A DNA stretch of 64,000 nt from Aerococcus urinae (GTDB lineage Bacteria; Bacillota; Bacilli; Lactobacillales; Aerococcaceae), in the NCBI RefSeq assembly GCF_001543175.1, contig NZ_CP014161.1, positions 310,001 to 374,000 on the forward strand, written 5' to 3'. This document shows, one piece after another, positions 1 through 64,000 of the stretch. Position numbers and translations under genes: made by a program. Numbering within the stretch: position 1 is the stretch's first letter; each line of letters begins with the position of its first letter. The notes below the pieces were generated by a model. The model worked only from the letters and a program-made list of their open reading frames with translations. It was not told where the DNA came from and made no database searches.

Positions 1-54
1 ACAGGCAAAGAGCAGACCGGTCATTAAGAGTAGGAGTAATTTTTTTATTGTCAT
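1..54 (-). CDS. Lipoprotein, N-terminus only (gene continues beyond window start)
   Basis: The minus strand reads an 18-codon start of a protein: Met-Thr-Ile-Lys-Lys, a run of leucines, then L-F-A-C at the window edge. This is a lipoprotein signal peptide with its lipobox, and Cys18 would be the lipidated residue. An AAGGAAGG ribosome binding site precedes two adjacent ATG codons (starts at 57 or 54); 54 gives the better spacing. It lies 18 bp after the ThrE-like pair on the same strand, so it may be the last gene of that operon. The mature protein is outside the window, so its function cannot be told. Confidence 0.6.
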   Translation of the reverse strand, partial: MTIKKLLLLLMTGLLFAC

Positions 55-72
55 CATGATCCTTCCTTATTT

Positions 73-570
73 TTAATGCTTACGGAATAAGGCCCGCACA
101 CGTTTACGGTTATCCCGGCGAATATACTTGGCTGAAGTGGTCCGGTTCCCTAGGTAACTGATACTAGAAACGGTAAAAATAGCTAAACCGATAGCCACAG
201 TACTCATAAAGGTCTCTAGCAATTGACTAGAAAACAAGTCAAAGTCGCGTTGAAAAAGATAGAGAGCAGTCCGGTAAAGTCCCCCACCAGGGACGATGGG
301 AATAAAACCCGGAATGAAAAACAAGGTCACTGGTTGGTGGAAACGATTGGCTGCCCACTGGGACATCGCGGCAATGACTAGGCTGGCCCAATAAGAGGAC
401 CAGACTGGAGTCGAACCCGCTAGGACCTGGGTGAAGTAGTAGGTTAACCAGCCAAACATCCCAATCAAGGAGACTTGGAAAATCATTCTTTTCGGTACCT
501 CAAAGACATAGGCGCAAAAAAAGCCTACGGTCAGTGAAAAAAAGGCATGGTAAAGAAATAAAGCAATCAT
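73..570 (-). CDS. Threonine/serine exporter family, small subunit (ThrE C-terminal half, YjjB-like)
   Basis: A 165-residue membrane protein with about five hydrophobic segments, matching in size and character the C-terminal half of ThrE (ThrE_2/DUF3815 family). Such proteins form an amino-acid exporter with a partner carrying the N-terminal half. A conserved-looking loop reads P-G-F-I-P-I-V-P-G-G-G-L-Y around residues 85-97, typical of the family. Its start overlaps the end of the upstream partner by 4 bp, implying translational coupling. The C-terminus is basic. Substrate (threonine/serine or another small metabolite) is inferred from the family. Confidence 0.8.
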   Translation of the reverse strand: MIALFLYHAFFSLTVGFFCAYVFEVPKRMIFQVSLIGMFGWLTYYFTQVLAGSTPVWSSYWASLVIAAMSQWAANRFHQPVTLFFIPGFIPIVPGGGLYRTALYLFQRDFDLFSSQLLETFMSTVAIGLAIFTVSSISYLGNRTTSAKYIRRDNRKRVRALFRKH

Positions 571-1355
571 ATAAAGACTCCTTCTAAGATAAGAAAGGCG
601 ATGATTGAACCCAGGGCTAGACTGCCCGCAGTGAGAAGGGCTTCCACTAAACGGGAAGAGCCGGCGATGAAATCCTCGTGGAAAAGGTCACGGACAGCGG
701 TGGTGAAGGGCGTTCCTGGCACTAGGGGCATGAGAGAGGCGATCACCACGGTTCCGCTGGCTAAATCAGGCCACAGATACATCTGAAATAGGTGGGGTAG
801 GAGAGTGACGACACTTGCTTGAATGACATTGGTAAAGAAAGTCCCAAAATTAAAGCGGTTACCAGCTAGAAATAAAAGCGCCAAGACTAGGCCATTAATA
901 GCTGCCGTTAAGCCTTCAAAGGGACCACCATCAAAAAGAAAGGTAAAGCAAAAAGTCATTCCCCATATTCCCAAGGCCGCACGGTTAGGATTATAGAGGT
1001 TACGTCCCGAACGAATGTCCAATAAGAGGGTATAAGTTTGGTCAATGTCTAGCTGACCTTGGACGAAATAATCAGTTATCCGGGTCACTTGCCCAATTTT
1101 ATTGAGATTATTGCTGTGGCTGGTGATCCGTTTCACCCCCATATAAGCTCCGCTCTCAAATTTAGGATCGTCGATAATGGCCAATAAATTGGTTGAAAAA
1201 GAACAGCCGACCGCAAAAGCCGCCTGGGAAAGACTAAGAATCTTATTCATGGTATCTTCTACCCGATAAGATTCTGCCTGACTTTCACACATAATTTGTC
1301 CGGCAAGTAAGGCTAATTCTAAGAGTTTTTTGACTTGCTGTTGCCCCATAGACAT
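567..1355 (-). CDS. Threonine/serine exporter family, large subunit (ThrE N-terminal half, YjjP-like)
   Basis: This 262-residue protein begins with a soluble region of about 120 residues typical of the DUF1212/ThrE N-terminal domain, including E-S-Y-R-V-E-D-T near residue 30, then has about five membrane segments. The domain resembles a hydrolase-like cytoplasmic module fused to half a transporter. Together with the overlapping downstream gene it makes a two-gene split ThrE exporter. The reading frame extends one codon further to a GTG, but the next codon is ATG, which I took as the start; an ATG three codons later is also possible. No terminator separates it from the HAD gene upstream on the same strand. 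Confidence 0.8.
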   Translation of the reverse strand: MSMGQQQVKKLLELALLAGQIMCESQAESYRVEDTMNKILSLSQAAFAVGCSFSTNLLAIIDDPKFESGAYMGVKRITSHSNNLNKIGQVTRITDYFVQGQLDIDQTYTLLLDIRSGRNLYNPNRAALGIWGMTFCFTFLFDGGPFEGLTAAINGLVLALLFLAGNRFNFGTFFTNVIQASVVTLLPHLFQMYLWPDLASGTVVIASLMPLVPGTPFTTAVRDLFHEDFIAGSSRLVEALLTAGSLALGSIIAFLILEGVFI

Positions 1356-1420
1356 CACTTTCTAATGGTATTTGCCCTTGTGCTTGGCAGAGGTGAAGTG
1401 GCCTGATCCGATTACTAGTA

Positions 1421-2257
1421 TCATTCTTTTAGTAAGTTAGCAATCACTTGGGCGACCCCATCTTCTTTGTTACTAGGTGCTAGGTAGTTTGCCTGGTTTT
1501 TGACCAATTGACTGGCATTAGCCATGGCATAAGAATATTTTACCGGGTGGAACATGGAAATATCATTATGAGAGTCGCCGATGGTGAGTATTTCATCGCT
1601 TTGATAGCCTTTAGACTGGGCGTAGGCCATTAAAGCATTGCCCTTAGTGGCATCACGCTGGGTAATTTCTAAATTATCAGGTCCAGAAGAAGAGACCGCT
1701 AATTCCGGATGACTATCAAAATGCTCAATAAATTGTTGGAGAATAGCATGGTCTTCAGAAAAGACCATGACTTTTAAGGCAGGCTCATTTTCTCCATTAA
1801 TATAGTCTTTAATATCACGGATATAATTGGTATCAAAGATAAATTGGGCCGCGCTTGCCATGGCCTTGGGATCGCCCTGGCTGATGGCTTTAATTTGGTC
1901 GGCGAAAGTTTCCGGATTATAGAGATAGTATTGGTTTTGGGTCATAATGGAATAATTAATGCTGTAATAGTTAAAGTAATCCAGCAGTTCACTAAGGAGT
2001 TGTCCGGAAAAATATTTTTGCTGGCTGGCTTGACCATTAATATCAGTAAAAACTGCCCCATTTAAATTAATCATCGGGCAGCGTAAGTCTTGCATATCTA
2101 GTAAAGGTTGGGCTGAGTGATATCCCCGTCCGGTAGCTACCATAAACTCAATTCCCTGGTCATTTAAGTCCAATATCGCCTGGCGGTTAGCATCAGAAAT
2201 GACATGGTGGTCATTGAGTAGGGTCCCATCCATATCAGTGACAAATAGTTTAATCAA
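1421..2257 (-). CDS. Cof-type HAD-superfamily phosphatase
   Basis: A haloacid-dehalogenase hydrolase of the Cof (IIB) subfamily. The N-terminal nucleophile motif is D-M-D-G-T-L-L, and the C-terminal acidic motif reads G-D-S-H-N-D-I-S-M. Family members dephosphorylate sugar phosphates, FMN or similar small phosphoesters in the cytoplasm. The start is notable: a strong AAAGGAGG site abuts the first ATG (position 2266) with no spacing, while a TTG three codons in (2257) has about 9 nt spacing and gives the typical family beginning M-I-K-L-F-V-T-D-M-D-G. I therefore prefer TTG. The substrate cannot be read from sequence. Confidence 0.85.
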   Translation of the reverse strand: MIKLFVTDMDGTLLNDHHVISDANRQAILDLNDQGIEFMVATGRGYHSAQPLLDMQDLRCPMINLNGAVFTDINGQASQQKYFSGQLLSELLDYFNYYSINYSIMTQNQYYLYNPETFADQIKAISQGDPKAMASAAQFIFDTNYIRDIKDYINGENEPALKVMVFSEDHAILQQFIEHFDSHPELAVSSSGPDNLEITQRDATKGNALMAYAQSKGYQSDEILTIGDSHNDISMFHPVKYSYAMANASQLVKNQANYLAPSNKEDGVAQVIANLLKE

Positions 2258-2330
2258 GTAAGTCATCCTCCTTTGTCAAAATCCGATTCTTTGCCCCTAG
2301 TATAGCAGAAGCGCCTCTGACTTCCCATTG

Positions 2331-3773
2331 TCATGGGTGAAAACGCAATCCCTTGGGAAAGAAGTTTTTAACGGTTCCTTGGACTTGTTTGCCGAAGCTA
2401 ATGACCATCCCTTGGTAAACTAAGAGGACCCAAGCTTGGTTGCCAGGATAAGCTAAGGTGAGGCCTTGGACATAATTTTTCCAATCATTGTAGCTGATTT
2501 CAATTTGAGGGTAAGTGGCTTTGGGGGCCAAGGCCATGGCCCACGCGTAGCTGGGTTGGAAGCGGTTTTTAAGTAAGCTTCCTAGGTGGAGACCCAGACG
2601 GAGACTGTGTAATTGATTGAGGGGACCCTCCACCAGCATCTGATAAGTAATGCCGGGGGGAAGGAGCCAAACCTGGTCGCCTTTAGCTACCAGCTCTCGA
2701 TGTTGGTAGTCCTCACTAGGGAAGTTTTGGCTAAGGGAAGCGAGATTTTTCCTTTCTTCTGGCTCTAATAAGCGGTAGGGTGAAGACTTAGCCTTACTTG
2801 CATGTTTTTTACCCTTCTTATGGCGGACCTTCTTAGTTTTCGCCACTACTTGGTCAGTATTAAGACTGTCTTTGGCTTTGAGGCGGGCAATAAAGTGGCC
2901 CTCGCCGATGGAACGATGAGGCCAAATTCTTACACAGGCGGAGAGGTCATAGTCAGATTGACTCCAGTCACTTCGTCCCCTAGAGATCGTTTCAGCAGGA
3001 AATTGATCAATCCATTCTAAGTCAAAGTCACCCTGGTCCAATAGCCAAGCAATAATCTCTTCGTTTTCCTCTGGGGAGAAGGTACAGGTGGAATAGATTA
3101 ATTGACCACCTGCTTTTAGCATCCGAACAGCTTGGCTCAGAATTTCCTTTTGTCGCTCTTGGCAGAGAAAAGGCGTTTCTTTGGTCCAGCCCTCACGAGC
3201 GGCTTGACTTTTAGTAAACATGCCCTCACCGGAACAGGGAGCATCAACTAGAATCTTATCGAAAAAGCTCGGAAAATAAGCAGCCAGACTCTCGGGGGCA
3301 TGGTTGGTCACGAGTGCGTTGGAAATGCCCATTCTTTCAATGTTTTCAGCTAAGATTTTGGCCCGCTTAGGAATAATTTCATTAGCGACCAAGAGCCCTT
3401 GACCCTGCATATCAGCAGCAATTTGGGTGGACTTCCCCCCTGGTGCGGCACAGAGGTCGAGGATTTTTTCTCCCGGCTGGGCTTGAACCACACTAGCAAC
3501 CGCCATGGCTGAGGCTTCCTGGCTATAGACTAGGCCGGCTTGATGGATGGGAGAGTTTCCGTCTACTTGGCCTAGATAACCCCATGGACTATAGGGACAG
3601 GGGGTTAAATCTTCTGATAAGTAAGACTGGCAAATGGCTTGGGCCTTGGCTTTTAGGGGGTTGATCCGAAAGGCTTTCTGGGCCTCTCCTTTATTAAGGG
3701 CGGCGAAGAAGTCAGCAGCTTCATCACCCAAGAGCTGGTTAAATTTATCGATAAATTCCAAAGCAAGCGACAT
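2331..3773 (-). CDS. rsmF: rRNA cytosine-C5 methyltransferase, NOL1/NOP2/Sun family (RsmF-like)
   Basis: A 480-residue S-adenosylmethionine-dependent RNA m5C methyltransferase. The methyltransferase core holds the SAM loop L-D-L-C-A-A-P-G-G-K-S-T (about residues 105-116), the catalytic D-A-P-C-S-G-E-G-M and the second-cysteine motif Y-S-T-C-T-F-S-P-E-E-N-E. A basic linker near residues 310-330 leads to a C-terminal RsmF/YebU-type RNA-binding region. By family it methylates 16S rRNA; the exact cytosine is not readable. A good site (AGAAAGGAAAA) precedes the ATG. Some Firmicute relatives modify several cytosines, so the symbol is by family resemblance. Confidence 0.87.
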   Translation of the reverse strand: MSLALEFIDKFNQLLGDEAADFFAALNKGEAQKAFRINPLKAKAQAICQSYLSEDLTPCPYSPWGYLGQVDGNSPIHQAGLVYSQEASAMAVASVVQAQPGEKILDLCAAPGGKSTQIAADMQGQGLLVANEIIPKRAKILAENIERMGISNALVTNHAPESLAAYFPSFFDKILVDAPCSGEGMFTKSQAAREGWTKETPFLCQERQKEILSQAVRMLKAGGQLIYSTCTFSPEENEEIIAWLLDQGDFDLEWIDQFPAETISRGRSDWSQSDYDLSACVRIWPHRSIGEGHFIARLKAKDSLNTDQVVAKTKKVRHKKGKKHASKAKSSPYRLLEPEERKNLASLSQNFPSEDYQHRELVAKGDQVWLLPPGITYQMLVEGPLNQLHSLRLGLHLGSLLKNRFQPSYAWAMALAPKATYPQIEISYNDWKNYVQGLTLAYPGNQAWVLLVYQGMVISFGKQVQGTVKNFFPKGLRFHP

Positions 3774-3954
3774 GGTTATTTTCCTTTCTGGCTTAATAAG
3801 TGCATATTACCATAGAATGCGCCGTGCTCCAATAAGATTTCAACAGACAAAGGCTCAGAAAATAAGTCGGCTTCTATGCTATAATTTAAAGTGTAAAATA
3901 ATAAAAAAATTTTCCGGTTAGAGGCTAGAATATGAATGAGGAGGAAGATTTTCC

Positions 3955-4977
3955 ATGTTTTTTATTGATACGTCACGCCATGGTCAAGCGGTTTATGATC
4001 CCATTGTGAACCAATCTTTGGATAATTATTTGATCAATGACCTAGCCCTGGAGGGCCACGGCTTAATTATGTATATTAATGCCCCCTGTGTCATTATCGG
4101 TAAAAACCAAAATGCCTATGCAGAAGTTGACCTGGACTATTTAGAAAAGAATGATATCACATTAGTCCGGCGTACGGGTGGTGGGGGAGCTGTTTATCAA
4201 GACTATGGGAACATTGTCTTTGAGAATATTGTCGTTGGTGATACCTCACATTATGGTGATTTTTCTTACTATGCCCAACCGATTATTGATGCCTTGACTG
4301 CTCTAGGAATTGAAGGCGTTCAACTCAAAGGCCGTAATGATATTGTGGTGGACGACTTAAAAATTTCTGGCATGTCCATGGTCAAGGTAGAAAACGCCTT
4401 GGCAGCTGGTGGGACCCTTTTATATGATTTGGATACCCAACAAGCGGGTCGGGTGCTGACCCCTAACCAAGATAAGTTGAAAACCAAAGGGGTCAAGTCA
4501 GTGGACAAACGAGTTTCTAACTTAAAACCGCTATTGCAGGGTGAGTTAGCTGACTTATCTACAGAAGCATTTAAGGAGGCCCTGCTTAAGGAGATCTTCC
4601 ATACAGAGGACTTGGATAGTATCCCACGCTATACCTTAACCGATGAGGACTGGGCGATTATTGACCAACGGGTGGCTGATTTTTATGGGAAGGATGAATG
4701 GAATTATGGGTCAAATCCTGGCTTCCATTACTATAAGACAGCTTATTACCTTGGGGTAGGAACCGTAGCTTTTAACTTTAATATTAATGATGGAGTTATT
4801 ACTGACTTCAAGACCTATGGAGATATGAGTTTTGGACAACCGGACCAAGTCGACCAAGCCATGATTGGAAAGACTTATGACCAAGCTGGAATTGCTGCAG
4901 GACTAAAAGCTGGCCACTACCAAGATAATATTGGCAAGCTTCCTATCGAGGACTTAGTCTCTCTTATCCTGAATTAA
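3955..4977 (+). CDS. lplA: Lipoate-protein ligase A
   Basis: A 340-residue ligase that activates free lipoate with ATP and attaches it to E2 or GcvH lysine residues. The signature V-R-R-T-G-G-G-G-A-V-Y-Q-D (about residues 71-83) is the conserved lipoyl-AMP binding segment, and G-R-N-D-I follows in the adenylate pocket. The C-terminal 90 residues form the LplA accessory domain. A GAGGAGG site lies upstream of the ATG. It is a single-gene unit that runs convergently into bioY and shares a terminator with it. No lipoylated complex genes are in the window. Confidence 0.92.
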   Translation: MFFIDTSRHGQAVYDPIVNQSLDNYLINDLALEGHGLIMYINAPCVIIGKNQNAYAEVDLDYLEKNDITLVRRTGGGGAVYQDYGNIVFENIVVGDTSHYGDFSYYAQPIIDALTALGIEGVQLKGRNDIVVDDLKISGMSMVKVENALAAGGTLLYDLDTQQAGRVLTPNQDKLKTKGVKSVDKRVSNLKPLLQGELADLSTEAFKEALLKEIFHTEDLDSIPRYTLTDEDWAIIDQRVADFYGKDEWNYGSNPGFHYYKTAYYLGVGTVAFNFNINDGVITDFKTYGDMSFGQPDQVDQAMIGKTYDQAGIAAGLKAGHYQDNIGKLPIEDLVSLILN

Positions 4978-4986
4978 TTATAAATG

Positions 4987-5029
4987 AAAAAAGTGTGACC
5001 AAGTTGATTAGCTTGGTCACACTTTTTTT
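4987..5029. terminator. Bidirectional terminator between lplA and bioY
   Basis: A perfect stem (AAGTGTGACCAAG pairing with CTTGGTCACACTT) flanked by an A-run on the left and a T-run on the right. It can end transcription from both convergent genes. Confidence 0.88.
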
Positions 5030-5582
5030 AGTCAAGTAAGTTTCTGCGTTTTAAGAGTGGACGTAAACGCAGGGCTAAGACAAAGGCCAGGGCACTTTTG
5101 AGGATTTCAGCCAGAATAAAGGGAGTGATCCCAATGGCTAAAAGTCCACCGATGGAAAGCCCCTTTCCCATATAGCTGTTTAAAATAAAGGCCATATAGA
5201 CAAAACCAATTGAATTGGTCACTAAGTAATTAATGACTAGGGCAACTAGATATTCTTTAGGCCCTGGATTGACTTGCTTAGCTAAATAGGTTGAAACCAG
5301 GCTAGCGGCAGCAAGAAAGCCAATAATAAAGCCAAAAGAAGGGGTTAGGACACTTTGGAAGCCTCCATGGAAGCCAGCAAAGAAAGGTAAGCCGATTAAT
5401 CCGCCCAATAAGTAGAGCAAGGTGGTAAGAAAGGCTTCCTTAGGTTTTAAAAATAGGGCAATTAAGTTAACTGCAAAGGTTTGTAGGGTAAAGGGAACAA
5501 TCCCAATCGGAATAGTTAACTGAGAAGCGATAACCAATAAGGCTATCATTAAAGCAATACGAGTTATTTCTTTGGTTTTCAT
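5028..5582 (-). CDS. bioY: BioY biotin transporter, S component
   Basis: A 184-residue membrane protein of about six hydrophobic segments. It matches BioY, the biotin-binding substrate subunit of an energy-coupling-factor transporter; G-I-V-P-F-T-L-Q-T-F near residue 25 and G-G-L-I-G-L-P-F-F-A-G near residue 60 are family hallmarks. No EcfA/EcfT genes are adjacent, so it presumably shares the general ECF module. The reading frame extends seven codons to a TTG, but the AAGGAG site lies within that extension and is correctly spaced for the ATG at 5582. The upstream gene birA uses or senses the same vitamin. Confidence 0.92.
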   Translation of the reverse strand: MKTKEITRIALMIALLVIASQLTIPIGIVPFTLQTFAVNLIALFLKPKEAFLTTLLYLLGGLIGLPFFAGFHGGFQSVLTPSFGFIIGFLAAASLVSTYLAKQVNPGPKEYLVALVINYLVTNSIGFVYMAFILNSYMGKGLSIGGLLAIGITPFILAEILKSALAFVLALRLRPLLKRRNLLD

Positions 5583-5685
5583 TTTTGTTTTCTCCTTATG
5601 CAAAGATCGATTAACAGGGCTTATGAGCCGCTGTCCCTATTAAGTAAGAAAAATTATCTTTGCTTAATAAGTTTTTTGCTTCTAG

Positions 5686-6669
5686 CTAGTCGCTAACGAA
5701 TTGTTGACTCCCAAAATGAATATTGGGGCTGAGCAGAGCATGGATGTTTCCTGCGCTATCTTCCACTAAGAGCTGGCCTTGTTCATTAATCCCTTTTATT
5801 TTTCCAGTTTTATTGACCTGGTTTTCTTGGTAGCTTACTTCTTTACCCAGACCCAGCAGGTGTTTCTTATAGGTATCTAGAAACTCACCTTGGGCAAAGT
5901 GGTGATGGTAGGTCATAAAACAATGGATAAGGTCAGCCAAAAATTGGTTAATATTAAAGTCTTTAGGCAATTCTTTTCCAAAAAAGGTCCCAGCAATTTC
6001 CCTAATATCAGCCACTTTAGACAAGTCACCGGCTAAATTTAAACCCAAACCGACGACAATATAAGACACACTAGGAATCTCTAAGTCAGAGACCATTTCG
6101 CAAAGGATTCCGGCTGCCTTGTGACCTTGGTAGAAGAGATCGTTAACCCATTTGACCTGGATGGGTTCAGCTAAGTAACTCTCCAAAGTGTCGATCACGG
6201 CACTGGCCGCTAAGAGGGTGTAGAGAGGCACTTCAGCTGGGCTAGAACAATTGGGCTTCAGAGCCAAACTGACATACAAGCCATCCTCTAAGGAAGAATA
6301 GAAGCTTTTCCCTAGACGTCCCTTTCCGGCAGTTTGTTTTTGACTAGCACAAAGAACCAAGTCATCTTGGTGTTGACTCTTATAGGCCTTGATATACTCA
6401 TTGGTAGACCCCACTTCATCTAAAAGAATGAGCTTCCACTTGCTTTTCTCTTGGTCCAGGTAATATGTCAATAAATTGTGATTTAGCCGTTGAGGTAGGG
6501 CCTGAATCTGATAGCCTTGCTTTCCCGATTCGATGATGAAGCCTTCCTTACGCAGACTTTCAACCGCCTTCCATACTGCATTACGGGAGAGGTTGAGTTG
6601 GTCGGCTAGGACCTGGCCACTAAGAGGCGCTACCATAAGCTGCCCTAAAACCGCTTGACTGGTTGTCAT
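5686..6669 (-). CDS. birA: Bifunctional biotin-protein ligase and biotin operon repressor
   Basis: A 327-residue class II BirA. Residues 1-60 form a winged helix-turn-helix, with L-N-L-S-R-N-A-V-W-K as recognition region. The central ligase domain carries A-G-K-G-R-L-G-K-S-F, the biotinyl-AMP loop, and K-W-V-N-D-L-F, with the lysine that contacts biotin. A short C-terminal SH3-like domain completes it. It biotinylates carboxylases and, by its DNA-binding domain, probably represses biotin uptake genes. It lies directly upstream of bioY on the same strand, 103 bp apart from the chosen bioY start. I saw no clear BirA operator in that gap. Confidence 0.93.
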   Translation of the reverse strand: MTTSQAVLGQLMVAPLSGQVLADQLNLSRNAVWKAVESLRKEGFIIESGKQGYQIQALPQRLNHNLLTYYLDQEKSKWKLILLDEVGSTNEYIKAYKSQHQDDLVLCASQKQTAGKGRLGKSFYSSLEDGLYVSLALKPNCSSPAEVPLYTLLAASAVIDTLESYLAEPIQVKWVNDLFYQGHKAAGILCEMVSDLEIPSVSYIVVGLGLNLAGDLSKVADIREIAGTFFGKELPKDFNINQFLADLIHCFMTYHHHFAQGEFLDTYKKHLLGLGKEVSYQENQVNKTGKIKGINEQGQLLVEDSAGNIHALLSPNIHFGSQQFVSD

Positions 6670-6856
6670 GCAAGTATCTTCCTTTCTGAATAATATTAAC
6701 GATTAGCTATAAGCATTTTATATTTTACAAAGATCAGAATAATTTTGTCAACTTATTTTTAAACAAGGGTGACGCAAGCGATAGGCTAACCATATCATTT
6801 TAAAGACCTCTTTGATCGTGTTAAAATGGGAATATAAGATAAAAGGAGGAAAAGTT

Positions 6857-7054
6857 ATGTCAGAAAAATTTGATCAAATTAAGGGTAAAGTCAAAGAAAC
6901 CGCTGGAAAAGTATTTGATGACAAAGAAACCGAAAACGAAGGCAAGACTGAAGACCTATCTGCCCAAGCTAAAGAAGCAGTTAACGATGTGAAGGACTCC
7001 GTAAAGGGAGCAGTTGATGGGGTTAAGAATAGCTTTTCAGACGACAAAGAATAA
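6857..7054 (+). CDS. CsbD-family small stress protein
   Basis: A 65-residue, highly charged, cysteine-free protein beginning M-S-E-K-F-D-Q-I-K-G-K-V-K-E-T-A-G, the classic CsbD opening, followed by alternating Lys/Glu/Asp/Ala typical of these general-stress proteins. Family members are soluble and induced by cell-wall or osmotic stress in several Firmicutes, but the molecular role is unknown. The frame continues 15 codons upstream without support. The AGGAGG site at 6844-6849 fixes the start at this ATG. It is monocistronic with its own terminator. Confidence 0.9.
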   Translation: MSEKFDQIKGKVKETAGKVFDDKETENEGKTEDLSAQAKEAVNDVKDSVKGAVDGVKNSFSDDKE

Positions 7055-7080
7055 GAAGTACAGATCAATTTATCATTTAA

Positions 7081-7112
7081 AAGAGGCTAGGATTTATCCT
7101 AGCCTCTTTTTC
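7081..7112 (+). terminator. Terminator of the CsbD gene
   Basis: Stem AAGAGGCTAGGA / TCCTAGCCTCTT with a short ATT loop region, followed by a T-run. Confidence 0.88.
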
Positions 7113-7201
7113 TTCCAGTTGCTATAGTTGGTCGAAGTGTCAGCGAGTTACGGTTATAGTATACGTAGCGGTCTTGCCTTCTGGCGCGGTTGTTGCACGC
7201 T
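7113..7201. other. Intergenic stretch leading into tandem hairpin repeats
   Basis: No convincing gene. The final 12 bases (7190-7201) on the minus strand read AGCGTGCAACAA, a copy of the short motif that also follows rlmH and the GT2-GtrA gene. Between the CsbD terminator and this motif I see only weak inverted repeats, possibly a decayed third copy of the hairpin units to the right. Confidence 0.4.
7190..7201 (-). repeat. Short post-gene motif, copy 1
   Basis: Minus-strand AGCGTGCAACAA; related copies are at 21058 (AGCGTGCGACAA) and 63342 (AGAGTGCGACAA). Confidence 0.4.
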
Positions 7202-7320
7202 CTAGTTGAGTTCGGAAGGGTGAGGGGATGTCCTTTCAGAAAAGTTGAACGATCAGCTTTGCTGATCGTTTCATCTTTTCTTCCAAGGAATCTCCCTCCC
7301 TGATCCTTTCTCACATCCTT
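7202..7320 (-). repeat. Long-hairpin repeat unit 1 (119 bp)
   Basis: The unit begins CTAGTTGAGTTCGGA and ends CTCACATCCTT; the next unit has the same two ends. The interior folds into a long imperfect hairpin: AGGG-GAGGGGAT, CCTT, AGAAAAG and ACGATCAGC pair in order with GCTGATCGT, CTTTTCT, AAGG, ATCTCCCTCCCT around a TTT loop at about 7258-7260. It lies downstream of the ClC gene's stop on that gene's strand. No protein is plausible. Confidence 0.7.
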
Positions 7321-7438
7321 CTAGTTGAGTTCGGACGCCAGACTTGAAGTCGCTTCAGAAAATTCCAACGCACAAATTTTTGTGCTTATGGTATTTTCCT
7401 CCAGCGATTCAAGTCTCTGACGGCGTCCTCACATCCTT
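7321..7438 (-). repeat. Long-hairpin repeat unit 2 (118 bp)
   Basis: The same end sequences as unit 1 (CTAGTTGAGTTCGGA and CTCACATCCTT) frame a different interior that again forms a long bulged hairpin: GACGCC with GGCGTC, GACTTGAA with TTCAAGTC, TCGCT with AGCGA, AAAATTCCA with TGGTATTTT, and GCACAAA with TTTGTGC. The arms share no sequence with unit 1, yet the fold and length match. It abuts the ClC stop codon region, 4 bp away. Confidence 0.72.
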
Positions 7439-7442
7439 ATTT

Positions 7443-8990
7443 TTAATCTTTATTCATAGAGTGGATATATTTTTTACTAGTGGCTAAATCGTCTTCATCT
7501 AACAAGACCTTTACAGTATCTAGGGCTTGGAGTGTGGTATCACCATGTGGGGTGATACTTTGCCCCTTGCGCTCAATATTTAAGAGCAGGGCACTAGGCG
7601 GAAAGGCTAAGTCTTTAACGGCTAGCTGGTTAAATTGGGAGAGGACACTCACTTGGTAAGTGAGGCTAATTTTTTTCTTGGTGAGCTTTGTCGCTGCTTT
7701 GTCCTGCATCCGTTCATAAAGACTTTCATAAATAGGCGCCAGGCCCAGTCTTTCGCAGATGACATAGGCAAGGGCAGCCACAATGGCCAAGGGCAGGAGG
7801 TTGTTGAGATTGCCTACCATTTCCACAACGAGAATGATAGAAGTTAAGGGAGAGCGTACTACAGCCGTTAGAACCCCAACCATGCCTAAAACCATGAAAT
7901 TAGTTAATAAGGCTGAATCAATAGGAAGAAAAAGCTGAATAAGCATAAAAACGCTAGCCCCACTGAGACAACCAATGGCCAATGTAGGAAGAAAAATTCC
8001 GCCCGGAACCCCCGTGCTATAGCAAAAGGCGGTAAAGAAAATCTTGGCAAAGAGAATGATTAAGAGGAGCTTCAGGGAAAAGGGTTGGGCGATAAAGTCA
8101 AAAACCAGTTCATGCCCTGACCCGGTTATCCAAGAAAAACCATAGGAAACTAAAGCAGCCAATAGGAAACCGACCATCACTCGGTGAATTATTTTTGGAA
8201 AAAACTTTTGCATGGTGGTTTGCAAGGCTAAAAGTGACTTGGAAAAGCAATAGCCGATAAGAGCAGAGGCTATCCCCAAAAGGATAAGAGCAAAATAAAG
8301 TTTTAAGGGAAAGCTTTTTGGTGTTTTTAGGGCAAAGGAGGGCTGTAAACCAAATAGCGATTTAGAGATCAAGTCAGCCAGGATAGCTGAAATCAGGGCT
8401 GGAATTAAGATAAAGGAAGAAATACTCTTATGAATTTCTTCTAATACAAATAAGCTCGCCGCAATTGGAGCATTAAAGGCAGCGGCTAAACCGGCAGCGG
8501 CTCCGGCGGTAATTAAGAGGCGAGTGTCTTCAGGACTGGTCTGGCGTTTTTTACTGTAACCCTTAGCCACAGCCGCTCCGATTTGGATGGAAGGACCCTC
8601 ACGTCCTAAAGACATCCCGCTAATGATGGCAAAAAGCCCCCCTACAAATTTTGATAATAATAAGGAAAGAACCGGCATATTAAATTGTCCCAGTAATTCT
8701 CCCGTCACCTGAGGGATGCCACTGCCTCCAGAGAGGGGGGACCGTTTTAATAAGTAGCCGGTAACCCAAGCCATCAGGATGACCGTAATGATAGTTATAG
8801 CGATAAAGCTTAAATGATTTTGGCTAAAGAGCCAAGTGTGCCACTGGGAAGCATAGCCTAATAAATAGCGGTAGAGGACTGCGAAGAATCCCGCTAAGGC
8901 TCCTACGGCAATGGCCTCGATGATTGAGAGGGCGTGTGACTTAGCCACTTCGGTCTGCAATTTATTGGTTTTGAACGGACTTGTTTTCAC
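7443..8990 (-). CDS. ClC-family chloride channel or H+/Cl- exchanger with TrkA-C domain
   Basis: A 515-residue membrane protein. It has the ClC selectivity segments: G-S-G-I-P (about residue 93), G-R-E-G-P-S (about residue 129, whose glutamate is the gating/proton glutamate) and G-G-I-F-L-P (about residue 330). The gating glutamate suggests a voltage-gated or exchanger type that moves chloride against protons, helping acid or osmotic homeostasis. The C-terminal 80 residues resemble a TrkA-C (RCK-C) regulatory domain. The start is GTG; the ribosome site is weak. It is single, with the tandem hairpin repeats right after its stop. Confidence 0.9.
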   Translation of the reverse strand: MKTSPFKTNKLQTEVAKSHALSIIEAIAVGALAGFFAVLYRYLLGYASQWHTWLFSQNHLSFIAITIITVILMAWVTGYLLKRSPLSGGSGIPQVTGELLGQFNMPVLSLLLSKFVGGLFAIISGMSLGREGPSIQIGAAVAKGYSKKRQTSPEDTRLLITAGAAAGLAAAFNAPIAASLFVLEEIHKSISSFILIPALISAILADLISKSLFGLQPSFALKTPKSFPLKLYFALILLGIASALIGYCFSKSLLALQTTMQKFFPKIIHRVMVGFLLAALVSYGFSWITGSGHELVFDFIAQPFSLKLLLIILFAKIFFTAFCYSTGVPGGIFLPTLAIGCLSGASVFMLIQLFLPIDSALLTNFMVLGMVGVLTAVVRSPLTSIILVVEMVGNLNNLLPLAIVAALAYVICERLGLAPIYESLYERMQDKAATKLTKKKISLTYQVSVLSQFNQLAVKDLAFPPSALLLNIERKGQSITPHGDTTLQALDTVKVLLDEDDLATSKKYIHSMNKD

Positions 8991-9202
8991 TTTTTAGCCT
9001 TCTTTCTAGAGTGTTAATCGTCCAAGACGATATCACTTCCATTATAGCAAGGCTGTCAAGACGACGAGAAAAAACTCACTTAGAGCTTTTCAGAGCGACT
9101 GATGAAAAGTCAGGCTAATTCCAAATAAAATGAGGAAAATTCTTGAATTGCATCGGTCTATTTCGCAAAAAAGACAGAAAATGTTTCAATATTACAAAGT
9201 AT

Positions 9203-9219
9203 ATTACAGAAATATTACA
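9203..9219 (-). promoter_or_regulatory. WalR box, distal
   Basis: ATTACA-N5-ATTACA, the complement of TGTAAT-N5-TGTAAT, fits the WalR consensus TGTWAH-N5-TGTWAH. A third ATTACA lies at 9191-9196 with 6-nt spacing. The site is about 190 bp upstream of the predicted promoter. Confidence 0.65.
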
Positions 9220-9371
9220 GAGAAAGTGAATATTTTCGTCCAAAAATTGATTTGAAGAAAAAAGTACCCCAGGAAAGGGGCCATAGCAATATTTAATAAT
9301 TCTTTAAAAAGATATGGCTTATAAAAGATAAGCTTTTAATTTTTCACTAAGAAGGTGAAAATGAAATAATT

Positions 9372-9388
9372 TGTAATCGACTTGTTAC
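9372..9388 (+). promoter_or_regulatory. WalR box, promoter-proximal
   Basis: TGTAAT-CGACT-TGTTAC matches the WalR consensus TGTWAH-N5-TGTWAH at every defined position. It ends 21 bp before the TATAAT at 9410, so it covers the position just upstream of the poor -35. That is the usual place for a response regulator acting as activator. Confidence 0.75.
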
Positions 9389-9409
9389 CCAAAAAAATTC
9401 CCCAGCATA

Positions 9410-9415
9410 TATAAT
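9410..9415 (+). promoter_or_regulatory. Promoter -10 element of the LysM-CHAP gene
   Basis: A perfect TATAAT with no good TTGACA at the proper distance; the WalR box stands in its place. Confidence 0.6.
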
Positions 9416-9477
9416 AGATATTGTGAATAAATAGATTTTAATAAATTTTAAAAAATTTCTGGGGGTAAAACAGAATT

Positions 9478-10947
9478 ATGAAAAAGACAAAGAAAATCAT
9501 GTTAGGAACATCTGTACTGACTTCAGCGGCCTTGGCTGCTGTTATCGCACCAAATGTTGATGCGGCTGAATATACCATTAAGGTAGGAGACACCCTATCT
9601 GAGTTAGCACTTCAATTTAATACTACTATTGAAGAATTACGTGACGGTAACAACATTGAAGATGTTAACCTTATCTTCGCTGGGGAAACCTTAGACGTTC
9701 CTTCTGCAGAAACACCTCAAGCTTCTAATAAAAAAGAAGTTAAAGCTGAAAAACCAGCACCAGCACCTGCTGCAAAAACCACTACTAGCCAAACTGCAGA
9801 TGCTAATGGCGTTTACACGGTTGTTGCTGGAGACACTTTAAACAAAATTGCTGCTCAATTTAACACCACTGCTCAAGCCATTCGTGATTTGAACGGTTTA
9901 CAAGGGGACTTAATCTTAATTGGTCAACAATTACAAGTGAAAGTGGCTTTACAAGAAAGCCCAGCTCCAGTTGCTGAATACCAAGCAGCTCCTCAAGCTT
10001 CAGTTGTTGAAGAAGAAAAATTAGTTACTGAACTTCCTGAAGTGACTGCCAATGAAGGACATGTAGAAGAAAAGGTCAGTCCAGTTGAAGCACCAACAAG
10101 TCCAGAAGTGGCAGAAGCAGAAGTCGCTCCTGAAACAGAAGTTGTTGAAGCAGAAGTCGCTAGCCCAGCTCCAGCCAAAGAAGTAAAAGTTGAAGAAACT
10201 GTAGTTAGTGAAGCTGCTCCAGCAAAAGAAGCTGCTGAAAAAGCTCAGGCAGAACAAGCGCAAGTCCAAGCTGCTAAAGAAGCGCAAGTTCAAGCAGAAC
10301 AAGCAGCTAAAGAGGCAGAAGCTCAAAAAGCTGCTCAAGCCGCTAAGGAAGCTGAAGCGCAAAAGGCCGCTCAAGCGCAAGCCCAAGCGGAACAAGCTGC
10401 CAAGGAAGCCGAAGCCCAAAGAGCCGCTCAAGCCGCTAAGGAAGCTGAAGAACAAAAGGCAGCCCAAGCTGCTAAACAAGCTGAAATTGAAAAGGCTCAA
10501 TTACAAGCCCAAACTTACCAAGCAGCTAATACCCAAGTCCAAGCCCAACCAGTAAGCACAAACAATGCGACTGTCTTATCTGCTTACGATGGGAGTGTTG
10601 ACCCACGTGGTTTAGCTCCAGCAGGACAATGTACTTATTATGTGATTAACCGCCTACATGCCTTAGGCAAACCAGTTCCTGGTCCTATGGGTAACGCTAA
10701 CCAGTGGGCATATACTGCAAGTAATCATGGTATCCCAGTATCAAATACACCAACCGTCGGCTCTGTGGTTTCCTTCCCAGCCGGTGTTGCAGGTGCATCT
10801 GGTTATGGCCACGTTGCCTTTGTTGAAGGGGTTAACCCAGATGGTTCCATCCGTATTTCAGAAATGAACTTCGGTGGTTCACCAAACGTGACTTACCGTA
10901 CCGTTGATGCTGGTTCTGCAGCAGCCTCATCCTACATCCATTTCTAA
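9478..10947 (+). CDS. Secreted LysM-CHAP peptidoglycan hydrolase
   Basis: A 489-residue secreted protein. A signal peptide (1-29, ending V-D-A-A) is followed by LysM domains at about 31-74 and 111-155, each with V-x-G-D-T-L. A long Ala/Glu/Lys/Gln-rich region (about 190-350) precedes a CHAP domain (about 375-489). CHAP Cys385 (in G-Q-C-T-Y-Y) and His445 (in G-Y-G-H-V-A-F-V-E) are the expected catalytic pair of an amidase or endopeptidase. LysM holds it to the wall and CHAP cuts peptide stems, probably for growth or cell separation. It lies directly upstream of walR behind two WalR boxes, so it is probably a member of the WalR regulon. The coiled linker is low complexity. Confidence 0.93.
   Translation: MKKTKKIMLGTSVLTSAALAAVIAPNVDAAEYTIKVGDTLSELALQFNTTIEELRDGNNIEDVNLIFAGETLDVPSAETPQASNKKEVKAEKPAPAPAAKTTTSQTADANGVYTVVAGDTLNKIAAQFNTTAQAIRDLNGLQGDLILIGQQLQVKVALQESPAPVAEYQAAPQASVVEEEKLVTELPEVTANEGHVEEKVSPVEAPTSPEVAEAEVAPETEVVEAEVASPAPAKEVKVEETVVSEAAPAKEAAEKAQAEQAQVQAAKEAQVQAEQAAKEAEAQKAAQAAKEAEAQKAAQAQAQAEQAAKEAEAQRAAQAAKEAEEQKAAQAAKQAEIEKAQLQAQTYQAANTQVQAQPVSTNNATVLSAYDGSVDPRGLAPAGQCTYYVINRLHALGKPVPGPMGNANQWAYTASNHGIPVSNTPTVGSVVSFPAGVAGASGYGHVAFVEGVNPDGSIRISEMNFGGSPNVTYRTVDAGSAAASSYIHF
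10228..10500 (+). repeat. In-frame Ala/Glu/Gln/Lys-rich tandem repeats in the LysM-CHAP gene
   Basis: Degenerate repeats of about 33 bp encode units like K-E-A-E-A-Q-K-A-A-Q-A-A. They probably form a stalk that lets the CHAP domain cross the wall. Repeat number may vary between strains. The base composition opens long false reading frames on both strands. Confidence 0.75.
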
Positions 10948-10960
10948 TAAATCAAGTAAT

Positions 10961-10994
10961 AAAAAACGAGTGTTTACCCCACTCGTTTTTTATT
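10961..10994 (+). terminator. Terminator of the LysM-CHAP gene
   Basis: AAAAAACGAGTG pairs with CACTCGTTTTTT around a small loop. Confidence 0.88.
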
Positions 10995-11025
10995 TAGTCA
11001 AATTTTATGGATGATACATGATTAT

Positions 11026-11061
11026 AAGCGAGCTTTTGGCACCACCAAGACTCGCTTTTTT
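11026..11061 (+). terminator. Second terminator between LysM-CHAP and walR
   Basis: AAGCGAG plus inner TTGG pairs with CCAA and CTCGCTT, followed by a T-run. Only about 30 bp separate it from the previous terminator, so it is probably a backup that isolates walR. Confidence 0.65.
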
Positions 11062-11104
11062 GCTTAGAAGCCATGCGAGAAGTCAGAAATAAAAGGGCCA
11101 GCAT

Positions 11105-11132
11105 TGGTTTTTCACCCTTTTCACGGTATAAT
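11105..11132 (+). promoter_or_regulatory. Probable promoter of the wal operon
   Basis: TTGGTT-N16-TATAAT, about 200 bp upstream of walR. The remaining leader to 11332 has no gene. It holds the perfect palindrome TGTAACTGTTACA at 11303-11315, shortly before the AAGGAG site. Confidence 0.55.
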
Positions 11133-11332
11133 GTATAAATTAGAGAGTAATCTATTGACCATTCTTTGTCGACCCTGCCGCAGTGGTTGACTTAGATTGG
11201 TGGAAATAGGGAAATTTAGATGGAAAATTGAAGTTCTTAAACTAAAACGGGTTCCAGTCATACGATGCTTATGGTTTTTCTTCTAGCCATATCGTCATCT
11301 GCTGTAACTGTTACACTTAAGGAGTTTTAATA

Positions 11333-12040
11333 ATGAAAAAAATTTTAGTCGTTGATGATGAAAAACCAATTTCAGATATCATTACCTTCAACCTTCAAAA
11401 GGAAGGCTATGATACCCTGGCAGCTTTCGATGGCGAAGAAGCCTTAGAAAGCTTTGCCAGCTACCAACCCGACCTTATTGTTTTGGACTTAATGTTGCCT
11501 AAAAAAGACGGCTTGGAAGTGTGCCGTGAGATCCGTAAGACCAGCAGTGTTCCCATCATTATGTTAACCGCTAAGGGTGAAGAAATTGACAAGGTGCTCG
11601 GCTTGGAAATGGGAGCCGATGACTATGTGACCAAGCCCTTTTCCAACCGGGAGCTTTCAGCACGGATTAAGGCCAACCTCCGCCGTTCTCAGGTTAACGT
11701 TGAGGCTGCAGAAGAAAAAGAAGAAAGTAATGAATTAAATGTCGGTAACCTAACCATTCATGAAGATGCCTACTATGTGTCTAAAAATGGTAAGGAAGTT
11801 GACCTGACCCACCGTGAGTTTGAACTCCTTCATTACCTATCCAAGCACTTAGGCCAAGTCATGACCCGAGAACACCTCTTGCAGACGGTATGGGGCTATG
11901 ACTACTTTGGCGATGTTCGGACCGTGGACGTGACCGTGCGTCGTCTACGTGAAAAGATCGAGGACACCCCCAGCCATCCTAAATTACTCATGACCCGCCG
12001 TGGGGTGGGGTATTATCTCCAAGATAATGACCAGGAGTAG
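11333..12040 (+). CDS. walR: WalR response regulator (essential cell-wall two-component system)
   Basis: A 235-residue OmpR/PhoB-type regulator. The receiver domain (1-120) shows the acidic pocket V-D-D-E and phospho-acceptor Asp52 in L-D-L-M-L-P; T and K of the switch are in M-L-T-A and V-T-K-P-F. The winged helix (about 130-230) ends [14 protein letters not shown], characteristic of WalR/YycF. It controls autolysins and wall metabolism through TGTWAH-N5-TGTWAH boxes. It heads the operon walR-walK-walH-walI-DUF2207-walJ; walK follows after 6 bp. Confidence 0.97.
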
Positions 12041-12046
12041 GAAGCA

Positions 12047-13918
12047 ATGAAGGAAAAACAAGAAAAATCGAAAATTTCCTTTCTTAATTCGATTCATTTA
12101 AAGATTCCTTTGGTCATTATCTTGCTCTTATTACTTGGTTTGCAATTTGCCGGGGCGTATTTTATCCAACAATTGGAACAGGAAATGATGCGCAGCTTTG
12201 ATGATCAAATGAATGTGCAAATTGGCTTCTTGGAGGATAGTGTTCGCCCCATTATTCAAAATGAAGATAATAAGACGAGTGACCAACAGGCGCAATTAAT
12301 TAATTCATTGCGTCGTTTTAATGTTAGCAATGTTTTAGAAACCTTGGTGGTTGATGATAAGGGACAGATTCTAGCTTCAAGCAACCCCAGCAACCAGGCC
12401 AATGTGGGCCAACAAACGACTGATAACATGATCCGTACAGTTCTCTATAATAATACCAGTCTGAGTAAGGAAATGTATGATAATGAAGAGAACTTACGAA
12501 TTAAACAATATGTTGTCCCTATTTTTTCATCGGATAATTCCGGTCTTTTGATCGGGGTTTTAAGTGTGACGGTCAACATTGAAAGCGTCTACAACCAAGT
12601 GCAAAATACGGGATTGATTTATATCACTTCATCGGGCTTGGCCTTGGTCTTTTCCATCTTACTGGCGGTCTTAATCTCTAGAGGGATTACCGGCCCAGTC
12701 CAAGAAATGACCAATCAAATTGAGAAGATTGCCGATGGAAATTATAGTGACCAGGTTAAGGTCTATAGTAATGATGAGATGGGTGTTTTAGCCCAGTCGA
12801 TTAACTATCTATCAGTTCGAGTACGCGAAGCCCAAGAATCCACGGAATCTGAACGCCAACGGCTAGACTCGGTCTTAAAACATATGACCGATGGCGTGAT
12901 TGCCACTGACCGCCGTAGCCGGGTCATGATTACCAATAACCGGGCCTGTGAATTAATCGGCAAAAAAGAAGCTGAAATTATGGGTCATTCCATTATGGAA
13001 GTCCTTAATTTAAGGGATAAATATACTTTCCGTGAGTTATTGAATAGTGAAAGTGATATTTTAATGCATTTTACTTCTGATGATGGCCAAGAATCCATTA
13101 TTAAGGGTGAGTTATCTGTCATCCAAAGGGAGTCGGGCTATGTCAGTGGTCTAGTTTGGGTCTTAACCGATGTGACTGAGCATGAAAAGATTGAACGTGA
13201 CCGCCGCCAATTTGTTTCTAATGTTTCTCATGAATTGCGGACGCCCTTGACCAGTGTCAGATCCTACAGTGAAGCCCTGGCTGATGGCGCCCTTAAGGAT
13301 TCTGAATTAGCGGTAGAATTTCTCGGTGGCATTCGAAGGGAAACCGATCGCATGATTCTAATGATTAGTGACCTCTTGAACCTTTCCAGGATGGACTCTA
13401 ACCGCCAGGAAATGAACCTGGAATTGATCGATTTCCAAGGCTTAGTCAACCATATCTTGGACCGCTTCGATATGATGATTCAATCAGAGGATTATGTCAA
13501 TGAAGAATACCATATCCAACGCGAATTAACCAAGTCACCGATCTGGGTGGAGGCTGACCAAGACCGCCTCACCCAAGTGATTGATAATATCTTAAACAAC
13601 GCTATCAAGTATTCACCGGATGGGGGGACGATTACGGTCCGTCTCATGACCACTCATAACGAGGCCATATTAAGTGTTCAAGACCAAGGACTAGGTATTC
13701 CACAAAAAGCTCTTGGACATGTTTTCGACCGTTTTTACCGGGTAGATAAGGCTCGGTCTCGCCAACAAGGTGGTTCAGGACTCGGTTTGGCTATCGCTAA
13801 GGAAGTTGTGGAATTACATCACGGAAAAATTTGGGCCAATAGTATTGAGAATAAGGGATCAACCTTCTTTATTTCTCTGCCCTTTGAACCTGATATGGGA
13901 GAGGATGATTGGGAATAA
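12047..13918 (+). CDS. walK: WalK sensor histidine kinase
   Basis: A 623-residue membrane kinase. Membrane helices at about 18-39 and 188-210 enclose an extracellular PAS-like sensor domain. HAMP (about 210-262), PAS (about 270-370), HisKA with phospho-accepting His395 in V-S-H-E-L-R-T-P, and the ATPase domain (N-box N-N-A-I-K-Y-S-P, D-Q-G-L-G-I-P) follow. It phosphorylates WalR in response to wall or lipid II state. Two membrane helices with an extracellular domain fit the Bacillus/Staphylococcus/Enterococcus type, unlike the one-helix streptococcal kinase. The last A of its stop codon is the first base of walH's ATG. Confidence 0.97.
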   Translation: MKEKQEKSKISFLNSIHLKIPLVIILLLLLGLQFAGAYFIQQLEQEMMRSFDDQMNVQIGFLEDSVRPIIQNEDNKTSDQQAQLINSLRRFNVSNVLETLVVDDKGQILASSNPSNQANVGQQTTDNMIRTVLYNNTSLSKEMYDNEENLRIKQYVVPIFSSDNSGLLIGVLSVTVNIESVYNQVQNTGLIYITSSGLALVFSILLAVLISRGITGPVQEMTNQIEKIADGNYSDQVKVYSNDEMGVLAQSINYLSVRVREAQESTESERQRLDSVLKHMTDGVIATDRRSRVMITNNRACELIGKKEAEIMGHSIMEVLNLRDKYTFRELLNSESDILMHFTSDDGQESIIKGELSVIQRESGYVSGLVWVLTDVTEHEKIERDRRQFVSNVSHELRTPLTSVRSYSEALADGALKDSELAVEFLGGIRRETDRMILMISDLLNLSRMDSNRQEMNLELIDFQGLVNHILDRFDMMIQSEDYVNEEYHIQRELTKSPIWVEADQDRLTQVIDNILNNAIKYSPDGGTITVRLMTTHNEAILSVQDQGLGIPQKALGHVFDRFYRVDKARSRQQGGSGLGLAIAKEVVELHHGKIWANSIENKGSTFFISLPFEPDMGEDDWE

Positions 13919-15393
13919 TGCGAAAATTTTGGACAAACTTGCCTCATTTTCTATTAACCTTTTTAGTCTTACTGAGTATCTTTTTCTCCCTTAATATTAT
14001 TGGGCCTTTCACTAACTTATCTAGTAATTGGTCAGGGGATGAGGGGATGGAAGCGAAAACCACTGCCCTGACCCCGACTCAAATAGCTAATCCGGGGGAT
14101 AAGACGCCGCTCTTAAAAGTATTCCGGCCAGTTTCTTTGGTCTACACGGATGGAGAAGGCTTTTGGCAAAGCCGGGAAGCCAATTTGTTAACCCACTTTA
14201 ATGAGAAGATGACCCAGTTAAAAGTGGATAAGCTTGACTTGGAAAGTCTTAAGAAAGAATCACTGGCTGACTATATCCAAGAAAGTCATAATAAGGAAAT
14301 GATCGAGCTGGAGTACGCGGATCAGATCCCTCTCCAACTTTTGGGCTTGACCAGTGATGACATTAGTGGTGAATTGGGACAAATTCCCATCAACCTCATC
14401 TCCTATCCCCGGGATAGTCAAATTCTTTACTTGATTGACCGGGAAGAGGGCCTGGTCTATAGTCTGCCTTTAAAAGCGCCGGCTAACTTTGATGACTTGA
14501 AGACTAGTATCGATGAGAATAAGAGTGGTTTTAAGCCAGTTAAGCGGGTTGATTTGAAAACTCCTTACCACTACTTGCTCGATGACAAGGTTGAGGTTAA
14601 GGCCTTATCCTACATTTTGGAACGTCAATCCAATGCTGCCTACTTGCAGCTCTTATTTAACCTTCCTGACCAAGTCAATGATTATAGTGATGTTGAGTCT
14701 GCTCGCTACTATACTGAAAACAAGGGTTTAGTCATTAATAATAGTAATTTTGAAATCTTATTCAACCAAACCGTTGACTACGAGCTTAATACTGATCCCT
14801 TGTCGGTCATCTTACAAGCCTACAATGACCTCCAACGCATCCAGGCCAATAATGATAATTGGATCTATAGTCAATATAACCATAAAGAAAAGAATGTCAC
14901 CTTTAGAAAAGTCGTTGGCGGCATTCCTATTTACGGGTCTAATTTTGTTTCACGAATCCGAATTGGTTTTCCTAAGGACCATACCCTACAAGCTAAATTT
15001 TCAGCACTCAATATTCAAACGCCCTTGAATGATTTGACGGAAAATTTTGAAATGCAACCGGCTACCAGTATTATGAAATTGCTTGAAGTCAACCATATTA
15101 GCAGTAAGGATATTGATTCGATAAATATTGGCTATTACTGGGTACCTAGCTCCAAGTCCAATCGTTTAATTTCCTTAGTGCCTTGTTGGATGATTGAAAA
15201 AGATGGAACCTATTTTATGTTAGATGAACTAGTCGACATGACAAAAAATGAGGCTTATGTGACACGGAATACGGCAAACGACGTTCCGGTCTATATCAAA
15301 CACAATCGCAGCGACCAGGAGGCCCAACCAGCAGAAGTTGATAGTAATAATGAAGAAGTCTTTAAAGAAATGAACCAGGCTCAGAGCCGTTAG
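13918..15393 (+). CDS. walH: WalH (YycH), regulator of WalK
   Basis: A 491-residue protein with one N-terminal membrane helix (about 9-27) and a large extracellular domain, matching YycH in size, topology and position. With WalI it contacts WalK in the membrane and tunes its activity: inhibitory in Bacillus, activating in Staphylococcus. The frame runs three codons upstream to a TTG, but the ATG at 13918 overlaps the walK stop as TAATG, a clear coupling arrangement. Sequence of this family diverges fast, so identification rests largely on gene order and architecture. Confidence 0.9.
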   Translation: MRKFWTNLPHFLLTFLVLLSIFFSLNIIGPFTNLSSNWSGDEGMEAKTTALTPTQIANPGDKTPLLKVFRPVSLVYTDGEGFWQSREANLLTHFNEKMTQLKVDKLDLESLKKESLADYIQESHNKEMIELEYADQIPLQLLGLTSDDISGELGQIPINLISYPRDSQILYLIDREEGLVYSLPLKAPANFDDLKTSIDENKSGFKPVKRVDLKTPYHYLLDDKVEVKALSYILERQSNAAYLQLLFNLPDQVNDYSDVESARYYTENKGLVINNSNFEILFNQTVDYELNTDPLSVILQAYNDLQRIQANNDNWIYSQYNHKEKNVTFRKVVGGIPIYGSNFVSRIRIGFPKDHTLQAKFSALNIQTPLNDLTENFEMQPATSIMKLLEVNHISSKDIDSINIGYYWVPSSKSNRLISLVPCWMIEKDGTYFMLDELVDMTKNEAYVTRNTANDVPVYIKHNRSDQEAQPAEVDSNNEEVFKEMNQAQSR

Positions 15394-15407
15394 AGGGAGG
15401 AAGTCTT

Positions 15408-16307
15408 ATGAATTTTCGTCAAATTGAAAATATATTGATTATTGTCTTTCTCGCCTTAAATATCTTCCTGGCCTATATTCTCTTTGGAAAGAGCTTTATG
15501 GAGACGACTTCTATCCAGTCCAACATTAATATCCAACAGGAATTAAAGAATAATGAAGTGACCATGAACTTTAGCCCTTCTTCAGATGACGTCCAGTTGC
15601 CACTGATTGCAGGCAAACAAAGTCGCCTATCCACCGATGGAGGAGACCGTGCCAAGGAACAGAAGTTAGAGTGGCGGGATTCGACTGAGGAACTCTATGG
15701 CGAGTTCAAAAATCCGATTAAGTTACCCGCGCTGACAGAGAACAATGTGGAAAACCCTACCCAGTTGTCCCCAGAGGCCTTAAAGCCGATCGAGGACTTG
15801 TTAGCTTCTGGAGCGATTGAGCATGGCCAAGAATATCACTTTTTGATCTATAACCGCCAACGCAAAATTATTTACTATGGGCAAAACACCTATGCCGACA
15901 GACTGGCCATGGATTCTAGTGCTGAATTACTATTTCACTTAAATGATCAAAATGAAATCGTCTCCTATGAATTGAGCCATGTCCATGACGTGAGCCCACA
16001 AGGCGAAGAACGCCCTTTGATCACCCAAAAGAATGCCATTGATAACTTATATCTTTATAATGAGATCCCTTCCAAGGCCAATATTTTGTCAGCCAATATT
16101 TGTTACCAGCAAACTTTATCAGTTGATGATATTATTGTTTTTAAACCGGTTTGGGCCATTATGATGCAGTTGGATGACCATACCACTAAAACCACCTTTG
16201 TTGATGCCATTAATGGGACGATCGTTCAAAATGCCCCCGCTTCTCAGCCAGTTAATCCCTCAAGTGATGGCGACAAGGCGGGGAGTCAAAATCGTCAAGC
16301 CGCCTAG
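15408..16307 (+). CDS. walI: WalI (YycI), regulator of WalK
   Basis: A 299-residue protein with an N-terminal membrane helix (about 8-26) and an extracellular domain ending in a Ser/Pro/Asn-rich tail. It matches YycI, the membrane partner of WalH. The opening M-N-F-R-Q-I-E-N-I-L-I-I-V-F-L is family-typical. A GAGGGAGGAAG site precedes its ATG, 14 bp after walH. It has the same role in adjusting WalK, inferred from the family and operon position. Confidence 0.92.
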   Translation: MNFRQIENILIIVFLALNIFLAYILFGKSFMETTSIQSNINIQQELKNNEVTMNFSPSSDDVQLPLIAGKQSRLSTDGGDRAKEQKLEWRDSTEELYGEFKNPIKLPALTENNVENPTQLSPEALKPIEDLLASGAIEHGQEYHFLIYNRQRKIIYYGQNTYADRLAMDSSAELLFHLNDQNEIVSYELSHVHDVSPQGEERPLITQKNAIDNLYLYNEIPSKANILSANICYQQTLSVDDIIVFKPVWAIMMQLDDHTTKTTFVDAINGTIVQNAPASQPVNPSSDGDKAGSQNRQAA

Positions 16308-16322
16308 GAAGGAGATCAAACC

Positions 16323-17981
16323 ATGAAAAAAGAATTCCCAACTCTGATCTTAAGCATCCTTTTAGGCCTGTTTTGCCTGCTTCCTGATTCGGTTTTGGCA
16401 GCAGATAATCAAGGAATTTCAGTTGCGGATTACCAGGTTAAGGTGGAATTTGACCAACAAGGGGATATTAAGGAGCACGAACAAGTTCGCTATCAGTTTG
16501 ATAAGCAAGTCGACCAATTAAGCCATGTGATTAGTACAGGCGAAAGTGGCCACCTCCGTCAATTAAATATCGATATGCGGATGGATTCAGCCAGCGAAGC
16601 CTTTCCTTTTGTTCAGAGTACTTCCCACACGGTAGGAACCTTTGACCTCCACCAAAACGGCAATAATGTCCAAGTGGACCTCTACAATACCATGTCTGGA
16701 GACGATGAAATTGTTAATTATATTGCCAATATTGAGGATGTCTGGACCAAGTACGGCAATCAAGTGATTATGCAAAAGGACTTTTTGCTCTTGCCTTTCG
16801 ATATTCACTCCGCTCAAATTACCTTTAAGTTTCCCCAGGCAGTGGACCAAAACCACTATAAGGCCTGGCTAACTAGCCCAGCCCATATCCAAGAGAAGTG
16901 GCTGGATGAGTCGACCTTACAAGTTCAAGTAAGAGACCTTAAGGCAGATAGTATGCTCAATGTGCAAATGGTCCTTCCCGCGGAAATGATGCCTAATATC
17001 AAAGGGGAGGGCCCTGTCTCTAAGGGTGAGCAAATTAACCGAGAGATTGATAAGCATGTAGCAGCCAGACAAGCCTGGTACCGCCAACGCTACTGGATAG
17101 TGATGGGGGTCAGTTTAGCCTTAGTCGCCTTATTGATCCTTTACACTTACTTCTTGCTCAGACGTAAGCAAAAGATTCGACAAGCAGCGGATACTCAGCA
17201 AGTCAACCACAGACATGAGCTCAATCCAGTCGAAGTCAGCGAACTATTGAAGAAGAATTACAGCCAGCATGATAAGTTGTGGCTGGTCCTTTTATCCTTA
17301 GTAGCTAAGGGGCACTTAGCCTTACGTTTTGCAAACGCTGATGACCGCTTCTACCCTTACTTTAAAGTCTTGGCTAGTCAAAGTGATGATCCCTATGAAC
17401 AAGTTGTCCTCGATGCTTTTAGTAAGCAACAGGAGGGTGGGGATCTTGATTTTTCCAGCTTTAAATATAGTCTGGGTCTGAAAAAGAAGGGCAAGACGAA
17501 GGCTTACCGCAACTTATTGCATGCCCTTAGCAAGCTGGATAAAAAACGCAAACAGGACTTTCACCTATTAGATAAGGTTGGAAGCCGCTTTTATGGCTTT
17601 TTATGGTGGCTTTATGTCACTGTCTTTATCGTCCTAGCGGGTTTAGTGATTTGGCTGATCTGGGAGATAAATAGAGGCTATATTTGGCTCTTAGCCCTGG
17701 CCTTTTGCTTAGTGGGAATTTACTTACTGAGACGCTATACCCTGCCGATTTATAATGCCCAGGGGCAAGAACTTGTCAAATATTGGAAGACTTATTTTAA
17801 CAGCCTTAAAGGTCGAGACCAGTCCTTAGGATACAGTCAAAAAGACTACCTCTATAGCTTTGTGACTGGGGACAACTACCGACTGATTAAGCAGGCTAAA
17901 AAAGCCAAGCAGCCTTTAAGCGGCAACTTAGCTCAGGCTTTAGAGGCTGTGAACCAATACCAATTAAAAGATTTTATGTAA
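16323..17981 (+). CDS. DUF2207-type membrane protein inserted in the wal operon
   Basis: A 552-residue protein: signal peptide (1-26, ending V-L-A-A-D), an extracellular beta-rich DUF2207-like domain (about 30-225), a membrane helix at about 257-280, a cytoplasmic region of about 130 residues, two further helices at about 424-470, and a short cytoplasmic tail. No catalytic motif is visible. It follows walI by 15 bp with an AAGGAG site and precedes walJ by 19 bp, so it is co-transcribed with the wal genes. Standard wal operons go walI to walJ directly; an envelope-sensing or WalK-modulating role is a guess from context. Confidence 0.75.
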   Translation: MKKEFPTLILSILLGLFCLLPDSVLAADNQGISVADYQVKVEFDQQGDIKEHEQVRYQFDKQVDQLSHVISTGESGHLRQLNIDMRMDSASEAFPFVQSTSHTVGTFDLHQNGNNVQVDLYNTMSGDDEIVNYIANIEDVWTKYGNQVIMQKDFLLLPFDIHSAQITFKFPQAVDQNHYKAWLTSPAHIQEKWLDESTLQVQVRDLKADSMLNVQMVLPAEMMPNIKGEGPVSKGEQINREIDKHVAARQAWYRQRYWIVMGVSLALVALLILYTYFLLRRKQKIRQAADTQQVNHRHELNPVEVSELLKKNYSQHDKLWLVLLSLVAKGHLALRFANADDRFYPYFKVLASQSDDPYEQVVLDAFSKQQEGGDLDFSSFKYSLGLKKKGKTKAYRNLLHALSKLDKKRKQDFHLLDKVGSRFYGFLWWLYVTVFIVLAGLVIWLIWEINRGYIWLLALAFCLVGIYLLRRYTLPIYNAQGQELVKYWKTYFNSLKGRDQSLGYSQKDYLYSFVTGDNYRLIKQAKKAKQPLSGNLAQALEAVNQYQLKDFM

Positions 17982-18000
17982 GAAACGAGGAGAATGCAGT

Positions 18001-18831
18001 TTGGATGTTTTGGAAAAAGACGCAGAGCAAAAAGATTTTACCATGCGCATTTGTATGTTAGCCAGTGGTTCAACAGGAAATGTGACCTATATTGAAACCC
18101 CACAGCGGAATATCCTAGTTGATGCGGGCTTAAGTGGTAAGCGTATTGAGGAATTGCTCCAGGAAATTGGCCGGGACGCCAAGGACCTTGATGCTATCTT
18201 TATCTCTCACGAACATTCTGACCATTCCAAGGGAGCAGGCATTATGGCCCGGCGTTACCAACTCCCTATCTATGCCAATGCCGATACCTGGTCTTATCTT
18301 GAGCAGAAATGTGGCAAGTTAGATGCCGACCAAAAGATTATTATGGAGCCGGGGGAACGGATTAGCTTTGGCGATGTAGATATCCTTAGTTTCCCTGTCA
18401 GTCATGACTCTATCAATGCGCAGTTCTATGCCTTCCAAAAAGATAGCAAGCAATTCGCCATGATGACAGACTTAGGCTATGTTTCCGATCGTTTAGCTGG
18501 CCTGGTATACAATTCTGATGCCCTGATGATTGAAAGCAACTATGACAATGATATGTTAAGAATGGGTAAGTACCCTTGGCGTTTAAAGCAAAGGATTTTT
18601 TCTGATCGGGGCCACCTGTCTAATGTTGAAACGGCTGAAGCCTTGACTAAAATGATTGGTGAGCGGACCAAACGGGTTTACTTGGGACATATTTCCAGGG
18701 AAAATAACTTAAATGCCCTGGCCCTTGAAACCAATACGGCGATTTTAAAGGAGAACGGCCTTGGGGTGGGCTATGATTTCGACCTTTATGAGACCCACCA
18801 TTACCAACCCACCGATCTATTTACCCTTTAA
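18001..18831 (+). CDS. walJ: WalJ (YycJ), metallo-beta-lactamase-fold nuclease
   Basis: A metallo-beta-lactamase-fold hydrolase with the zinc motif H-E-H-S-D-H (about residues 63-68) and a further metal histidine in G-H-L-S-N. WalJ/YycJ proteins are double-strand DNA exonucleases implicated in mismatch repair and coordination of replication with division. The chosen start is TTG at 18001, which is well spaced (7 nt) from GAGGAG. An internal ATG at 18043 gives the usual family opening M-R-I-C-M-L-A-S-G-S-T-G-N but has a weak site, so the first 14 residues are uncertain. Confidence 0.93.
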   Translation: MDVLEKDAEQKDFTMRICMLASGSTGNVTYIETPQRNILVDAGLSGKRIEELLQEIGRDAKDLDAIFISHEHSDHSKGAGIMARRYQLPIYANADTWSYLEQKCGKLDADQKIIMEPGERISFGDVDILSFPVSHDSINAQFYAFQKDSKQFAMMTDLGYVSDRLAGLVYNSDALMIESNYDNDMLRMGKYPWRLKQRIFSDRGHLSNVETAEALTKMIGERTKRVYLGHISRENNLNALALETNTAILKENGLGVGYDFDLYETHHYQPTDLFTL

Positions 18832-18919
18832 TGAGAAAATATTCATATATTTTTCAAATATTCATTCTAAGATAGTTAAAATCCTTGAAGTGAACAAATA
18901 TAACAAGTGGAGGAAAAAT

Positions 18920-20203
18920 ATGCCTAAAGAAGTTAATCCTGATAAAAATCATAATGTAAAAGATGACACTAAAAATGCTATCAATTCCAAATGGGGAACC
19001 GCTATTATCAGTGGCCTAATCGGTGCTGGCTTAGTGGGTGGGGTTTCCGCTTACGCCAACCAAGATAAGGTTTCTGAAGACGAAGTGAAAACCATGGTTG
19101 AACGCCAAGTCAATGCCGAAAGCCAAAATAAGAGCGAAAATAAGGGGCAACAAGGGACCCAACAAGCCAGTGTGGAGATTCAATCTGATGTTTCTGCTGT
19201 GGTGGATAAGGTTGCCGGCTCGGTGGTTTCTGTGGTGAACTTGGCCCGTCCTAACAACCAAGTTTATGACTTATTTGGTTTTACCCAACCCAGCCGCAAT
19301 AGTGATGAACTAAAAACCGCTTCAGAGGGGTCGGGAGTGATCTATAAGGTCCATGGCGATAAGGCTTATATCGTTACCAACAACCATGTGATTAAGGGGA
19401 GTGACGCCCTGGAGATTATTCTTGCTGATGGAACCCAAGTGCCAGTTGACTTGGTAGGGGCCGACCCGTGGACTGACCTGGCAGTTTTAGCCATGCCAGC
19501 GGAATATGCTAAAACCGTGGCAGAATTTGGCGATTCTTCTCAATTAAAAGTGGGAGAACCAGCCATTGCTATTGGTTCGCCACTAGGCTCTGACTTTGCC
19601 TCAACGGTGACCTCAGGGATTGTTTCCGGCTTGAACCGGCAAGTACCGACCGACTTAGATGAAGACGGGCAAAGTGATTGGACCGTGACTGCGATTCAAA
19701 CAGATGCCGCCATTAATCCAGGTAACTCAGGGGGCGCTTTGGTGAACTCTGCCGGCCAAGTGATTGGGATCAATTCCATGAAGATTTCCACCGCCCAAGT
19801 GGAAGGGATGGGCTTTGCCATCCCAAGTAATGACGTGACCACAATTATTAGCCAGTTAGAAAAAGATGGCCATGTAACCCGGCCAGGATTGGGTTTGCGC
19901 ATGGCTAGTCTCTACCAATTCCCGCTGGAACGGCAAAAACAAATGTTGAAATTGCCTGAAGCAGTTGAAGACGGAGTAGTGGTAATGGAGGTCGACCCTA
20001 ATTCTCCAGCTGACCAAGCAGGCTTGAAGCAGTATGATGTAATTACTCGCTTTGGCGACCATGAAATTAAGGATACCACTCAATTGCGCCAAGCCCTCTA
20101 TGGTTCAGACCCGAATGGAAAGGTTGAAATTGAATATTACCGCAATGGTAAGAAGCAAACCACTACCGTTCAATTACGGCCTCAAGACCACCATAATGCC
20201 TAG
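18920..20203 (+). CDS. htrA: HtrA/DegP-type serine protease, membrane anchored
   Basis: A 427-residue surface protease. A cytoplasmic N-tail is followed by a membrane helix (about 27-46), a Gln/Asn-rich linker, a trypsin-like domain with triad His156 (T-N-N-H-V), Asp186 (T-D-L-A-V-L) and Ser270 (G-N-S-G-G), and a PDZ domain (about 325-420). It degrades misfolded exported proteins. The frame extends 53 codons upstream into walJ, but the AGGAGG-like site (GTGGAGGA) fixes ATG 18920. An 88-bp gap after walJ may hold its own promoter. The htrA-rlmH pairing is conserved across Firmicutes. Confidence 0.96.
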   Translation: MPKEVNPDKNHNVKDDTKNAINSKWGTAIISGLIGAGLVGGVSAYANQDKVSEDEVKTMVERQVNAESQNKSENKGQQGTQQASVEIQSDVSAVVDKVAGSVVSVVNLARPNNQVYDLFGFTQPSRNSDELKTASEGSGVIYKVHGDKAYIVTNNHVIKGSDALEIILADGTQVPVDLVGADPWTDLAVLAMPAEYAKTVAEFGDSSQLKVGEPAIAIGSPLGSDFASTVTSGIVSGLNRQVPTDLDEDGQSDWTVTAIQTDAAINPGNSGGALVNSAGQVIGINSMKISTAQVEGMGFAIPSNDVTTIISQLEKDGHVTRPGLGLRMASLYQFPLERQKQMLKLPEAVEDGVVVMEVDPNSPADQAGLKQYDVITRFGDHEIKDTTQLRQALYGSDPNGKVEIEYYRNGKKQTTTVQLRPQDHHNA

Positions 20204-20234
20204 TTGACTAAAATTTTTTGATAATATTGTATGC

Positions 20235-20262
20235 AAGCTCCAGGCTCACTGGGGCTTTTTTA
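20235..20262 (+). terminator. Terminator of htrA
   Basis: AAGCTCCAG pairs with CTGGGGCTT (one G-T pair) around GCTCA, followed by T6. Confidence 0.82.
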
Positions 20263-20301
20263 TTAGCTTGTGTTTTCTATTATCAACATAATCCCCAAGC
20301 C

Positions 20302-20512
20302 TTATGCACAATATCAGGGAAAAACTTTGTGAAACTGTGGATAACTTTGTTGAAAAGTGGATAAGTCCCGTCACAAAGGGCTTCTTTCATGTGGGTAATT
20401 ATGTGTATAAAAAGTGAAAACTTGGGATAGGTCAAAATTTCTGGGTAAAAACCCCTTCATAATAGGCTTTATTATTAACAACTTGTGGATCTGTGGAGGA
20501 AATTGTGGATAA
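20302..20512. other. Cluster of DnaA-box-like 9-mers (candidate origin or DnaA-binding locus)
   Basis: Within the 373-bp gap between htrA and rlmH there are two perfect TGTGGATAA boxes (20336-20344 and 20504-20512), a TTATGCACA matching TTATNCACA on the other strand (20302-20310), and near matches AGTGGATAA (20356), TGTGGGTAA (20390), TGTGTATAA (20402) and TGTGGATCT (20484). All but the first face the same way, and AT-rich DNA lies between them. This density is typical of oriC or of a DnaA-titrating site. No dnaA or dnaN is in the window. Confidence 0.6.
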
Positions 20513-20576
20513 GTTCTTGTGAAAAGGGGGAGTTATGCTATGATGAAGAAGAATTTGAAGAAAAGGGTGACTTGAG

Positions 20577-21056
20577 ATGCGGATTACCATCCTCAGCGTG
20601 GGAAAATTGAAAGAAAAATATTTGAAACAGGGGATTGCTGAGTACCAAAAACGAATGCAACGCTATGGCAAATTAGAGCTGATTGAGGTTAAGGATGAGC
20701 CTACCCCAGACAATGCTAGTGACTTGGAAAACCAGCAAATCATCGAAAAAGAGGGCCAACGCCTACTGGCTAAGATTTCTTCCCAGGCCTATGTCATTGT
20801 GCTTGCTATCAAGGGGCAGGCCTTAAGTTCGGAAGAATTGGCCCAGCAAATTGATCACTGCCTGACCTATGGCAAGAGCGACATTGTCTTTGTAATTGGC
20901 GGATCCTTGGGGACTAGTCCAGCTGTCAACCAAAGGGCCGATCTCTTACTCAGTTTTGGGCGGATGACCCTTCCCCATCAATTGATGCGTTTGGTGCTTA
21001 GCGAGCAAATTTACCGGGCCTTTCGCATTATCCACCACGAACCCTATCATAAATAA
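20577..21056 (+). CDS. rlmH: RlmH, 23S rRNA pseudouridine-1915 N3-methyltransferase
   Basis: A 159-residue SPOUT methyltransferase that acts on the assembled ribosome at helix 69. It has the standard length and start [15 protein letters not shown]. The knot region contains F-V-I-G-G-S-L-G and [17 protein letters not shown], and the C-terminus Y-H-K carries the conserved catalytic-site histidine/tyrosine. Only a modest AAAAGGG site precedes the ATG. It is the gene right after the DnaA-box cluster. Confidence 0.97.
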
Positions 21057-21057
21057 A

Positions 21058-21069
21058 AGCGTGCGACAA
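21058..21069 (+). repeat. Short post-gene motif, copy 2
   Basis: AGCGTGCGACAA begins 2 bp after the rlmH stop codon. Confidence 0.45.
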
Positions 21070-21078
21070 AAGTCAAAA

Positions 21079-21130
21079 AAGCCACTAGGCTCTGTGGATA
21101 AGTAAACTTATCCAGGGCCTAGTGGCTTGG
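21079..21130. terminator. Long bidirectional hairpin between rlmH and the DUF1002 gene
   Basis: A stem of more than 20 bp with few mismatches: AAGCCACTAGGC and TGGATAAGT pair with ACTTATCCA and GCCTAGTGGCTT, with A-runs to the left and a T-rich right side. One arm contains TGTGGATAA (21093-21101), the DnaA-box sequence. Confidence 0.8.
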
Positions 21131-21146
21131 TTTTAACTATAAAATT

Positions 21147-22124
21147 TTATTGGCCTTGGTTATTTTGGGCATAATTGGTGCCAAAGATTGAATCCCAGAT
21201 GCCTAAGAGGCTTTGCCAGAGACTGTGGAAGAAATCGGTGATTCCATTTTTATCAGTCTCGTCCATATTATCCCAAGCGGATTTTGCGGAATCCACTAAT
21301 TGGCCGCTCTTTTCTTTTAGGGTTTGTCCAAAGTTGGAAAGAGCGTTTTTTTGCTCTTCAGTCAGTTCAATTTGGCTAAATTTAGTCATTAAGTCCCGTA
21401 ATTGTTGAATGTTTTCTTCAGAAAGGACGCCATTAAGATTGTAATTATTGATGACGTTATTAACAATGACTTGGATGGTATTGCCATCGATCGATCCACC
21501 ATTTTGTTCCTTGGCTTGTTGGATTTGGTTTTTCATATCAGCGATGGCAGCATTCAAGGTTTCGTCGGAATAGTTTTCTTTGTTTTGGTTTTCCTTAGTA
21601 ATGGTTGAAGCGGTTTGTAATTCTTCTTGGGCGACAGAAACTGCCTTACCATCTAAGGCTTGGCCGCTGTCTTGGAAGGCCTTATAGACACCTGCCAAGG
21701 CACCGGAACCGTCCACTTGAACAGCGGAAGCGACTTTAATATCAACATTGGTTGCTCCGGCTGTTAGGGCTGCGTTCTCGTATTGTAAGGGTGTAATGGC
21801 GGTAATGGTTTTAGGGGTGACGATTTCTACATTGACCCCACTGTGCTTGGCTGGGGCAATATAAGCGGATGAATAAACTTGGTAGTAGGGGTAATTATCA
21901 TGTAATAGGCCGTTCAATTCATTAATATTCACTTGGACAGCCCGGGCATTGGCATCAACCCCTAAGAGCTTTTGAGTCTCTTGGAATTGACCTTGGTTGA
22001 GGGACTCACCATAAGTAAAAATAGATCCTTTGATAGCTGCCTGGGCACTTGTTTGGGGAATGAAGAGGGTTATGGCCATTAGGCAAGCGAGTACGGCCAA
22101 GAGCCTACGTTTCAATTGATTCAT
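21147..22124 (-). CDS. Secreted DUF1002 (YpuA-like) protein
   Basis: A 325-residue secreted protein with a signal peptide (1-29, ending A-Q-A-A). The DUF1002 domain (about 35-290) contains F-T-Y-G-E-S-L near its start, and V-E-I-V-T-P-K-T-I-T and Q-Y-E-N-A-A-L-T-A-G-A typical of YpuA. The second half is rich in Asn, Gln and acidic residues and probably helical. No enzyme motif is evident; in Bacillus ypuA is linked to envelope stress, but its role is unknown. An AAGGAGG site precedes the ATG, and a TATAAT lies about 25 bp upstream on the minus strand. Confidence 0.85.
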   Translation of the reverse strand: MNQLKRRLLAVLACLMAITLFIPQTSAQAAIKGSIFTYGESLNQGQFQETQKLLGVDANARAVQVNINELNGLLHDNYPYYQVYSSAYIAPAKHSGVNVEIVTPKTITAITPLQYENAALTAGATNVDIKVASAVQVDGSGALAGVYKAFQDSGQALDGKAVSVAQEELQTASTITKENQNKENYSDETLNAAIADMKNQIQQAKEQNGGSIDGNTIQVIVNNVINNYNLNGVLSEENIQQLRDLMTKFSQIELTEEQKNALSNFGQTLKEKSGQLVDSAKSAWDNMDETDKNGITDFFHSLWQSLLGIWDSIFGTNYAQNNQGQ

Positions 22125-22338
22125 TCGAAAAACCTCCTTAATTGTTAATTCTATTATAACATGGCTAAAAAGATAATCTTTTAGCTTTTCCTTAAGGGGA
22201 GGCTAAGGAATGTTAAAAAATTGCGCGAAAACTAAAATTTTATTTTAAGAAATAAATAAGCTTTAAGGAGGTCATAATGCGCTAAAATAGTTCTATCAAA
22301 AAATTGTAAAGCGATTGAAGATGAAAGAGGCGATGACA

Positions 22339-22833
22339 ATGAATAAAGAAAAAGCCCATGAATTATTACGCTTATTAGAAAGAGATGCCAGCCTAAGTAA
22401 CCAAACTTTGGCCGACATGCTTTCCTTAAGCAAAGATGAAGTCGTAGAGATGAAGACGGTGCTCAAAGACGCTAATATCCTCTCTGGTATCCAAGCCATG
22501 GTCAACTGGGATGCAACGGATAATGAATATGCATCGGCCATGATAGAAATCACAGTGAACTTGCATAAGGGCGTTTCCTACCAACAAGTCGCTGATGTGA
22601 TTAGTCAGTACGATGAAGTGGAAGCCCTGTATTTAATGAGTGGGGCCTATGACTATCTTGTCTTAACCAAGCGACTCCCTATGCACAAGATATCAGGTTT
22701 TGTTAATAAATTAGCCACCCTAGATCATGTTCAAGGGACTGCCACCCATATTGTTATGCAACGCTATAAGGACCACGGGACCCAATTTAAGACGAAGACG
22801 GATGGTAGAAATCGGTTGGTGATTAGCCAATGA
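22339..22833 (+). CDS. Lrp/AsnC-family transcriptional regulator
   Basis: A 164-residue regulator with an N-terminal helix-turn-helix (S-L-S-N-Q-T-L-A-D-M-L, about residues 17-40) and a C-terminal RAM ligand-binding domain (about 68-145). Such proteins bind amino acids and control their metabolism. The frame opens at a TTG 24 bp earlier and has three ATG codons; the AAAGAGG at about 22324 best fits the third ATG (22339). Its stop overlaps the aminotransferase start by 4 bp (ATGA), so the two are one unit and it probably controls its own operon. Confidence 0.9.
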   Translation: MNKEKAHELLRLLERDASLSNQTLADMLSLSKDEVVEMKTVLKDANILSGIQAMVNWDATDNEYASAMIEITVNLHKGVSYQQVADVISQYDEVEALYLMSGAYDYLVLTKRLPMHKISGFVNKLATLDHVQGTATHIVMQRYKDHGTQFKTKTDGRNRLVISQ

Positions 22834-23999
22834 GCCAGTCAATCAGTCATAAAGCGGTCCAATTAGCCCCTTCTGGCATCCGCCGTTTCTTTGAAGTTGC
22901 CAATGAAATCCCTGATGTCATTTCTTTAGGGGTGGGGGAACCGGATTTTATGACTCCCATGCCTATCCGACAAGCAGCCATGCAATGTATTCGTGAAGGA
23001 AAAACCTACTATACAGCCAATGCCGGTTTGATGGAATTACGTCAGGCTATTAGTCAATATATCGATGTTAAACATGACCTGCATTATGATCCCAGTTCAG
23101 AAATCGTGGTGACTGTTGGGGGAAGTGAAGCTATTGATATGGTATGTCGGGCGATTATTAATCCTGGTGATGAGGTTATTTGTATTGACCCTAGCTACGT
23201 TTCCTATGCCCCTTCAATTAAACTAGCTGATGGTGTCGTTGTCCCTGTGACTTTAAGGGCTGATCAACACTTTATTCTGACTCCGGAAGACTTAGAAGCA
23301 GCCATCACGCCTAAAACCAAGGCAATAATTATTAACTTCCCGAACAATCCTACTGGGGCAAGTATGACTAAGGAAGAGCTAGCTGCCTTAGTCCCAGTGA
23401 TTGAGGCTCATGATCTCTATGTCATCACTGATGAAATCTATTCTGAATTAAATTATAATCAAGAGCAGCTGGTGTCGATTGCTGCCTTCCCAGGAATGAA
23501 GGAGCGAACCATTTACATCAATGGCTTTTCTAAATCCTTTGCCATGACCGGTTGGCGCTTGGGATACGCATGTGCTCCACATGAGATTATGGAACAAATG
23601 ATAAAAATTCACCAATTTACCATTATGGCAGCCCCAACCATTTCTCAATATGCAGGGATTGTCGCTCTAAGAGACTGTGACCATGATGTTCAAGTGATGC
23701 GGCGGTCCTACCAACAAAGGCGGAATTTTTTGATGGCCCGGTTTAAGGAAATGAACCTCCCTTGCTTTGAGCCCCAAGGAGCCTTTTATACCTTTCCAGA
23801 TATTAGAGAATTTGGTCTCTCCAGTGAAGAATTTGCCTTGAAATTATTAGATGAAGAAAAATTAGCGGTTGTCCCTGGGTCAGCCTTTGGCGAAGGCGGT
23901 GAAGGACATATTCGTATCTCCTATGCCTATTCCTTAAATGAATTAGAAGCAGCGGTCGAAAAACTTAAGCACTTTATCCAAAAACTAAGACAAGACTAG
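22830..23999 (+). CDS. Class I/II PLP-dependent aminotransferase (aromatic/aspartate type)
   Basis: A 389-residue fold-type I aminotransferase. Features are the N-terminal G-V-G-E-P-D-F, the substrate-site N-F-P-N-N-P-T-G, D-E-I-Y, and PLP-lysine motif S-F-S-K-S-F-A-M-T-G-W-R. It transfers amino groups between an amino acid and 2-oxoglutarate or a similar acceptor; aromatic amino acids, aspartate or the N-acetyl-diaminopimelate PatA role are all possible. Coupling to an Lrp-type regulator is a widespread arrangement in lactic acid bacteria. Confidence 0.92.
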   Translation: MSQSISHKAVQLAPSGIRRFFEVANEIPDVISLGVGEPDFMTPMPIRQAAMQCIREGKTYYTANAGLMELRQAISQYIDVKHDLHYDPSSEIVVTVGGSEAIDMVCRAIINPGDEVICIDPSYVSYAPSIKLADGVVVPVTLRADQHFILTPEDLEAAITPKTKAIIINFPNNPTGASMTKEELAALVPVIEAHDLYVITDEIYSELNYNQEQLVSIAAFPGMKERTIYINGFSKSFAMTGWRLGYACAPHEIMEQMIKIHQFTIMAAPTISQYAGIVALRDCDHDVQVMRRSYQQRRNFLMARFKEMNLPCFEPQGAFYTFPDIREFGLSSEEFALKLLDEEKLAVVPGSAFGEGGEGHIRISYAYSLNELEAAVEKLKHFIQKLRQD

Positions 24000-24001
24000 T
24001 A

Positions 24002-24035
24002 AAAAACACTTGCCCATTTTCGGACAAGTGTTTTT
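24002..24035. terminator. Bidirectional terminator after the aminotransferase gene
   Basis: AAAAACACTTG pairs with CAAGTGTTTTT. It also ends the convergent DUF4015 gene. Confidence 0.85.
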
Positions 24036-24045
24036 GCTTTCTTAA

Positions 24046-25365
24046 TTAGTAATCGACATTGCTTGGGTAATCGTTAGCGGCATTCCAGAGTAGGTACTCG
24101 TAAACACCATGGTCACGGAGGGCTTGGATTTGCTCTTCGATTTCAACATTGGTGTATTCTTGATAAGTTCCATTAGCTAAGTAGCTAGCGGTAAAGGCTT
24201 GTAACCAAGGACGGGAATGGGCATGGTCGCCATCGATATTTTCTAAGCGGAGGTCTTCGACATCCATATAGTTATCAACGACCCCATAAGGTTCAAGGTC
24301 AGGTGCCGTGAAGCCAAAGTCACCATTACTCCAATGACTCGGATAAATCATGGAAGAAACCACATCGACGGTATTGGCAATATCGGTAAAGTCTTGACCG
24401 ATGCCTGGGGCTGCACCAATGGTGGTGACATAACCGAAGATATCAGCTGAGACATCGACCCCATAGGGACGGAGTTCTTTTTGAGCATAGGCTAAGAAGT
24501 CGGTGATGGCCTGGCAGCGGCCTTCGACACTATCTTTACCATAATGTGCATAATCCCCCATGTCGTAAACCAGGCTGGTTCCAAAGTTTTCAAAACCTTC
24601 TGGGAAACGGACATAGTCGAATTGGATATCCTTGAAGCCAAGTTCGGCAGCACCCTTAGCCACGTCGACCACATAGGCCCAAACGTCTTTGTTATAAGGG
24701 TTGAGGAAGGTTTGACCTCCTGCGTCAGACCAAATCTCACCATTGGATTTCTTAAAGGACCAATCGGGGTGGGCTTGAGCAGCATAGGTATCCTTGAAGG
24801 TGGTGATGCGGGCAATTGGATAAATTTGCTTCTCTTCAAAGGTTTGCATCATTTCTTGACCATTAAAGGTAATTTCTTCGTTCTTCTTAACTAAGTCATT
24901 ATCGGTTGGCAATTGGGTAGCGATTGAGCCCCAGTCAGACTTGACATCGATGACTACACTGTTCAAGCCGGTGGAGTCAAGTAAGTTAATGTTACGCTCC
25001 AAAATACTTGGTGTTCCCATACCATGGGCAGACAGGTAGATGCCGCGAACCCCTTCTTTAGGGTAGGCAATGTTGACCTGACTAGCCTTGTAGAAGCGTT
25101 CGGGTTTAACACTGGGTACTCGGAGTAGGGCTTGGTTGCCTTCGTTGATTTGTAATTCTTGGTCGCTAACCTCCACCTTTTCTGCCTTAGCGACTTGGTT
25201 AGTATTATTGGTATGTGAAGACTGGGCTGCTTGATTTTGAAAGCGGTCGCGGTTAAAGAAAACAATAATTAAGAGGACGGCTAATAAACACAATAAAGCA
25301 GCAGAAATCTGTAACCAACGTCTTCTATGGGGAGGACGACGATATTCTTGCTTAGACAAAGTCAT
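24046..25365 (-). CDS. Putative glycoside hydrolase, DUF4015 family, membrane anchored
   Basis: A 439-residue protein with a basic N-terminus, one membrane helix (about 16-37), a linker, and a DUF4015 TIM-barrel-like domain (about 100-430). It shows G-V-R-G-I-Y-L-S-A-H at the barrel start, F-D-Y-V-R-F-P-E and V-S-A-D-I-F-G-Y further on, typical of this predicted glycosidase family. The acidic residues there are likely catalytic. Activity on surface polysaccharide or peptidoglycan is inferred. Its start overlaps the end of the upstream YkyA gene by 14 bp. Confidence 0.85.
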   Translation of the reverse strand: MTLSKQEYRRPPHRRRWLQISAALLCLLAVLLIIVFFNRDRFQNQAAQSSHTNNTNQVAKAEKVEVSDQELQINEGNQALLRVPSVKPERFYKASQVNIAYPKEGVRGIYLSAHGMGTPSILERNINLLDSTGLNSVVIDVKSDWGSIATQLPTDNDLVKKNEEITFNGQEMMQTFEEKQIYPIARITTFKDTYAAQAHPDWSFKKSNGEIWSDAGGQTFLNPYNKDVWAYVVDVAKGAAELGFKDIQFDYVRFPEGFENFGTSLVYDMGDYAHYGKDSVEGRCQAITDFLAYAQKELRPYGVDVSADIFGYVTTIGAAPGIGQDFTDIANTVDVVSSMIYPSHWSNGDFGFTAPDLEPYGVVDNYMDVEDLRLENIDGDHAHSRPWLQAFTASYLANGTYQEYTNVEIEEQIQALRDHGVYEYLLWNAANDYPSNVDY

Positions 25366-25960
25366 AACCTCCTTTGTGAGTGTTGGGGCCAGCTAGGGCT
25401 TGGTCTTTGTTTTGCACATCTTGCAAGGCTTGACGGCTCTTTTCTAGCTGACTTTCTAAATTCTTTAATTGGTTTTGTAAATTGACATGTTTCTCATTAA
25501 GGACCGCCATGGTATCCTCAAAGGTATCGATGGTGGCATCCTTTTCGCCGATTTCTTGGTAATACTGCTCTTCTTCTTCTAAGAAGTTTTGATAGTCATT
25601 GAGGTATTGCTCAACTTGGCCAGCTGTATCCTTAAGCGATTGGCGTAAGCCTTCATCTTCAATTTTTTCACTGACTTGTTTTAAGGCAGTGAGTTCCTTG
25701 ATGGCTTTTTGAGTGGCTTCTTCACGTAGTTTGAGGTTCTTTCCTGTTTGACTATTTTTGTCCCCTAAGCGACTCAATGAAGAGTCTTTGCTGATATCAG
25801 TTTCAAAGTGACTTTGCAGTTCAGCTTCCTGTGCTTGAATCTGATTCAGTTGGCTAGTGATGGTTTCAATATTTTCTAGGGCTGACTGTTCGGCAGGTTG
25901 TTTGCCACAGGCGACCAGAGTAAAGACCATGACTAGCAATAGTCCCAATTTCTTTACCAT
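25352..25960 (-). CDS. YkyA-family cell-wall-binding lipoprotein
   Basis: A lipoprotein of about 202 residues with signal peptide and lipobox L-V-A-C (Cys about 18 from the chosen start), followed by an almost wholly helical Gln/Glu/Lys-rich domain as in YkyA (PF10368). It probably lies between membrane and wall; its function is unknown. The frame begins three codons earlier, but that ATG overlaps the AAAAGG site, so the second ATG is preferred. It is the first gene of a two-gene operon with the DUF4015 hydrolase. A WalR box lies about 160 bp upstream. Confidence 0.85.
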   Translation of the reverse strand: MVKKLGLLLVMVFTLVACGKQPAEQSALENIETITSQLNQIQAQEAELQSHFETDISKDSSLSRLGDKNSQTGKNLKLREEATQKAIKELTALKQVSEKIEDEGLRQSLKDTAGQVEQYLNDYQNFLEEEEQYYQEIGEKDATIDTFEDTMAVLNEKHVNLQNQLKNLESQLEKSRQALQDVQNKDQALAGPNTHKGGYDFV

Positions 25961-26121
25961 ATTTCTCATCCTTTTCTTATAAATAAAATAAAACTGTTTT
26001 CAGTATAACAAAAAAAGAAAGGCTTTCCTACTCATCTTCATTCTCCTTTTCACTCCGTCATTTAGCTCAATTTGCTCTTAGTAAAGGTTTCATAGTATGC
26101 GTGTCAATTCAAAAAGAAAGC

Positions 26122-26138
26122 TTAACATTTTGATAACA
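26122..26138 (-). promoter_or_regulatory. WalR box between the YkyA operon and the divergent hydrolase
   Basis: TTAACA-N5-ATAACA is the complement of TGTTAT-N5-TGTTAA, a full match to TGTWAH-N5-TGTWAH. On the minus strand a TACTAT-like -10 lies about 20 bp downstream (near 26100), which would place the box over the -35 region of the YkyA promoter. Confidence 0.6.
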
Positions 26139-26222
26139 TTGACCTAGGCTATCGCCCTTGACCGCGCTTTAATTGTATAATAAGAGGTAAGTTTAAGGGC
26201 TAAAAGAAAGAGGTTAGCATTC

Positions 26223-27188
26223 ATGTCAAGAAAGAAACGTTTATTAGCTTATGCAGCAACGGTGGTTGCCAGTTTAGCGGGCTATGCTTATCATGCCCTT
26301 TACCAAGAAGATCGGAGCGTAAAGAGTCGGCTCTTAGAGGACTTCTACCGGCTCAAAGACCGGTTAAAAAATGCTGATGAGGCTGATTACCGCCACTTCC
26401 TAGAAGACCAGCTAAAGACTGCTCGGCAGGGAGATTTAAGCTATCCCAAGAAACATGGCATGAACATCTCTCTCTCAAGCTATCAAAATGGGAAAGCCTA
26501 TGTGCTCAGCCCAGAAAACTCTCGTCCAGATAAACTAGTGGTTTATTTCCATGGGGGGCATCGGATTGAAGCAATTTCGCCTAAGGAATGGCGGTTTTTG
26601 GAAAATTTTGCTGAAGATAATAAGCTGCGCCTATTAATCCCCTATATTGAACCCCTTTCCTACGCTTATTTTGATGAAGAAGTGGACCGTTTAGAGGCTT
26701 TACTGGATGAAATTAGTCTGGACTATACCGATGAAGACCTCTATTTAATGGCTTCAGATACTGGTGCGCTATTTGCCTTACCCATTGCAAGAGATAGCAG
26801 TAGTGATCTTATCCTTGAAGGGTTGATTTTACTTTCACCTTGGGTAACGACGAAACATAGCATCACTAGCAGTCAAGACGAGGAACAAAAAGATTACTTG
26901 ATGACCTTTTCTGATTACCAAGCCATTGCCAGTCTATGGCAAGCGAGTGAGGGCAGAATTATTGCCCTAGACGCTGACCAGGCAGGGGCCTTACCCAAGG
27001 TCCATCTCTTTATGGGGAAGAAAGATGTCCAATATTTAGAAGTCTTAGCCTTTTACCGGAAATTAAAGCAAAAGGGACTGGCGGTCGATTTTTATGCTTT
27101 TGATTATTTGACTCACAACTTCCATTTCTTGACTATTCCTGAGCAGGATGAAGTCATTGATTTAATCGCTAAAGTCGTCTTGCCTTAA
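26223..27188 (+). CDS. Alpha/beta-hydrolase-fold protein with degenerate nucleophile motif
   Basis: A 321-residue protein with a short N-terminal hydrophobic segment (about 7-24), then an alpha/beta-hydrolase core. V-V-Y-F-H-G-G-H resembles the oxyanion loop of hormone-sensitive-lipase-type esterases, and a late G-K-K-D and T-H-N-F-H-F supply plausible acid and histidine. Where G-D-S-A-G is expected it reads A-S-D-T-G (177-181), so the serine is off by one. It may be inactive or use a shifted Ser178. It has a TATAAT at 26176 and stands alone. Confidence 0.72.
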   Translation: MSRKKRLLAYAATVVASLAGYAYHALYQEDRSVKSRLLEDFYRLKDRLKNADEADYRHFLEDQLKTARQGDLSYPKKHGMNISLSSYQNGKAYVLSPENSRPDKLVVYFHGGHRIEAISPKEWRFLENFAEDNKLRLLIPYIEPLSYAYFDEEVDRLEALLDEISLDYTDEDLYLMASDTGALFALPIARDSSSDLILEGLILLSPWVTTKHSITSSQDEEQKDYLMTFSDYQAIASLWQASEGRIIALDADQAGALPKVHLFMGKKDVQYLEVLAFYRKLKQKGLAVDFYAFDYLTHNFHFLTIPEQDEVIDLIAKVVLP

Positions 27189-27259
27189 TACTTTTTTATA
27201 GTTATCTATTGGCTTTCTTGTTATAATAGTCAATAAAGATCAGAAAGGAAGATGTAAAA

Positions 27260-27967
27260 GTGTTTGGATTTCCTTTATTCTACATGTTTGATCCTACCAT
27301 TATCTTGTTAATTATCGGTGCCATTATTGCCGGGATTGCCTCTTGGAATGTCAACCGAACTTTTGATAAATATAGCCGCTATACTAACCGCCGGGGCTTA
27401 ACTGCTGACCAGGTGGCTCGGATGATGTTGGACCATAACCAAATTGGTCATGTGGGGGTGAGTACGGTGCGTGGGAAATTAACGGACTACTACGATCCCC
27501 GTGATAAGAATCTCTATCTCTCGGACCAAGTTTCCCAAGAGAGCTCGATTTCAGCCATTGGTGTTGCTGCCCATGAGTGCGGCCATGCCCTGCAGGATGC
27601 TGATAACTATGCCTTTATGCGGATCCGAGAAAAAATCGTCCCCGTGGTTAACTTCGGCTCCAGTCTGTCCATGCCTATCCTGTTACTTGGGGTCCTTTTT
27701 GGAATGAATCAAACCCTGATTAATATTGGGATTGCCTTGTTTTCCTTGGCCTTGTTATTTCAATTGGTGACTTTACCGGTTGAATTTGATGCTTCTAGAC
27801 GGGCCATTCGTTGTCTCGACGAAATGAATATTCTGAGTCAGGAAGAATTACCCTATGCTAAGTCTACTTTAAGAGCGGCTGCTCTCACTTATGTAGCTGG
27901 GACAGTCTCTACCTTACTTTCGCTCTTGCGGATTATTATTCTTTTCGGTGGCAATCGCCGTGACTAA
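27260..27967 (+). CDS. Membrane zinc metallopeptidase, YugP family
   Basis: A 235-residue membrane protein with an N-terminal helix (about 8-27), a zincin motif A-A-H-E-C-G-H-A-L-Q (about 107-116) and two or three helices after it; E-F-D-A-S-R-R-A supplies the likely third metal ligand. This matches the neutral zinc metallopeptidase family (Zn_peptidase_2, YugP). The physiological substrate is unknown. The start is GTG with GAAAGGAAG upstream; an ATG eight codons later is possible. Confidence 0.9.
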   Translation: MFGFPLFYMFDPTIILLIIGAIIAGIASWNVNRTFDKYSRYTNRRGLTADQVARMMLDHNQIGHVGVSTVRGKLTDYYDPRDKNLYLSDQVSQESSISAIGVAAHECGHALQDADNYAFMRIREKIVPVVNFGSSLSMPILLLGVLFGMNQTLINIGIALFSLALLFQLVTLPVEFDASRRAIRCLDEMNILSQEELPYAKSTLRAAALTYVAGTVSTLLSLLRIIILFGGNRRD

Positions 27968-28002
27968 ATCTATTTATTCTTTTTTGAATAGGATTGCATA
28001 TT

Positions 28003-28039
28003 AAAAAAGCGTGACCAATTTTTTGGCCACGCTTTTTTT
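28003..28039. terminator. Bidirectional terminator between the zinc peptidase gene and glnA
   Basis: AAAAAAGCGTGACCAA pairs with TGGCCACGCTTTTTT, with A and T tracts at both ends. Confidence 0.87.
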
Positions 28040-28052
28040 GAAAACTGTTCAA

Positions 28053-29390
28053 TTAGTAAGCTTTTAAGTAACGTTCAACTTCCCATTGGGTGACTTGGGT
28101 TTCATATTCATCGTGCTCAATGGTTTTTGCTGTAATGAAGTTATTGGATAGGTGACTACCGAGAGCATCGAGTACCACTTGGTCTTCTTTGAGGAAGTTA
28201 ACCGCTTCTTTTAAGTTAGAAGGCAGTTGTTCAATATGAGACTCCCGTAACTCTTTTGAAGTCATGTTGTAAATGTTTCGGTCAATGGGTTCAGGAACAG
28301 GGAGTTTGTTTTCAATCCCGTCTAAACCGGCATAGATGCAAGCTGCCATAACGAGGTAGGGGTTAGCGGAAGGGTCTACTGACCGTAATTCAATCCGAGT
28401 CGAATTGCCACGAGCTGCAGGAATTCGAACTAATGGTGACCGGTTTTGGGCAGACCAGGCGATATAGACTGGGGCTTCATAACCAGGAGTCAGGCGTTTG
28501 TAGGAGTTAACGATTGGGTTACCCAGAGCAGTGATGGCCTTGGCATGTTTTAAGATCCCAGCAACAAATAGGTGGGCGGTTTCGGAAAGGCCGTCAGCAC
28601 TGTTTTCATCGTAGAAGGTATTGCCGTTTTCATCAAAGAGGGACATGTTGCAGTGCATCCCTGAACCAGCGATACCGTATACAGGTTTAGGCATGAAGGT
28701 GGCATAGAGATTATGCTTGCGGGCGATTGACTTAACAATCAATTTGAAGATTTGGACCTTATCACAAGCATCCACCACATCAGAATACTTAAAGTCAATT
28801 TCATGTTGGCCAGGGGCACATTCATGGTGACTGGCTTCCACTTCAAAGCCCATTTCTTCTAAGGTAAGGACGATATCGCGGCGGCAATTTTCACCGAGAT
28901 CAACGGGAGCCAGGTCAAAGTAACCCCCATGGTCATTAACTTCAGTCGTTGGTTCGTCACTGTCATTTAATTTAAAGAGGAAGAATTCTGCTTCTAAACC
29001 GAGGTTGAATTCCTTAAAGCCATCGTCATTTAGACGTTGGACACAGCGTTTCAGGTTACCGCGGGGGTCACCGATAAAGGGTGTGCCATCTGTGGAATAA
29101 ATATCACAGAGCAGTAAGCCGATTTTCTTATTGTCACCAGCGGTCCAAGGGAAGATTAACCAAGTATTTAAATCGGGAATTAAATACATGTCGGATTCCT
29201 CGATACGAACAAAACCGTCGATAGAAGAACCGTCAAACATCAGTTTATTATCCAAAACCTTATCTAATTGACTAATCGGCACTTCGACATTTTTTAGGGT
29301 GCCGTTGACATCGCTAAAGACGAGGCGGAGAAAGTGGACATTTTCTTTTTTGATATCGGAACGGATTTGCTCTTCGCTAATTTGTTTCAT
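28053..29390 (-). CDS. glnA: Glutamine synthetase, type I-alpha
   Basis: A 445-residue glutamine synthetase joining ammonia to glutamate with ATP. It has the beta-grasp opening ([10 protein letters not shown]), the D-G-S-S signature (residues 54-57), the ATP-binding K-P-x-x-G-x-x-G-S-G-M-H segment and N-R-S-P-L-V-R-I-P with the flexible-loop residues. The length suits the feedback-regulated Gram-positive GSI-alpha form, which also signals nitrogen state to GlnR. Two GlnR boxes lie upstream, but glnR itself is not adjacent, unlike the usual glnRA operon. Confidence 0.97.
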
Positions 29391-29437
29391 CTTTTTATAA
29401 CTCCAATCTTCTTAACAGCTTAGTTAATCGATTTCTA

Positions 29438-29454
29438 TGTAAGAAAATATAACA
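29438..29454 (-). promoter_or_regulatory. GlnR box 1 upstream of glnA
   Basis: TGTAA-N7-TAACA is the exact TGTNA-N7-TNACA palindrome of GlnR/TnrA, 48 bp upstream of the glnA start codon. Confidence 0.8.
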
Positions 29455-29456
29455 CA

Positions 29457-29473
29457 TGTAAAATAAGATCACA
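29457..29473 (-). promoter_or_regulatory. GlnR box 2 upstream of glnA
   Basis: TGTAA-N7-TCACA, also an exact TGTNA-N7-TNACA match, directly beside box 1. The remaining gap to 29704 holds only AT-rich sequence and the presumed promoter of the cyclodeaminase gene. Confidence 0.75.
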
Positions 29474-29704
29474 AGAAAAAATTATTCATAAATTCTAAAG
29501 TTTTTCTTATATCAGGAACACCATCTAGCTATGGTATTATTAATAAGTAAAAATAATCAAAAAAGCTGATGCCTTTCCCTGGTGTTTTGGTTAAAATAAG
29601 GAAAACATGCTCGATAGGATTGCAAGTGATTTACCTGGCCCTTAATGAGCTTGGGAGTAATGTTTGATTATTTAACCAAATAAAAAGAAAAGAGTGAGCT
29701 TGAA

Positions 29705-30331
29705 ATGGAACTAGAATCATTAATTAAAGCAGTGGCTTCTAAGGCGCCTGCCCCAGGTGGTGGGGCGGTTTCCTGTGTCACTGGTAGTTTTGCTTGTGCC
29801 TTAGCAAGTATGGCGGCTAAGGTGACTTTGGACCGGACTGACTTTTCCAAGGATGCCAACACAGCGGCTAACTTATCTGACCTAGCCCACCAAATGGACC
29901 GGGACAGTGACAGTTTCTTACATTTTGCTCGTGAAGACGAAAAGGTCTCTGCTCGGCTCTTTGCGGCTTACAAGCAAAAGGCAAGTAGTGAGGATGAAAA
30001 ACAAGCCCGCAGTGAACAGATCCAAGTGACCTTAATCCAAGCGACTCACTTACCCCTGCAAGTCATTGCCTTAGTGGTTGATGATTTGGCTCTACTAGAA
30101 AACGTCGCTCGTCTCGTTAAGCCAAGCATCTTAGCTGACGTTGAGGTAGCTAGGGACCACTTGTTGACTGCCTTTAAGGGCTCTAACCATAATGTAGAAA
30201 ACAATTTGGCCTTAATTAAAGACCAGGCCAGCGCCCAATTTTTAGCTAAAAAACAAAGTGCCCTCTTAGACCGGATTGAAAAGCTGGACCAAGCCCTACT
30301 TGAAGAAATTGAAAAACGCAAGGGAAAATAA
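29705..30331 (+). CDS. Cyclodeaminase/cyclohydrolase family protein (FchA-like)
   Basis: A 208-residue helical protein of the formiminotetrahydrofolate cyclodeaminase / methenyltetrahydrofolate cyclohydrolase family. The diagnostic loop A-P-A-P-G-G-G-A-V-S lies at residues 15-24. The family interconverts one-carbon tetrahydrofolates; which of the two reactions applies cannot be told. GAGTGAG is a fair ribosome site. No histidine-degradation genes are near, which favours a general folate role. Confidence 0.88.
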   Translation: MELESLIKAVASKAPAPGGGAVSCVTGSFACALASMAAKVTLDRTDFSKDANTAANLSDLAHQMDRDSDSFLHFAREDEKVSARLFAAYKQKASSEDEKQARSEQIQVTLIQATHLPLQVIALVVDDLALLENVARLVKPSILADVEVARDHLLTAFKGSNHNVENNLALIKDQASAQFLAKKQSALLDRIEKLDQALLEEIEKRKGK

Positions 30332-30417
30332 GCCAGCTTTCTTGGCTAAATTTGGCGATTGAGAGCCACTACTAGTCTGGTGACGCTTTAATGCGCGGAC
30401 AATTTGTAAAAAAAGAG

Positions 30418-30447
30418 TTTGCAAATAAAGAAAAAGTAGTGTACTAT
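30418..30447 (+). promoter_or_regulatory. Probable promoter of the mgtA transcript
   Basis: TTTGCA-N18-TACTAT, ending about 24 bp before the riboswitch aptamer. Confidence 0.55.
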
Positions 30448-30470
30448 ACTATGTGGAAAATTTGAATACC

Positions 30471-30625
30471 GAAGTGTTAGGCAGAGGCTCCTGTATAAAC
30501 ATAAGCTATCGCCCAAAAATGTCGAGAGACGCCAATGGGTAAAACAGAGATTGTCGAAATAAGGCTTTCTCCAGGTAGCTAAGAATTTTTTCTTTACGTT
30601 ATACAGTGCTAAAACTCAGACGAAG
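30471..30625 (+). ncRNA. M-box (ykoK) magnesium riboswitch aptamer
   Basis: The leader carries the conserved M-box segments in order: GTTAGGCAGAGGCTCCTGTA, GCCCAAAAATGTCGAGAGAC, GCCAATGGGT, a variable stem with GAAATAAGG, and ATACAGTGCTAAAACTC, closed by GAAG-type outer pairing. M-box RNAs bind several Mg2+ ions and switch off transport genes when Mg2+ is ample. It lies upstream of mgtA, the expected target. Confidence 0.95.
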
Positions 30626-30655
30626 CAACTCAATCAACTGAGCTTATTAATTATG

Positions 30656-30690
30656 GAGTCTCTACTTTCTTGGGTAGGGGCTCTTTTTAT
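30656..30690 (+). terminator. Riboswitch-controlled terminator
   Basis: GAGTCTCTAC pairs with GTAGGGGCTC, then T5. It is the likely expression platform of the M-box; ACTCAATCAACTGAG just before may take part in the alternative fold. Confidence 0.82.
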
Positions 30691-30720
30691 TTTGCCAAGG
30701 AAAAGATGGAGGTGATGGCT

Positions 30721-30813
30721 ATGGAGGAAGAGCAAGAACAGATAGCGGAAAGTCGACAGCAAGGGAGTTTAATGCTTGATCTCTTAAGGCCATTACCAGG
30801 GTCTTTGATTTAG
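30721..30813 (+). CDS. Acidic 30-residue leader peptide between the M-box and mgtA
   Basis: A small frame of 30 codons starting M-E-E-E-Q-E-Q-I-A-E and ending L-R-P-L-P-G-S-L-I. It has an excellent ribosome site (GGAGGTGAT at 30708-30716, 8 nt from the ATG), stronger than that of mgtA. In-frame ATGs at 30706 and 30715 could lengthen it by up to 5 residues. It stops 30 bp before the mgtA ATG. Acidic runs near the N-terminus are known to destabilise translating ribosomes at low Mg2+ in enteric bacteria, as with the MgtL leader. A control role here is inference. Confidence 0.6.
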   Translation: MEEEQEQIAESRQQGSLMLDLLRPLPGSLI

Positions 30814-30843
30814 CTTTAGGCTCCCACAGAAAGGAGCATAACG

Positions 30844-33486
30844 ATGAAAAAATTTGAAAACCAAGGTCGCTACCGGCAATTTGCTGCTTATTCTGAAGGC
30901 GAGCTTTTTAACTACTATAAAATTGATAAAAACGGCCTCAGCGATGACCAAGTCCAAGCCTTGCGAGAAGAATACGGAGAAAATGTGATCGATTATGGGG
31001 ACAAAGCTTCCTTAATGGAAGAACTTGTCCAAGCCTATCTCACCCCCTTTACCCTAATTTTAATTGGTCTGGCTATCATTTCATTCTTTACTGACTATGT
31101 CTTTGCGGCGGCGGATAGTCGTGATTGTATTAGTTCAGTGATTATTCTGGTCCTGGTCTTTATTTCTGGGACCGTATCCTTTATCCAATCCAAGCAATCC
31201 AATGATGCGGCGGAACACTTAAAAGAAATGGTAAAAGTGACTGCCAATGTCAAACGCGCGGGCGATTTTAACGAAATTCCAACCGAAGAGATTGTGTGCG
31301 GGGACTTGGTTAAATTATCGGCAGGAGACCTTATCCCTGCTGACTTGCGGATTATTGAAAGTAAGGACCTCTTTGTTTCCCAAGCGGCCATGACTGGAGA
31401 ATCCTATCCGGTAGAAAAAATGGCCCAGGCTACAGACCATGCTGAGACTGTGGTAGATGAGGCCAACTTGGCCTTTATGGGGTCAAATGTTATTAGTGGT
31501 AGTGCAATCGGGCTAGTGATTGCTGTCGGGGAGGACACCCTCTTTGGTGATATTGCTAAAACGGTGACCACTGAAGAAGAAGTCACCAACTTTGACATCG
31601 GAATTAGTAAAATTTCTACCCTCTTAATGCGCTTTATGGGAGTGATGGTTCCGGTAGTCTTTCTGATTAATGGTATCCATATGAAGAATTGGCTGGATGC
31701 TTTGATCTTTGCCATTTCGGTTGCGGTCGGCTTGACCCCGGAAATGCTTCCGATGATCGTGACCACTAACCTGGTCAAGGGGTCACAAACCATGGCCAAG
31801 GGCGGTACCATTGTAAAAAACTTGAATGCCATTCAAAGCTTTGGCGCTATGGATGTCTTATGTACCGATAAAACCGGGACCCTGACCCAAGATAAAATTG
31901 TTTTAGAAATGCATTTGAACTGTGATGGCGATGAAGACAGTGGGGTACTCCGCCATGCCTACTTGAATTCCTACTACCAAACCGGTTTGAAGAACCTGAT
32001 GGATGTGGCCATTATTGAAGCGACCCACCGGGAACTGGACCTGGACCCTAACTACTACCATAAAGTCGATGAAATCCCCTTTGACTTTGAACGGCGGCGG
32101 ATGAGTGTCGTTGTGGAAGATAAAGCGGGAAAACGGCAACTAATTACCAAAGGGGCGGTGGAAGAAATGCTAGCCATTTCCTCCCTGGTTCTCAAACAAG
32201 GCCAAGCCATTCCTTTAACGGATGATCTCCGGCAAGAAATCCGTCAACAAGTCAAAGATCTCAATGAAGACGGTCTAAGGGTCATCGGCATTGCTCAAAA
32301 AACCAACCCACCAGCAGTGGATGCTTTTAGCATTGAAGATGAGTCGGATATGCTTTTGATTGGCTACCTAGCCTTCCTTGACCCACCTAAGGAATCCACC
32401 CAACCGGCCCTCAAGGCTCTGGCTGACCACCATGTGGATGTGAAGGTTCTGACGGGCGATAATGAAGAAGTTACCCGGTCAGTTTGTCGTCAAGTAGGGA
32501 TTTCGGCAGATAGTATTATTAATGGGATTGACTTGGAAGCTATGGACGAGGAGGCCTTGGCTCAAGCGGTGGAAGACTACCAAGTTTTCGTCAAAATTTC
32601 TCCTCAACAAAAGGCCCAAATTACCCAAATTCTCCAAGATAACGGCCATGTGGTTGGTTTTATGGGTGACGGGATTAATGATGCCGCTGCCTTAACGACT
32701 TCTGATGTCGGGATTTCTGTTGATACTGCAGTCGATATTGCCAAGGAATCAGCCGATATCATTCTTTTAGAAAAAGATTTGATGATTTTAGAAAAGGGTG
32801 TCGTTTCTGGTCGGGAAATATTTGGAAATATTATGAAATATATTAATATTACGACTTCATCAAATTTTGGGAATACTTTTTCCATCTTGATGGCCTCCTT
32901 ATTCTTACCTTTCTTGCCCATGATGCCGACCCAACTTTTAGTCTTGAACCTGATCTATGACATCGCCTGCATTTCCATTCCTTGGGATCGCATGGATGCC
33001 TCCTACTTGAAGGAACCTAAGAACTGGGACGCTTCGCATGTGAAGAATTTTATGATTTACTTTGGTCCAATTTCTTCCATCTTTGATGTGCTTTCCTTTG
33101 TGGCGCTTTATCATTGGATTATTCCCCAAGTCCTAAACGGAACTTATTGGAGCTTATCGACGGGACAACAAGCAGTTTTTGAAGCCTTGTTCCATTCAGG
33201 TTGGTTCGTGGTTTCCTTATGGTCACAAACCCTAGTTCTTCATATGCTAAGAACGGAAAAACTACCCTTTATTCAAAGCCGGCCATCCTTTATCTTTACC
33301 ACGATCACGACCATTGGGATTATCTTTGGTAGTTTATTGCCTCGGACCAAGTTAGGCTTCTATCTAGGTTTAGCCCCCTTACCCGGATCTTTCTGGCTCT
33401 TACTGGTGGCTATTGTGATTTCCTATCTGGTCTTAGTGACCTTGGTCAAACATTTCTATGTTAAACATTATGGAAAGTTGCTCTAA
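30844..33486 (+). CDS. mgtA: Magnesium-importing P-type ATPase
   Basis: An 880-residue P3B-type ATPase for Mg2+ uptake. A cytoplasmic N-terminal cation-ATPase domain is followed by membrane helices M1-M2 (about 60-120), the actuator loop with T-G-E-S-Y-P-V-E, M3-M4, phosphorylated Asp342 in D-K-T-G-T-L-T, the K-G-A nucleotide motif, T-G-D-N and G-D-G-I-N-D hinge, and about six C-terminal helices. Length and motif set fit MgtA/MgtB. It is controlled by the M-box and probably by the acidic leader peptide, giving possibly two layers of Mg2+ sensing. Confidence 0.96.
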   Translation: MKKFENQGRYRQFAAYSEGELFNYYKIDKNGLSDDQVQALREEYGENVIDYGDKASLMEELVQAYLTPFTLILIGLAIISFFTDYVFAAADSRDCISSVIILVLVFISGTVSFIQSKQSNDAAEHLKEMVKVTANVKRAGDFNEIPTEEIVCGDLVKLSAGDLIPADLRIIESKDLFVSQAAMTGESYPVEKMAQATDHAETVVDEANLAFMGSNVISGSAIGLVIAVGEDTLFGDIAKTVTTEEEVTNFDIGISKISTLLMRFMGVMVPVVFLINGIHMKNWLDALIFAISVAVGLTPEMLPMIVTTNLVKGSQTMAKGGTIVKNLNAIQSFGAMDVLCTDKTGTLTQDKIVLEMHLNCDGDEDSGVLRHAYLNSYYQTGLKNLMDVAIIEATHRELDLDPNYYHKVDEIPFDFERRRMSVVVEDKAGKRQLITKGAVEEMLAISSLVLKQGQAIPLTDDLRQEIRQQVKDLNEDGLRVIGIAQKTNPPAVDAFSIEDESDMLLIGYLAFLDPPKESTQPALKALADHHVDVKVLTGDNEEVTRSVCRQVGISADSIINGIDLEAMDEEALAQAVEDYQVFVKISPQQKAQITQILQDNGHVVGFMGDGINDAAALTTSDVGISVDTAVDIAKESADIILLEKDLMILEKGVVSGREIFGNIMKYINITTSSNFGNTFSILMASLFLPFLPMMPTQLLVLNLIYDIACISIPWDRMDASYLKEPKNWDASHVKNFMIYFGPISSIFDVLSFVALYHWIIPQVLNGTYWSLSTGQQAVFEALFHSGWFVVSLWSQTLVLHMLRTEKLPFIQSRPSFIFTTITTIGIIFGSLLPRTKLGFYLGLAPLPGSFWLLLVAIVISYLVLVTLVKHFYVKHYGKLL

Positions 33487-33504
33487 GTATACTGGGGCTT
33501 GGAT

Positions 33505-33533
33505 TTGACAATTAGGGTGAAATTACCTATACT
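33505..33533 (+). promoter_or_regulatory. Promoter of tyrS
   Basis: TTGACA-N17-TATACT, close to the sigma-A ideal, shortly before the T-box leader. Confidence 0.85.
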
Positions 33534-33545
33534 GATGAAGAATAT

Positions 33546-33751
33546 TAAGCAAGACAAGCCCAGTAGTGGTTAACAGTTGACTTGATAGCGAGCTAGTGGT
33601 TGGTGGAAACTAGTACCTGTTAATGATGAATTACACTTGTTAGAGGAATTGCTAGGTGGCGCTACCTTATCGCGCGAGAGTGGCTTTTTTAAGCAACTTG
33701 GGTGGTACCACGGTAACAATCGTCCCTGTCTGTCTGGCAGGGACTTTTTTT
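33546..33751 (+). ncRNA. T-box leader (tyrosine) with terminator/antiterminator
   Basis: The leader includes stem I with the distal GGTTGGTGGAAAC loop region, the specifier loop GAATTACAC around 33629 that offers codon TAC (Tyr), the 3' T-box GGGTGGTACCACGG (33700-33713), and a terminator (GTCCCTG...CAGGGAC plus T7, 33722-33751). Uncharged tRNA-Tyr pairs with the specifier and the T-box bulge and stabilises the antiterminator. Confidence 0.93.
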
Positions 33752-33816
33752 ATTGCTTAATAAGAGAATTGACAGAACTTTAAACAGACTAAAATGAGAC
33801 AAGAAGGAGTAGTTCC

Positions 33817-35079
33817 ATGAATATTATTGATGAATTAGAATGGCGTGGCGCAATTAACCAGCAAACCGATGAAGCCGGCTTAAAAGACTATGTTGAAAGC
33901 CATTCGATCAGCCTCTATTGTGGAGTTGACCCTACTGGGGATTCCTTGCATATTGGCCACTTGATTCCCTTTATCATGCTGAAGCGTTTCCAATTACAAG
34001 GCCATCGTCCGGTAATCTTAATTGGTGGGGCGACGGGTTCCATTGGTGACCCCTCTGGTCGGAGTGAAGAGCGGCAATTACAATCCATGGAGGTTGTTAA
34101 TGAAAATGCCCGTAAGCTGACCGCCCAAATGGAAAAACTTTTCCTCAAGGATCCTAACGCCCAATTCCGCCTAGTCAATAACTATGTTTGGACCAAGGAC
34201 TTGTCCTTACTAGACTTCTTGCGTGACTATGGGAAATTATTCAATATCAATACCATGTTGGCTAAGGATGTTGTGGCTTCGCGTCTTGAACATGGGATTT
34301 CCTTTACTGAATTTACCTATCAAATTCTTCAATCCATGGACTTCTTACACTTATACCGAGAAGAAGATGTCCGTTTACAAATTGGTGGGGCCGACCAATG
34401 GGGCAATATTACCAGCGGTTTAGACTTGATTCGTAAGGTAGAAGGGCCTGAAGCTAAGGCGTTCGGTTTAACCATCCCCCTCATGTTGAAGGCAGATGGC
34501 ACGAAATTTGGTAAAACTGCCGGTGGGGCAGTTTGGTTAGACCCTGAAAAAACCTCCCCTTATGAGTTCTACCAATTTTGGGTCAACCAAGATGACGCGG
34601 ATGTGGTTAAATACTTGAAATACTTCACCTTCCTATCAAAAGAAGAGATTGCTGAATTAGCCGAAAAAGTTGCCACTGAGCCCCATAAAAGAGAGGCCCA
34701 AAAGACTTTAGCTAAGGAAATGACCCTCTTTGTTCATGGTGAGGAAGGCTTAGCCGATGCTTTAAGCATTACTGAAGCCCTCTTTTCAGGAGACATTAAG
34801 AATCTCAGTGCCAAGCAAATTGAACAGGGCTTTAATAATATGCCTGGAGCCCAAGTGCCTAGAGAGACGGCTAACTTAGCAGTATGGCTAGTGGATAACG
34901 GGGTAGAGAGCTCCCGCCGCCAATCCCGTGAAGACATTAAAAATGGGGCCATCTATATTAATGGTGAGCGGGTCCAAGACATTGATTATGAGATTTCACC
35001 TGCCGATGCCATCGAGGATAAATATATTGTCGTGCGTCGGGGTAAGAAGAAATATTTCTTAATGACTTTTGCCGATTAA
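33817..35079 (+). CDS. tyrS: Tyrosyl-tRNA synthetase
   Basis: A 420-residue class I synthetase. The ATP motif is H-I-G-H (residues 47-50) and the KMSKS equivalent is K-F-G-K-T, as in bacterial TyrRS type 1; Y-C-G-V-D-P-T-G near residue 34 lines the tyrosine pocket and Q-I-G-G-A-D-Q-W-G-N is conserved. The C-terminal S4 RNA-binding domain spans about 345-415. It is preceded by AAGGAG and controlled by the tyrosine T-box. Confidence 0.97.
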   Translation: MNIIDELEWRGAINQQTDEAGLKDYVESHSISLYCGVDPTGDSLHIGHLIPFIMLKRFQLQGHRPVILIGGATGSIGDPSGRSEERQLQSMEVVNENARKLTAQMEKLFLKDPNAQFRLVNNYVWTKDLSLLDFLRDYGKLFNINTMLAKDVVASRLEHGISFTEFTYQILQSMDFLHLYREEDVRLQIGGADQWGNITSGLDLIRKVEGPEAKAFGLTIPLMLKADGTKFGKTAGGAVWLDPEKTSPYEFYQFWVNQDDADVVKYLKYFTFLSKEEIAELAEKVATEPHKREAQKTLAKEMTLFVHGEEGLADALSITEALFSGDIKNLSAKQIEQGFNNMPGAQVPRETANLAVWLVDNGVESSRRQSREDIKNGAIYINGERVQDIDYEISPADAIEDKYIVVRRGKKKYFLMTFAD

Positions 35080-35172
35080 AAAGACCGTATACAAAAAACT
35101 TGCTCATACTAGCATAAACTATCCATTCTAAAGGCGACCCGCTTTATGCTATACTGATTTAGAAATAATTAA

Positions 35173-37188
<2,016 letters not shown>

Positions 37189-37196
37189 TGAGAGTG

Positions 37197-37227
37197 AAGA
37201 GACTGTGACTAGACCACAGTCTCTTTT
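37197..37227 (+). terminator. Terminator of metG
   Basis: AAGAGACTGTG pairs with CACAGTCTCTT, followed by a T-run. Confidence 0.82.
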
Positions 37228-37313
37228 CCATGAAAACTAAGAGAAGTCTGGATAAACAATCACTGAGAAAGATTGCTATTCAGCTTTCTCATTGACAAGA
37301 GAGGAGTTTAATC

Positions 37314-38108
37314 ATGCTCTTTGATACACATACCCACTTTAATACAGCTGACTTTGATGAGGACCGGGACCAAGCCATTAACCGTGCCCGTCAAGCTGGT
37401 GTTTCAGGCATGGGGATTGTTGGTTTTGACCAAGATAGTATTGAACGGGGGCTTCCCCTAGTCGCCGAACACCCAGATATGGTCGGTATTTATGGCTGGC
37501 ACCCCACTGAGGCAGGTAAGTATAAGCAAGAAATTGAAAACTTACTCCTATCTGCCCTAGATACTGACAAGGCAGTTGGGGTAGGGGAGATGGGACTTGA
37601 CTTCTACTGGGATGAAGATCCCTTGGAAGTTCAAGAAAAAGTTTTCCGCCGTCAAATTGCCATTGCTAGAGAAGCCCACTTGCCGGTAATTATCCATAAC
37701 CGCGATGCTTCGGAGGATGTCTACCGGATTCTCAAAGATGAAAAAATTTGGGAAATTGGTGGGATCATGCATACCTTCGGAGAAAGTCGGGAGGATGCTA
37801 AGCGCTTCTTAGACTTAGGCATGCACCTGTCCTTTTCTGGGGTGATGACCTTCAAGAAAACCAAGGAAGTCCGCCAAGTGGCAGCAGAATGTCCCCAAGA
37901 TCGGCTCTTGATCGAAACCGATTCTCCCTACCTGACCCCAGAACCTAAACGGGGGCAACGGAATGAGTCCGCCAATATCTCCTTTGTCAACAATCGCTTA
38001 GCCGACCTCAGACAAACTTCTTATGAGGCCATGGCTAAGATTACCTATGACAATGCTTGTCGCTTATTTGGCATTGAATGGACGGAAGCTGGTTGGAAAA
38101 AAGTTTAA
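37314..38108 (+). CDS. tatD: TatD-family metal-dependent deoxyribonuclease
   Basis: A 264-residue TIM-barrel hydrolase with the metal-binding D-T-H-T-H (residues 4-8), G-E-M-G-L-D-F (the bridging glutamate), I-I-H-N-R-D-A, M-H-T-F-G and E-T-D-S-P-Y-L. TatD proteins are 3'-5' DNA/RNA exonucleases used in repair or quality control. Its stop TAA shares its final A with the rnmV ATG, so the two are coupled. The metG-tatD-rnmV-ksgA order is the same as in Bacillus. Confidence 0.95.
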   Translation: MLFDTHTHFNTADFDEDRDQAINRARQAGVSGMGIVGFDQDSIERGLPLVAEHPDMVGIYGWHPTEAGKYKQEIENLLLSALDTDKAVGVGEMGLDFYWDEDPLEVQEKVFRRQIAIAREAHLPVIIHNRDASEDVYRILKDEKIWEIGGIMHTFGESREDAKRFLDLGMHLSFSGVMTFKKTKEVRQVAAECPQDRLLIETDSPYLTPEPKRGQRNESANISFVNNRLADLRQTSYEAMAKITYDNACRLFGIEWTEAGWKKV

Positions 38109-38692
38109 TGAAGAAAAGACTAAAAGAGGTTATTGTCGTTGAAGGCAGGGACGATAGCCAACGCTTAAAACAGTTCTACCAAGTCAAAACCATCGAAACC
38201 AATGGTTCAGCCATCAACCAAGAAACCATGGATAAAATTAAGCAAGCCCAGGACTTATATGGAGTCATTGTTTTCACTGACCCTGATGTTTCTGGGGAAA
38301 AAATTCGTCGCACCATTATGCGTGACGTTCCCGAAGTCCAACATGCCTTCTTGGAAAGGCAGGATGCCAAGCCCAAGCACAAGGGCAGCTTGGGAGTGGA
38401 ACATGCCTCTTTTGCGGCCATCGACCAAGCCCTGAGTGCCGTCTATACGGTGACGACTGCTGAAGAAAATCAACCGCCTTTTACTCGGGCTGAACTCATG
38501 CAACTGGGTCTCTTGGGAGGACAAGGTGCCAGTGCTAGACGAGATTATTTGACCCAACGCTTAAAAATTGGCCATAGTAATGGGAAACAATTAGCCAAAC
38601 GCCTAGCCTTGTTTCAAATTCCTCCAGCAGCTGTTTTAGAAGTTGTCGCAGAATACAATCAAAAAGAGAAGAAGGAGAACCACTATGACTAA
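38108..38692 (+). CDS. rnmV: Ribonuclease M5
   Basis: A 194-residue nuclease that trims 5S rRNA precursors. The N-terminal Toprim domain has V-I-V-V-E-G-R-D-D and F-T-D-P-D-V-S-G-E-K-I-R with the metal-binding acidic residues. A C-terminal DUF4093 domain binds ribosomal protein L18/5S RNA. The frame extends ten codons into tatD, but ATG 38108 in TAATG is the sound start. The end overlaps ksgA by 8 bp. Confidence 0.95.
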   Translation: MKKRLKEVIVVEGRDDSQRLKQFYQVKTIETNGSAINQETMDKIKQAQDLYGVIVFTDPDVSGEKIRRTIMRDVPEVQHAFLERQDAKPKHKGSLGVEHASFAAIDQALSAVYTVTTAEENQPPFTRAELMQLGLLGGQGASARRDYLTQRLKIGHSNGKQLAKRLALFQIPPAAVLEVVAEYNQKEKKENHYD

Positions 38693-39569
38693 AGCCTGGA
38701 TTGCTACCCCAAGTCGGACCAATGCCATTTTGAACCGCTACCACTTAGACGCTAAAAAGAGTCTGGGGCAAAACTTCCTTATGGAACCTCAAATTCTAGA
38801 AAAAATGGTGGAAGCAGCGGCTATCGGCCAAGACACGGACGTCATTGAAATTGGTCCAGGGATTGGTGCCCTAACAGAATTTCTCTGTGAAAGTGCTGGC
38901 CGGGTCCTGGCTTTTGAGGTCGATGACCGGCTCCTACCAGTCTTAGAAGAGGAACTGGGCCACTATGACAATTTGACCGTCCTCCACCAAGATATTTTGG
39001 AGGCTGATTTAAAGGCCAGTGTGGCCCAGTATTTTCCTGATTCTAAACGCCTAGCGGTGGTCGCTAATCTTCCTTATTACATTACCACCCCCATTATCTT
39101 TCACTTTTTGGAAAGTGACTTGGAGGTTTCTGACTTTGCCCTAATGATGCAGTATGAAGTTGCTGAACGCCTGACTGCTCAGCCTGGAACCAAGGCCTAT
39201 AGTGCCTTAACCATTGTTTTAGATTATTACTGCCAGTCTGAGATTGCCGTTAAGGTGCCTAAGACCGTCTTTAAGCCCCGACCCAAAGTCGATTCCGCTG
39301 TCCTGCATCTGAAACGCCGGCAAGTTCCCCCAGTCAAGCCTCAAAATGAGGCTTTGTTCTTTAAAGTGGTCAAGGGTGCCTTTGCCCACCGGCGTAAAAC
39401 CCTGTGGAATAATTTAAAAACTCTCTTTGCGGGACAATTCCAAGAACCAAGTGATTTGGAAGCGGCTATTGAAGCTGCGGGGATCGATCCCAAGCTTCGG
39501 GCTGAACAATTGACCATGGAAGATTTTTGCCGCTTAAGTGACGCCTTGAATGAAGCTAATTTTAAATAA
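38685..39569 (+). CDS. rsmA: 16S rRNA dimethyladenosine transferase (KsgA/RsmA)
   Basis: A 294-residue methyltransferase that dimethylates A1518 and A1519 near the 3' end of 16S rRNA. Motifs are S-L-G-Q-N-F-L, the SAM loop I-E-I-G-P-G-I-G-A-L-T, and catalytic N-L-P-Y-Y-I-T-T-P. The C-terminal helical domain is intact. The longest frame starts 42 bp upstream, but the GAAGGAGAA site is placed for ATG 38685. It overlaps rnmV by 8 bp, so co-translation is likely. Confidence 0.96.
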   Translation: MTKAWIATPSRTNAILNRYHLDAKKSLGQNFLMEPQILEKMVEAAAIGQDTDVIEIGPGIGALTEFLCESAGRVLAFEVDDRLLPVLEEELGHYDNLTVLHQDILEADLKASVAQYFPDSKRLAVVANLPYYITTPIIFHFLESDLEVSDFALMMQYEVAERLTAQPGTKAYSALTIVLDYYCQSEIAVKVPKTVFKPRPKVDSAVLHLKRRQVPPVKPQNEALFFKVVKGAFAHRRKTLWNNLKTLFAGQFQEPSDLEAAIEAAGIDPKLRAEQLTMEDFCRLSDALNEANFK

Positions 39570-39580
39570 AGCTTATAAGG

Positions 39581-39623
39581 ACACCAGCTTCTGCCTTGAA
39601 AAGGGGAGGAGATGGTGTTTTTG
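39581..39623 (+). terminator. Probable terminator after rsmA
   Basis: ACACCA and CTTCTGCCTT pair with AAGGGGAGGAG and TGGTGT around a short loop, then T5. Confidence 0.65.
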
Positions 39624-39735
39624 TTGAAGAATAGGTCTTATATCTTATAAAAAAGCGATCATTCCGGTTAACTTATGATAAAATGAATAACAATTAAAAC
39701 TTAAAAAGTTATAACAAGAGAAACGAGATGGTTAT

Positions 39736-40497
39736 TTGCCCAAAGTATTAGAAGTTAGCCACTTAAATAAGGTTTTCCATAGTAAAAAGGAAAGCTTCCA
39801 GGCTGTTAAAGATGTGTCTTTGACCATTGATGAAGGTGAGATTCTGTCGATTATTGGGCCTAATGGGGCAGGGAAGACGACCCTCTTATCCATGTTGGGT
39901 GGCTACTTATTACCCAGTTCAGGATCGATTCTTGTTAAAGGAGTGGATGTCTTGGCCGATCCCCACCAGGGTTTGATCGGGGTCTCCTTTGGCGGGGACT
40001 TAGGTTTTTATGATAAGGTCTCTGCTCAAGATAACCTGTCTTTCTTTGCTGATTTGACCGATATTCCCTCAAAGGAGCGAAAAAAAGAGGTCGACCGGGT
40101 GCTCGCTATCGTTAAGCTGACCGACCAAAGAAATAAGACGGTAGAACATTTTTCTAAGGGGATGAAGCAGCGCCTCCATATTGCCCGGGCCCTATTGGGG
40201 CAACCCGCCTTACTCTTGCTTGACGAACCGACCAATGGGATTGATGTGGAAATTTCTCAAGAAATCCACCAGACCATTCGGGACTTGGCCAGTCAGGAAG
40301 GCTTAGCGGTCTTATTGACTAGCCATATGATGGGAGAAGTAGAGAGTTTAGCCAAACGGATTATCCTCCTAGGTCGAGGCGAGATCCAATACCAGGGAAC
40401 GGTAGCGGACATTGTTAAACTGTCGGGTGTGGAGCACATTGACCGACCTGCTACCCTGGAAGAATCTTATTTGGCCTTAGCGCCGCGATTGAGGTGA
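39736..40497 (+). CDS. ABC transporter ATP-binding protein (ABC-2 type)
   Basis: A 253-residue ATPase with Walker A G-P-N-G-A-G-K-T-T, signature F-S-K-G-M-K-Q-R, Walker B L-L-L-L-D-E-P and the H-loop S-H. The signature S-K-G-M-K-Q-R is typical of exporters of the Nat/CcmA class. The start appears to be TTG at 39736; an ATG at 39728 is in another frame and soon stops. It is followed after 4 bp by two permease genes, making a three-gene exporter. Substrate is unknown; drug, sodium or bacteriocin export are options. Confidence 0.88.
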   Translation: MPKVLEVSHLNKVFHSKKESFQAVKDVSLTIDEGEILSIIGPNGAGKTTLLSMLGGYLLPSSGSILVKGVDVLADPHQGLIGVSFGGDLGFYDKVSAQDNLSFFADLTDIPSKERKKEVDRVLAIVKLTDQRNKTVEHFSKGMKQRLHIARALLGQPALLLLDEPTNGIDVEISQEIHQTIRDLASQEGLAVLLTSHMMGEVESLAKRIILLGRGEIQYQGTVADIVKLSGVEHIDRPATLEESYLALAPRLR

Positions 40498-40501
40498 GCT
40501 T

Positions 40502-41239
40502 ATGGGTCGCTTTTTACGTTTATATGGCTTTCATTTAAAAGTTTATATGAAAAACTCTTATTTTTTCTGGCTGCCCATTACCAGCACCCTGACTTTCTTT
40601 TGCTTGCAGTATATTGCTCTCTATGCCTCTGGGACGTCTGCTGACCCCGATTTATGGCTGAGAAGTGGTGTTTTTGGCCTGTGGACCTCGGCAACTACAG
40701 CCACAGGATCGATCGGTTACCAACGTCACTTAGGCACTTTACCTTATTTAATTAATACCCAAGTGGGGGATGCCTATTCTTTATTCACTTTGTTATTGCC
40801 AGCGGCTTCCTTTGGTTTATTGAGTTTTCCCTTGGCTTATTTATTAGCCCTTATTTTTAATACGGGAATACAAGCCCTTAGCCTGGCTATGGCGATTCAG
40901 GTCTTCATGCTCTTTCTGGGCGCTGTGGTGATGGATTTATTGATTGCTGGCTTTTTTGTCTTAACCCCTAACGCCATTATTTATGAAGAATTGCTCCACT
41001 TACCTGTTATGTTGCTTTCCGGCTTACTGGGGACCTTTGCCCTAGCCAGTCATTGGGTCACTTGGACTCAGTGGCTGATTCCGATTATTTATCCTATTCA
41101 AGCTCTCTTAGGCCGTGGCGATCATTTATCCCTAGTGGCCTATGGCTTTTCTTTATTAGTTTGGCTCTTCTTAGCAGTCACTTTGGGGTCTTATCTCTTA
41201 AGATCAGCCCGTAAGCAAGGTTTAGGGAGGCGGTTTTAA
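40502..41239 (+). CDS. ABC-2-type transporter permease, first subunit
   Basis: A 245-residue protein with about six hydrophobic segments and no large extracytoplasmic domain, as in ABC-2 permeases. It lies 4 bp after the ATPase gene. The last base of its stop codon is the first base of the next start (TAATG), so the two permeases are translated together and probably form a heterodimer. A terminal basic patch (R-K-Q-G-L-G-R-R-F) faces the cytoplasm. Confidence 0.8.
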   Translation: MGRFLRLYGFHLKVYMKNSYFFWLPITSTLTFFCLQYIALYASGTSADPDLWLRSGVFGLWTSATTATGSIGYQRHLGTLPYLINTQVGDAYSLFTLLLPAASFGLLSFPLAYLLALIFNTGIQALSLAMAIQVFMLFLGAVVMDLLIAGFFVLTPNAIIYEELLHLPVMLLSGLLGTFALASHWVTWTQWLIPIIYPIQALLGRGDHLSLVAYGFSLLVWLFLAVTLGSYLLRSARKQGLGRRF

Positions 41240-41940
41240 TGCGAATTCAAATGAAATCCTTACCTTTTTTGCAGAATAAGAAATTGATCCTGATCCATTT
41301 TCTGATCCTACCCATTATTCAGATCCTAGTTATCCTTCTCCTCAATCAACAGTATGCTAAGGCGCTTAATCCCCAAGTGGCCATGGCCTCGGTTTATTTG
41401 TCGGCCAATTCTTTCTGTTTGTCCACCATGGCTTATCTCTTGGTGGTTGATTACTTGAGCCAAATTTTCCGGGAAGTTCTCGTCCGTAAGCCCTGGTCTT
41501 TAACTTATTGGGGCAGGAAGATTGGAACTAGTCTCTTTTTAAGTCTAATCATGTTCTTGATTAATGGTGGACTCCTAGTCATGGTTGGAGTAGATACTAG
41601 CTATTTTTGGTCTAGCTTAGCGGCCTTACCGCTTTCCTTATTCTTTAGTGCCGGTTTAGGGATCGCTGGCTACCTGTTAAGTGTCCACCGTGATAATATC
41701 TATCTCTTTACCAATCTTTTTACCGCCATCTTGCCGCTCCTGGCCGGTGTGGTTGCCCCTATCACTGCCTACCCACCATTCTTTAAGGCGGCTAGCTATG
41801 TCTTTCCTTATGGTCAAGTGGTCCTGGGAATTTACCAGGGAGAGTCAAGGGCTTTATTAGTCTTGTTCTACCTCCTCATCGTTTTCGCTTTAAATGTCTG
41901 GCTTTTAAAGCGAGTAAAGAAAGATCTGATGGTGGGCTAA
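41239..41940 (+). CDS. ABC-2-type transporter permease, second subunit
   Basis: A 233-residue protein with about six hydrophobic segments, similar in size and layout to the preceding permease but not evidently a recent duplicate. Its start overlaps the preceding stop. It ends the three-gene exporter module that is inserted between rsmA and veg, which are adjacent or nearly so in Bacillus. Confidence 0.8.
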   Translation: MRIQMKSLPFLQNKKLILIHFLILPIIQILVILLLNQQYAKALNPQVAMASVYLSANSFCLSTMAYLLVVDYLSQIFREVLVRKPWSLTYWGRKIGTSLFLSLIMFLINGGLLVMVGVDTSYFWSSLAALPLSLFFSAGLGIAGYLLSVHRDNIYLFTNLFTAILPLLAGVVAPITAYPPFFKAASYVFPYGQVVLGIYQGESRALLVLFYLLIVFALNVWLLKRVKKDLMVG

Positions 41941-42048
41941 AGAGCTCCCCCAGAAGTGTTTGAATCTTGAAGCTTTTAATAATATTTTCTTGGAAAATTG
42001 CCCGGTAAATTGCCCTTATAAATCCTTTTAGAAAATGCTTTATAGGTC

Positions 42049-42103
42049 TTGACAATGAAGCTTTTATTGTGCTATTGTAAAATGTTTGCCTTTGTGTTAT
42101 AAT
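42049..42103 (+). promoter_or_regulatory. Tandem promoters of veg
   Basis: TTGACA at 42049 with TATTGT 18 bp later, and a second set, TTGTAA (42076) -N16- TATAAT (42098). In Bacillus the veg promoter is very strong and also tandem. Confidence 0.65.
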
Positions 42104-42125
42104 TGGTCTATCAAGGGGTGATGGC

Positions 42126-42359
42126 ATGCCAAGTAATTTACAAAATATTAAGGCAGGCTTAGAGGAAAATATTGGTAAACCGATCCAAGTAACGCAACAA
42201 ACGGGGAGAAAACGGATTACTATCCGTAATGGTATCTTAAGTGATACTTTTCCAGCTGTATTTGTTGTTGAACTCGATCAAGATGAAAATCAGTTTGAGC
42301 GGGTATGCTATAGCTATACCGACTTATTAACTGAAAGCATCGAAATTGAGTTTCCCTAA
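42126..42359 (+). CDS. veg: Veg protein
   Basis: A 77-residue protein of the Veg family (DUF1021), with the conserved G-R-K-R-I-T-I-R-N-G-I-L and F-V-V-E-L-D segments and an SH3-like fold. In Bacillus, Veg influences biofilm matrix genes by antagonising SinR; lactic acid bacteria lack SinR, so the general role is unknown. An AAGGGGTGAT site and tandem promoters imply high expression. It sits between ksgA and ispE as in Bacillus. Confidence 0.93.
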   Translation: MPSNLQNIKAGLEENIGKPIQVTQQTGRKRITIRNGILSDTFPAVFVVELDQDENQFERVCYSYTDLLTESIEIEFP

Positions 42360-42383
42360 TTTTGTGCGTGATTAGTGATTGAG

Positions 42384-42431
42384 AAGAGGTGTAAGCAGCA
42401 TGCAAAACCATGCTACTTACACCTCTTTTCT
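42384..42431 (+). terminator. Terminator of veg
   Basis: AAGAGGTGTAAG and AGCATG pair with CATGCT and CTTACACCTCTT, followed by T-rich sequence; a strong stem of about 18 bp. Confidence 0.87.
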
Positions 42432-42518
42432 TTATCCCTTGCCTTCTTAGTTGAGGAATCAAGTAGTCATGTTAAAATAAGAATAATTAGATCAGTCAAG
42501 GAAAGGGGGAGAAGCAAA

Positions 42519-43391
42519 ATGGCTATTCGCGAAAAAGCTCTGGCTAAGATTAATCTCGCCCAAGATATCTACTATCAAGCAGAGGAAGACCGCTTTTATT
42601 TTGATATGGTCATGGCCTCAGTTGACCTGGCTGATTACCTGGTCATTGAGGAAAACGATAGTGGGGAGATTTTTATCCGTTCCAACCAACATTTTCTGCC
42701 CCGGGACCAACGTAACCATGCCTACCAGGCCGCGGTAAAAATGAGGGAACTTGCCGGACTTGACCGGGGCTTAACCATTTCTATCCGTAAATATATTCCG
42801 GTTTCAGCCGGACTTGGGGGCGGTTCTAGTGATGCAGCGGCGGTCATTCGAGGCTTAAACCGCCTCTGGAACTTAGATTGGTCCCTTGACCAACTCATGG
42901 ATATTGCCGTGACCATTGATAGTGATGCTCCTTATTGCTTAAGAGGGGGATTGTGTCGGATGACCGGTTCGGGGAGAGATTATGAAGTCCTACAGTCCTT
43001 ACCTTCAAGCTGGCTGGTTCTAGCTAAACCCGCTTTTTCCATTTCTACGCCAAAAATGTTGGCTGCTTTAAAAGACTATCCCAAAAAGCTTTCCTACCAT
43101 GCTGAGGCCGTGTCGGATGCCATTAAGGCCGGAGATTATCAACAAGTAATGGCAGAAGTTGGCAACTCCTTAGAGGCCATTACTTTTAGTAATTATCCGA
43201 AATTAAAAGACTTAAAAGACCGGATGCAAAGCTTCGGTGCCCAAGGGGTAACCATGACCGGGAGCGGGTCGACCGTTATAGGCTTTACCCGCCAGCAACA
43301 ACAGGCTAAGCGGATTTATAATGGCTTAAAAGGGTTTTGCGAAGAGGTTTATGTGGTAAGAATGAATCAAAATCTCAGAAATATTAGTTAA
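42519..43391 (+). CDS. ispE: IspE-like GHMP kinase
   Basis: A 290-residue GHMP-family kinase in the position of ispE. It keeps Lys10 in A-K-I-N-L, the ATP loop G-L-G-G-G-S-S-D-A-A (about 97-106), D-S-D-A-P-Y-C and G-S-G-S-T near the end. The D-G-Y-H-E motif that grips the substrate of true IspE is missing (E-D-R-F-Y-F-D instead). IspE phosphorylates CDP-methylerythritol in the MEP pathway, but many lactobacilli keep this gene without that pathway. The frame extends 48 codons upstream; AAGGGGGAG supports ATG 42519. Confidence 0.85.
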   Translation: MAIREKALAKINLAQDIYYQAEEDRFYFDMVMASVDLADYLVIEENDSGEIFIRSNQHFLPRDQRNHAYQAAVKMRELAGLDRGLTISIRKYIPVSAGLGGGSSDAAAVIRGLNRLWNLDWSLDQLMDIAVTIDSDAPYCLRGGLCRMTGSGRDYEVLQSLPSSWLVLAKPAFSISTPKMLAALKDYPKKLSYHAEAVSDAIKAGDYQQVMAEVGNSLEAITFSNYPKLKDLKDRMQSFGAQGVTMTGSGSTVIGFTRQQQQAKRIYNGLKGFCEEVYVVRMNQNLRNIS

Positions 43392-43417
43392 GATAGAGAT
43401 ACTTTTATTAGGAATCA

Positions 43418-43443
43418 CCTGGGGCAAAAACCCCAGCTTTTTT
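43418..43443 (+). terminator. Terminator of ispE
   Basis: CTGGGG pairs with CCCCAG around CAAAAA, then T6. Confidence 0.82.
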
Positions 43444-43465
43444 ATTTTAAATAAGGGAGATTATC

Positions 43466-43494
43466 TTGCGGCTTAGGAGGATGTGTGCTATATT
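43466..43494 (+). promoter_or_regulatory. Promoter of the zinc transporter operon
   Basis: TTGCGG-N17-TATATT. The -10 ends exactly where the Zur box begins. Confidence 0.65.
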
Positions 43495-43515
43495 AAATCG
43501 TAAGAGTTACGATTT
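43495..43515 (+). promoter_or_regulatory. Zur box
   Basis: AAATCGTAA-GAG-TTACGATTT is a perfect 9+3+9 palindrome and matches the Bacillus Zur operator (AAATCGTAATNATTACGATTT). It covers the start-site region, a position for zinc-dependent repression. Confidence 0.88.
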
Positions 43516-43531
43516 GTAAGGGGGATTTATC

Positions 43532-44542
43532 ATGAAAAAGATGATTAAAAAGATAGGCTTTTGCCTAAGTCTGCTGACTTTATTGGTCAGTTTTGGCTGT
43601 AGCCAAGGCAAAGAAGAAGCAGAAAAAACCAGTAAGGACAAGCTCACTGTGATGACGAGTTTTTATCCCATGCAGCTATTAACCCAAGCGGTGGTCGGGG
43701 ACTTAGCTGATGTGCAGGTGATGATATCGGGACAGCAAGAGGCCCATCACTTTGAACCCAGTGCCAAGGATATGGCCCGCTTACAAGAGGCGGATGTCTT
43801 TGTTTATAATAGCGATGATATGGAAGCCTGGGTAGAGAGTAGTTTAAATAGCATTGATACCGACCGGGTAAAAGTAGTCGAGTCCGCTGACAATATTGAA
43901 CCCATTTCCGGAGCGGTAGAGACGATTGAGGGCGAGGTTCTGACGGCTGAAGATGACCACGATCATGATCATGACCATGAAGGCGACCATGATCATGAAG
44001 AAGGCGACCTCCATGTCCATGAATATGATCCCCATACTTGGCTCAGTCCTAAAAACGCCATGATTCAGACCCAAGCTATTTGTGACACTATGAAAGAAGT
44101 TGACCCTGACCGGGCTGAACTTTACCAAAAGAATACCGATGCCTTCTTGGAAAAGTTGGAAGCACTTGACCATGACTATCAAACTGCCTTTTCTAATCAT
44201 CCCGACCAATCCTTCGTGACTGCCCATGCAGCTTTTGGGTATTTGGCTGATGAATATAATTTGAAACAAATTGCCCTAACGGGAGTGAGTGATAACGCAG
44301 AACCTTCGCCCCAAGCCATGGCAGCGGTGATTGATTATATTAAAGAAAATAATCTTCCCGTAATTTATTTCCAAGAAAATACTTCTTCCAAGCTGGCGGA
44401 TACTTTGGCGGCAGAAACTGGGGTTAAGGTATCTAGTCTCAATGCCCTAGAATCAGCGACTTCTGACCGGCCAATTTCAGGAGATACCTACATTGATTTG
44501 ATGCGGGAGAATCTCGACCATTTAAAATTAACCATTAATTAG
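43532..44542 (+). CDS. znuA: Zinc ABC transporter, substrate-binding lipoprotein
   Basis: A 336-residue cluster A-I lipoprotein. The signal peptide ends F-G-C (Cys about 23). The mature domain has metal-ligand histidines in H-H-F-E-P-S, D-P-H-T-W and T-A-H-A-A-F. Between them a loop of alternating Asp and His (about residues 144-167) collects zinc, a hallmark of zinc rather than manganese carriers. It heads the operon znuA-znuC-znuB after the Zur box. Also called AdcA in streptococci, though regulation here is by Zur rather than AdcR. Confidence 0.95.
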   Translation: MKKMIKKIGFCLSLLTLLVSFGCSQGKEEAEKTSKDKLTVMTSFYPMQLLTQAVVGDLADVQVMISGQQEAHHFEPSAKDMARLQEADVFVYNSDDMEAWVESSLNSIDTDRVKVVESADNIEPISGAVETIEGEVLTAEDDHDHDHDHEGDHDHEEGDLHVHEYDPHTWLSPKNAMIQTQAICDTMKEVDPDRAELYQKNTDAFLEKLEALDHDYQTAFSNHPDQSFVTAHAAFGYLADEYNLKQIALTGVSDNAEPSPQAMAAVIDYIKENNLPVIYFQENTSSKLADTLAAETGVKVSSLNALESATSDRPISGDTYIDLMRENLDHLKLTIN

Positions 44543-44555
44543 ATAGGAGGCTAGC

Positions 44556-45266
44556 ATGCATTATATCCAAGTAGAAGACTTGCGCTTTTCTTATGATAGT
44601 GAGCCTGTCCTCAATAATATCAGCTTTACCGTTGATCCCGGTGAATTTGTGATTTTGACCGGGGAGAATGGGGCTGCCAAGTCAACCCTGTTAAAAAATA
44701 TCCTGGGTCTATTACAACCTGACAAGGGAAAAGTGACGATTAGTAAAAACAATATTTATGGTAATAAATTACAAATTGGCTATGTGCCCCAGATGGTGGC
44801 TAGCTTCAATGCGGGCTTTCCCAGCACGGTCTATGAGTTTGTTCTCTCAGGCCGTTACCAACAGGATCGCTGGTTTAAACGTTTGACCGATGAAGACCAT
44901 GAGCATGTTAAGCGGGCCCTTAATTCAGTCGGCATGTGGGAACAAGCCCAAGAAAAAGTGGGGGAATTATCCGGCGGGCAGAAGCAAAGGATTGTCTTGG
45001 CCCGGGTTTTTGCTACCGATCCTGACCTATTTGTCCTCGATGAACCAACGACAGGTATGGATAAGGCCTCTCGGGAAGAGTTTTACACCTTATTGAAACA
45101 CAATACCCGCCGCCATGGTAAAGCCATCCTTATGGTGACCCATGAAGATATCCACCTGCAAGATTATTTCGATAAACACATTCATTTGACTAGAGAGGAG
45201 GGGTCCCCATGGCGCTGTTTCAGTATGACTTCATGGTCCGAGCCTTCATCGCCTGCGGAGCCATAG
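44556..45266 (+). CDS. znuC: Zinc ABC transporter, ATP-binding protein
   Basis: A 236-residue ATPase. The Walker A loop is G-E-N-G-A-A-K-S-T with Ala in place of the usual Gly, as common in AdcC/ZnuC of Gram-positives. Signature L-S-G-G-Q-K-Q-R and Walker B L-F-V-L-D-E-P are intact. The gene overlaps znuB by 58 bp, and its last 19 residues, with W-R-C-F-S-M, are encoded within znuB's first codons. The cysteine-containing tail could be a metal site, but that is speculation. Confidence 0.93.
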
Positions 45267-46009
45267 CCTGTTTCGCTCCGGTATTGGGGCTATTGCTGAT
45301 TTTGAGAAAGCAGTCCCTAATGTCGGATACCCTGGCCCATGTTTCCTTGGCCGGGGTGGCTTTAGGCTTCTTATTAGGGGTTGAGCCGATCTATACCACC
45401 ATCTTAGTGGTCGTTATTGCGGCTATGGCCTTAGAATACCTACGCCGGGTTTACAAAAACTATTCGGATATTTCTATTGCTATGTTAATGTCGGGTGGTA
45501 TGGCCCTGGCCTTACTATTAATGTCCCGGGTCGAATCAGCCAGCAGCATTGAGGCCTACTTATTCGGGTCGATTGTTACCATATCGTCGGTTCAAGTCCG
45601 CTTATTAATTGCCTTAGCAGTCATTGTCCTTATTGCTTATTTTGTCTTTAAGCGGGTCCTTTATGTGGAAGCCTTTGATGAGAGCATTGCCTATACTTCG
45701 GGCTTACCGACTCGTTTAATTTCCATGGTGCTTTCCATCGTGACCGGGGTAGCTATTTCCATCATGATGCCGATTGCTGGGACCTTGTTGGTGTCTTCCA
45801 TCCTGATCATGCCAGCGGCTATTGCTATGCGCTTGATGAAGAGTTTTGATAGTGTGATTATCTTAGCTATTATCATTGCCTTAGCCGGGATGTTTTCGGG
45901 TCTACTGATTTCCTATGGCTTAGACACCCCTCCAGGAGCGACCATTGCCTTTATCTTTGTCTGCCTTTTTGCCTTGGAAAGTATCCTCTTACGCTTGGTT
46001 AAAAAATAG
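45209..46009 (+). CDS. znuB: Zinc ABC transporter, permease
   Basis: A 266-residue permease of the ABC-3 family with about eight hydrophobic segments, including [11 protein letters not shown] near residue 45 and [17 protein letters not shown] near residue 190. It completes the zinc importer. Its ATG is preceded by GAGGAGG inside the end of znuC, so it has its own strong initiation despite the 58-bp overlap. Confidence 0.93.
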
Positions 46010-46040
46010 AGAAAACGATTTCTATGATTAGTCCAATAAT

Positions 46041-46073
46041 AAAACGCCCATTGTTAAGTGATGGGCGTTTTCC
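46041..46073 (+). terminator. Terminator of the zinc transporter operon
   Basis: AAAACGCCCAT pairs with ATGGGCGTTTT around TTGTTAAGTG. Confidence 0.86.
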
Positions 46074-46182
46074 TATTATATAAAAACAATTATAGTAAAA
46101 AACAGACTTTCGACGGAAATTTCTTGAATTTGTTCTGATTTTGCTTATAATGTAATAAGCTAGCAAGTAAAGGAGTACAAGT

Positions 46183-46995
46183 ATGAAAATGAAGCGTAGT
46201 CATCGTTTAGTCGATATGACCCATTATTTGTTGAATAACCCTTATCGAACGATTTCCTTACCCTTCTTTGTTGACCGCTATCAAGCAGCCAAGTCATCCA
46301 TTTCTGAAGATGTCGGCATTATTGCTGAACAATTTAAGTTATCTAATATTGGTATTGTTGAAACTATTGCTGGAGCCAGTGGTGGTGTTATTTTCCGCCC
46401 TAAAGTGGAAAAAGACAAGGCCATGGAGTATATGAATCAATTAACCGCTAAGTTGACTGATAAGCAACGTATTCTACCGGGCGGTTATTTCTATTTTTCT
46501 GACGTTTTAGGCAATCCCTATGATTTACGTCATATTGGTAACATCATCGCTTCCGCTTATTACGGACAGTCGATCGATGTGATCATGACCATGGCAACCA
46601 AGGGGATTTCCATGGCCCAAGCAGTCGCCAATTTTTTGAATGTTCCCTTTGTCATCGTTCAACGGGAAGCCCAATTAACAGAAGGGTCTACTGTTTCAGT
46701 GACCTATGTGACGGGGAATGACGAAGTGAAAAAAATGGCCTTGACCAAAAATAATCTCTCGGCCGACCAAAATATTTTAATTGTCGATGACTTTATGAAT
46801 GGGGGCGGCACCATGAATGGGATGCTCAGTTTAGTTGAAGAATTTGACTGCCATACCATCGGAGCGGTGGTCTTTGGGGAAGCGGATAATCAAAAAAACT
46901 ATATCGATTATCCCTATAAGTCCCTCATCAAGGTTAAAAAGACGGCTGATAATTTAGATGTAGCGGGGATTGAATTAGGGTCCTTGTTTGACTAG
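46183..46995 (+). CDS. purR: PurR purine operon regulator
   Basis: A 270-residue Bacillus-type PurR: winged helix at the N-terminus (about 1-70) and a phosphoribosyltransferase-like effector domain with the PRPP-binding motif I-L-I-V-D-D-F-M-N-G-G-G-T. PRPP relieves its repression of purine genes; in lactococci it acts as activator. It ends the conserved block that begins with metG. A TATAAT at about 46146 and AAAGGAG precede it. I saw no PurBox close by. Confidence 0.95.
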   Translation: MKMKRSHRLVDMTHYLLNNPYRTISLPFFVDRYQAAKSSISEDVGIIAEQFKLSNIGIVETIAGASGGVIFRPKVEKDKAMEYMNQLTAKLTDKQRILPGGYFYFSDVLGNPYDLRHIGNIIASAYYGQSIDVIMTMATKGISMAQAVANFLNVPFVIVQREAQLTEGSTVSVTYVTGNDEVKKMALTKNNLSADQNILIVDDFMNGGGTMNGMLSLVEEFDCHTIGAVVFGEADNQKNYIDYPYKSLIKVKKTADNLDVAGIELGSLFD

Positions 46996-47021
46996 GGAGA
47001 ATAATTAGCAATGTACTGTTA

Positions 47022-47077
47022 GGACAAAGCTTTCTAAAGTTTTATTTAAAACAATTAGAAAGTCTTGTCCCTTTTTT
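47022..47077 (+). terminator. Terminator of purR
   Basis: GGACAAAGCTTTCTAA pairs with TTAGAAAGTCTTGTCC, followed by T6. Confidence 0.86.
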
Positions 47078-47135
47078 ATTTTACTTCTAATATAGGGTAT
47101 AATAGTGACTTGATGAAGAAAAAGGAGACGAAGTG

Positions 47136-48632
47136 ATGTCAAAGAAGCAACCCTCTTCAGCAAAGAGTGTATTAATAAATTCTGGAATTTATTCGATCAC
47201 CTCGATTTTGCAAAAAGCGATTGGATTTATTTTACTTCCTTTATATACTTTATACCTTACTCCTGAAGACTATGGGATTGTTGGTGTGGTTAATTCATTG
47301 ACCCAGGTATTAACCTTATTGTTCACTTTTTCTCTAAATAGTGCAGTCCAACGTTATTTTTACCGCTATCGGGAAAATTGGCCCCAATTACAATCCTTTT
47401 ACGGGACCATTATGCTCTTTATTATGGGTAATAGCCTCTTTTTAGGGGGCTTAATTATCCTATTTAAGGATATCCTTGTTGAACCCTTTGTTGATGGGAT
47501 CGCCTTCTATCCCTATATTTTTATGGGGATCATTACCGTCATTGTTAATCCAATTTATAATATTTATCAAACCTTATTGCAAACTATGGAACAAGCCAAG
47601 GCCTATGCCATTAACAGCTTGCTCAATTTTGCCATGATGGTGGCTTGCAATATTCTCTTTATTGTCGTTTTCCAATGGGGAGCTACTGGGCAACTATTAA
47701 GTTACTTAATAACCGGCTTTACTTTTGGCCTTTATGCCTTGATTAGTTTATATCAGCGGGGTATCATCCGCTTTAACTTCCAATGGAACTACCTGAAAGA
47801 GGCGCTTTCCTATTCGATTCCGCTCCTGCCGCACTTGATGTCTACCCAAATTGCTGATTTTGTCTCACGACTATTTCTTAATAACCAGGTGTCGACCGCC
47901 AGTGCGGGACTCTATACGACGGCCTCGCAATTTATGTTAATTATCGATACTATGCAATATAGTGTCAATTCAGCCTATGTGCCGTGGTTCTATAGCTTGA
48001 TGGATTTGGGTGGTCAGCACAAGAAAAAAGCCATTCAATTTGCAGATGTTCTGAGTCGGATTTATTTAATCATTAGTTTGGGAATGTCCTTATTTATTAA
48101 GGAGGTTATCCAAATTTTTATTGCCGATGGCTATTTACTGGCTTGGACTTTGGTGCCTATCATCCTGGTGGCTTATCAAATTCGCTCAGTCTACCTCTTC
48201 TACGTCAATACGCTCTTCTATAATACCAAGGCTACCCGGTATATTTTCATTGCTACCCTGTCAGGGAGTTTACTGAGTGTCTTTTTAACCGCAACACTGA
48301 CCCAGTACCTAGGACTCTTAACCCCAGCCATCGTGCTTTTAATCCAATGGACCGTGATCGCAATCATTATTTATGTCCTTTCTAGAAAAATTGAACCGGT
48401 CAATTTCAAAATCAAAAAGATGTTGCTTTATATTGCTATATTAGTTCTGGTAAGCGGAGTGGGCTTGTTTTATGATATTGCCCACCCAACTGGACCACTG
48501 ATTTGGCAAAATCTTCTCTATAAGATCGTTCTCTACCTAGTGACTACTATCGTACTCGTCTATAGAGAAATTCCTACCATAAAGGCCTTGTTCACTGATT
48601 TTATTGGCAAAAAATTAAATTCAGGAGATTAG
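47136..48632 (+). CDS. Polysaccharide flippase, Wzx type (MATE/MOP superfamily)
   Basis: A 498-residue protein with about fourteen hydrophobic segments, beginning with the family pattern S-G-I-Y-S-I-T-S-I-L-Q-K-A-I-G-F-I-L-L-P. This is the oligosaccharide-flippase fold that moves lipid-linked repeat units to the outer face. A GTG one codon earlier is in frame; the ATG has better spacing to AAGGAG. It is the first gene of the surface-polysaccharide locus, with a TATAAT at 47098. The next gene starts 4 bp after its stop. Confidence 0.92.
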   Translation: MSKKQPSSAKSVLINSGIYSITSILQKAIGFILLPLYTLYLTPEDYGIVGVVNSLTQVLTLLFTFSLNSAVQRYFYRYRENWPQLQSFYGTIMLFIMGNSLFLGGLIILFKDILVEPFVDGIAFYPYIFMGIITVIVNPIYNIYQTLLQTMEQAKAYAINSLLNFAMMVACNILFIVVFQWGATGQLLSYLITGFTFGLYALISLYQRGIIRFNFQWNYLKEALSYSIPLLPHLMSTQIADFVSRLFLNNQVSTASAGLYTTASQFMLIIDTMQYSVNSAYVPWFYSLMDLGGQHKKKAIQFADVLSRIYLIISLGMSLFIKEVIQIFIADGYLLAWTLVPIILVAYQIRSVYLFYVNTLFYNTKATRYIFIATLSGSLLSVFLTATLTQYLGLLTPAIVLLIQWTVIAIIIYVLSRKIEPVNFKIKKMLLYIAILVLVSGVGLFYDIAHPTGPLIWQNLLYKIVLYLVTTIVLVYREIPTIKALFTDFIGKKLNSGD

Positions 48633-48636
48633 ATTA

Positions 48637-49737
48637 ATGAAACATGCAATTGTTGCTTGGACACCGCTTCATATTATCAATAGCCTTAATATCTGGAAGA
48701 ATTGCTTATCTGGGGAAGAGCTGACCCTCTTTATCTATAACGAATTCGCTAACGCTGATTTATTAATTGATATAAGCAGGAAGCTAGGCCAGGGCTTAGA
48801 AGTGGTTAAAATCAACCATCAGAACTTAGGCGGAAAATTGGCGAAAATTTCTCGTCTTTATTGGAATAAGAACTTGATCCCTCTAGATGATTTTGACCAT
48901 ATTTATTTACCGGGGGATAATTATTTTGGCCGCCTTCTTTATAGCAGCCTCGCTGCTAAAGGTCATGATTTTCACTTGCACTATTATGAAGACGGTATGG
49001 GGATTTATCTGGGCGCCAAACCCATAGAAATCAAAAATGCCAATGATGCCTTGCAAAAGAAATTGAATAAGCATTCCATTTTTCACGGTCAATGGGAAAA
49101 TTGTTATACCTACCAACCAGACTTGGTTCAGTGGCATGATTTCTCAGGAGACTTGATAAAAATTCCTGTTCTTGACCAAAGTAATCCCGCCTTTTCCTTG
49201 GTCAAGGCAATTTTTTCTCAAGCCTATAATGAGGAAATAAGTCAAGTCGCCGAGGGGAGTTTAATTTATTTTGACCAGCCCTTCAAAAAAGATGGGGCAC
49301 AAATCGATGAATTGGCCTTGTTTAACCACTTAAAAGCAATATGTGATTCCTTAAATATTAGGATCTACGTGAAGTTACACCCTCGCTCGGAAGAAAATAA
49401 ATATGGGCAGGTGAATTATTTACAAACTACCATGCCCTGGGAAATCTTTCTCTTGTTTGTAGACCATTCCGACCTGACTTTAGCAGCAATGAATTCAACT
49501 GCGGTATTTTCCCCTTACTTACTCTATCAACAAAGGATGCCGATTATTATGTTGGCCGGCCTGGTTGATCATGCGATTGGGGAAAAGGTGGATGAGCCGA
49601 CTAAAATGATTTTAACCAACAGCTTGTCCATGGCTAAAAATTTCAAGGAAATTTATGGACCTTTGTTACAGGTGCCTGAAAACAGCAAGCAGTTAGAAGA
49701 CTTATTATATGAGATTAAAATTAAAGGAGATCAATAG
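48637..49737 (+). CDS. Sialyltransferase-like glycosyltransferase (GT52/polysialyltransferase type)
   Basis: A 366-residue protein with a first beta strand A-I-V-A-W-T-P-L-H, the motif Y-Y-E-D-G-M-G (about 117-123) and a later V-K-L-H-P-R (about 248-253). The D/E-D/E-G and H-P motifs together are the signature of bacterial sialyltransferases of GT52, GT80 and GT38. These use CMP-sialic acids, and CMP-nonulosonate and NeuB-like genes lie 5-8 kb downstream. The exact family and linkage are unsettled. It is co-transcribed with the flippase. Confidence 0.68.
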   Translation: MKHAIVAWTPLHIINSLNIWKNCLSGEELTLFIYNEFANADLLIDISRKLGQGLEVVKINHQNLGGKLAKISRLYWNKNLIPLDDFDHIYLPGDNYFGRLLYSSLAAKGHDFHLHYYEDGMGIYLGAKPIEIKNANDALQKKLNKHSIFHGQWENCYTYQPDLVQWHDFSGDLIKIPVLDQSNPAFSLVKAIFSQAYNEEISQVAEGSLIYFDQPFKKDGAQIDELALFNHLKAICDSLNIRIYVKLHPRSEENKYGQVNYLQTTMPWEIFLLFVDHSDLTLAAMNSTAVFSPYLLYQQRMPIIMLAGLVDHAIGEKVDEPTKMILTNSLSMAKNFKEIYGPLLQVPENSKQLEDLLYEIKIKGDQ

Positions 49738-49741
49738 CTCA

Positions 49742-51256
49742 ATGAAAGAATATGCTAATAAAATCTTTTCAATAATTAATAATGTTCATTTATTTAAAAT
49801 AATTACTTTGATTATTAATCTTATATATGCAGTTCCTAGCAGTTTTGATATCGAGAACGTTCCCATGAAGATTGTTTTTGTCTGGGGGATTTACTTATTG
49901 GCTAAGGACTTTTTGACCAGGCGAATAATGTTTAAGCAAAAGTTTTGGCCTTTTTTATTTGCCTTTTTAATCTCTTTTGCGATTTCGGTCCTCTTGAATT
50001 TAACCTATCAATTTCCCGATTCAGCGATTAACTGGTTCTATGTGGCCCAAACTTTCTTCCTGATCTATGCCTTTAATCCTAGTGAAGATTACCAAACAAG
50101 TAAAAATTGGATGGCAAGATTTAACGACATCTTTATCGGTATCGTTTGCTTTTTGGGTTTTGTTTCCCTATTGCTCTTTGCCTTTCATATTCGCTACTGG
50201 GTTTTAGATGGCACTGGGATTAATTGGATGCGGCAAGGTTTCACTGAAAATCGCTTATTTGGCCTTTACACCAGTCCTAACATGGGGTCGATTATTGGTG
50301 TGTTAAGTGTTGTAGCTAGTTTAATGAATAATATCTTGAAACGATCAAGTTGGAAGAGTTTCCAGCCTTTCTATGTTTTTAACGCCATTATTCAATATTT
50401 ATATTTTGTTCTAGCCAGTTCGCGAGGAACCACCTTGACCCTGTTGACTGCTGGCTTAGTCATCACCTGCTATGCCATTTATCGTCTCTTTGTTAGACAC
50501 CAAGCCAACTTTAAAAGCCTTGGCAAGCTTATCCTAGGAGCAGGGCTGGGGCTCTTTCTGTTTGTCGCTGTGGAACATCAAGCGGAAAGCATTTTAGCTT
50601 ATATTCCAGCAACGACCCAAACAGCTGCCCGCTTAGTTACTGGGGAAATCAGTTGGAGTGATTTGAGACATGGTGAGAGCAAGACTGGAGGAAATAAAAG
50701 TACGGTTATCGCTCCCGTAAGTATCCAGCATGATGAAGGGGACGCTGAAGTTTCAGCAGGACGTTTTACCATTTGGCAAGCCGGGATTAAGGCGGCGGCA
50801 CAAAATTTCTTGTTCGGTTTAAGTGATATTGACTTATACCGCAATATTAAAGACCAAGAAGCTACCGCCCAGGTGGATATGACCAAGCTTACCACCTTGG
50901 ATAGAAGCGAGATCAAACGTGCTAGAGGAAACATGCATAATACCTATATTGCAGTCTTTACTAAGGCTGGTTTTGTCGGCTTAATTATTATTGCAGCCTT
51001 TGCGCTATTCTATTTAATTTATCATGTAGGCTATCTCTTGACAGCAAGGGTTGATTTCAGTGATGCCAACAATCAATTATATGCCTTAATCTTAGTTACC
51101 ATTATCGCCTTGCTGGCTGAAGATATGGTGGAAAATCATATCTTGTTAGCCAACCGCGATACCATTGGCTTAATTTTTTGGACCTATGCCGGGTTCCTTA
51201 ATGTCCACCGTTCCCAATTACAAGCAAAAAAAGCCAAGCAATCAACAAAGATCTAA
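49742..51256 (+). CDS. Polysaccharide polymerase or O-antigen-ligase-like protein (Wzy)
   Basis: A 504-residue membrane protein with about ten to twelve hydrophobic segments and a large extracytoplasmic loop (about 285-390). The segment G-N-M-H-N-T-Y-I-A-V-F-T-K-A-G is typical of the Wzy_C/O-antigen ligase family. It probably joins repeat units outside the membrane. The longer frame begins 33 bp upstream inside the previous gene; the AAAGGAG at about 49723 favours ATG 49742, though the spacing of about 12 nt is long. Confidence 0.82.
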   Translation: MKEYANKIFSIINNVHLFKIITLIINLIYAVPSSFDIENVPMKIVFVWGIYLLAKDFLTRRIMFKQKFWPFLFAFLISFAISVLLNLTYQFPDSAINWFYVAQTFFLIYAFNPSEDYQTSKNWMARFNDIFIGIVCFLGFVSLLLFAFHIRYWVLDGTGINWMRQGFTENRLFGLYTSPNMGSIIGVLSVVASLMNNILKRSSWKSFQPFYVFNAIIQYLYFVLASSRGTTLTLLTAGLVITCYAIYRLFVRHQANFKSLGKLILGAGLGLFLFVAVEHQAESILAYIPATTQTAARLVTGEISWSDLRHGESKTGGNKSTVIAPVSIQHDEGDAEVSAGRFTIWQAGIKAAAQNFLFGLSDIDLYRNIKDQEATAQVDMTKLTTLDRSEIKRARGNMHNTYIAVFTKAGFVGLIIIAAFALFYLIYHVGYLLTARVDFSDANNQLYALILVTIIALLAEDMVENHILLANRDTIGLIFWTYAGFLNVHRSQLQAKKAKQSTKI

Positions 51257-51287
51257 AAAGTAAATTTATAAATATTATTTCGCCTTA

Positions 51288-51316
51288 TTGAAGCTAAAGA
51301 CTAAAAAAATTATAAT
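51288..51316 (+). promoter_or_regulatory. Promoter of the polysaccharide deacetylase gene
   Basis: TTGAAG-N17-TATAAT, 64 bp before the start codon. Confidence 0.72.
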
Positions 51317-51380
51317 AGTAATAATTTCTTTAGACTAAGCACATAACAGGATCAAACTCTAGGTGAAGAAGGGTAATATA

Positions 51381-52709
51381 ATGAACAAAAAAGCTTTATT
51401 TATAACCAGTATTTTAACGGTTTTGCTTTTAGGCTTGGCTGGAATTTTATACTATAACCACCATATTACGGTGGCCAAAGTTGAAAAAGAAGTTAATGAA
51501 ATTTATTTTAATAATAAGCATGACTATATCAATCCGAATTATTCTTTGGAGGATTTAGAGAAGGTTAAATATGATAGTCGCCACATCTATGGTGACCATG
51601 CTAAGGAATTACAAGAGCTCATTGATCGGGCGATTGACAAGCGGAAGGCCATTCAATTCCTGAATGACTCTGTTCTTGATGATAAGCCGATTATTGAAGG
51701 CAACCAGGTCAACAAGGATTGGGTCATTGAAGATGGAGTTTCTGCTGAAGAGGTTGATAAGAAAAAAGATCGCTTTAATTTCGACTACTCAGACAAGTTA
51801 GTGGAAGATTTAAAAGCTAATTATGGACTTTTACAGCAGGTGGCCCAATCGAATGAGACGATTGAAAATAAAATTGATCATTTGCCAGAGAAGTTCATGA
51901 TTGAAAGCTTAGATAAAGACCTTGATGCTTTTAACCAGGTTGCTAAGGAAATATCCAATTATATTGATCATACCAATAAGGAAGGTCAAGCTGACCTCTT
52001 TAAAAAGCGCTTAATGGACTATGCTTTATCAGTAAAAGAACAGACGGCTAACCAGGATGGCTATAGCAAGTCCCTAGAAAAATTACTTAAGCAGGATGAA
52101 TTAGCCAGTGTGCTGACAGGGTCGCCAGTGGATTATCGGCCTTTAGTGGCTATTACCTTCGATGATGGTCCTGATGATAATGTCGAAAATGCCATGGATA
52201 TCTGTGAACAATACGGCATCAAGGCAACCTTCTTCTTACAAGGAAATAATACCGAAAAGAAACCAGAATTAGCCCGCGAGATCGTTAAACGTGGCCACCA
52301 TGTGGCAAACCACTCTTATGATCACCCTGATTTTGCTAAATTAACAGATAAGCAAATTTTAGACCAAATTAATCGTACCCAAGATATCATTAAACAAGCA
52401 ACGGGAGTAACGCCGACATTATTTAGAACGCCCTATGGCCAAGATCGAGCGCGGACGACTCAATTAGTTGCCCCCTTAAAACCTTGTTATTGGAATACCA
52501 CGTCCAGAGACTGGCAATTAACGGACCCCGATGATATCTATGATATGATCATGAAAAATATGCAACACCATTCTGTTATTTTACAGCATTCTAGGTATAC
52601 GGCGACAACCGATGCCTTGAAGAAAGTGATTCCGGAACTGAAGAAGCGGGGCTATGTTTTTGTCTTTCCTGAGCAAATCCCTGACATCAAAACTTGGAAT
52701 CATAACTAA
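51381..52709 (+). CDS. Membrane-anchored polysaccharide deacetylase (NodB/CE4 domain)
   Basis: A 442-residue protein with an N-terminal helix (about 5-24), a long charged helical stalk, and a C-terminal NodB domain (about 245-435). CE4 motifs are present: T-F-D-D-G-P (catalytic and metal Asp), H-V-A-N-H-S-Y-D-H (metal His pair), F-R-T-P-Y-G, a tryptophan-containing W-N-T-T-S-R-D-W and I-L-Q-H. It removes acetyl groups from N-acetyl sugars of peptidoglycan or polysaccharide. An in-frame GTG is 18 bp upstream. Confidence 0.92.
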   Translation: MNKKALFITSILTVLLLGLAGILYYNHHITVAKVEKEVNEIYFNNKHDYINPNYSLEDLEKVKYDSRHIYGDHAKELQELIDRAIDKRKAIQFLNDSVLDDKPIIEGNQVNKDWVIEDGVSAEEVDKKKDRFNFDYSDKLVEDLKANYGLLQQVAQSNETIENKIDHLPEKFMIESLDKDLDAFNQVAKEISNYIDHTNKEGQADLFKKRLMDYALSVKEQTANQDGYSKSLEKLLKQDELASVLTGSPVDYRPLVAITFDDGPDDNVENAMDICEQYGIKATFFLQGNNTEKKPELAREIVKRGHHVANHSYDHPDFAKLTDKQILDQINRTQDIIKQATGVTPTLFRTPYGQDRARTTQLVAPLKPCYWNTTSRDWQLTDPDDIYDMIMKNMQHHSVILQHSRYTATTDALKKVIPELKKRGYVFVFPEQIPDIKTWNHN

Positions 52710-52729
52710 AGAAAGATAACTTAATCGGA

Positions 52730-52770
52730 ATGTCTGCTTATTTTAATTGGGAAATAAGCAGACATTTTTA
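52730..52770 (+). terminator. Terminator of the polysaccharide deacetylase gene
   Basis: AATGTCTGCTTATTT pairs with AAATAAGCAGACATT, then a T-run. Confidence 0.86.
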
Positions 52771-52806
52771 TATCTACCATAGCGTTTGGATTAGAAAGGG
52801 ATTCCT

Positions 52807-54564
52807 ATGTTTAATCTATTTTTATTTATCTTGTCGACCTATGGCTATGTCTCCTGCTTAGAGAAGCGCTTAGCCGTTTCGCCTTATCTGTCTTGGATCT
52901 TAGTAATTGCTGGTCAAAGTTTGACAATTTTTTCTTTTGCCTTGTTGAACCTATTGCAACCGGCCTTGTATCTTATTTATTACTTGGGTTTTGTTCTTTT
53001 AGCTGTTTATTTATTTCAGCAAAGTCGCTCTAGCCAGCAAAGTTTCCTTGACCTTTTTAAAAGAAAATTTTCCTGGATTAGCTTTATTTTCTTGTTAACC
53101 TTTTTAATTTGGGTGATTTTTATGAAGGAGATGCCTCTTATTTTTTGGGATAACTTTTCCCATTGGGGGCTGATTGTTAAATTCTTCTTCAATGAACAGC
53201 GCTTAGCGACTGATCTAGACAAGATTATCTACTATCGGTCATACCCACCGGCAGTTTCTCTATACATCAATTATGTGGTTAATTTCCTAGGTTATAGCGA
53301 AGGCCATATGATTATCGGCAATTTCATGGTCAATTTAGCTGCCCTCTATGCTTTTTTTACCCCCTTTAATATCAAGAAAAATAAAATAACCGGCTTTTTG
53401 GTACTCATTTTAATCGCAATCTTTTATTTAATGGATGACCACGTTAAAATGTATAATTTGCTAGTGGATAACTTGCTGGCTTATCTGACCTTGGCTGGCT
53501 TTGTTGGTTTATATCACTATCGGGAGAATAGAAAGGTTAGTTCGCTAATTGTTATTCTTCTAGCCGGCTTCTTAGGCCTGGTTAAGGGGAGCGGAATTTT
53601 CTTTGCTGTCTTAGTTATTGCTGTTTATTGCTACTATTTGACTAAGTACTTCAAGTCTAACAAGCCTCTTCTCCTCAAAAGATACTTACCCGTTTTACTG
53701 AGCCTGCTGCCCTTTGCTATGTGGAAACTCTATGTAAGGTTAATGTATGATACCTCACAATTTCGCCATAGTGTCCACTTTGATTGGAGCCAACTACATC
53801 TTAAGGCCAAAATTGTGGCTAAATTTATCCTTCAAAGTTTGGACCCCTGGACGCCATCAACTTGGGGACTGGTTTTGATAGTAGTCTTGGTTTTAGTGAT
53901 GCTTTTAGTGACTGCCAGAGAGAAGAATTTGCAGAAGCAGCTAATGACTTTTTCTGGAATTCTTTTTACTGTGTTGTTTGTTTACTATTTGAGTACCATG
54001 GCCATGTACTTGACCGCTATGCCAATGGATGAAGCGATAAAATTGGCTCAATTTGACCGTTATACCCTGACAGGGGTTTTTGTGGGACTAGGAAGTATTA
54101 GTCTAGTGGCGATTAAATATTTTGAGAGTCGAGTCGAGGACAGGAGTGATCATTCACTTTATGGCAAGAAGCTCATCTATAGCGGACTTATTGGTATTTA
54201 TTTTATCAGTCTGGCCTATGATTTAGTTGATGCCGCTATTGAAAAGAGAAACTTCATCAGTGAGTCTATTCCCTATGAATATCAAAAAATGGGCATTGAT
54301 AACCATAATTTAAACAATAAAAAGATCTTAGTATTGGCCAGTGGCAAGTGGAATACCGATAATGCCGGTAATTTGTACCTCTACACCCCCAATACTCATC
54401 TCTATAAGGGCAATCCAGACGTGGTTAAAAATTATGACCAGATCCTGGTTTTAGATAATAAGAAAGCGACCCAGACCTGGGTCAAGGAATTGACTGGTCA
54501 ACAATTAGCTCCGGGTTTCTACGACGTGAAGGATGTTTTCAATGAAAAACTTATTCAAAAATAG
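52807..54564 (+). CDS. Large membrane protein, GT-C-like, copy A
   Basis: A 585-residue protein with about twelve membrane segments and a soluble C-terminal region of about 100 residues, probably extracytoplasmic. The first large loop carries W-D-N-F-S-H-W followed by Y-Y-R-S-Y-P-P, a pattern like the acidic loop motif of GT-C glycosyltransferases that use lipid-linked sugars. The segment N-L-L-V-D-N-L-L-A-Y is shared with a 587-residue paralog at 57447. Function is not established; a glycosyltransferase modifying the polysaccharide outside the cell is the best guess. Confidence 0.65.
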   Translation: MFNLFLFILSTYGYVSCLEKRLAVSPYLSWILVIAGQSLTIFSFALLNLLQPALYLIYYLGFVLLAVYLFQQSRSSQQSFLDLFKRKFSWISFIFLLTFLIWVIFMKEMPLIFWDNFSHWGLIVKFFFNEQRLATDLDKIIYYRSYPPAVSLYINYVVNFLGYSEGHMIIGNFMVNLAALYAFFTPFNIKKNKITGFLVLILIAIFYLMDDHVKMYNLLVDNLLAYLTLAGFVGLYHYRENRKVSSLIVILLAGFLGLVKGSGIFFAVLVIAVYCYYLTKYFKSNKPLLLKRYLPVLLSLLPFAMWKLYVRLMYDTSQFRHSVHFDWSQLHLKAKIVAKFILQSLDPWTPSTWGLVLIVVLVLVMLLVTAREKNLQKQLMTFSGILFTVLFVYYLSTMAMYLTAMPMDEAIKLAQFDRYTLTGVFVGLGSISLVAIKYFESRVEDRSDHSLYGKKLIYSGLIGIYFISLAYDLVDAAIEKRNFISESIPYEYQKMGIDNHNLNNKKILVLASGKWNTDNAGNLYLYTPNTHLYKGNPDVVKNYDQILVLDNKKATQTWVKELTGQQLAPGFYDVKDVFNEKLIQK

Positions 54565-54619
54565 GTCTAAAATATTATTAAGACCATGTTGACAAGTGAT
54601 TGCTGATTGATTGATATGC

Positions 54620-54625
54620 TATAAT
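54620..54625 (+). promoter_or_regulatory. Extended -10 promoter of the nonulosonate genes
   Basis: TGCTATAAT is an extended -10; a TTGACA at 54589 is too far away to pair with it. Confidence 0.5.
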
Positions 54626-54663
54626 TAATCCTATAAAGATCCATTATATAAAGGAGTCAAGTG

Positions 54664-56298
54664 ATGAATATATTAGCTGTTATACCAGCACGTGGAGGCT
54701 CTAAAGGAATTCCACGCAAGAACGTGAGAATACTTAATGGGCATCCGTTAATCGCTTATGCCATTATGAATGCTCAAAATAGCCAATATCAGATGGATGT
54801 CTGTGTCTCAACGGATGATGAAGAAATCGCCCGCGTTGCTGAAACTTACCAAGCTGAAGTGGTATGGCGAGGAGAAAATTTATCAAGTGATGCAGTCACC
54901 TTAGACCCAGTAATTTATGATGCTTATCAGAAGATGGAGGCTAAGAAGGGGGTTCAATATGACCTAATTATTACCCTGCAAGCGACTTCACCGCTCTTAC
55001 AAACCCAAACCCTGGACCAAGCCATTGGAAAATTGATCAATGATCCAGCTATCGACACTTTGATCAGTGTGGTTAACCACCCGCATTTATCTTGGACAGA
55101 GGATGATTCAGGCAAGATTATTCCTAATTACAAGGAGCGACTCAATCGCCAATATTTACCAGCTAACTATTCTGAAACTGGCGCTTTCCTGATTACTCGT
55201 GACCATGCCATAGAAGAAAATTCAAGGATAGGCCAACACTTAGCTGTTTTTCAGGTTCCCGAAGCGGAGTCGACCGATATCGATACGGCTCAGGATTGGT
55301 GGGTGGTTGAAAATGAACTGAATAAGAAAAATATTCTTATTCGTGTAGAGGGTTATGCCGAAATTGGTTTAGGACATGTGTATCGTGGGTTAGCCCTAGC
55401 TTACGGCTTGATCCATCATAAGGTCCACTTTGTGACTAGTCAGCAATCGAATCTGGCCCAGGAAAAATTAAAGGCCAGTCATTTTCCCTACACGGTTATC
55501 GATTCTGAAGATGAAATTCTTGATGTAATCGACGACTATGATGCTGACATTTTAATTAATGATATTTTAGATACGTCGATTGACTATATGCAAATGCTCA
55601 AAGAGCGTGAGTTGCGCCTTATCAATTTTGAAGATATTGGCCCAGGAGCTGACCTCGCGGATGCAGTCATTAACGACCTCTATGCTCCTCAGAAAAAAGG
55701 TAGCCAATATTATTGGGGAAGCCTTTATTATATCATTCGGGATGAATTCTTAATTAATTCTCCTAGTGATTTCCATGAAGAAGTTAATAATATTTTTGTT
55801 ATTTTTGGTGGGGTGGATCCTAATAACCTAACTCAAAAAGTATTGGAGGCTATTCCCTTTGTCGAAAATGCCAAAGACATTCAATTTACCATTGTTGTTG
55901 GCCCTGGCTATCCTTACTTTGAACAAGTGAAGGACCAGGCAGAAAGTATGCCATATGCTATTGATGTGATTCAAAATGTCAAAGTCATGTCTGATTATAT
56001 GAATAAATCGGACATCGCTGTTTCTTCCCAAGGACGAACCATGTTAGAGTTAGCGGCTATGGGAGTACCAACGATTCTCTTGGCTCAAAATGAGCGGGAA
56101 TTGACCCATGAATTTGGTTATCTATCCAATGGCTTTATGAACTTAGGGTTAGGCCAGGCCATTGACAGCCAATCCATTGGGCGCACTTTGAATTGGTTGA
56201 TTGAAACACCACAAATCCGTCAACAAATGCACCAACAAATGTTAGCCAATGATTTACGCCATGGTTTAGATCGTGTATTAAAAATTATTTTAGAGTAA
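54664..56298 (+). CDS. Fused CMP-nonulosonate synthetase and PseG/SpsG-like UDP-sugar hydrolase
   Basis: A 544-residue two-domain protein. The N-terminal domain (about 1-225) is a CMP-N-acetylneuraminate/pseudaminate/legionaminate synthetase with P-A-R-G-G-S-K-G-I-P-R-K-N. The C-terminal domain (about 230-544) is a GT-B-like PseG/SpsG hydrolase with G-L-G-H-V-Y-R-G-L-A-L-A and S-S-Q-G-R-T-M-L-E-L-A. PseG removes UDP to give the hexose that the next enzyme condenses. The fusion joins two steps of one pathway, and the neuB-like gene follows after 10 bp. A GTG one codon earlier is less well spaced. Confidence 0.88.
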   Translation: MNILAVIPARGGSKGIPRKNVRILNGHPLIAYAIMNAQNSQYQMDVCVSTDDEEIARVAETYQAEVVWRGENLSSDAVTLDPVIYDAYQKMEAKKGVQYDLIITLQATSPLLQTQTLDQAIGKLINDPAIDTLISVVNHPHLSWTEDDSGKIIPNYKERLNRQYLPANYSETGAFLITRDHAIEENSRIGQHLAVFQVPEAESTDIDTAQDWWVVENELNKKNILIRVEGYAEIGLGHVYRGLALAYGLIHHKVHFVTSQQSNLAQEKLKASHFPYTVIDSEDEILDVIDDYDADILINDILDTSIDYMQMLKERELRLINFEDIGPGADLADAVINDLYAPQKKGSQYYWGSLYYIIRDEFLINSPSDFHEEVNNIFVIFGGVDPNNLTQKVLEAIPFVENAKDIQFTIVVGPGYPYFEQVKDQAESMPYAIDVIQNVKVMSDYMNKSDIAVSSQGRTMLELAAMGVPTILLAQNERELTHEFGYLSNGFMNLGLGQAIDSQSIGRTLNWLIETPQIRQQMHQQMLANDLRHGLDRVLKIILE

Positions 56299-56308
56299 GG
56301 AGATTAAA

Positions 56309-57373
56309 ATGGGGATTCATGAAGTATTAAAAGAACAGGGTTATTATGTCATCGGAGAAATCGGAGTCAATTATTATGATATTGCCAAAGAAAACGGCAC
56401 GACTCCCATGGAAGCCGCAAAGTTAATGATTGATAAGGCCAAAGAATCCGGCATGGATGCCGTCAAGTTCCAAACCTATAAGGCCGAAACTATTGCCTCC
56501 AAATTCTCGCCTTCCTATTGGGATACCAGTGAAGAAGCAACAACCTCACAATATGAGCTCTTCAAGAAATTCGATTCCTTTGGCTATGATGAATATAAGG
56601 AATTAGCTGACTACTGCCATCAAGTGGGCGTTGAATTTTTCTCGACGGCTTTTGACTTTGAATCAGCGGATTACTTATATGACCTGATGAATATTTATAA
56701 GATTTCTTCATCGGATTTATCTAACTTGCCTTTTATTAAGTACCAAGCCGAAAAAGGAAAAACGATCCTTTTATCAACCGGGGCTTCAAGTATAGAAGAA
56801 ATTCACCAAGCGGTTGAGACTATCGAATCCACTGGCAATAAGGATATTGTGATTATGCACTGTGTCTTAGAATACCCAACGCCATTTGAAGATGCTAACC
56901 TCAATGTTATTTCCAGTCTGATTAAGGAATTTCCTGACTATGTTATCGGCTACTCTGACCATACCCGTCCGGATCCACAAATGGATGTTGTCAAGACTGC
57001 TGTGGCCTTAGGGGCTAAAGTTATCGAGAAGCACTATACTTTAGATAAGACCTTGCCAGGTAATGACCATTACCATGCCATGGACCCTGAAGACATGAAA
57101 GTTCTGAAAGAAGGCCTTGAGTTTCAAATGAAGGTAAGAGGCCAGGCGGTTGCTGACTTAGAGGCTCAAGCAGCTGCTCGGAAGAACGCACGACGCTCAA
57201 TCGTTCTTACCCAAGATGTCAAAGCCGGAACAATCTTAACTGAAGACATGCTAACCTTTAAACGTCCTGGTACGGGAATTGCCCCTGGAAAAGTGCAGAA
57301 AGTGATTGGTAGAAAAGTCAATCAAGACCTTGCCGAAGACACGACTTTAATGGAAGATATGTTAGAAAAATAG
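56309..57373 (+). CDS. NeuB-family nonulosonic acid synthase (sialic/pseudaminic/legionaminic)
   Basis: A 354-residue synthase that condenses a hexose with phosphoenolpyruvate into a nine-carbon sugar. The barrel domain has G-E-I-G-V-N, V-K-F-Q-T-Y-K-A-E, G-Y-S-D-H-T and E-K-H-Y-T-L-D. The C-terminal SAF (antifreeze-like) domain at about 290-350 contains K-R-P-G-T-G-I, whose arginine reaches into the partner active site. It is most likely NeuB, PseI or LegI; the PseG-like domain upstream favours a pseudaminic/legionaminic-type sugar over plain Neu5Ac, though this is inference. Confidence 0.9.
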   Translation: MGIHEVLKEQGYYVIGEIGVNYYDIAKENGTTPMEAAKLMIDKAKESGMDAVKFQTYKAETIASKFSPSYWDTSEEATTSQYELFKKFDSFGYDEYKELADYCHQVGVEFFSTAFDFESADYLYDLMNIYKISSSDLSNLPFIKYQAEKGKTILLSTGASSIEEIHQAVETIESTGNKDIVIMHCVLEYPTPFEDANLNVISSLIKEFPDYVIGYSDHTRPDPQMDVVKTAVALGAKVIEKHYTLDKTLPGNDHYHAMDPEDMKVLKEGLEFQMKVRGQAVADLEAQAAARKNARRSIVLTQDVKAGTILTEDMLTFKRPGTGIAPGKVQKVIGRKVNQDLAEDTTLMEDMLEK

Positions 57374-57390
57374 TATACATGTTGATTGAT

Positions 57391-57430
57391 AACCTAGGGT
57401 TTATGCTAAGGCATGACTTTAGGTTTTTTG
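57391..57430 (+). terminator. Terminator of the nonulosonate genes
   Basis: AACCTA pairs with TAGGTT, with an inner ATGC/GCAT stem, then T6. Confidence 0.68.
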
Positions 57431-57446
57431 TTAATAGAGGAAAAGT

Positions 57447-59210
57447 ATGATTCAATTAATTTTATTTACACTATCAACTTTTGGTTACGTTACGTGGTCT
57501 ATCCGATTTTTAAAGCTTAATAAATATTTTTCATGGATTTTGGTCATGATCTCCCAAAGTCTTTTCTTATATTTAGCGGCCTTGGCAAACTTATTATTAC
57601 CTGCTCTGTGGGCGACCTATTTATTAGGTTTTTTATTGCTAATTTTTATAAGCATTGAGTATTGGAAAAATTCTTGTGGAAAGGGAAATTTTCTAAGGCT
57701 GTTTTTTTTGTGGGTCAGACAAGGGATCGCCTTTCCTGAAATTATTGTCTTAGTGGCGATTTTAGGTTGGTTTGTTGTTATGAAGGGGATGCCCCTGATT
57801 CATTTTGATAATTATTCGCATTGGGGCTTGGTGGTCAAATACTTGTTTACGGAGCTCCATTTACCGACAGATATTGACCAGCTGATTTATTATCGGTCTT
57901 ATCCACCAGCTACTTCCCTTTATATCAGTTATTTTATTTATTTCTGTGGCTATAGCCAAGCCAAGATGATCATGGGTTTCTTTCTCTTTAATATGGCTTG
58001 TCTGTATTCTTTTTTTGGCATTCTGAACAAACCTGCCGAGCGCTTAAATGCGGCCTTAATTGCTTTATTGTGGGGAATATTTTTTATCTTAGACAATTCA
58101 GTCAAGATGAATAATTTATTAGTCGACAATCTCTTGGCCTATTTAACCTTAGCGGCTGGTATTTATGCTTTTCGCTATCGAAAGCAGCTAGGCTATTTAA
58201 TCACCGGGACTCTATTGTTTACTAGCATGATCAACCTGACTAAGGATAGCGGTTTATTCTTCAGTTTGCTTATTGTTTTATATGTGACTTACTTAATCAT
58301 TAAGAATCAGAATTTAATCAAAAAAGATAAGCTCAAGGCCTTTGCTATCCTATTTCCTGGTGCCTTTTTATCGAAGTTAGGCTGGTCTCTCTATGTAAAA
58401 TTTAATTATGACCTATCGGGCTTTAAACATAGTAGCCATTTTAACCAAGAGAGCCTTGAATTAGTCAAGCAAATTGGAAAAAGCTATTTAATCAAGCTAT
58501 TAGATCCATTAATTCCAGCAACTGCTGGGATTATATTAGCCTTTACCATCCTGCTTATTTTTAGCTTATATGGTCTTTTGACTAAAAAGCACCTCCTTAG
58601 CATGAGAAGACTGTGTTTAGCCATGGGGCTTACTTATATCATTTATTTCCTGGGAGTCTTTTTTATGTACGTGAGCTCCATGCCCAAAGATGAAGCCCTG
58701 CGTCTCGCTCAATTTGACCGTTATGCCATGACCATCGCTTATGTCTTACTCGGAACCGTTTTTTTTGTAGGGGTTTACTATTTTGATAAGGTTTTTCAAA
58801 GGGGAGCGAGTGACTCTCATTTCATTAATATAGTGACCTTATTCTTAATAGTGATCTATCTGGCAGGACTGGGTTCTGATTGGTTAATTGCTGAACACGA
58901 GACCATTGCCTTTAAAGAGCGTTCGATTCCTTATCAGTATGAAAAACTGGGCTTAGAGCAGATGAGCTTAAACGATTCACGGATCCTTGTTTTTACCTCG
59001 GGAGGCTGGAAAACAGATTTTGCCGGTCGTTATTATTTATATACGCCAAACACCAAGATTTATAACGGAGACCCAGCCATGCTGAAAGATTATGATCAAG
59101 TATTGGTTCTTGATGAACTCCCGCAAACTAAAAAGTGGGAGAAAGAACTGACTAAGAAAGAATGGCCTGTTGGTCTGTATACCGTTGATCGTTTCCTTAA
59201 TGGCAATTAA
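57447..59210 (+). CDS. Large membrane protein, GT-C-like, copy B
   Basis: A 587-residue paralog of the 585-residue protein at 52807, with the same layout of about twelve membrane segments and a C-terminal soluble region. Conserved stretches include F-D-N-Y-S-H-W-G-L-V-V-K, Y-Y-R-S-Y-P-P-A-T-S-L-Y, N-L-L-V-D-N-L-L-A-Y-L-T-L and, near the C-terminus, Y-L-Y-T-P-N-T. The two flank the nonulosonate synthesis genes. They may be glycosyltransferases with different acceptors or act as a pair. The upstream terminator suggests a separate or read-through transcript. Confidence 0.65.
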   Translation: MIQLILFTLSTFGYVTWSIRFLKLNKYFSWILVMISQSLFLYLAALANLLLPALWATYLLGFLLLIFISIEYWKNSCGKGNFLRLFFLWVRQGIAFPEIIVLVAILGWFVVMKGMPLIHFDNYSHWGLVVKYLFTELHLPTDIDQLIYYRSYPPATSLYISYFIYFCGYSQAKMIMGFFLFNMACLYSFFGILNKPAERLNAALIALLWGIFFILDNSVKMNNLLVDNLLAYLTLAAGIYAFRYRKQLGYLITGTLLFTSMINLTKDSGLFFSLLIVLYVTYLIIKNQNLIKKDKLKAFAILFPGAFLSKLGWSLYVKFNYDLSGFKHSSHFNQESLELVKQIGKSYLIKLLDPLIPATAGIILAFTILLIFSLYGLLTKKHLLSMRRLCLAMGLTYIIYFLGVFFMYVSSMPKDEALRLAQFDRYAMTIAYVLLGTVFFVGVYYFDKVFQRGASDSHFINIVTLFLIVIYLAGLGSDWLIAEHETIAFKERSIPYQYEKLGLEQMSLNDSRILVFTSGGWKTDFAGRYYLYTPNTKIYNGDPAMLKDYDQVLVLDELPQTKKWEKELTKKEWPVGLYTVDRFLNGN

Positions 59211-59277
59211 CTTTTAAAGTTATTGTAAGAATCAGTCAAATTCCTATAAAATCAGCTTTTCTCTTGATCAGATATGA

Positions 59278-59283
59278 TATAAT
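59278..59283 (+). promoter_or_regulatory. Extended -10 promoter of the GT2 operon
   Basis: TGATATAAT, an extended -10; a TTGATC lies only 8 bp upstream, and no proper -35 is evident. Confidence 0.45.
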
Positions 59284-59326
59284 TCATCTGTTACTAAAGC
59301 GTCAGGAAATGGAGTAATAGAAAATT

Positions 59327-60283
59327 ATGTTATTAAGTGTAATTATTCCAGCTTATAATGTCGAAAGTACCTTGCAACGTGCGGTCGATAGTGTCTTAAG
59401 ACAAAGCATGAAGGATTTTGAAGTGATCATTGTGGATGACGGGTCTACTGACGGAACCGGTCCACTTTGTGACGCTATCGAATCCCAAGATCAAAGGATC
59501 AGAGTCATACACCAAGTCAACGGGGGCCTATCTGCAGCGAGAAATACGGGAATTAGCCAAGCCCAAGGCGAGTATTTGGCCTTTCTTGATTCTGATGATG
59601 AATATGTTAATGATGTATTTTCCTTATTTTATCGGGCATATCAAGAATACCAAATGGACTTGTTCATATTTAATTTTGAACGGGTTTCTGGTGACCAAGT
59701 CACCCCTAAGAATGCCATCCGTCAGCAAATATTTAAGAGCCAAGAAGCGGTGAGGGTCCTTCACCAATATAATGGTTTAGATTTCTATGCTTGGAATAAG
59801 ATTTGGCACCATTCCCTCTTTGATGAGATGAGATACCCTCTGGATACTCTCTATGAAGACATGTATGTCAGCTATTTAGGGGCTAAGCAAGCCAACTGTG
59901 TAATTACCACGGATAAGGTTGGCTTAAGATATTATGACAATCCTTTAGGGATCACTGCCCAGGCCTTTTCTCCGGGACAGTTTGATAATGTCACTGAAAG
60001 GGTAAAGATCCTGGATGATGCACTCATTCATTTCCCAGAATTAGCTAAGAGCGCAGCCCGACGCTTATTTGATAGCTTCCTAATTATGGCCTACCAACTT
60101 TCCCAATGTGAAGATAAGGAAATGAAGAAAAAATACCACGGCCGCTTGCTTGAGCTCCTTAAGCAATACCAGTCCTATTTTAAAGACAATGAGGAAATCT
60201 CCTGGCAAAAAAGACTGGCCTGGTCGCTCTATCAAGTATCACCAAGTCTGTATAGCTATTTATATCGGATGTATTTAAGTTAA
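59327..60283 (+). CDS. GT2 family glycosyltransferase, first of a paralog pair
   Basis: A 318-residue GT-A-fold enzyme with N-terminal S-V-I-I-P-A-Y-N-V-E, nucleotide-binding V-D-D-G-S-T-D-G, G-L-S-A-A-R-N-T-G and the metal motif D-S-D-D-E (about 86-90). The C-terminal half (F-Y-A-W-N-K, L-Y-E-D-M-Y) is typical of EpsJ-type transferases that act on lipid-linked acceptors. It has about 45-50% visible identity to the gene at 61121. It starts an operon of three GT2 genes; sugar donor unknown. Confidence 0.9.
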   Translation: MLLSVIIPAYNVESTLQRAVDSVLRQSMKDFEVIIVDDGSTDGTGPLCDAIESQDQRIRVIHQVNGGLSAARNTGISQAQGEYLAFLDSDDEYVNDVFSLFYRAYQEYQMDLFIFNFERVSGDQVTPKNAIRQQIFKSQEAVRVLHQYNGLDFYAWNKIWHHSLFDEMRYPLDTLYEDMYVSYLGAKQANCVITTDKVGLRYYDNPLGITAQAFSPGQFDNVTERVKILDDALIHFPELAKSAARRLFDSFLIMAYQLSQCEDKEMKKKYHGRLLELLKQYQSYFKDNEEISWQKRLAWSLYQVSPSLYSYLYRMYLS

Positions 60284-60297
60284 GGGAGGAAGAAGCA

Positions 60298-61113
60298 GTG
60301 AATTTTACAGTGCTGATGTCTTTATATCATAAGGAAAACCCGACTTATTTACGGCAATGCTTGGATAGCCTGGTCAAGCAAAGCCTGCCAGCTGAAGAAA
60401 TATTAATTATTAAGGATGGCCCCCTAACTGAGGAACTCGACGCTATTCTCGACGACTTTCAAAAGCAATATCCCAAGCAAACCACCATTCAAGCTTATCC
60501 CAAAAACCGCGGCCTGGGTTTGGCCTTACAAGATGGCGTTCAATTGGCCCGTAATGAATGGATTGCCCGGATGGATACCGATGATATTTGCCGGGCGGAT
60601 CGTTTCGAAAAACAAATCAATTATCTTAAAGAACATCCCGAAGTCGAGTTATTGGGTAGCGATGTCTTTGAATTTGACCAGTCACCAGAGCAGCCAAGTG
60701 CTAGAAAAGTCGTTCCCCATAGCTACCAGGATATCCTAGCTTATGCTAAGCGGCGTAATCCCTTCAACCATATGACAGTGATATATAAAAAATCAGCTGT
60801 CCTAAAAGCAGGCAATTATCAGCCGTTAAAAGGTTATGAAGATTATTATTTATGGGTAAGAATGTTAAAAAATGGGGTTAAGGCTACCAATTTAGCCGAT
60901 ACCCTAGTTTATGCGCGTGCAGACCAGAATATGTTTAAAAGACGGGGAGGCTGGGACTATTTTGTCGATGGCTCTAAGGCCTACCAAAAAATCTACCAGG
61001 TTGGCCTGGCTAGTCCGCTTGATTGGCTAATTCGTATGGGCGGACAGGCTGTATTTAATTTAGTCCCTAATTCCCTACGCCAAAATCTTTACAAGAAAAT
61101 ACTAAGAAAGTAG
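60298..61113 (+). CDS. GT2 family glycosyltransferase
   Basis: A 271-residue GT-A-fold enzyme with F-T-V-L-M-S-L-Y-H-K-E, I-K-D-G, A-R-N-E-W-I-A-R-M-D-T-D-D (metal motif) and a Y-E-D-Y-Y-L-W-V-R-M acceptor motif, resembling amylovoran/galactosyl transferases (AmsE type). The start is GTG with GGGAGGAAG upstream. It follows the first GT2 gene by 14 bp and precedes the third by 7 bp, so all three are one operon. Confidence 0.9.
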   Translation: MNFTVLMSLYHKENPTYLRQCLDSLVKQSLPAEEILIIKDGPLTEELDAILDDFQKQYPKQTTIQAYPKNRGLGLALQDGVQLARNEWIARMDTDDICRADRFEKQINYLKEHPEVELLGSDVFEFDQSPEQPSARKVVPHSYQDILAYAKRRNPFNHMTVIYKKSAVLKAGNYQPLKGYEDYYLWVRMLKNGVKATNLADTLVYARADQNMFKRRGGWDYFVDGSKAYQKIYQVGLASPLDWLIRMGGQAVFNLVPNSLRQNLYKKILRK

Positions 61114-61120
61114 GTTTCTG

Positions 61121-62080
61121 ATGTTAATCTCGGTCATTATTCCGGTTTATAAAGTTGAAAAAACGCTGGAGAGAGCGGTAAACAGTGTCTTAGACCAAAC
61201 TTATCCTCACTTGGAAATTATTCTGGTGGATGATGGGTCTCCTGACAAGAGTGGGGATATTGCTGACCAGTTAGCTAAAAAAGACCCCCGGATCCAGGTT
61301 ATCCACCAATCTAACCGAGGCTTATCGGGAGCAAGAAATACCGGTATCGCAGTAGCTAGCGGAGACTATTTGGCATTTTTGGATAGTGATGATTGCTATG
61401 AGCTTGACCTATTTGAACACTTTATGGCTAGTTATCAGGAAGAACGCCCCGATTTATTTATTTTTAATGTCAAACGCATTGGAGTAAAATCCCAAACGGT
61501 AAAAGAGTCAAAAGAGATGCTTTTGACCTCTAGCCAAGCAGGGATCGAAGCCATGCTCGATTATTCCGGGATCGATTTTTATGCTTGGAATAAGGTATAC
61601 GCGAGACAGCTTTTCCGTGATGTCCGTTTTCCTGAAGGTAAATTATATGAAGATACAGCGGTATCCTATGCGACCATGAAAAGGGCTACCAGGATTATGA
61701 CGACTTCATATGTAGGGATTAATTATTATGAGAACGAGGAAAGTATTGTGGCTCAGTCATTTAATCCCAAGCAAATGGACAATGTGACGGAAAGGGCGCA
61801 CATGTTAGATGATGTCCAGGTCAACTTCCCAGATCTTACTGCTAAGGCGGGGGCGCGCCTATTTGATGGCCTCCTATCCACAGCCTATAAAATGGCCCAA
61901 GTCAGTCCCTTTAAGCAAGTAGGCAGTTCTTATCAGGACATACTAGAAATCGTCAACCATTACCGTCCCTATTTTGAAGGAAATGAAGAAATTGACTGGA
62001 AAAAGCGCTTAGCTTGGCAATTATTCCGCCTAAATCCCAAACTTTATGCTAGAATGTATCAGTGGTACTTAGGAAAGTAA
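61121..62080 (+). CDS. GT2 family glycosyltransferase, second of the paralog pair
   Basis: A 319-residue enzyme closely similar in sequence and layout to the gene at 59327: S-V-I-I-P-V-Y-K-V-E, V-D-D-G-S-P-D-K-S, G-L-S-G-A-R-N-T-G, D-S-D-D-C and F-Y-A-W-N-K, with the same C-terminal D-N-V-T-E-R-A segment. Differences in the C-terminal half suggest another acceptor or donor. It ends the GT2 operon, just before tRNA-Arg. Confidence 0.9.
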   Translation: MLISVIIPVYKVEKTLERAVNSVLDQTYPHLEIILVDDGSPDKSGDIADQLAKKDPRIQVIHQSNRGLSGARNTGIAVASGDYLAFLDSDDCYELDLFEHFMASYQEERPDLFIFNVKRIGVKSQTVKESKEMLLTSSQAGIEAMLDYSGIDFYAWNKVYARQLFRDVRFPEGKLYEDTAVSYATMKRATRIMTTSYVGINYYENEESIVAQSFNPKQMDNVTERAHMLDDVQVNFPDLTAKAGARLFDGLLSTAYKMAQVSPFKQVGSSYQDILEIVNHYRPYFEGNEEIDWKKRLAWQLFRLNPKLYARMYQWYLGK

Positions 62081-62117
62081 TTTTCTAAGTAGCCACTTGA
62101 TATGATTGATTCAATTT

Positions 62118-62190
62118 GCCCTCGTAGCTCAGTGGATAGAGCAATCGTTTCCTAAACGATGTGTCGGAAGTTCGATTCTTCTCGGGGGTG
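62118..62190 (+). tRNA. tRNA-Arg (anticodon CCT)
   Basis: A complete 73-nt cloverleaf: acceptor GCCCTCG/CGGGGGT with a G-T closing pair, D arm GCTC-AGTGGATA-GAGC, anticodon stem ATCGT/ACGAT with loop TTCCTAA (anticodon CCT, reading AGG), T arm with TTCGATT. CCA is not encoded. It stands alone between glycosyltransferase genes. Confidence 0.95.
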
Positions 62191-62252
62191 TTTTATTATA
62201 GGCAAAAAGGTCATTGTTATCTGCTATAGGTAGTTAATAAGGAGATTAGAAC

Positions 62253-63338
62253 GTGTCAACCAGTGATATTACAATTATTATTCCTGCTTTAGAACCGAAT
62301 GAGAAGTTAATAGCACTCTTAGAGTCCATTCGCAGCCAAGATTCAGATAATTTTACAATTATTATCGTTAATGATGGGTCTTCTTCTGACTATGATTCTT
62401 ATTTTAAGCAAGCGCATGAAGACTTTGGTGCCATTGTCTTAAAACATGAGAAGAACTATGGCAAAGGGCGCGCGCTGAGAACGGCTTTTGACTATATCCT
62501 GCACCATCTGCCTGACTGCCAGGGGGTCATTACCATTGATTCAGATGGACAGCACACCTATGCCGATATGATGAAATGTATCGGTGCCTTTGAGCAAGAT
62601 CCCGATGCCTTAGTTTTAGGAGTTAGAGATTTTCAAAATGAAGTGCCGTGGAAGAGTCAATTCGGTAATCGCTTAACCCGCTATATATTAAAAATGGTTA
62701 CCGGTATTTCCTTAACCGACACCCAAACGGGGTTAAGGGTGATTCCTAAAACTTATTTGGCCAGACTGTTGGAGATTTCAGGCGACCGCTTTGAATATGA
62801 ATTAAAGATGATCATTGATGCGGCTAAGCAAAGAATTCCAATTAAGGAAGTGGCGATTGAGACCATCTACCATGATGATAATAAGGGGAGTCATTTTAAC
62901 CCGATAAAGGATTCCATTGCTATTTATAGCGTTTTTTTAGAATACATGGCTAATCAGACCTATTTTTGGAAATATATCCTGTCTTCAGTCTCTTCCTTTG
63001 TGGTAGATATTCTTTTATTCCATCTCTTTTCTGTACTCTTGCCGCATGCTGCAAGTACTCTGACCATTTACTTAGCGACAATCATTGCCCGGACCATTTC
63101 ATCGGTCTTTAACTACACCTTGAATCGTTTTCTCGTTTTCAAGCAAGAATCCAAACAAAGCTTTATCAAATATGTCAGCTTGGTCATCGTGCAGATGTTC
63201 TTATCCGGAGGCTTGGTGTCTCTAATAAGCACCATTATGCAATCTCAAGCCACGACCTTTATTAAGGTATTTGTTGACTCCATGCTTTTCCTATTAAGCT
63301 ACTTCATTCAAAAACACTTTATCTTTAAAAGTAAATAA
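62253..63338 (+). CDS. GT2 glycosyltransferase fused to a GtrA-like membrane domain
   Basis: A 361-residue protein. The N-terminal dolichol-phosphate-mannose-synthase-like domain (about 1-225) shows I-I-I-P-A-L-E-P-N, V-N-D-G-S-S, D-S-D-G-Q-H and T-Q-T-G-L-R-V-I-P. The C-terminal GtrA domain (about 235-358) has four membrane helices. Such enzymes load a sugar on undecaprenyl phosphate and assist its flipping, supplying GT-C transferases. Two GT-C-like proteins lie upstream in this locus. The start is GTG with AAGGAG. Confidence 0.9.
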   Translation: MSTSDITIIIPALEPNEKLIALLESIRSQDSDNFTIIIVNDGSSSDYDSYFKQAHEDFGAIVLKHEKNYGKGRALRTAFDYILHHLPDCQGVITIDSDGQHTYADMMKCIGAFEQDPDALVLGVRDFQNEVPWKSQFGNRLTRYILKMVTGISLTDTQTGLRVIPKTYLARLLEISGDRFEYELKMIIDAAKQRIPIKEVAIETIYHDDNKGSHFNPIKDSIAIYSVFLEYMANQTYFWKYILSSVSSFVVDILLFHLFSVLLPHAASTLTIYLATIIARTISSVFNYTLNRFLVFKQESKQSFIKYVSLVIVQMFLSGGLVSLISTIMQSQATTFIKVFVDSMLFLLSYFIQKHFIFKSK

Positions 63339-63341
63339 GGT

Positions 63342-63353
63342 AGAGTGCGACAA
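63342..63353 (+). repeat. Short post-gene motif, copy 3
   Basis: AGAGTGCGACAA begins 4 bp after the stop codon of the GT2-GtrA gene. Confidence 0.45.
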
Positions 63354-63407
63354 GCACAAGAAAAGGGAGAGTCCTTAGAAAAGCGCTGGCATACAAGTTT
63401 ATTAAAA

Positions 63408-63445
63408 AATAACCGCGACCAGGTATTCTTCTGGTCGCGGTTATT
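63408..63445. terminator. Bidirectional terminator before the second deacetylase gene
   Basis: AATAACCGCGACCAG pairs perfectly with CTGGTCGCGGTTATT, with A-run left and T-run right. Confidence 0.88.
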
Positions 63446-64000
63446 TTAGTTGTTAATCCAATTCTTGACTTCTGGAATTTGATCAGCAAAGACAAAGGTA
63501 TAGCCTTGTTTTTTTAGTTCAGGGATATATTTTTTCATGGCTTCGGCAGTCGCTTTGATGGTGTCGTGATGGAGGATAACGGCATGGTTATGGGCTTGAC
63601 TTAAGACACGTTGGGTGATTTGCTTAGTATCCATGGACTTCCAGTCTTCCGAATCGATATCCCAATAGATACCGGTTAAGTCTGGTCTTAAGCGAGCAAT
63701 GCGCCTTCTTTGAGCGCCGTGGGGGTTACGGATATATTTAGGACTGATGCCGGTGGCTTCTTTAATGGCCGCTTCGCCTTGGCTAATTTCGTCAACAACT
63801 TCTTTATCTCTTAAATTAGAGAAGTAAGGATGATCGTAGGTATGGTTGCCGAGTTTATGACCTTCAGCTAAAATTCGTTGACTTACTTGAGGGTACTCCT
63901 TAACATGGTTGCCTTGTTGGAAGAACATGGCTTTGATTCCGTATTGGTCAAGAATATCTAGGATAGCTCCAGTGTTTTCGGAAGGGCCATCATCAAAGGT
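63446..64000 (-). CDS. Polysaccharide deacetylase (NodB/CE4 domain), 5' part beyond window
   Basis: The minus strand from the window edge reads T-F-D-D-G-P-S-E-N-T-G-A-I-L-D and continues unbroken to the stop at 63446, so the gene extends past base 64000. The NodB motifs are the D-D pair just named, H-K-L-G-N-H-T-Y-D-H, I-R-N-P-H-G, Y-W-D-I-D-S-E-D-W and I-L-H-H. The segment ends W-I-N-N, much like the deacetylase at 51381 (W-N-H-N). It is likely a second wall or polysaccharide deacetylase, running opposite to the sugar locus. An internal ATG near 63928 is not the real start. Confidence 0.92.
   Translation of the reverse strand, partial: TFDDGPSENTGAILDILDQYGIKAMFFQQGNHVKEYPQVSQRILAEGHKLGNHTYDHPYFSNLRDKEVVDEISQGEAAIKEATGISPKYIRNPHGAQRRRIARLRPDLTGIYWDIDSEDWKSMDTKQITQRVLSQAHNHAVILHHDTIKATAEAMKKYIPELKKQGYTFVFADQIPEVKNWINN

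Follow-up and report, generated by a model that had tools for sequence, protein, structure and literature searches.

The M-box (ykoK leader) is a Mg2+ riboswitch that permits readthrough of its terminator when Mg2+ is low. In erm-type translational attenuators, strand exchange exposes the downstream ribosome-binding site (RBS) when a ribosome is arrested on the leader ORF. For the enteric mgtA leader peptide MgtL, the study cited is reportedly that of Chadani (2017). The papers named below by PMC number are cited from excerpts. In E. coli, acidic residues near the start of a nascent chain cause ribosomes to pause or drop off, an effect exploited by MgtL, which has an acidic/Pro N-terminus and works via Rho-dependent termination (PMC11282234). 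In Salmonella, the uORF MgtQ lies between mgtC and mgtB; mutant analysis established a layout in which pairing of strands 1:2 and 3:4 alternates with pairing of strands 2:3, and the Asp2 and Glu5 codons lower translation of MgtQ itself and raise that of mgtB (PMC8092293). In Mycobacterium tuberculosis, an M-box and a uORF (uORF2, rv1805A) precede a Mg2+-related operon, the uORF being the very ORF that the M-box regulates, through a translational platform and Rho; the excerpts describe no acidic leader peptide or attenuator for rv1805A (PMC12810186). Our literature search, whose coverage mostly stopped short of subscription papers, found no report of acidic uORFs behind M-boxes; the excerpts it returned also mention an mgtE motif of Thioalkalivibrio, which is unrelated.

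We analysed a stretch of 64,000 nucleotides from Aerococcus urinae (hereafter the window; contig NZ_CP014161.1, positions 310,001 to 374,000), in which all the features described here lie on the forward strand. The M-box aptamer at 30466..30634 (Rfam RF00380, 138.2 bits, E 7.7e-32, gathering cut-off 44) is the single RF00380 match in the window's genome. It scores above the curated cut-off and is followed, before a Mg2+ transporter gene, by a terminator-type expression platform: an intrinsic terminator at 30655..30689, with a 13-pair stem (hairpin 30655-30684) and a T-run, located 5' of the leader ORF. Aptamer and terminator are ordinary for RF00380; the added feature is the leader ORF past the terminator. 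This ORF (30721..30813) has 30 codons from ATG 30721 to the stop TAG at 30811-30813, encodes MEEEQEQIAESRQQGSLMLDLLRPLPGSLI with the acidic N-terminus MEEEQEQ, and is preceded by the Shine-Dalgarno sequence (SD) GGAGGTGAT at 30708..30716 (duplex energy -13.6; 8 nt spacer after GGAGG). Because other in-frame starts lie upstream (TTG 30670, ATG 30706, GTG 30712 and ATG 30715, with weaker or absent SDs), we infer rather than observe that ATG 30721 is the exact start. The stop is separated by 30 nt from ATG 30844 of mgtA (30844..33486), which encodes a Mg2+-translocating P-type ATPase of 880 aa (TIGR01524, 1055.4 bits; NF011702, 1066.4 bits). The preliminary description of this locus had reported an M-box with terminator 5' of mgtA, a 30-codon frame with a near-perfect SD and a MEEEQEQ start, and mgtA 30 bp further on, all of which were recovered; the peptide, said to end in R-P-L-P-G, in fact ends in R-P-L-P-G-S-L-I.

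M-box loci were collected at several taxonomic levels. In the family, 44 of 76 genomes carry an M-box, at 47 sites (47 loci among the matches listed), and in the window's genus 11 of 15 genomes do. The order, in which 209 of 295 genomes gave M-box matches, contributed 120 further loci (30 among the matches listed, 30 chosen by hand and 60 chosen across genera), and the class sample comprised 30 loci among the matches listed, 3 of them from the order and 27 from outside it. An additional 26 loci came from one genus that we presume to be Streptococcus-like, this and similar genus labels being guesses from recall. Transporter genes were classified by phmmer as MgtA (94) or MgtE (26), and 2 MgtA and 1 MgtE were added by eye, for a total of 123. 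By eye, L040 and L041 had been taken for CorA and excluded, although phmmer assigns L041 to MgtA (E 1.6e-33). The 38 other M-box loci precede PAP2-, RodA-, LytR-, MgtC-like and other genes, as labelled by us, and include by our reading a truncated mgtA (L037), a transposase locus (L125) and lone small ORFs (L158, L185 and L186). For the class counts, the dinucleotide-shuffle counts and the folding with three footprints, the uORF was chosen on its SD only (of the ATG ORFs, the one whose SD was best, with an energy <= -8) and called acidic/Pro when residues 2-16 held at least three D, E or P. A score that includes D/E/P content chose it for the stop-position, folding-profile, step-correlation, early/late, pN/pS, genus-folding and terminator scans.

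Strong-SD uORFs were found at 91 of the 123 MgtA/MgtE loci, against 9.1 expected from dinucleotide shuffles, and acidic/Pro ones at 71, against 1.2 expected. By gene class, the latter precede 60 of 96 mgtA genes (61 of 97 if L041 is counted; the tables were computed as 60/96) and 11 of 27 mgtE genes. No acidic/Pro strong-SD uORF was present where the M-box precedes another gene (38 loci). The same family's TPP riboswitch leaders yielded one in 50, itself a 97-codon gene; four TPP "uORFs" of 97-100 codons resemble each other and are thus genes. At the level of genera, an acidic/Pro uORF is found at one locus at least in 35 of the 52 that bear a transporter locus, 17 do not satisfy this strict rule, and none of the 13 represented by other M-box genes has one. 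Position 2 is acidic (D or E) in 55% of the 75 non-redundant uORFs picked on the SD only, and in 9% of the 417 ORFs with at least 120 aa that were called mechanically in 464 kb of the window's genome (the window and 20 stretches of 20 kb). The same 464 kb hold 12 ORFs of 5-70 codons that lie outside long ORFs and have an SD energy <= -11; among these the leader ORF alone has at least five D/E/P in residues 2-16 (the 106 uORFs set beside this count were also picked by the score that includes D/E/P content). The shuffle counts, the contrast between gene classes and the window-genome count rule out a chance ORF. In the family genomes lacking an M-box, where MgtA was sought in 28 of 32, the 11 upstream stretches inspected contained no strong-SD uORF with an acidic start; the weaker MgtA matches are probably other P-type ATPases. 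Purine riboswitch leaders had also been considered as a control and were dropped, with matches in just 2 of 76 genomes.

Many of the 47 family leaders have a strong-SD uORF starting like MESSEKPVEHPGP, MDPEPDW, MEDGHRQ, MDSSRIQ or MDDNSRK; further starts are MDPKPRC, MDPWPSK, MPEPDSK and MDSSKQR. The peptides vary even inside the window's genus, where three loci have MVKRCIIS and one MTAEMIH, and three mgtE loci have no uORF between M-box and gene. In the order we found the families MDPVP/MEPVP, MDHPxP, MDDSSQ/MDESP, EDPAEPES and EDELEEPDS, SDPGS/EPGS, NDSPGDD and IDDHPEPH, and 15 of the 27 class loci outside the order have by eye an acidic/Pro peptide (MDSPSSSR, MEGSPS, MDGDPR or MDSSPS, for example). 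Pfam and NCBIfam gave no match for the seven uORF peptides scanned. A scan of genome contigs returned one distant archaeal relative. A different kind of uORF, basic and of 8-9 codons (MVKRCIIS, MVKRCILL, MIKRCILT or MVKRRILKN), is present at L003-L005, L163, L166 and L026; these uORFs have a very strong SD, end 111-125 nt before mgtA or mgtE and occur in two families.

In 108 of 119 non-redundant loci the M-box and the uORF are separated by a terminator-like hairpin, so that the uORF acts after the riboswitch. The position of the uORF stop varies from -177 to beyond the main start, and the uORF reaches within 5 nt of the main start, or over it, in 37 of 118 loci; such overlap adds direct interference. 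Re-initiation after the uORF stop, considered as a general rule, is unsupported given this range of stops. The comparison of relatives proposed in the preliminary description had named a conserved start, conserved acidic codons and a conserved stop position: strong-SD acidic/Pro N-termini do recur, in the 35 of 52 genera given above, and the stop position is not conserved.

That comparison had also named synonymous-biased substitutions. The ratio pN/pS of codons 2-16, computed as raw counts over related pairs without a significance test and for bases that are also constrained by RNA pairing, is below 1 in 13 of 14 groups, the exception being 1.12; L237 was left out, and none of the relatives fetched is close enough to the window's leader for such a comparison. 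After truncation at DDHPEP, the Streptococcus-like set gives 0.27 for codons 2-16. For codons 17-28 the ratio scatters around 0.9 and is below 1 in 8 of 13 groups, and the N-terminal value is the lower of the two in 9 of 13. The DDHPEP core is present in all 30 Streptococcus-like loci, and its codons show synonymous changes only in the alignment of 19 distinct Streptococcus-like sequences. Judged from these substitution patterns, the peptide is selected at its start.

Folding of the window leader with and without ribosome blocks predicts a switch made of four strands. Strand 1 (30711..30739) spans the uORF SD and start with the acidic codons 2-6, and strand 2 (30763..30797) covers codons 15-26, with the anti-anti-SD part GGGAGUUUAA at 30763-30772. 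Strand 3 (30816..30825), the predicted anti-SD UUAGGCUCCC, would pair with strand 4 in the closed state or with 30763-30772 in the open state. Strand 4 (30831..30837) is the mgtA SD AAGGAGC, in a predicted GCUCC/GGAGC hairpin. In the free RNA, without a ribosome on strand 1, strand 1 pairs with strand 2 and the mgtA SD has a computed probability of being unpaired of 0.29. This value rises to 0.84-0.86 with a ribosome on codons 1-9 and is again 0.29 with a ribosome on codons 11-21; a ribosome at codons 24-26 also opens the SD (0.84-0.85), and one at codon 30 does so partly (0.67). The open state lowers the summed opening cost (-15..+3) from 7.4 to about 2, although the mgtA start codon is more paired in it (0.16-0.31 unpaired, against 0.58 free). 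The overall stability of the window leader is not unusual (z -1.67; 13 of 200 shuffles fold as well).

The trend extends to the transporter leaders in general. A 29-nt ribosome was placed at each uORF codon and the cost of opening the transporter RBS (-15 to +3) was computed; profiles were obtained for 98 leaders, of which 95 entered the position correlation and 86 the early/late comparison. In the 77 leaders with an early motif, the RBS took 6.58 kcal/mol to open in ribosome-free RNA; the cost was down to 4.95 when the ribosome sat on codons 3-5 and up to 7.12 when it sat on codons 10-12. Subtracting the early from the late value (n=77) gave +2.17, where shuffled leaders gave -0.14 (standard deviation over 15 replicate means 0.10), and by genus 33 of 42 exceeded their own null median (Wilcoxon p 3e-7). 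With uORFs chosen on the SD only, three footprints gave the trend in 64, 59 and 62 of 74 loci. Nine loci with a DPG motif had a mean difference of +2.44, yet only 5 of them lay above their own null median. A simple coupling of motif position to the position of the folding step was tested, and the correlation is absent (rho 0.02, p 0.85, over the 65 loci, out of 95, whose step was at least 2); the generality therefore concerns the sign of the effect and not its exact alignment with the acidic codons. These computed profiles suggest that the transporter RBS opens more easily while a ribosome occupies the first codons, and that it closes once the ribosome has moved past them.

In the Streptococcus-like set, a 1:2 + 3:4 structure, derived from the very sequences on which it was scored, has 98% of cells paired and 6 of 29 pairs with a two-sided change, these changes falling mostly between two subtypes. 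Slid versions of the structure are 28-52% paired, and one of five measures was not above shuffles. The 2:3 helix is 92% paired, with no covariation. A stretch like UUGUCUAUUUGU, which in this set is part of strand 2, recurs in the 3' half of many uORFs (L016, L017, L059, L063, L136, L174 and L262); it is read in different frames, which points to RNA rather than peptide.

Like MgtQ, the window uORF is a short, strong-SD frame whose first codons include acidic ones and which precedes the gene of a Mg2+ P-type ATPase; by folding, it also has the alternative stem-loops (1:2 + 3:4 versus 2:3) over uORF and transporter RBS, and the translational control exerted by MgtQ is proposed for it as well. 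It differs in that it does not lie between mgtC and mgtB: the Bacilli uORFs are in the 5' leader, behind M-box and terminator and before mgtA or mgtE, they are longer, and no sequence homology with MgtQ is evident. As place and sequence differ, we describe the window uORF as working like MgtQ and do not file it as a member. To the reading that the leader ORF encodes a cis-acting leader peptide, stacked behind the M-box and operating in the manner of Salmonella MgtQ, we give a probability of about 0.6, and the best reading of the whole data set is probably a Bacilli-wide set of such peptides. That Mg2+ transporters across Bacilli are under two stacked Mg2+ sensors, the M-box for transcription and an acidic/Pro nascent peptide with a four-strand RBS switch for translation, of independent origin and convergent on enteric MgtL/MgtQ, seems to us slightly better supported than its opposite.

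On this reading, low Mg2+ would let transcription pass the M-box terminator, so that uORF and mgtA are transcribed. The acidic/Pro codons at the N-terminus would then slow ribosomes or make them drop off, leaving ribosomes on the first codons with few proceeding, a Mg2+ effect taken by analogy from the E. coli and Salmonella literature. In the folding model such a ribosome would block pairing 1:2, strand 2 would take the anti-SD (strand 3) and the mgtA SD would be free for translation. When Mg2+ recovers, ribosomes would pass the motif and cover strand 2, strands 3 and 4 would pair and mgtA translation would be switched off. Since the RBS is closed in the bare RNA, holding the switch open would require continual reloading of ribosomes onto the uORF, and pure drop-off without reloading would not turn mgtA on. 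Variants may be expected where the uORF reaches or overlaps the main start (about a third of uORFs), and in a group of loci, from the class but not from the order, that has a second terminator after the uORF. Unlike in erm-type attenuators, for which the signal is a macrolide, the signal here would be Mg2+ together with early acidic codons. Against this mechanism stand the MEEEQEQ start of the window, which has no proline, and the MVKRC-type uORFs, which are basic.

The preliminary description had invoked a mechanism like that of MgtL. The likeness of the peptides is partly borne out: acidic/Pro N-termini recur, and their chemistry is that of the EPDP motif of MgtL (excerpts of PMC11282234), the window having early acidic residues without an early Pro and relatives such as MDPEPDW and MEPVPIW having both. 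What falls away is the general need for the Rho route, and the predicted RNA layout is MgtQ-like. It seems to us quite improbable that translation of the uORF decides Rho termination before mgtA, with fall-off at low Mg2+ hiding the Rho site. The window's genome does have rho (610 bits), as do 62 others of the 76 family genomes, and in the window's genus the three rho-less M-box genomes also have no uORF, as a role of Rho there would predict (G003, G004 and G012, with no full rho match; their loci are L008, L009 and L011, and the M-box gene is mgtE). The folding signal, on the other hand, sits at the RBS of the transporter, and of 20 other genomes searched for rho, 8 gave no match over the cut-off and all 8 have a uORF; among them are all six Streptococcus-like genomes tested, G159, and G225, the last with no transporter found within 900 nt. 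As the six Streptococcus-like genomes keep the peptide without Rho, MgtL's route is not needed there, and Rho was rejected as the general route because the uORF is kept where rho is missing; it may have a role in the window's own genus. Transcription could also be controlled without Rho, if uORF translation acted on a second intrinsic terminator. A terminator-like hairpin does follow the uORF start in 9 of the 119 non-redundant loci, and at five of them (L259, L265, L267, L271 and L272), where a clear hairpin lies shortly before the gene, transcription attenuation is likely; the same scan found none in the other 110, the window included, and as an account of the set as a whole attenuation is very improbable.

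A further alternative keeps the opening of the transporter RBS by the uORF and changes the signal: the slow start would sense EF-P/ABC-F activity, proline charging or general translation stress, or nothing at all, as in steady coupling. The folding results are independent of what holds the ribosome, and in Bacillus subtilis ribosomes stall at Pro and Asp-Pro motifs unless EF-P or YfmR relieves them (excerpts of PMC11381351). We nevertheless consider this rather unlikely, given that the uORFs are found at Mg2+ transporters (71/123) and absent from other M-box genes (0/38) and from TPP leaders, and that an early Pro is missing from some leaders, the window's MEEEQEQ among them. To a peptide acting in trans, for instance as a small regulator of the transporter, we give hardly any credence: small hydrophobic peptides do lie between uORF and mgtA at some loci, but the C-terminal codons of the uORF are little constrained, its sequences differ between genera, it runs up to or over the main start at the 37 loci mentioned above, and the Pfam/NCBIfam scan of seven uORF peptides was empty.

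If the MgtQ-like reading with Mg2+ as signal is true, Mg2+ sensing by ribosome stability on acidic nascent chains would reach beyond enterics into many genera of Bacilli and would be combined there with a riboswitch for the same ion, and much of the length of the transporter leaders would be accounted for. Dozens of natural variants of low-Mg2+ sensing peptides (MDPxP, DDHPEP, SDPGS, EDPAEPES and MEEEQEQ, for example) would then allow the sequence rules of ribosome destabilisation to be tested directly in Gram-positive bacteria.

Other small ORFs were seen in these leaders. At L016, L023, L063, L070 and L177, a second small ORF of 28-42 codons lies directly 5' of mgtA and encodes a single hydrophobic helix that carries a basic tail (MMQFIFEFTLFLGIAWFLLNYFWRKKGE, for example); at L059 and L262-L264 a similar hydrophobic stretch continues in frame into mgtA. 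By analogy, these ORFs recall partner peptides of the MgtS/KdpF type. For the two of these small membrane ORFs that were scanned, Pfam and NCBIfam gave nothing above the cut-off, with three weak Pfam matches below it. At L158, L185 and L186, a small membrane ORF containing an acidic segment (MTIILASFVIAAHIVGHNMTEI...) comes after the M-box, and no long ORF was called within 900 nt; this ORF is a possible candidate for a Mg2+-regulated small protein. At L120, L123, L190 and L191, an M-box is followed by a leader uORF with DPG(A/S); no long ORF was called within 900 nt downstream at three of these loci, and L190 has a doubtful one. Tandem M-boxes are present at G212:C16:177527-178040 (L182) and at G476:C3:349678-350100.
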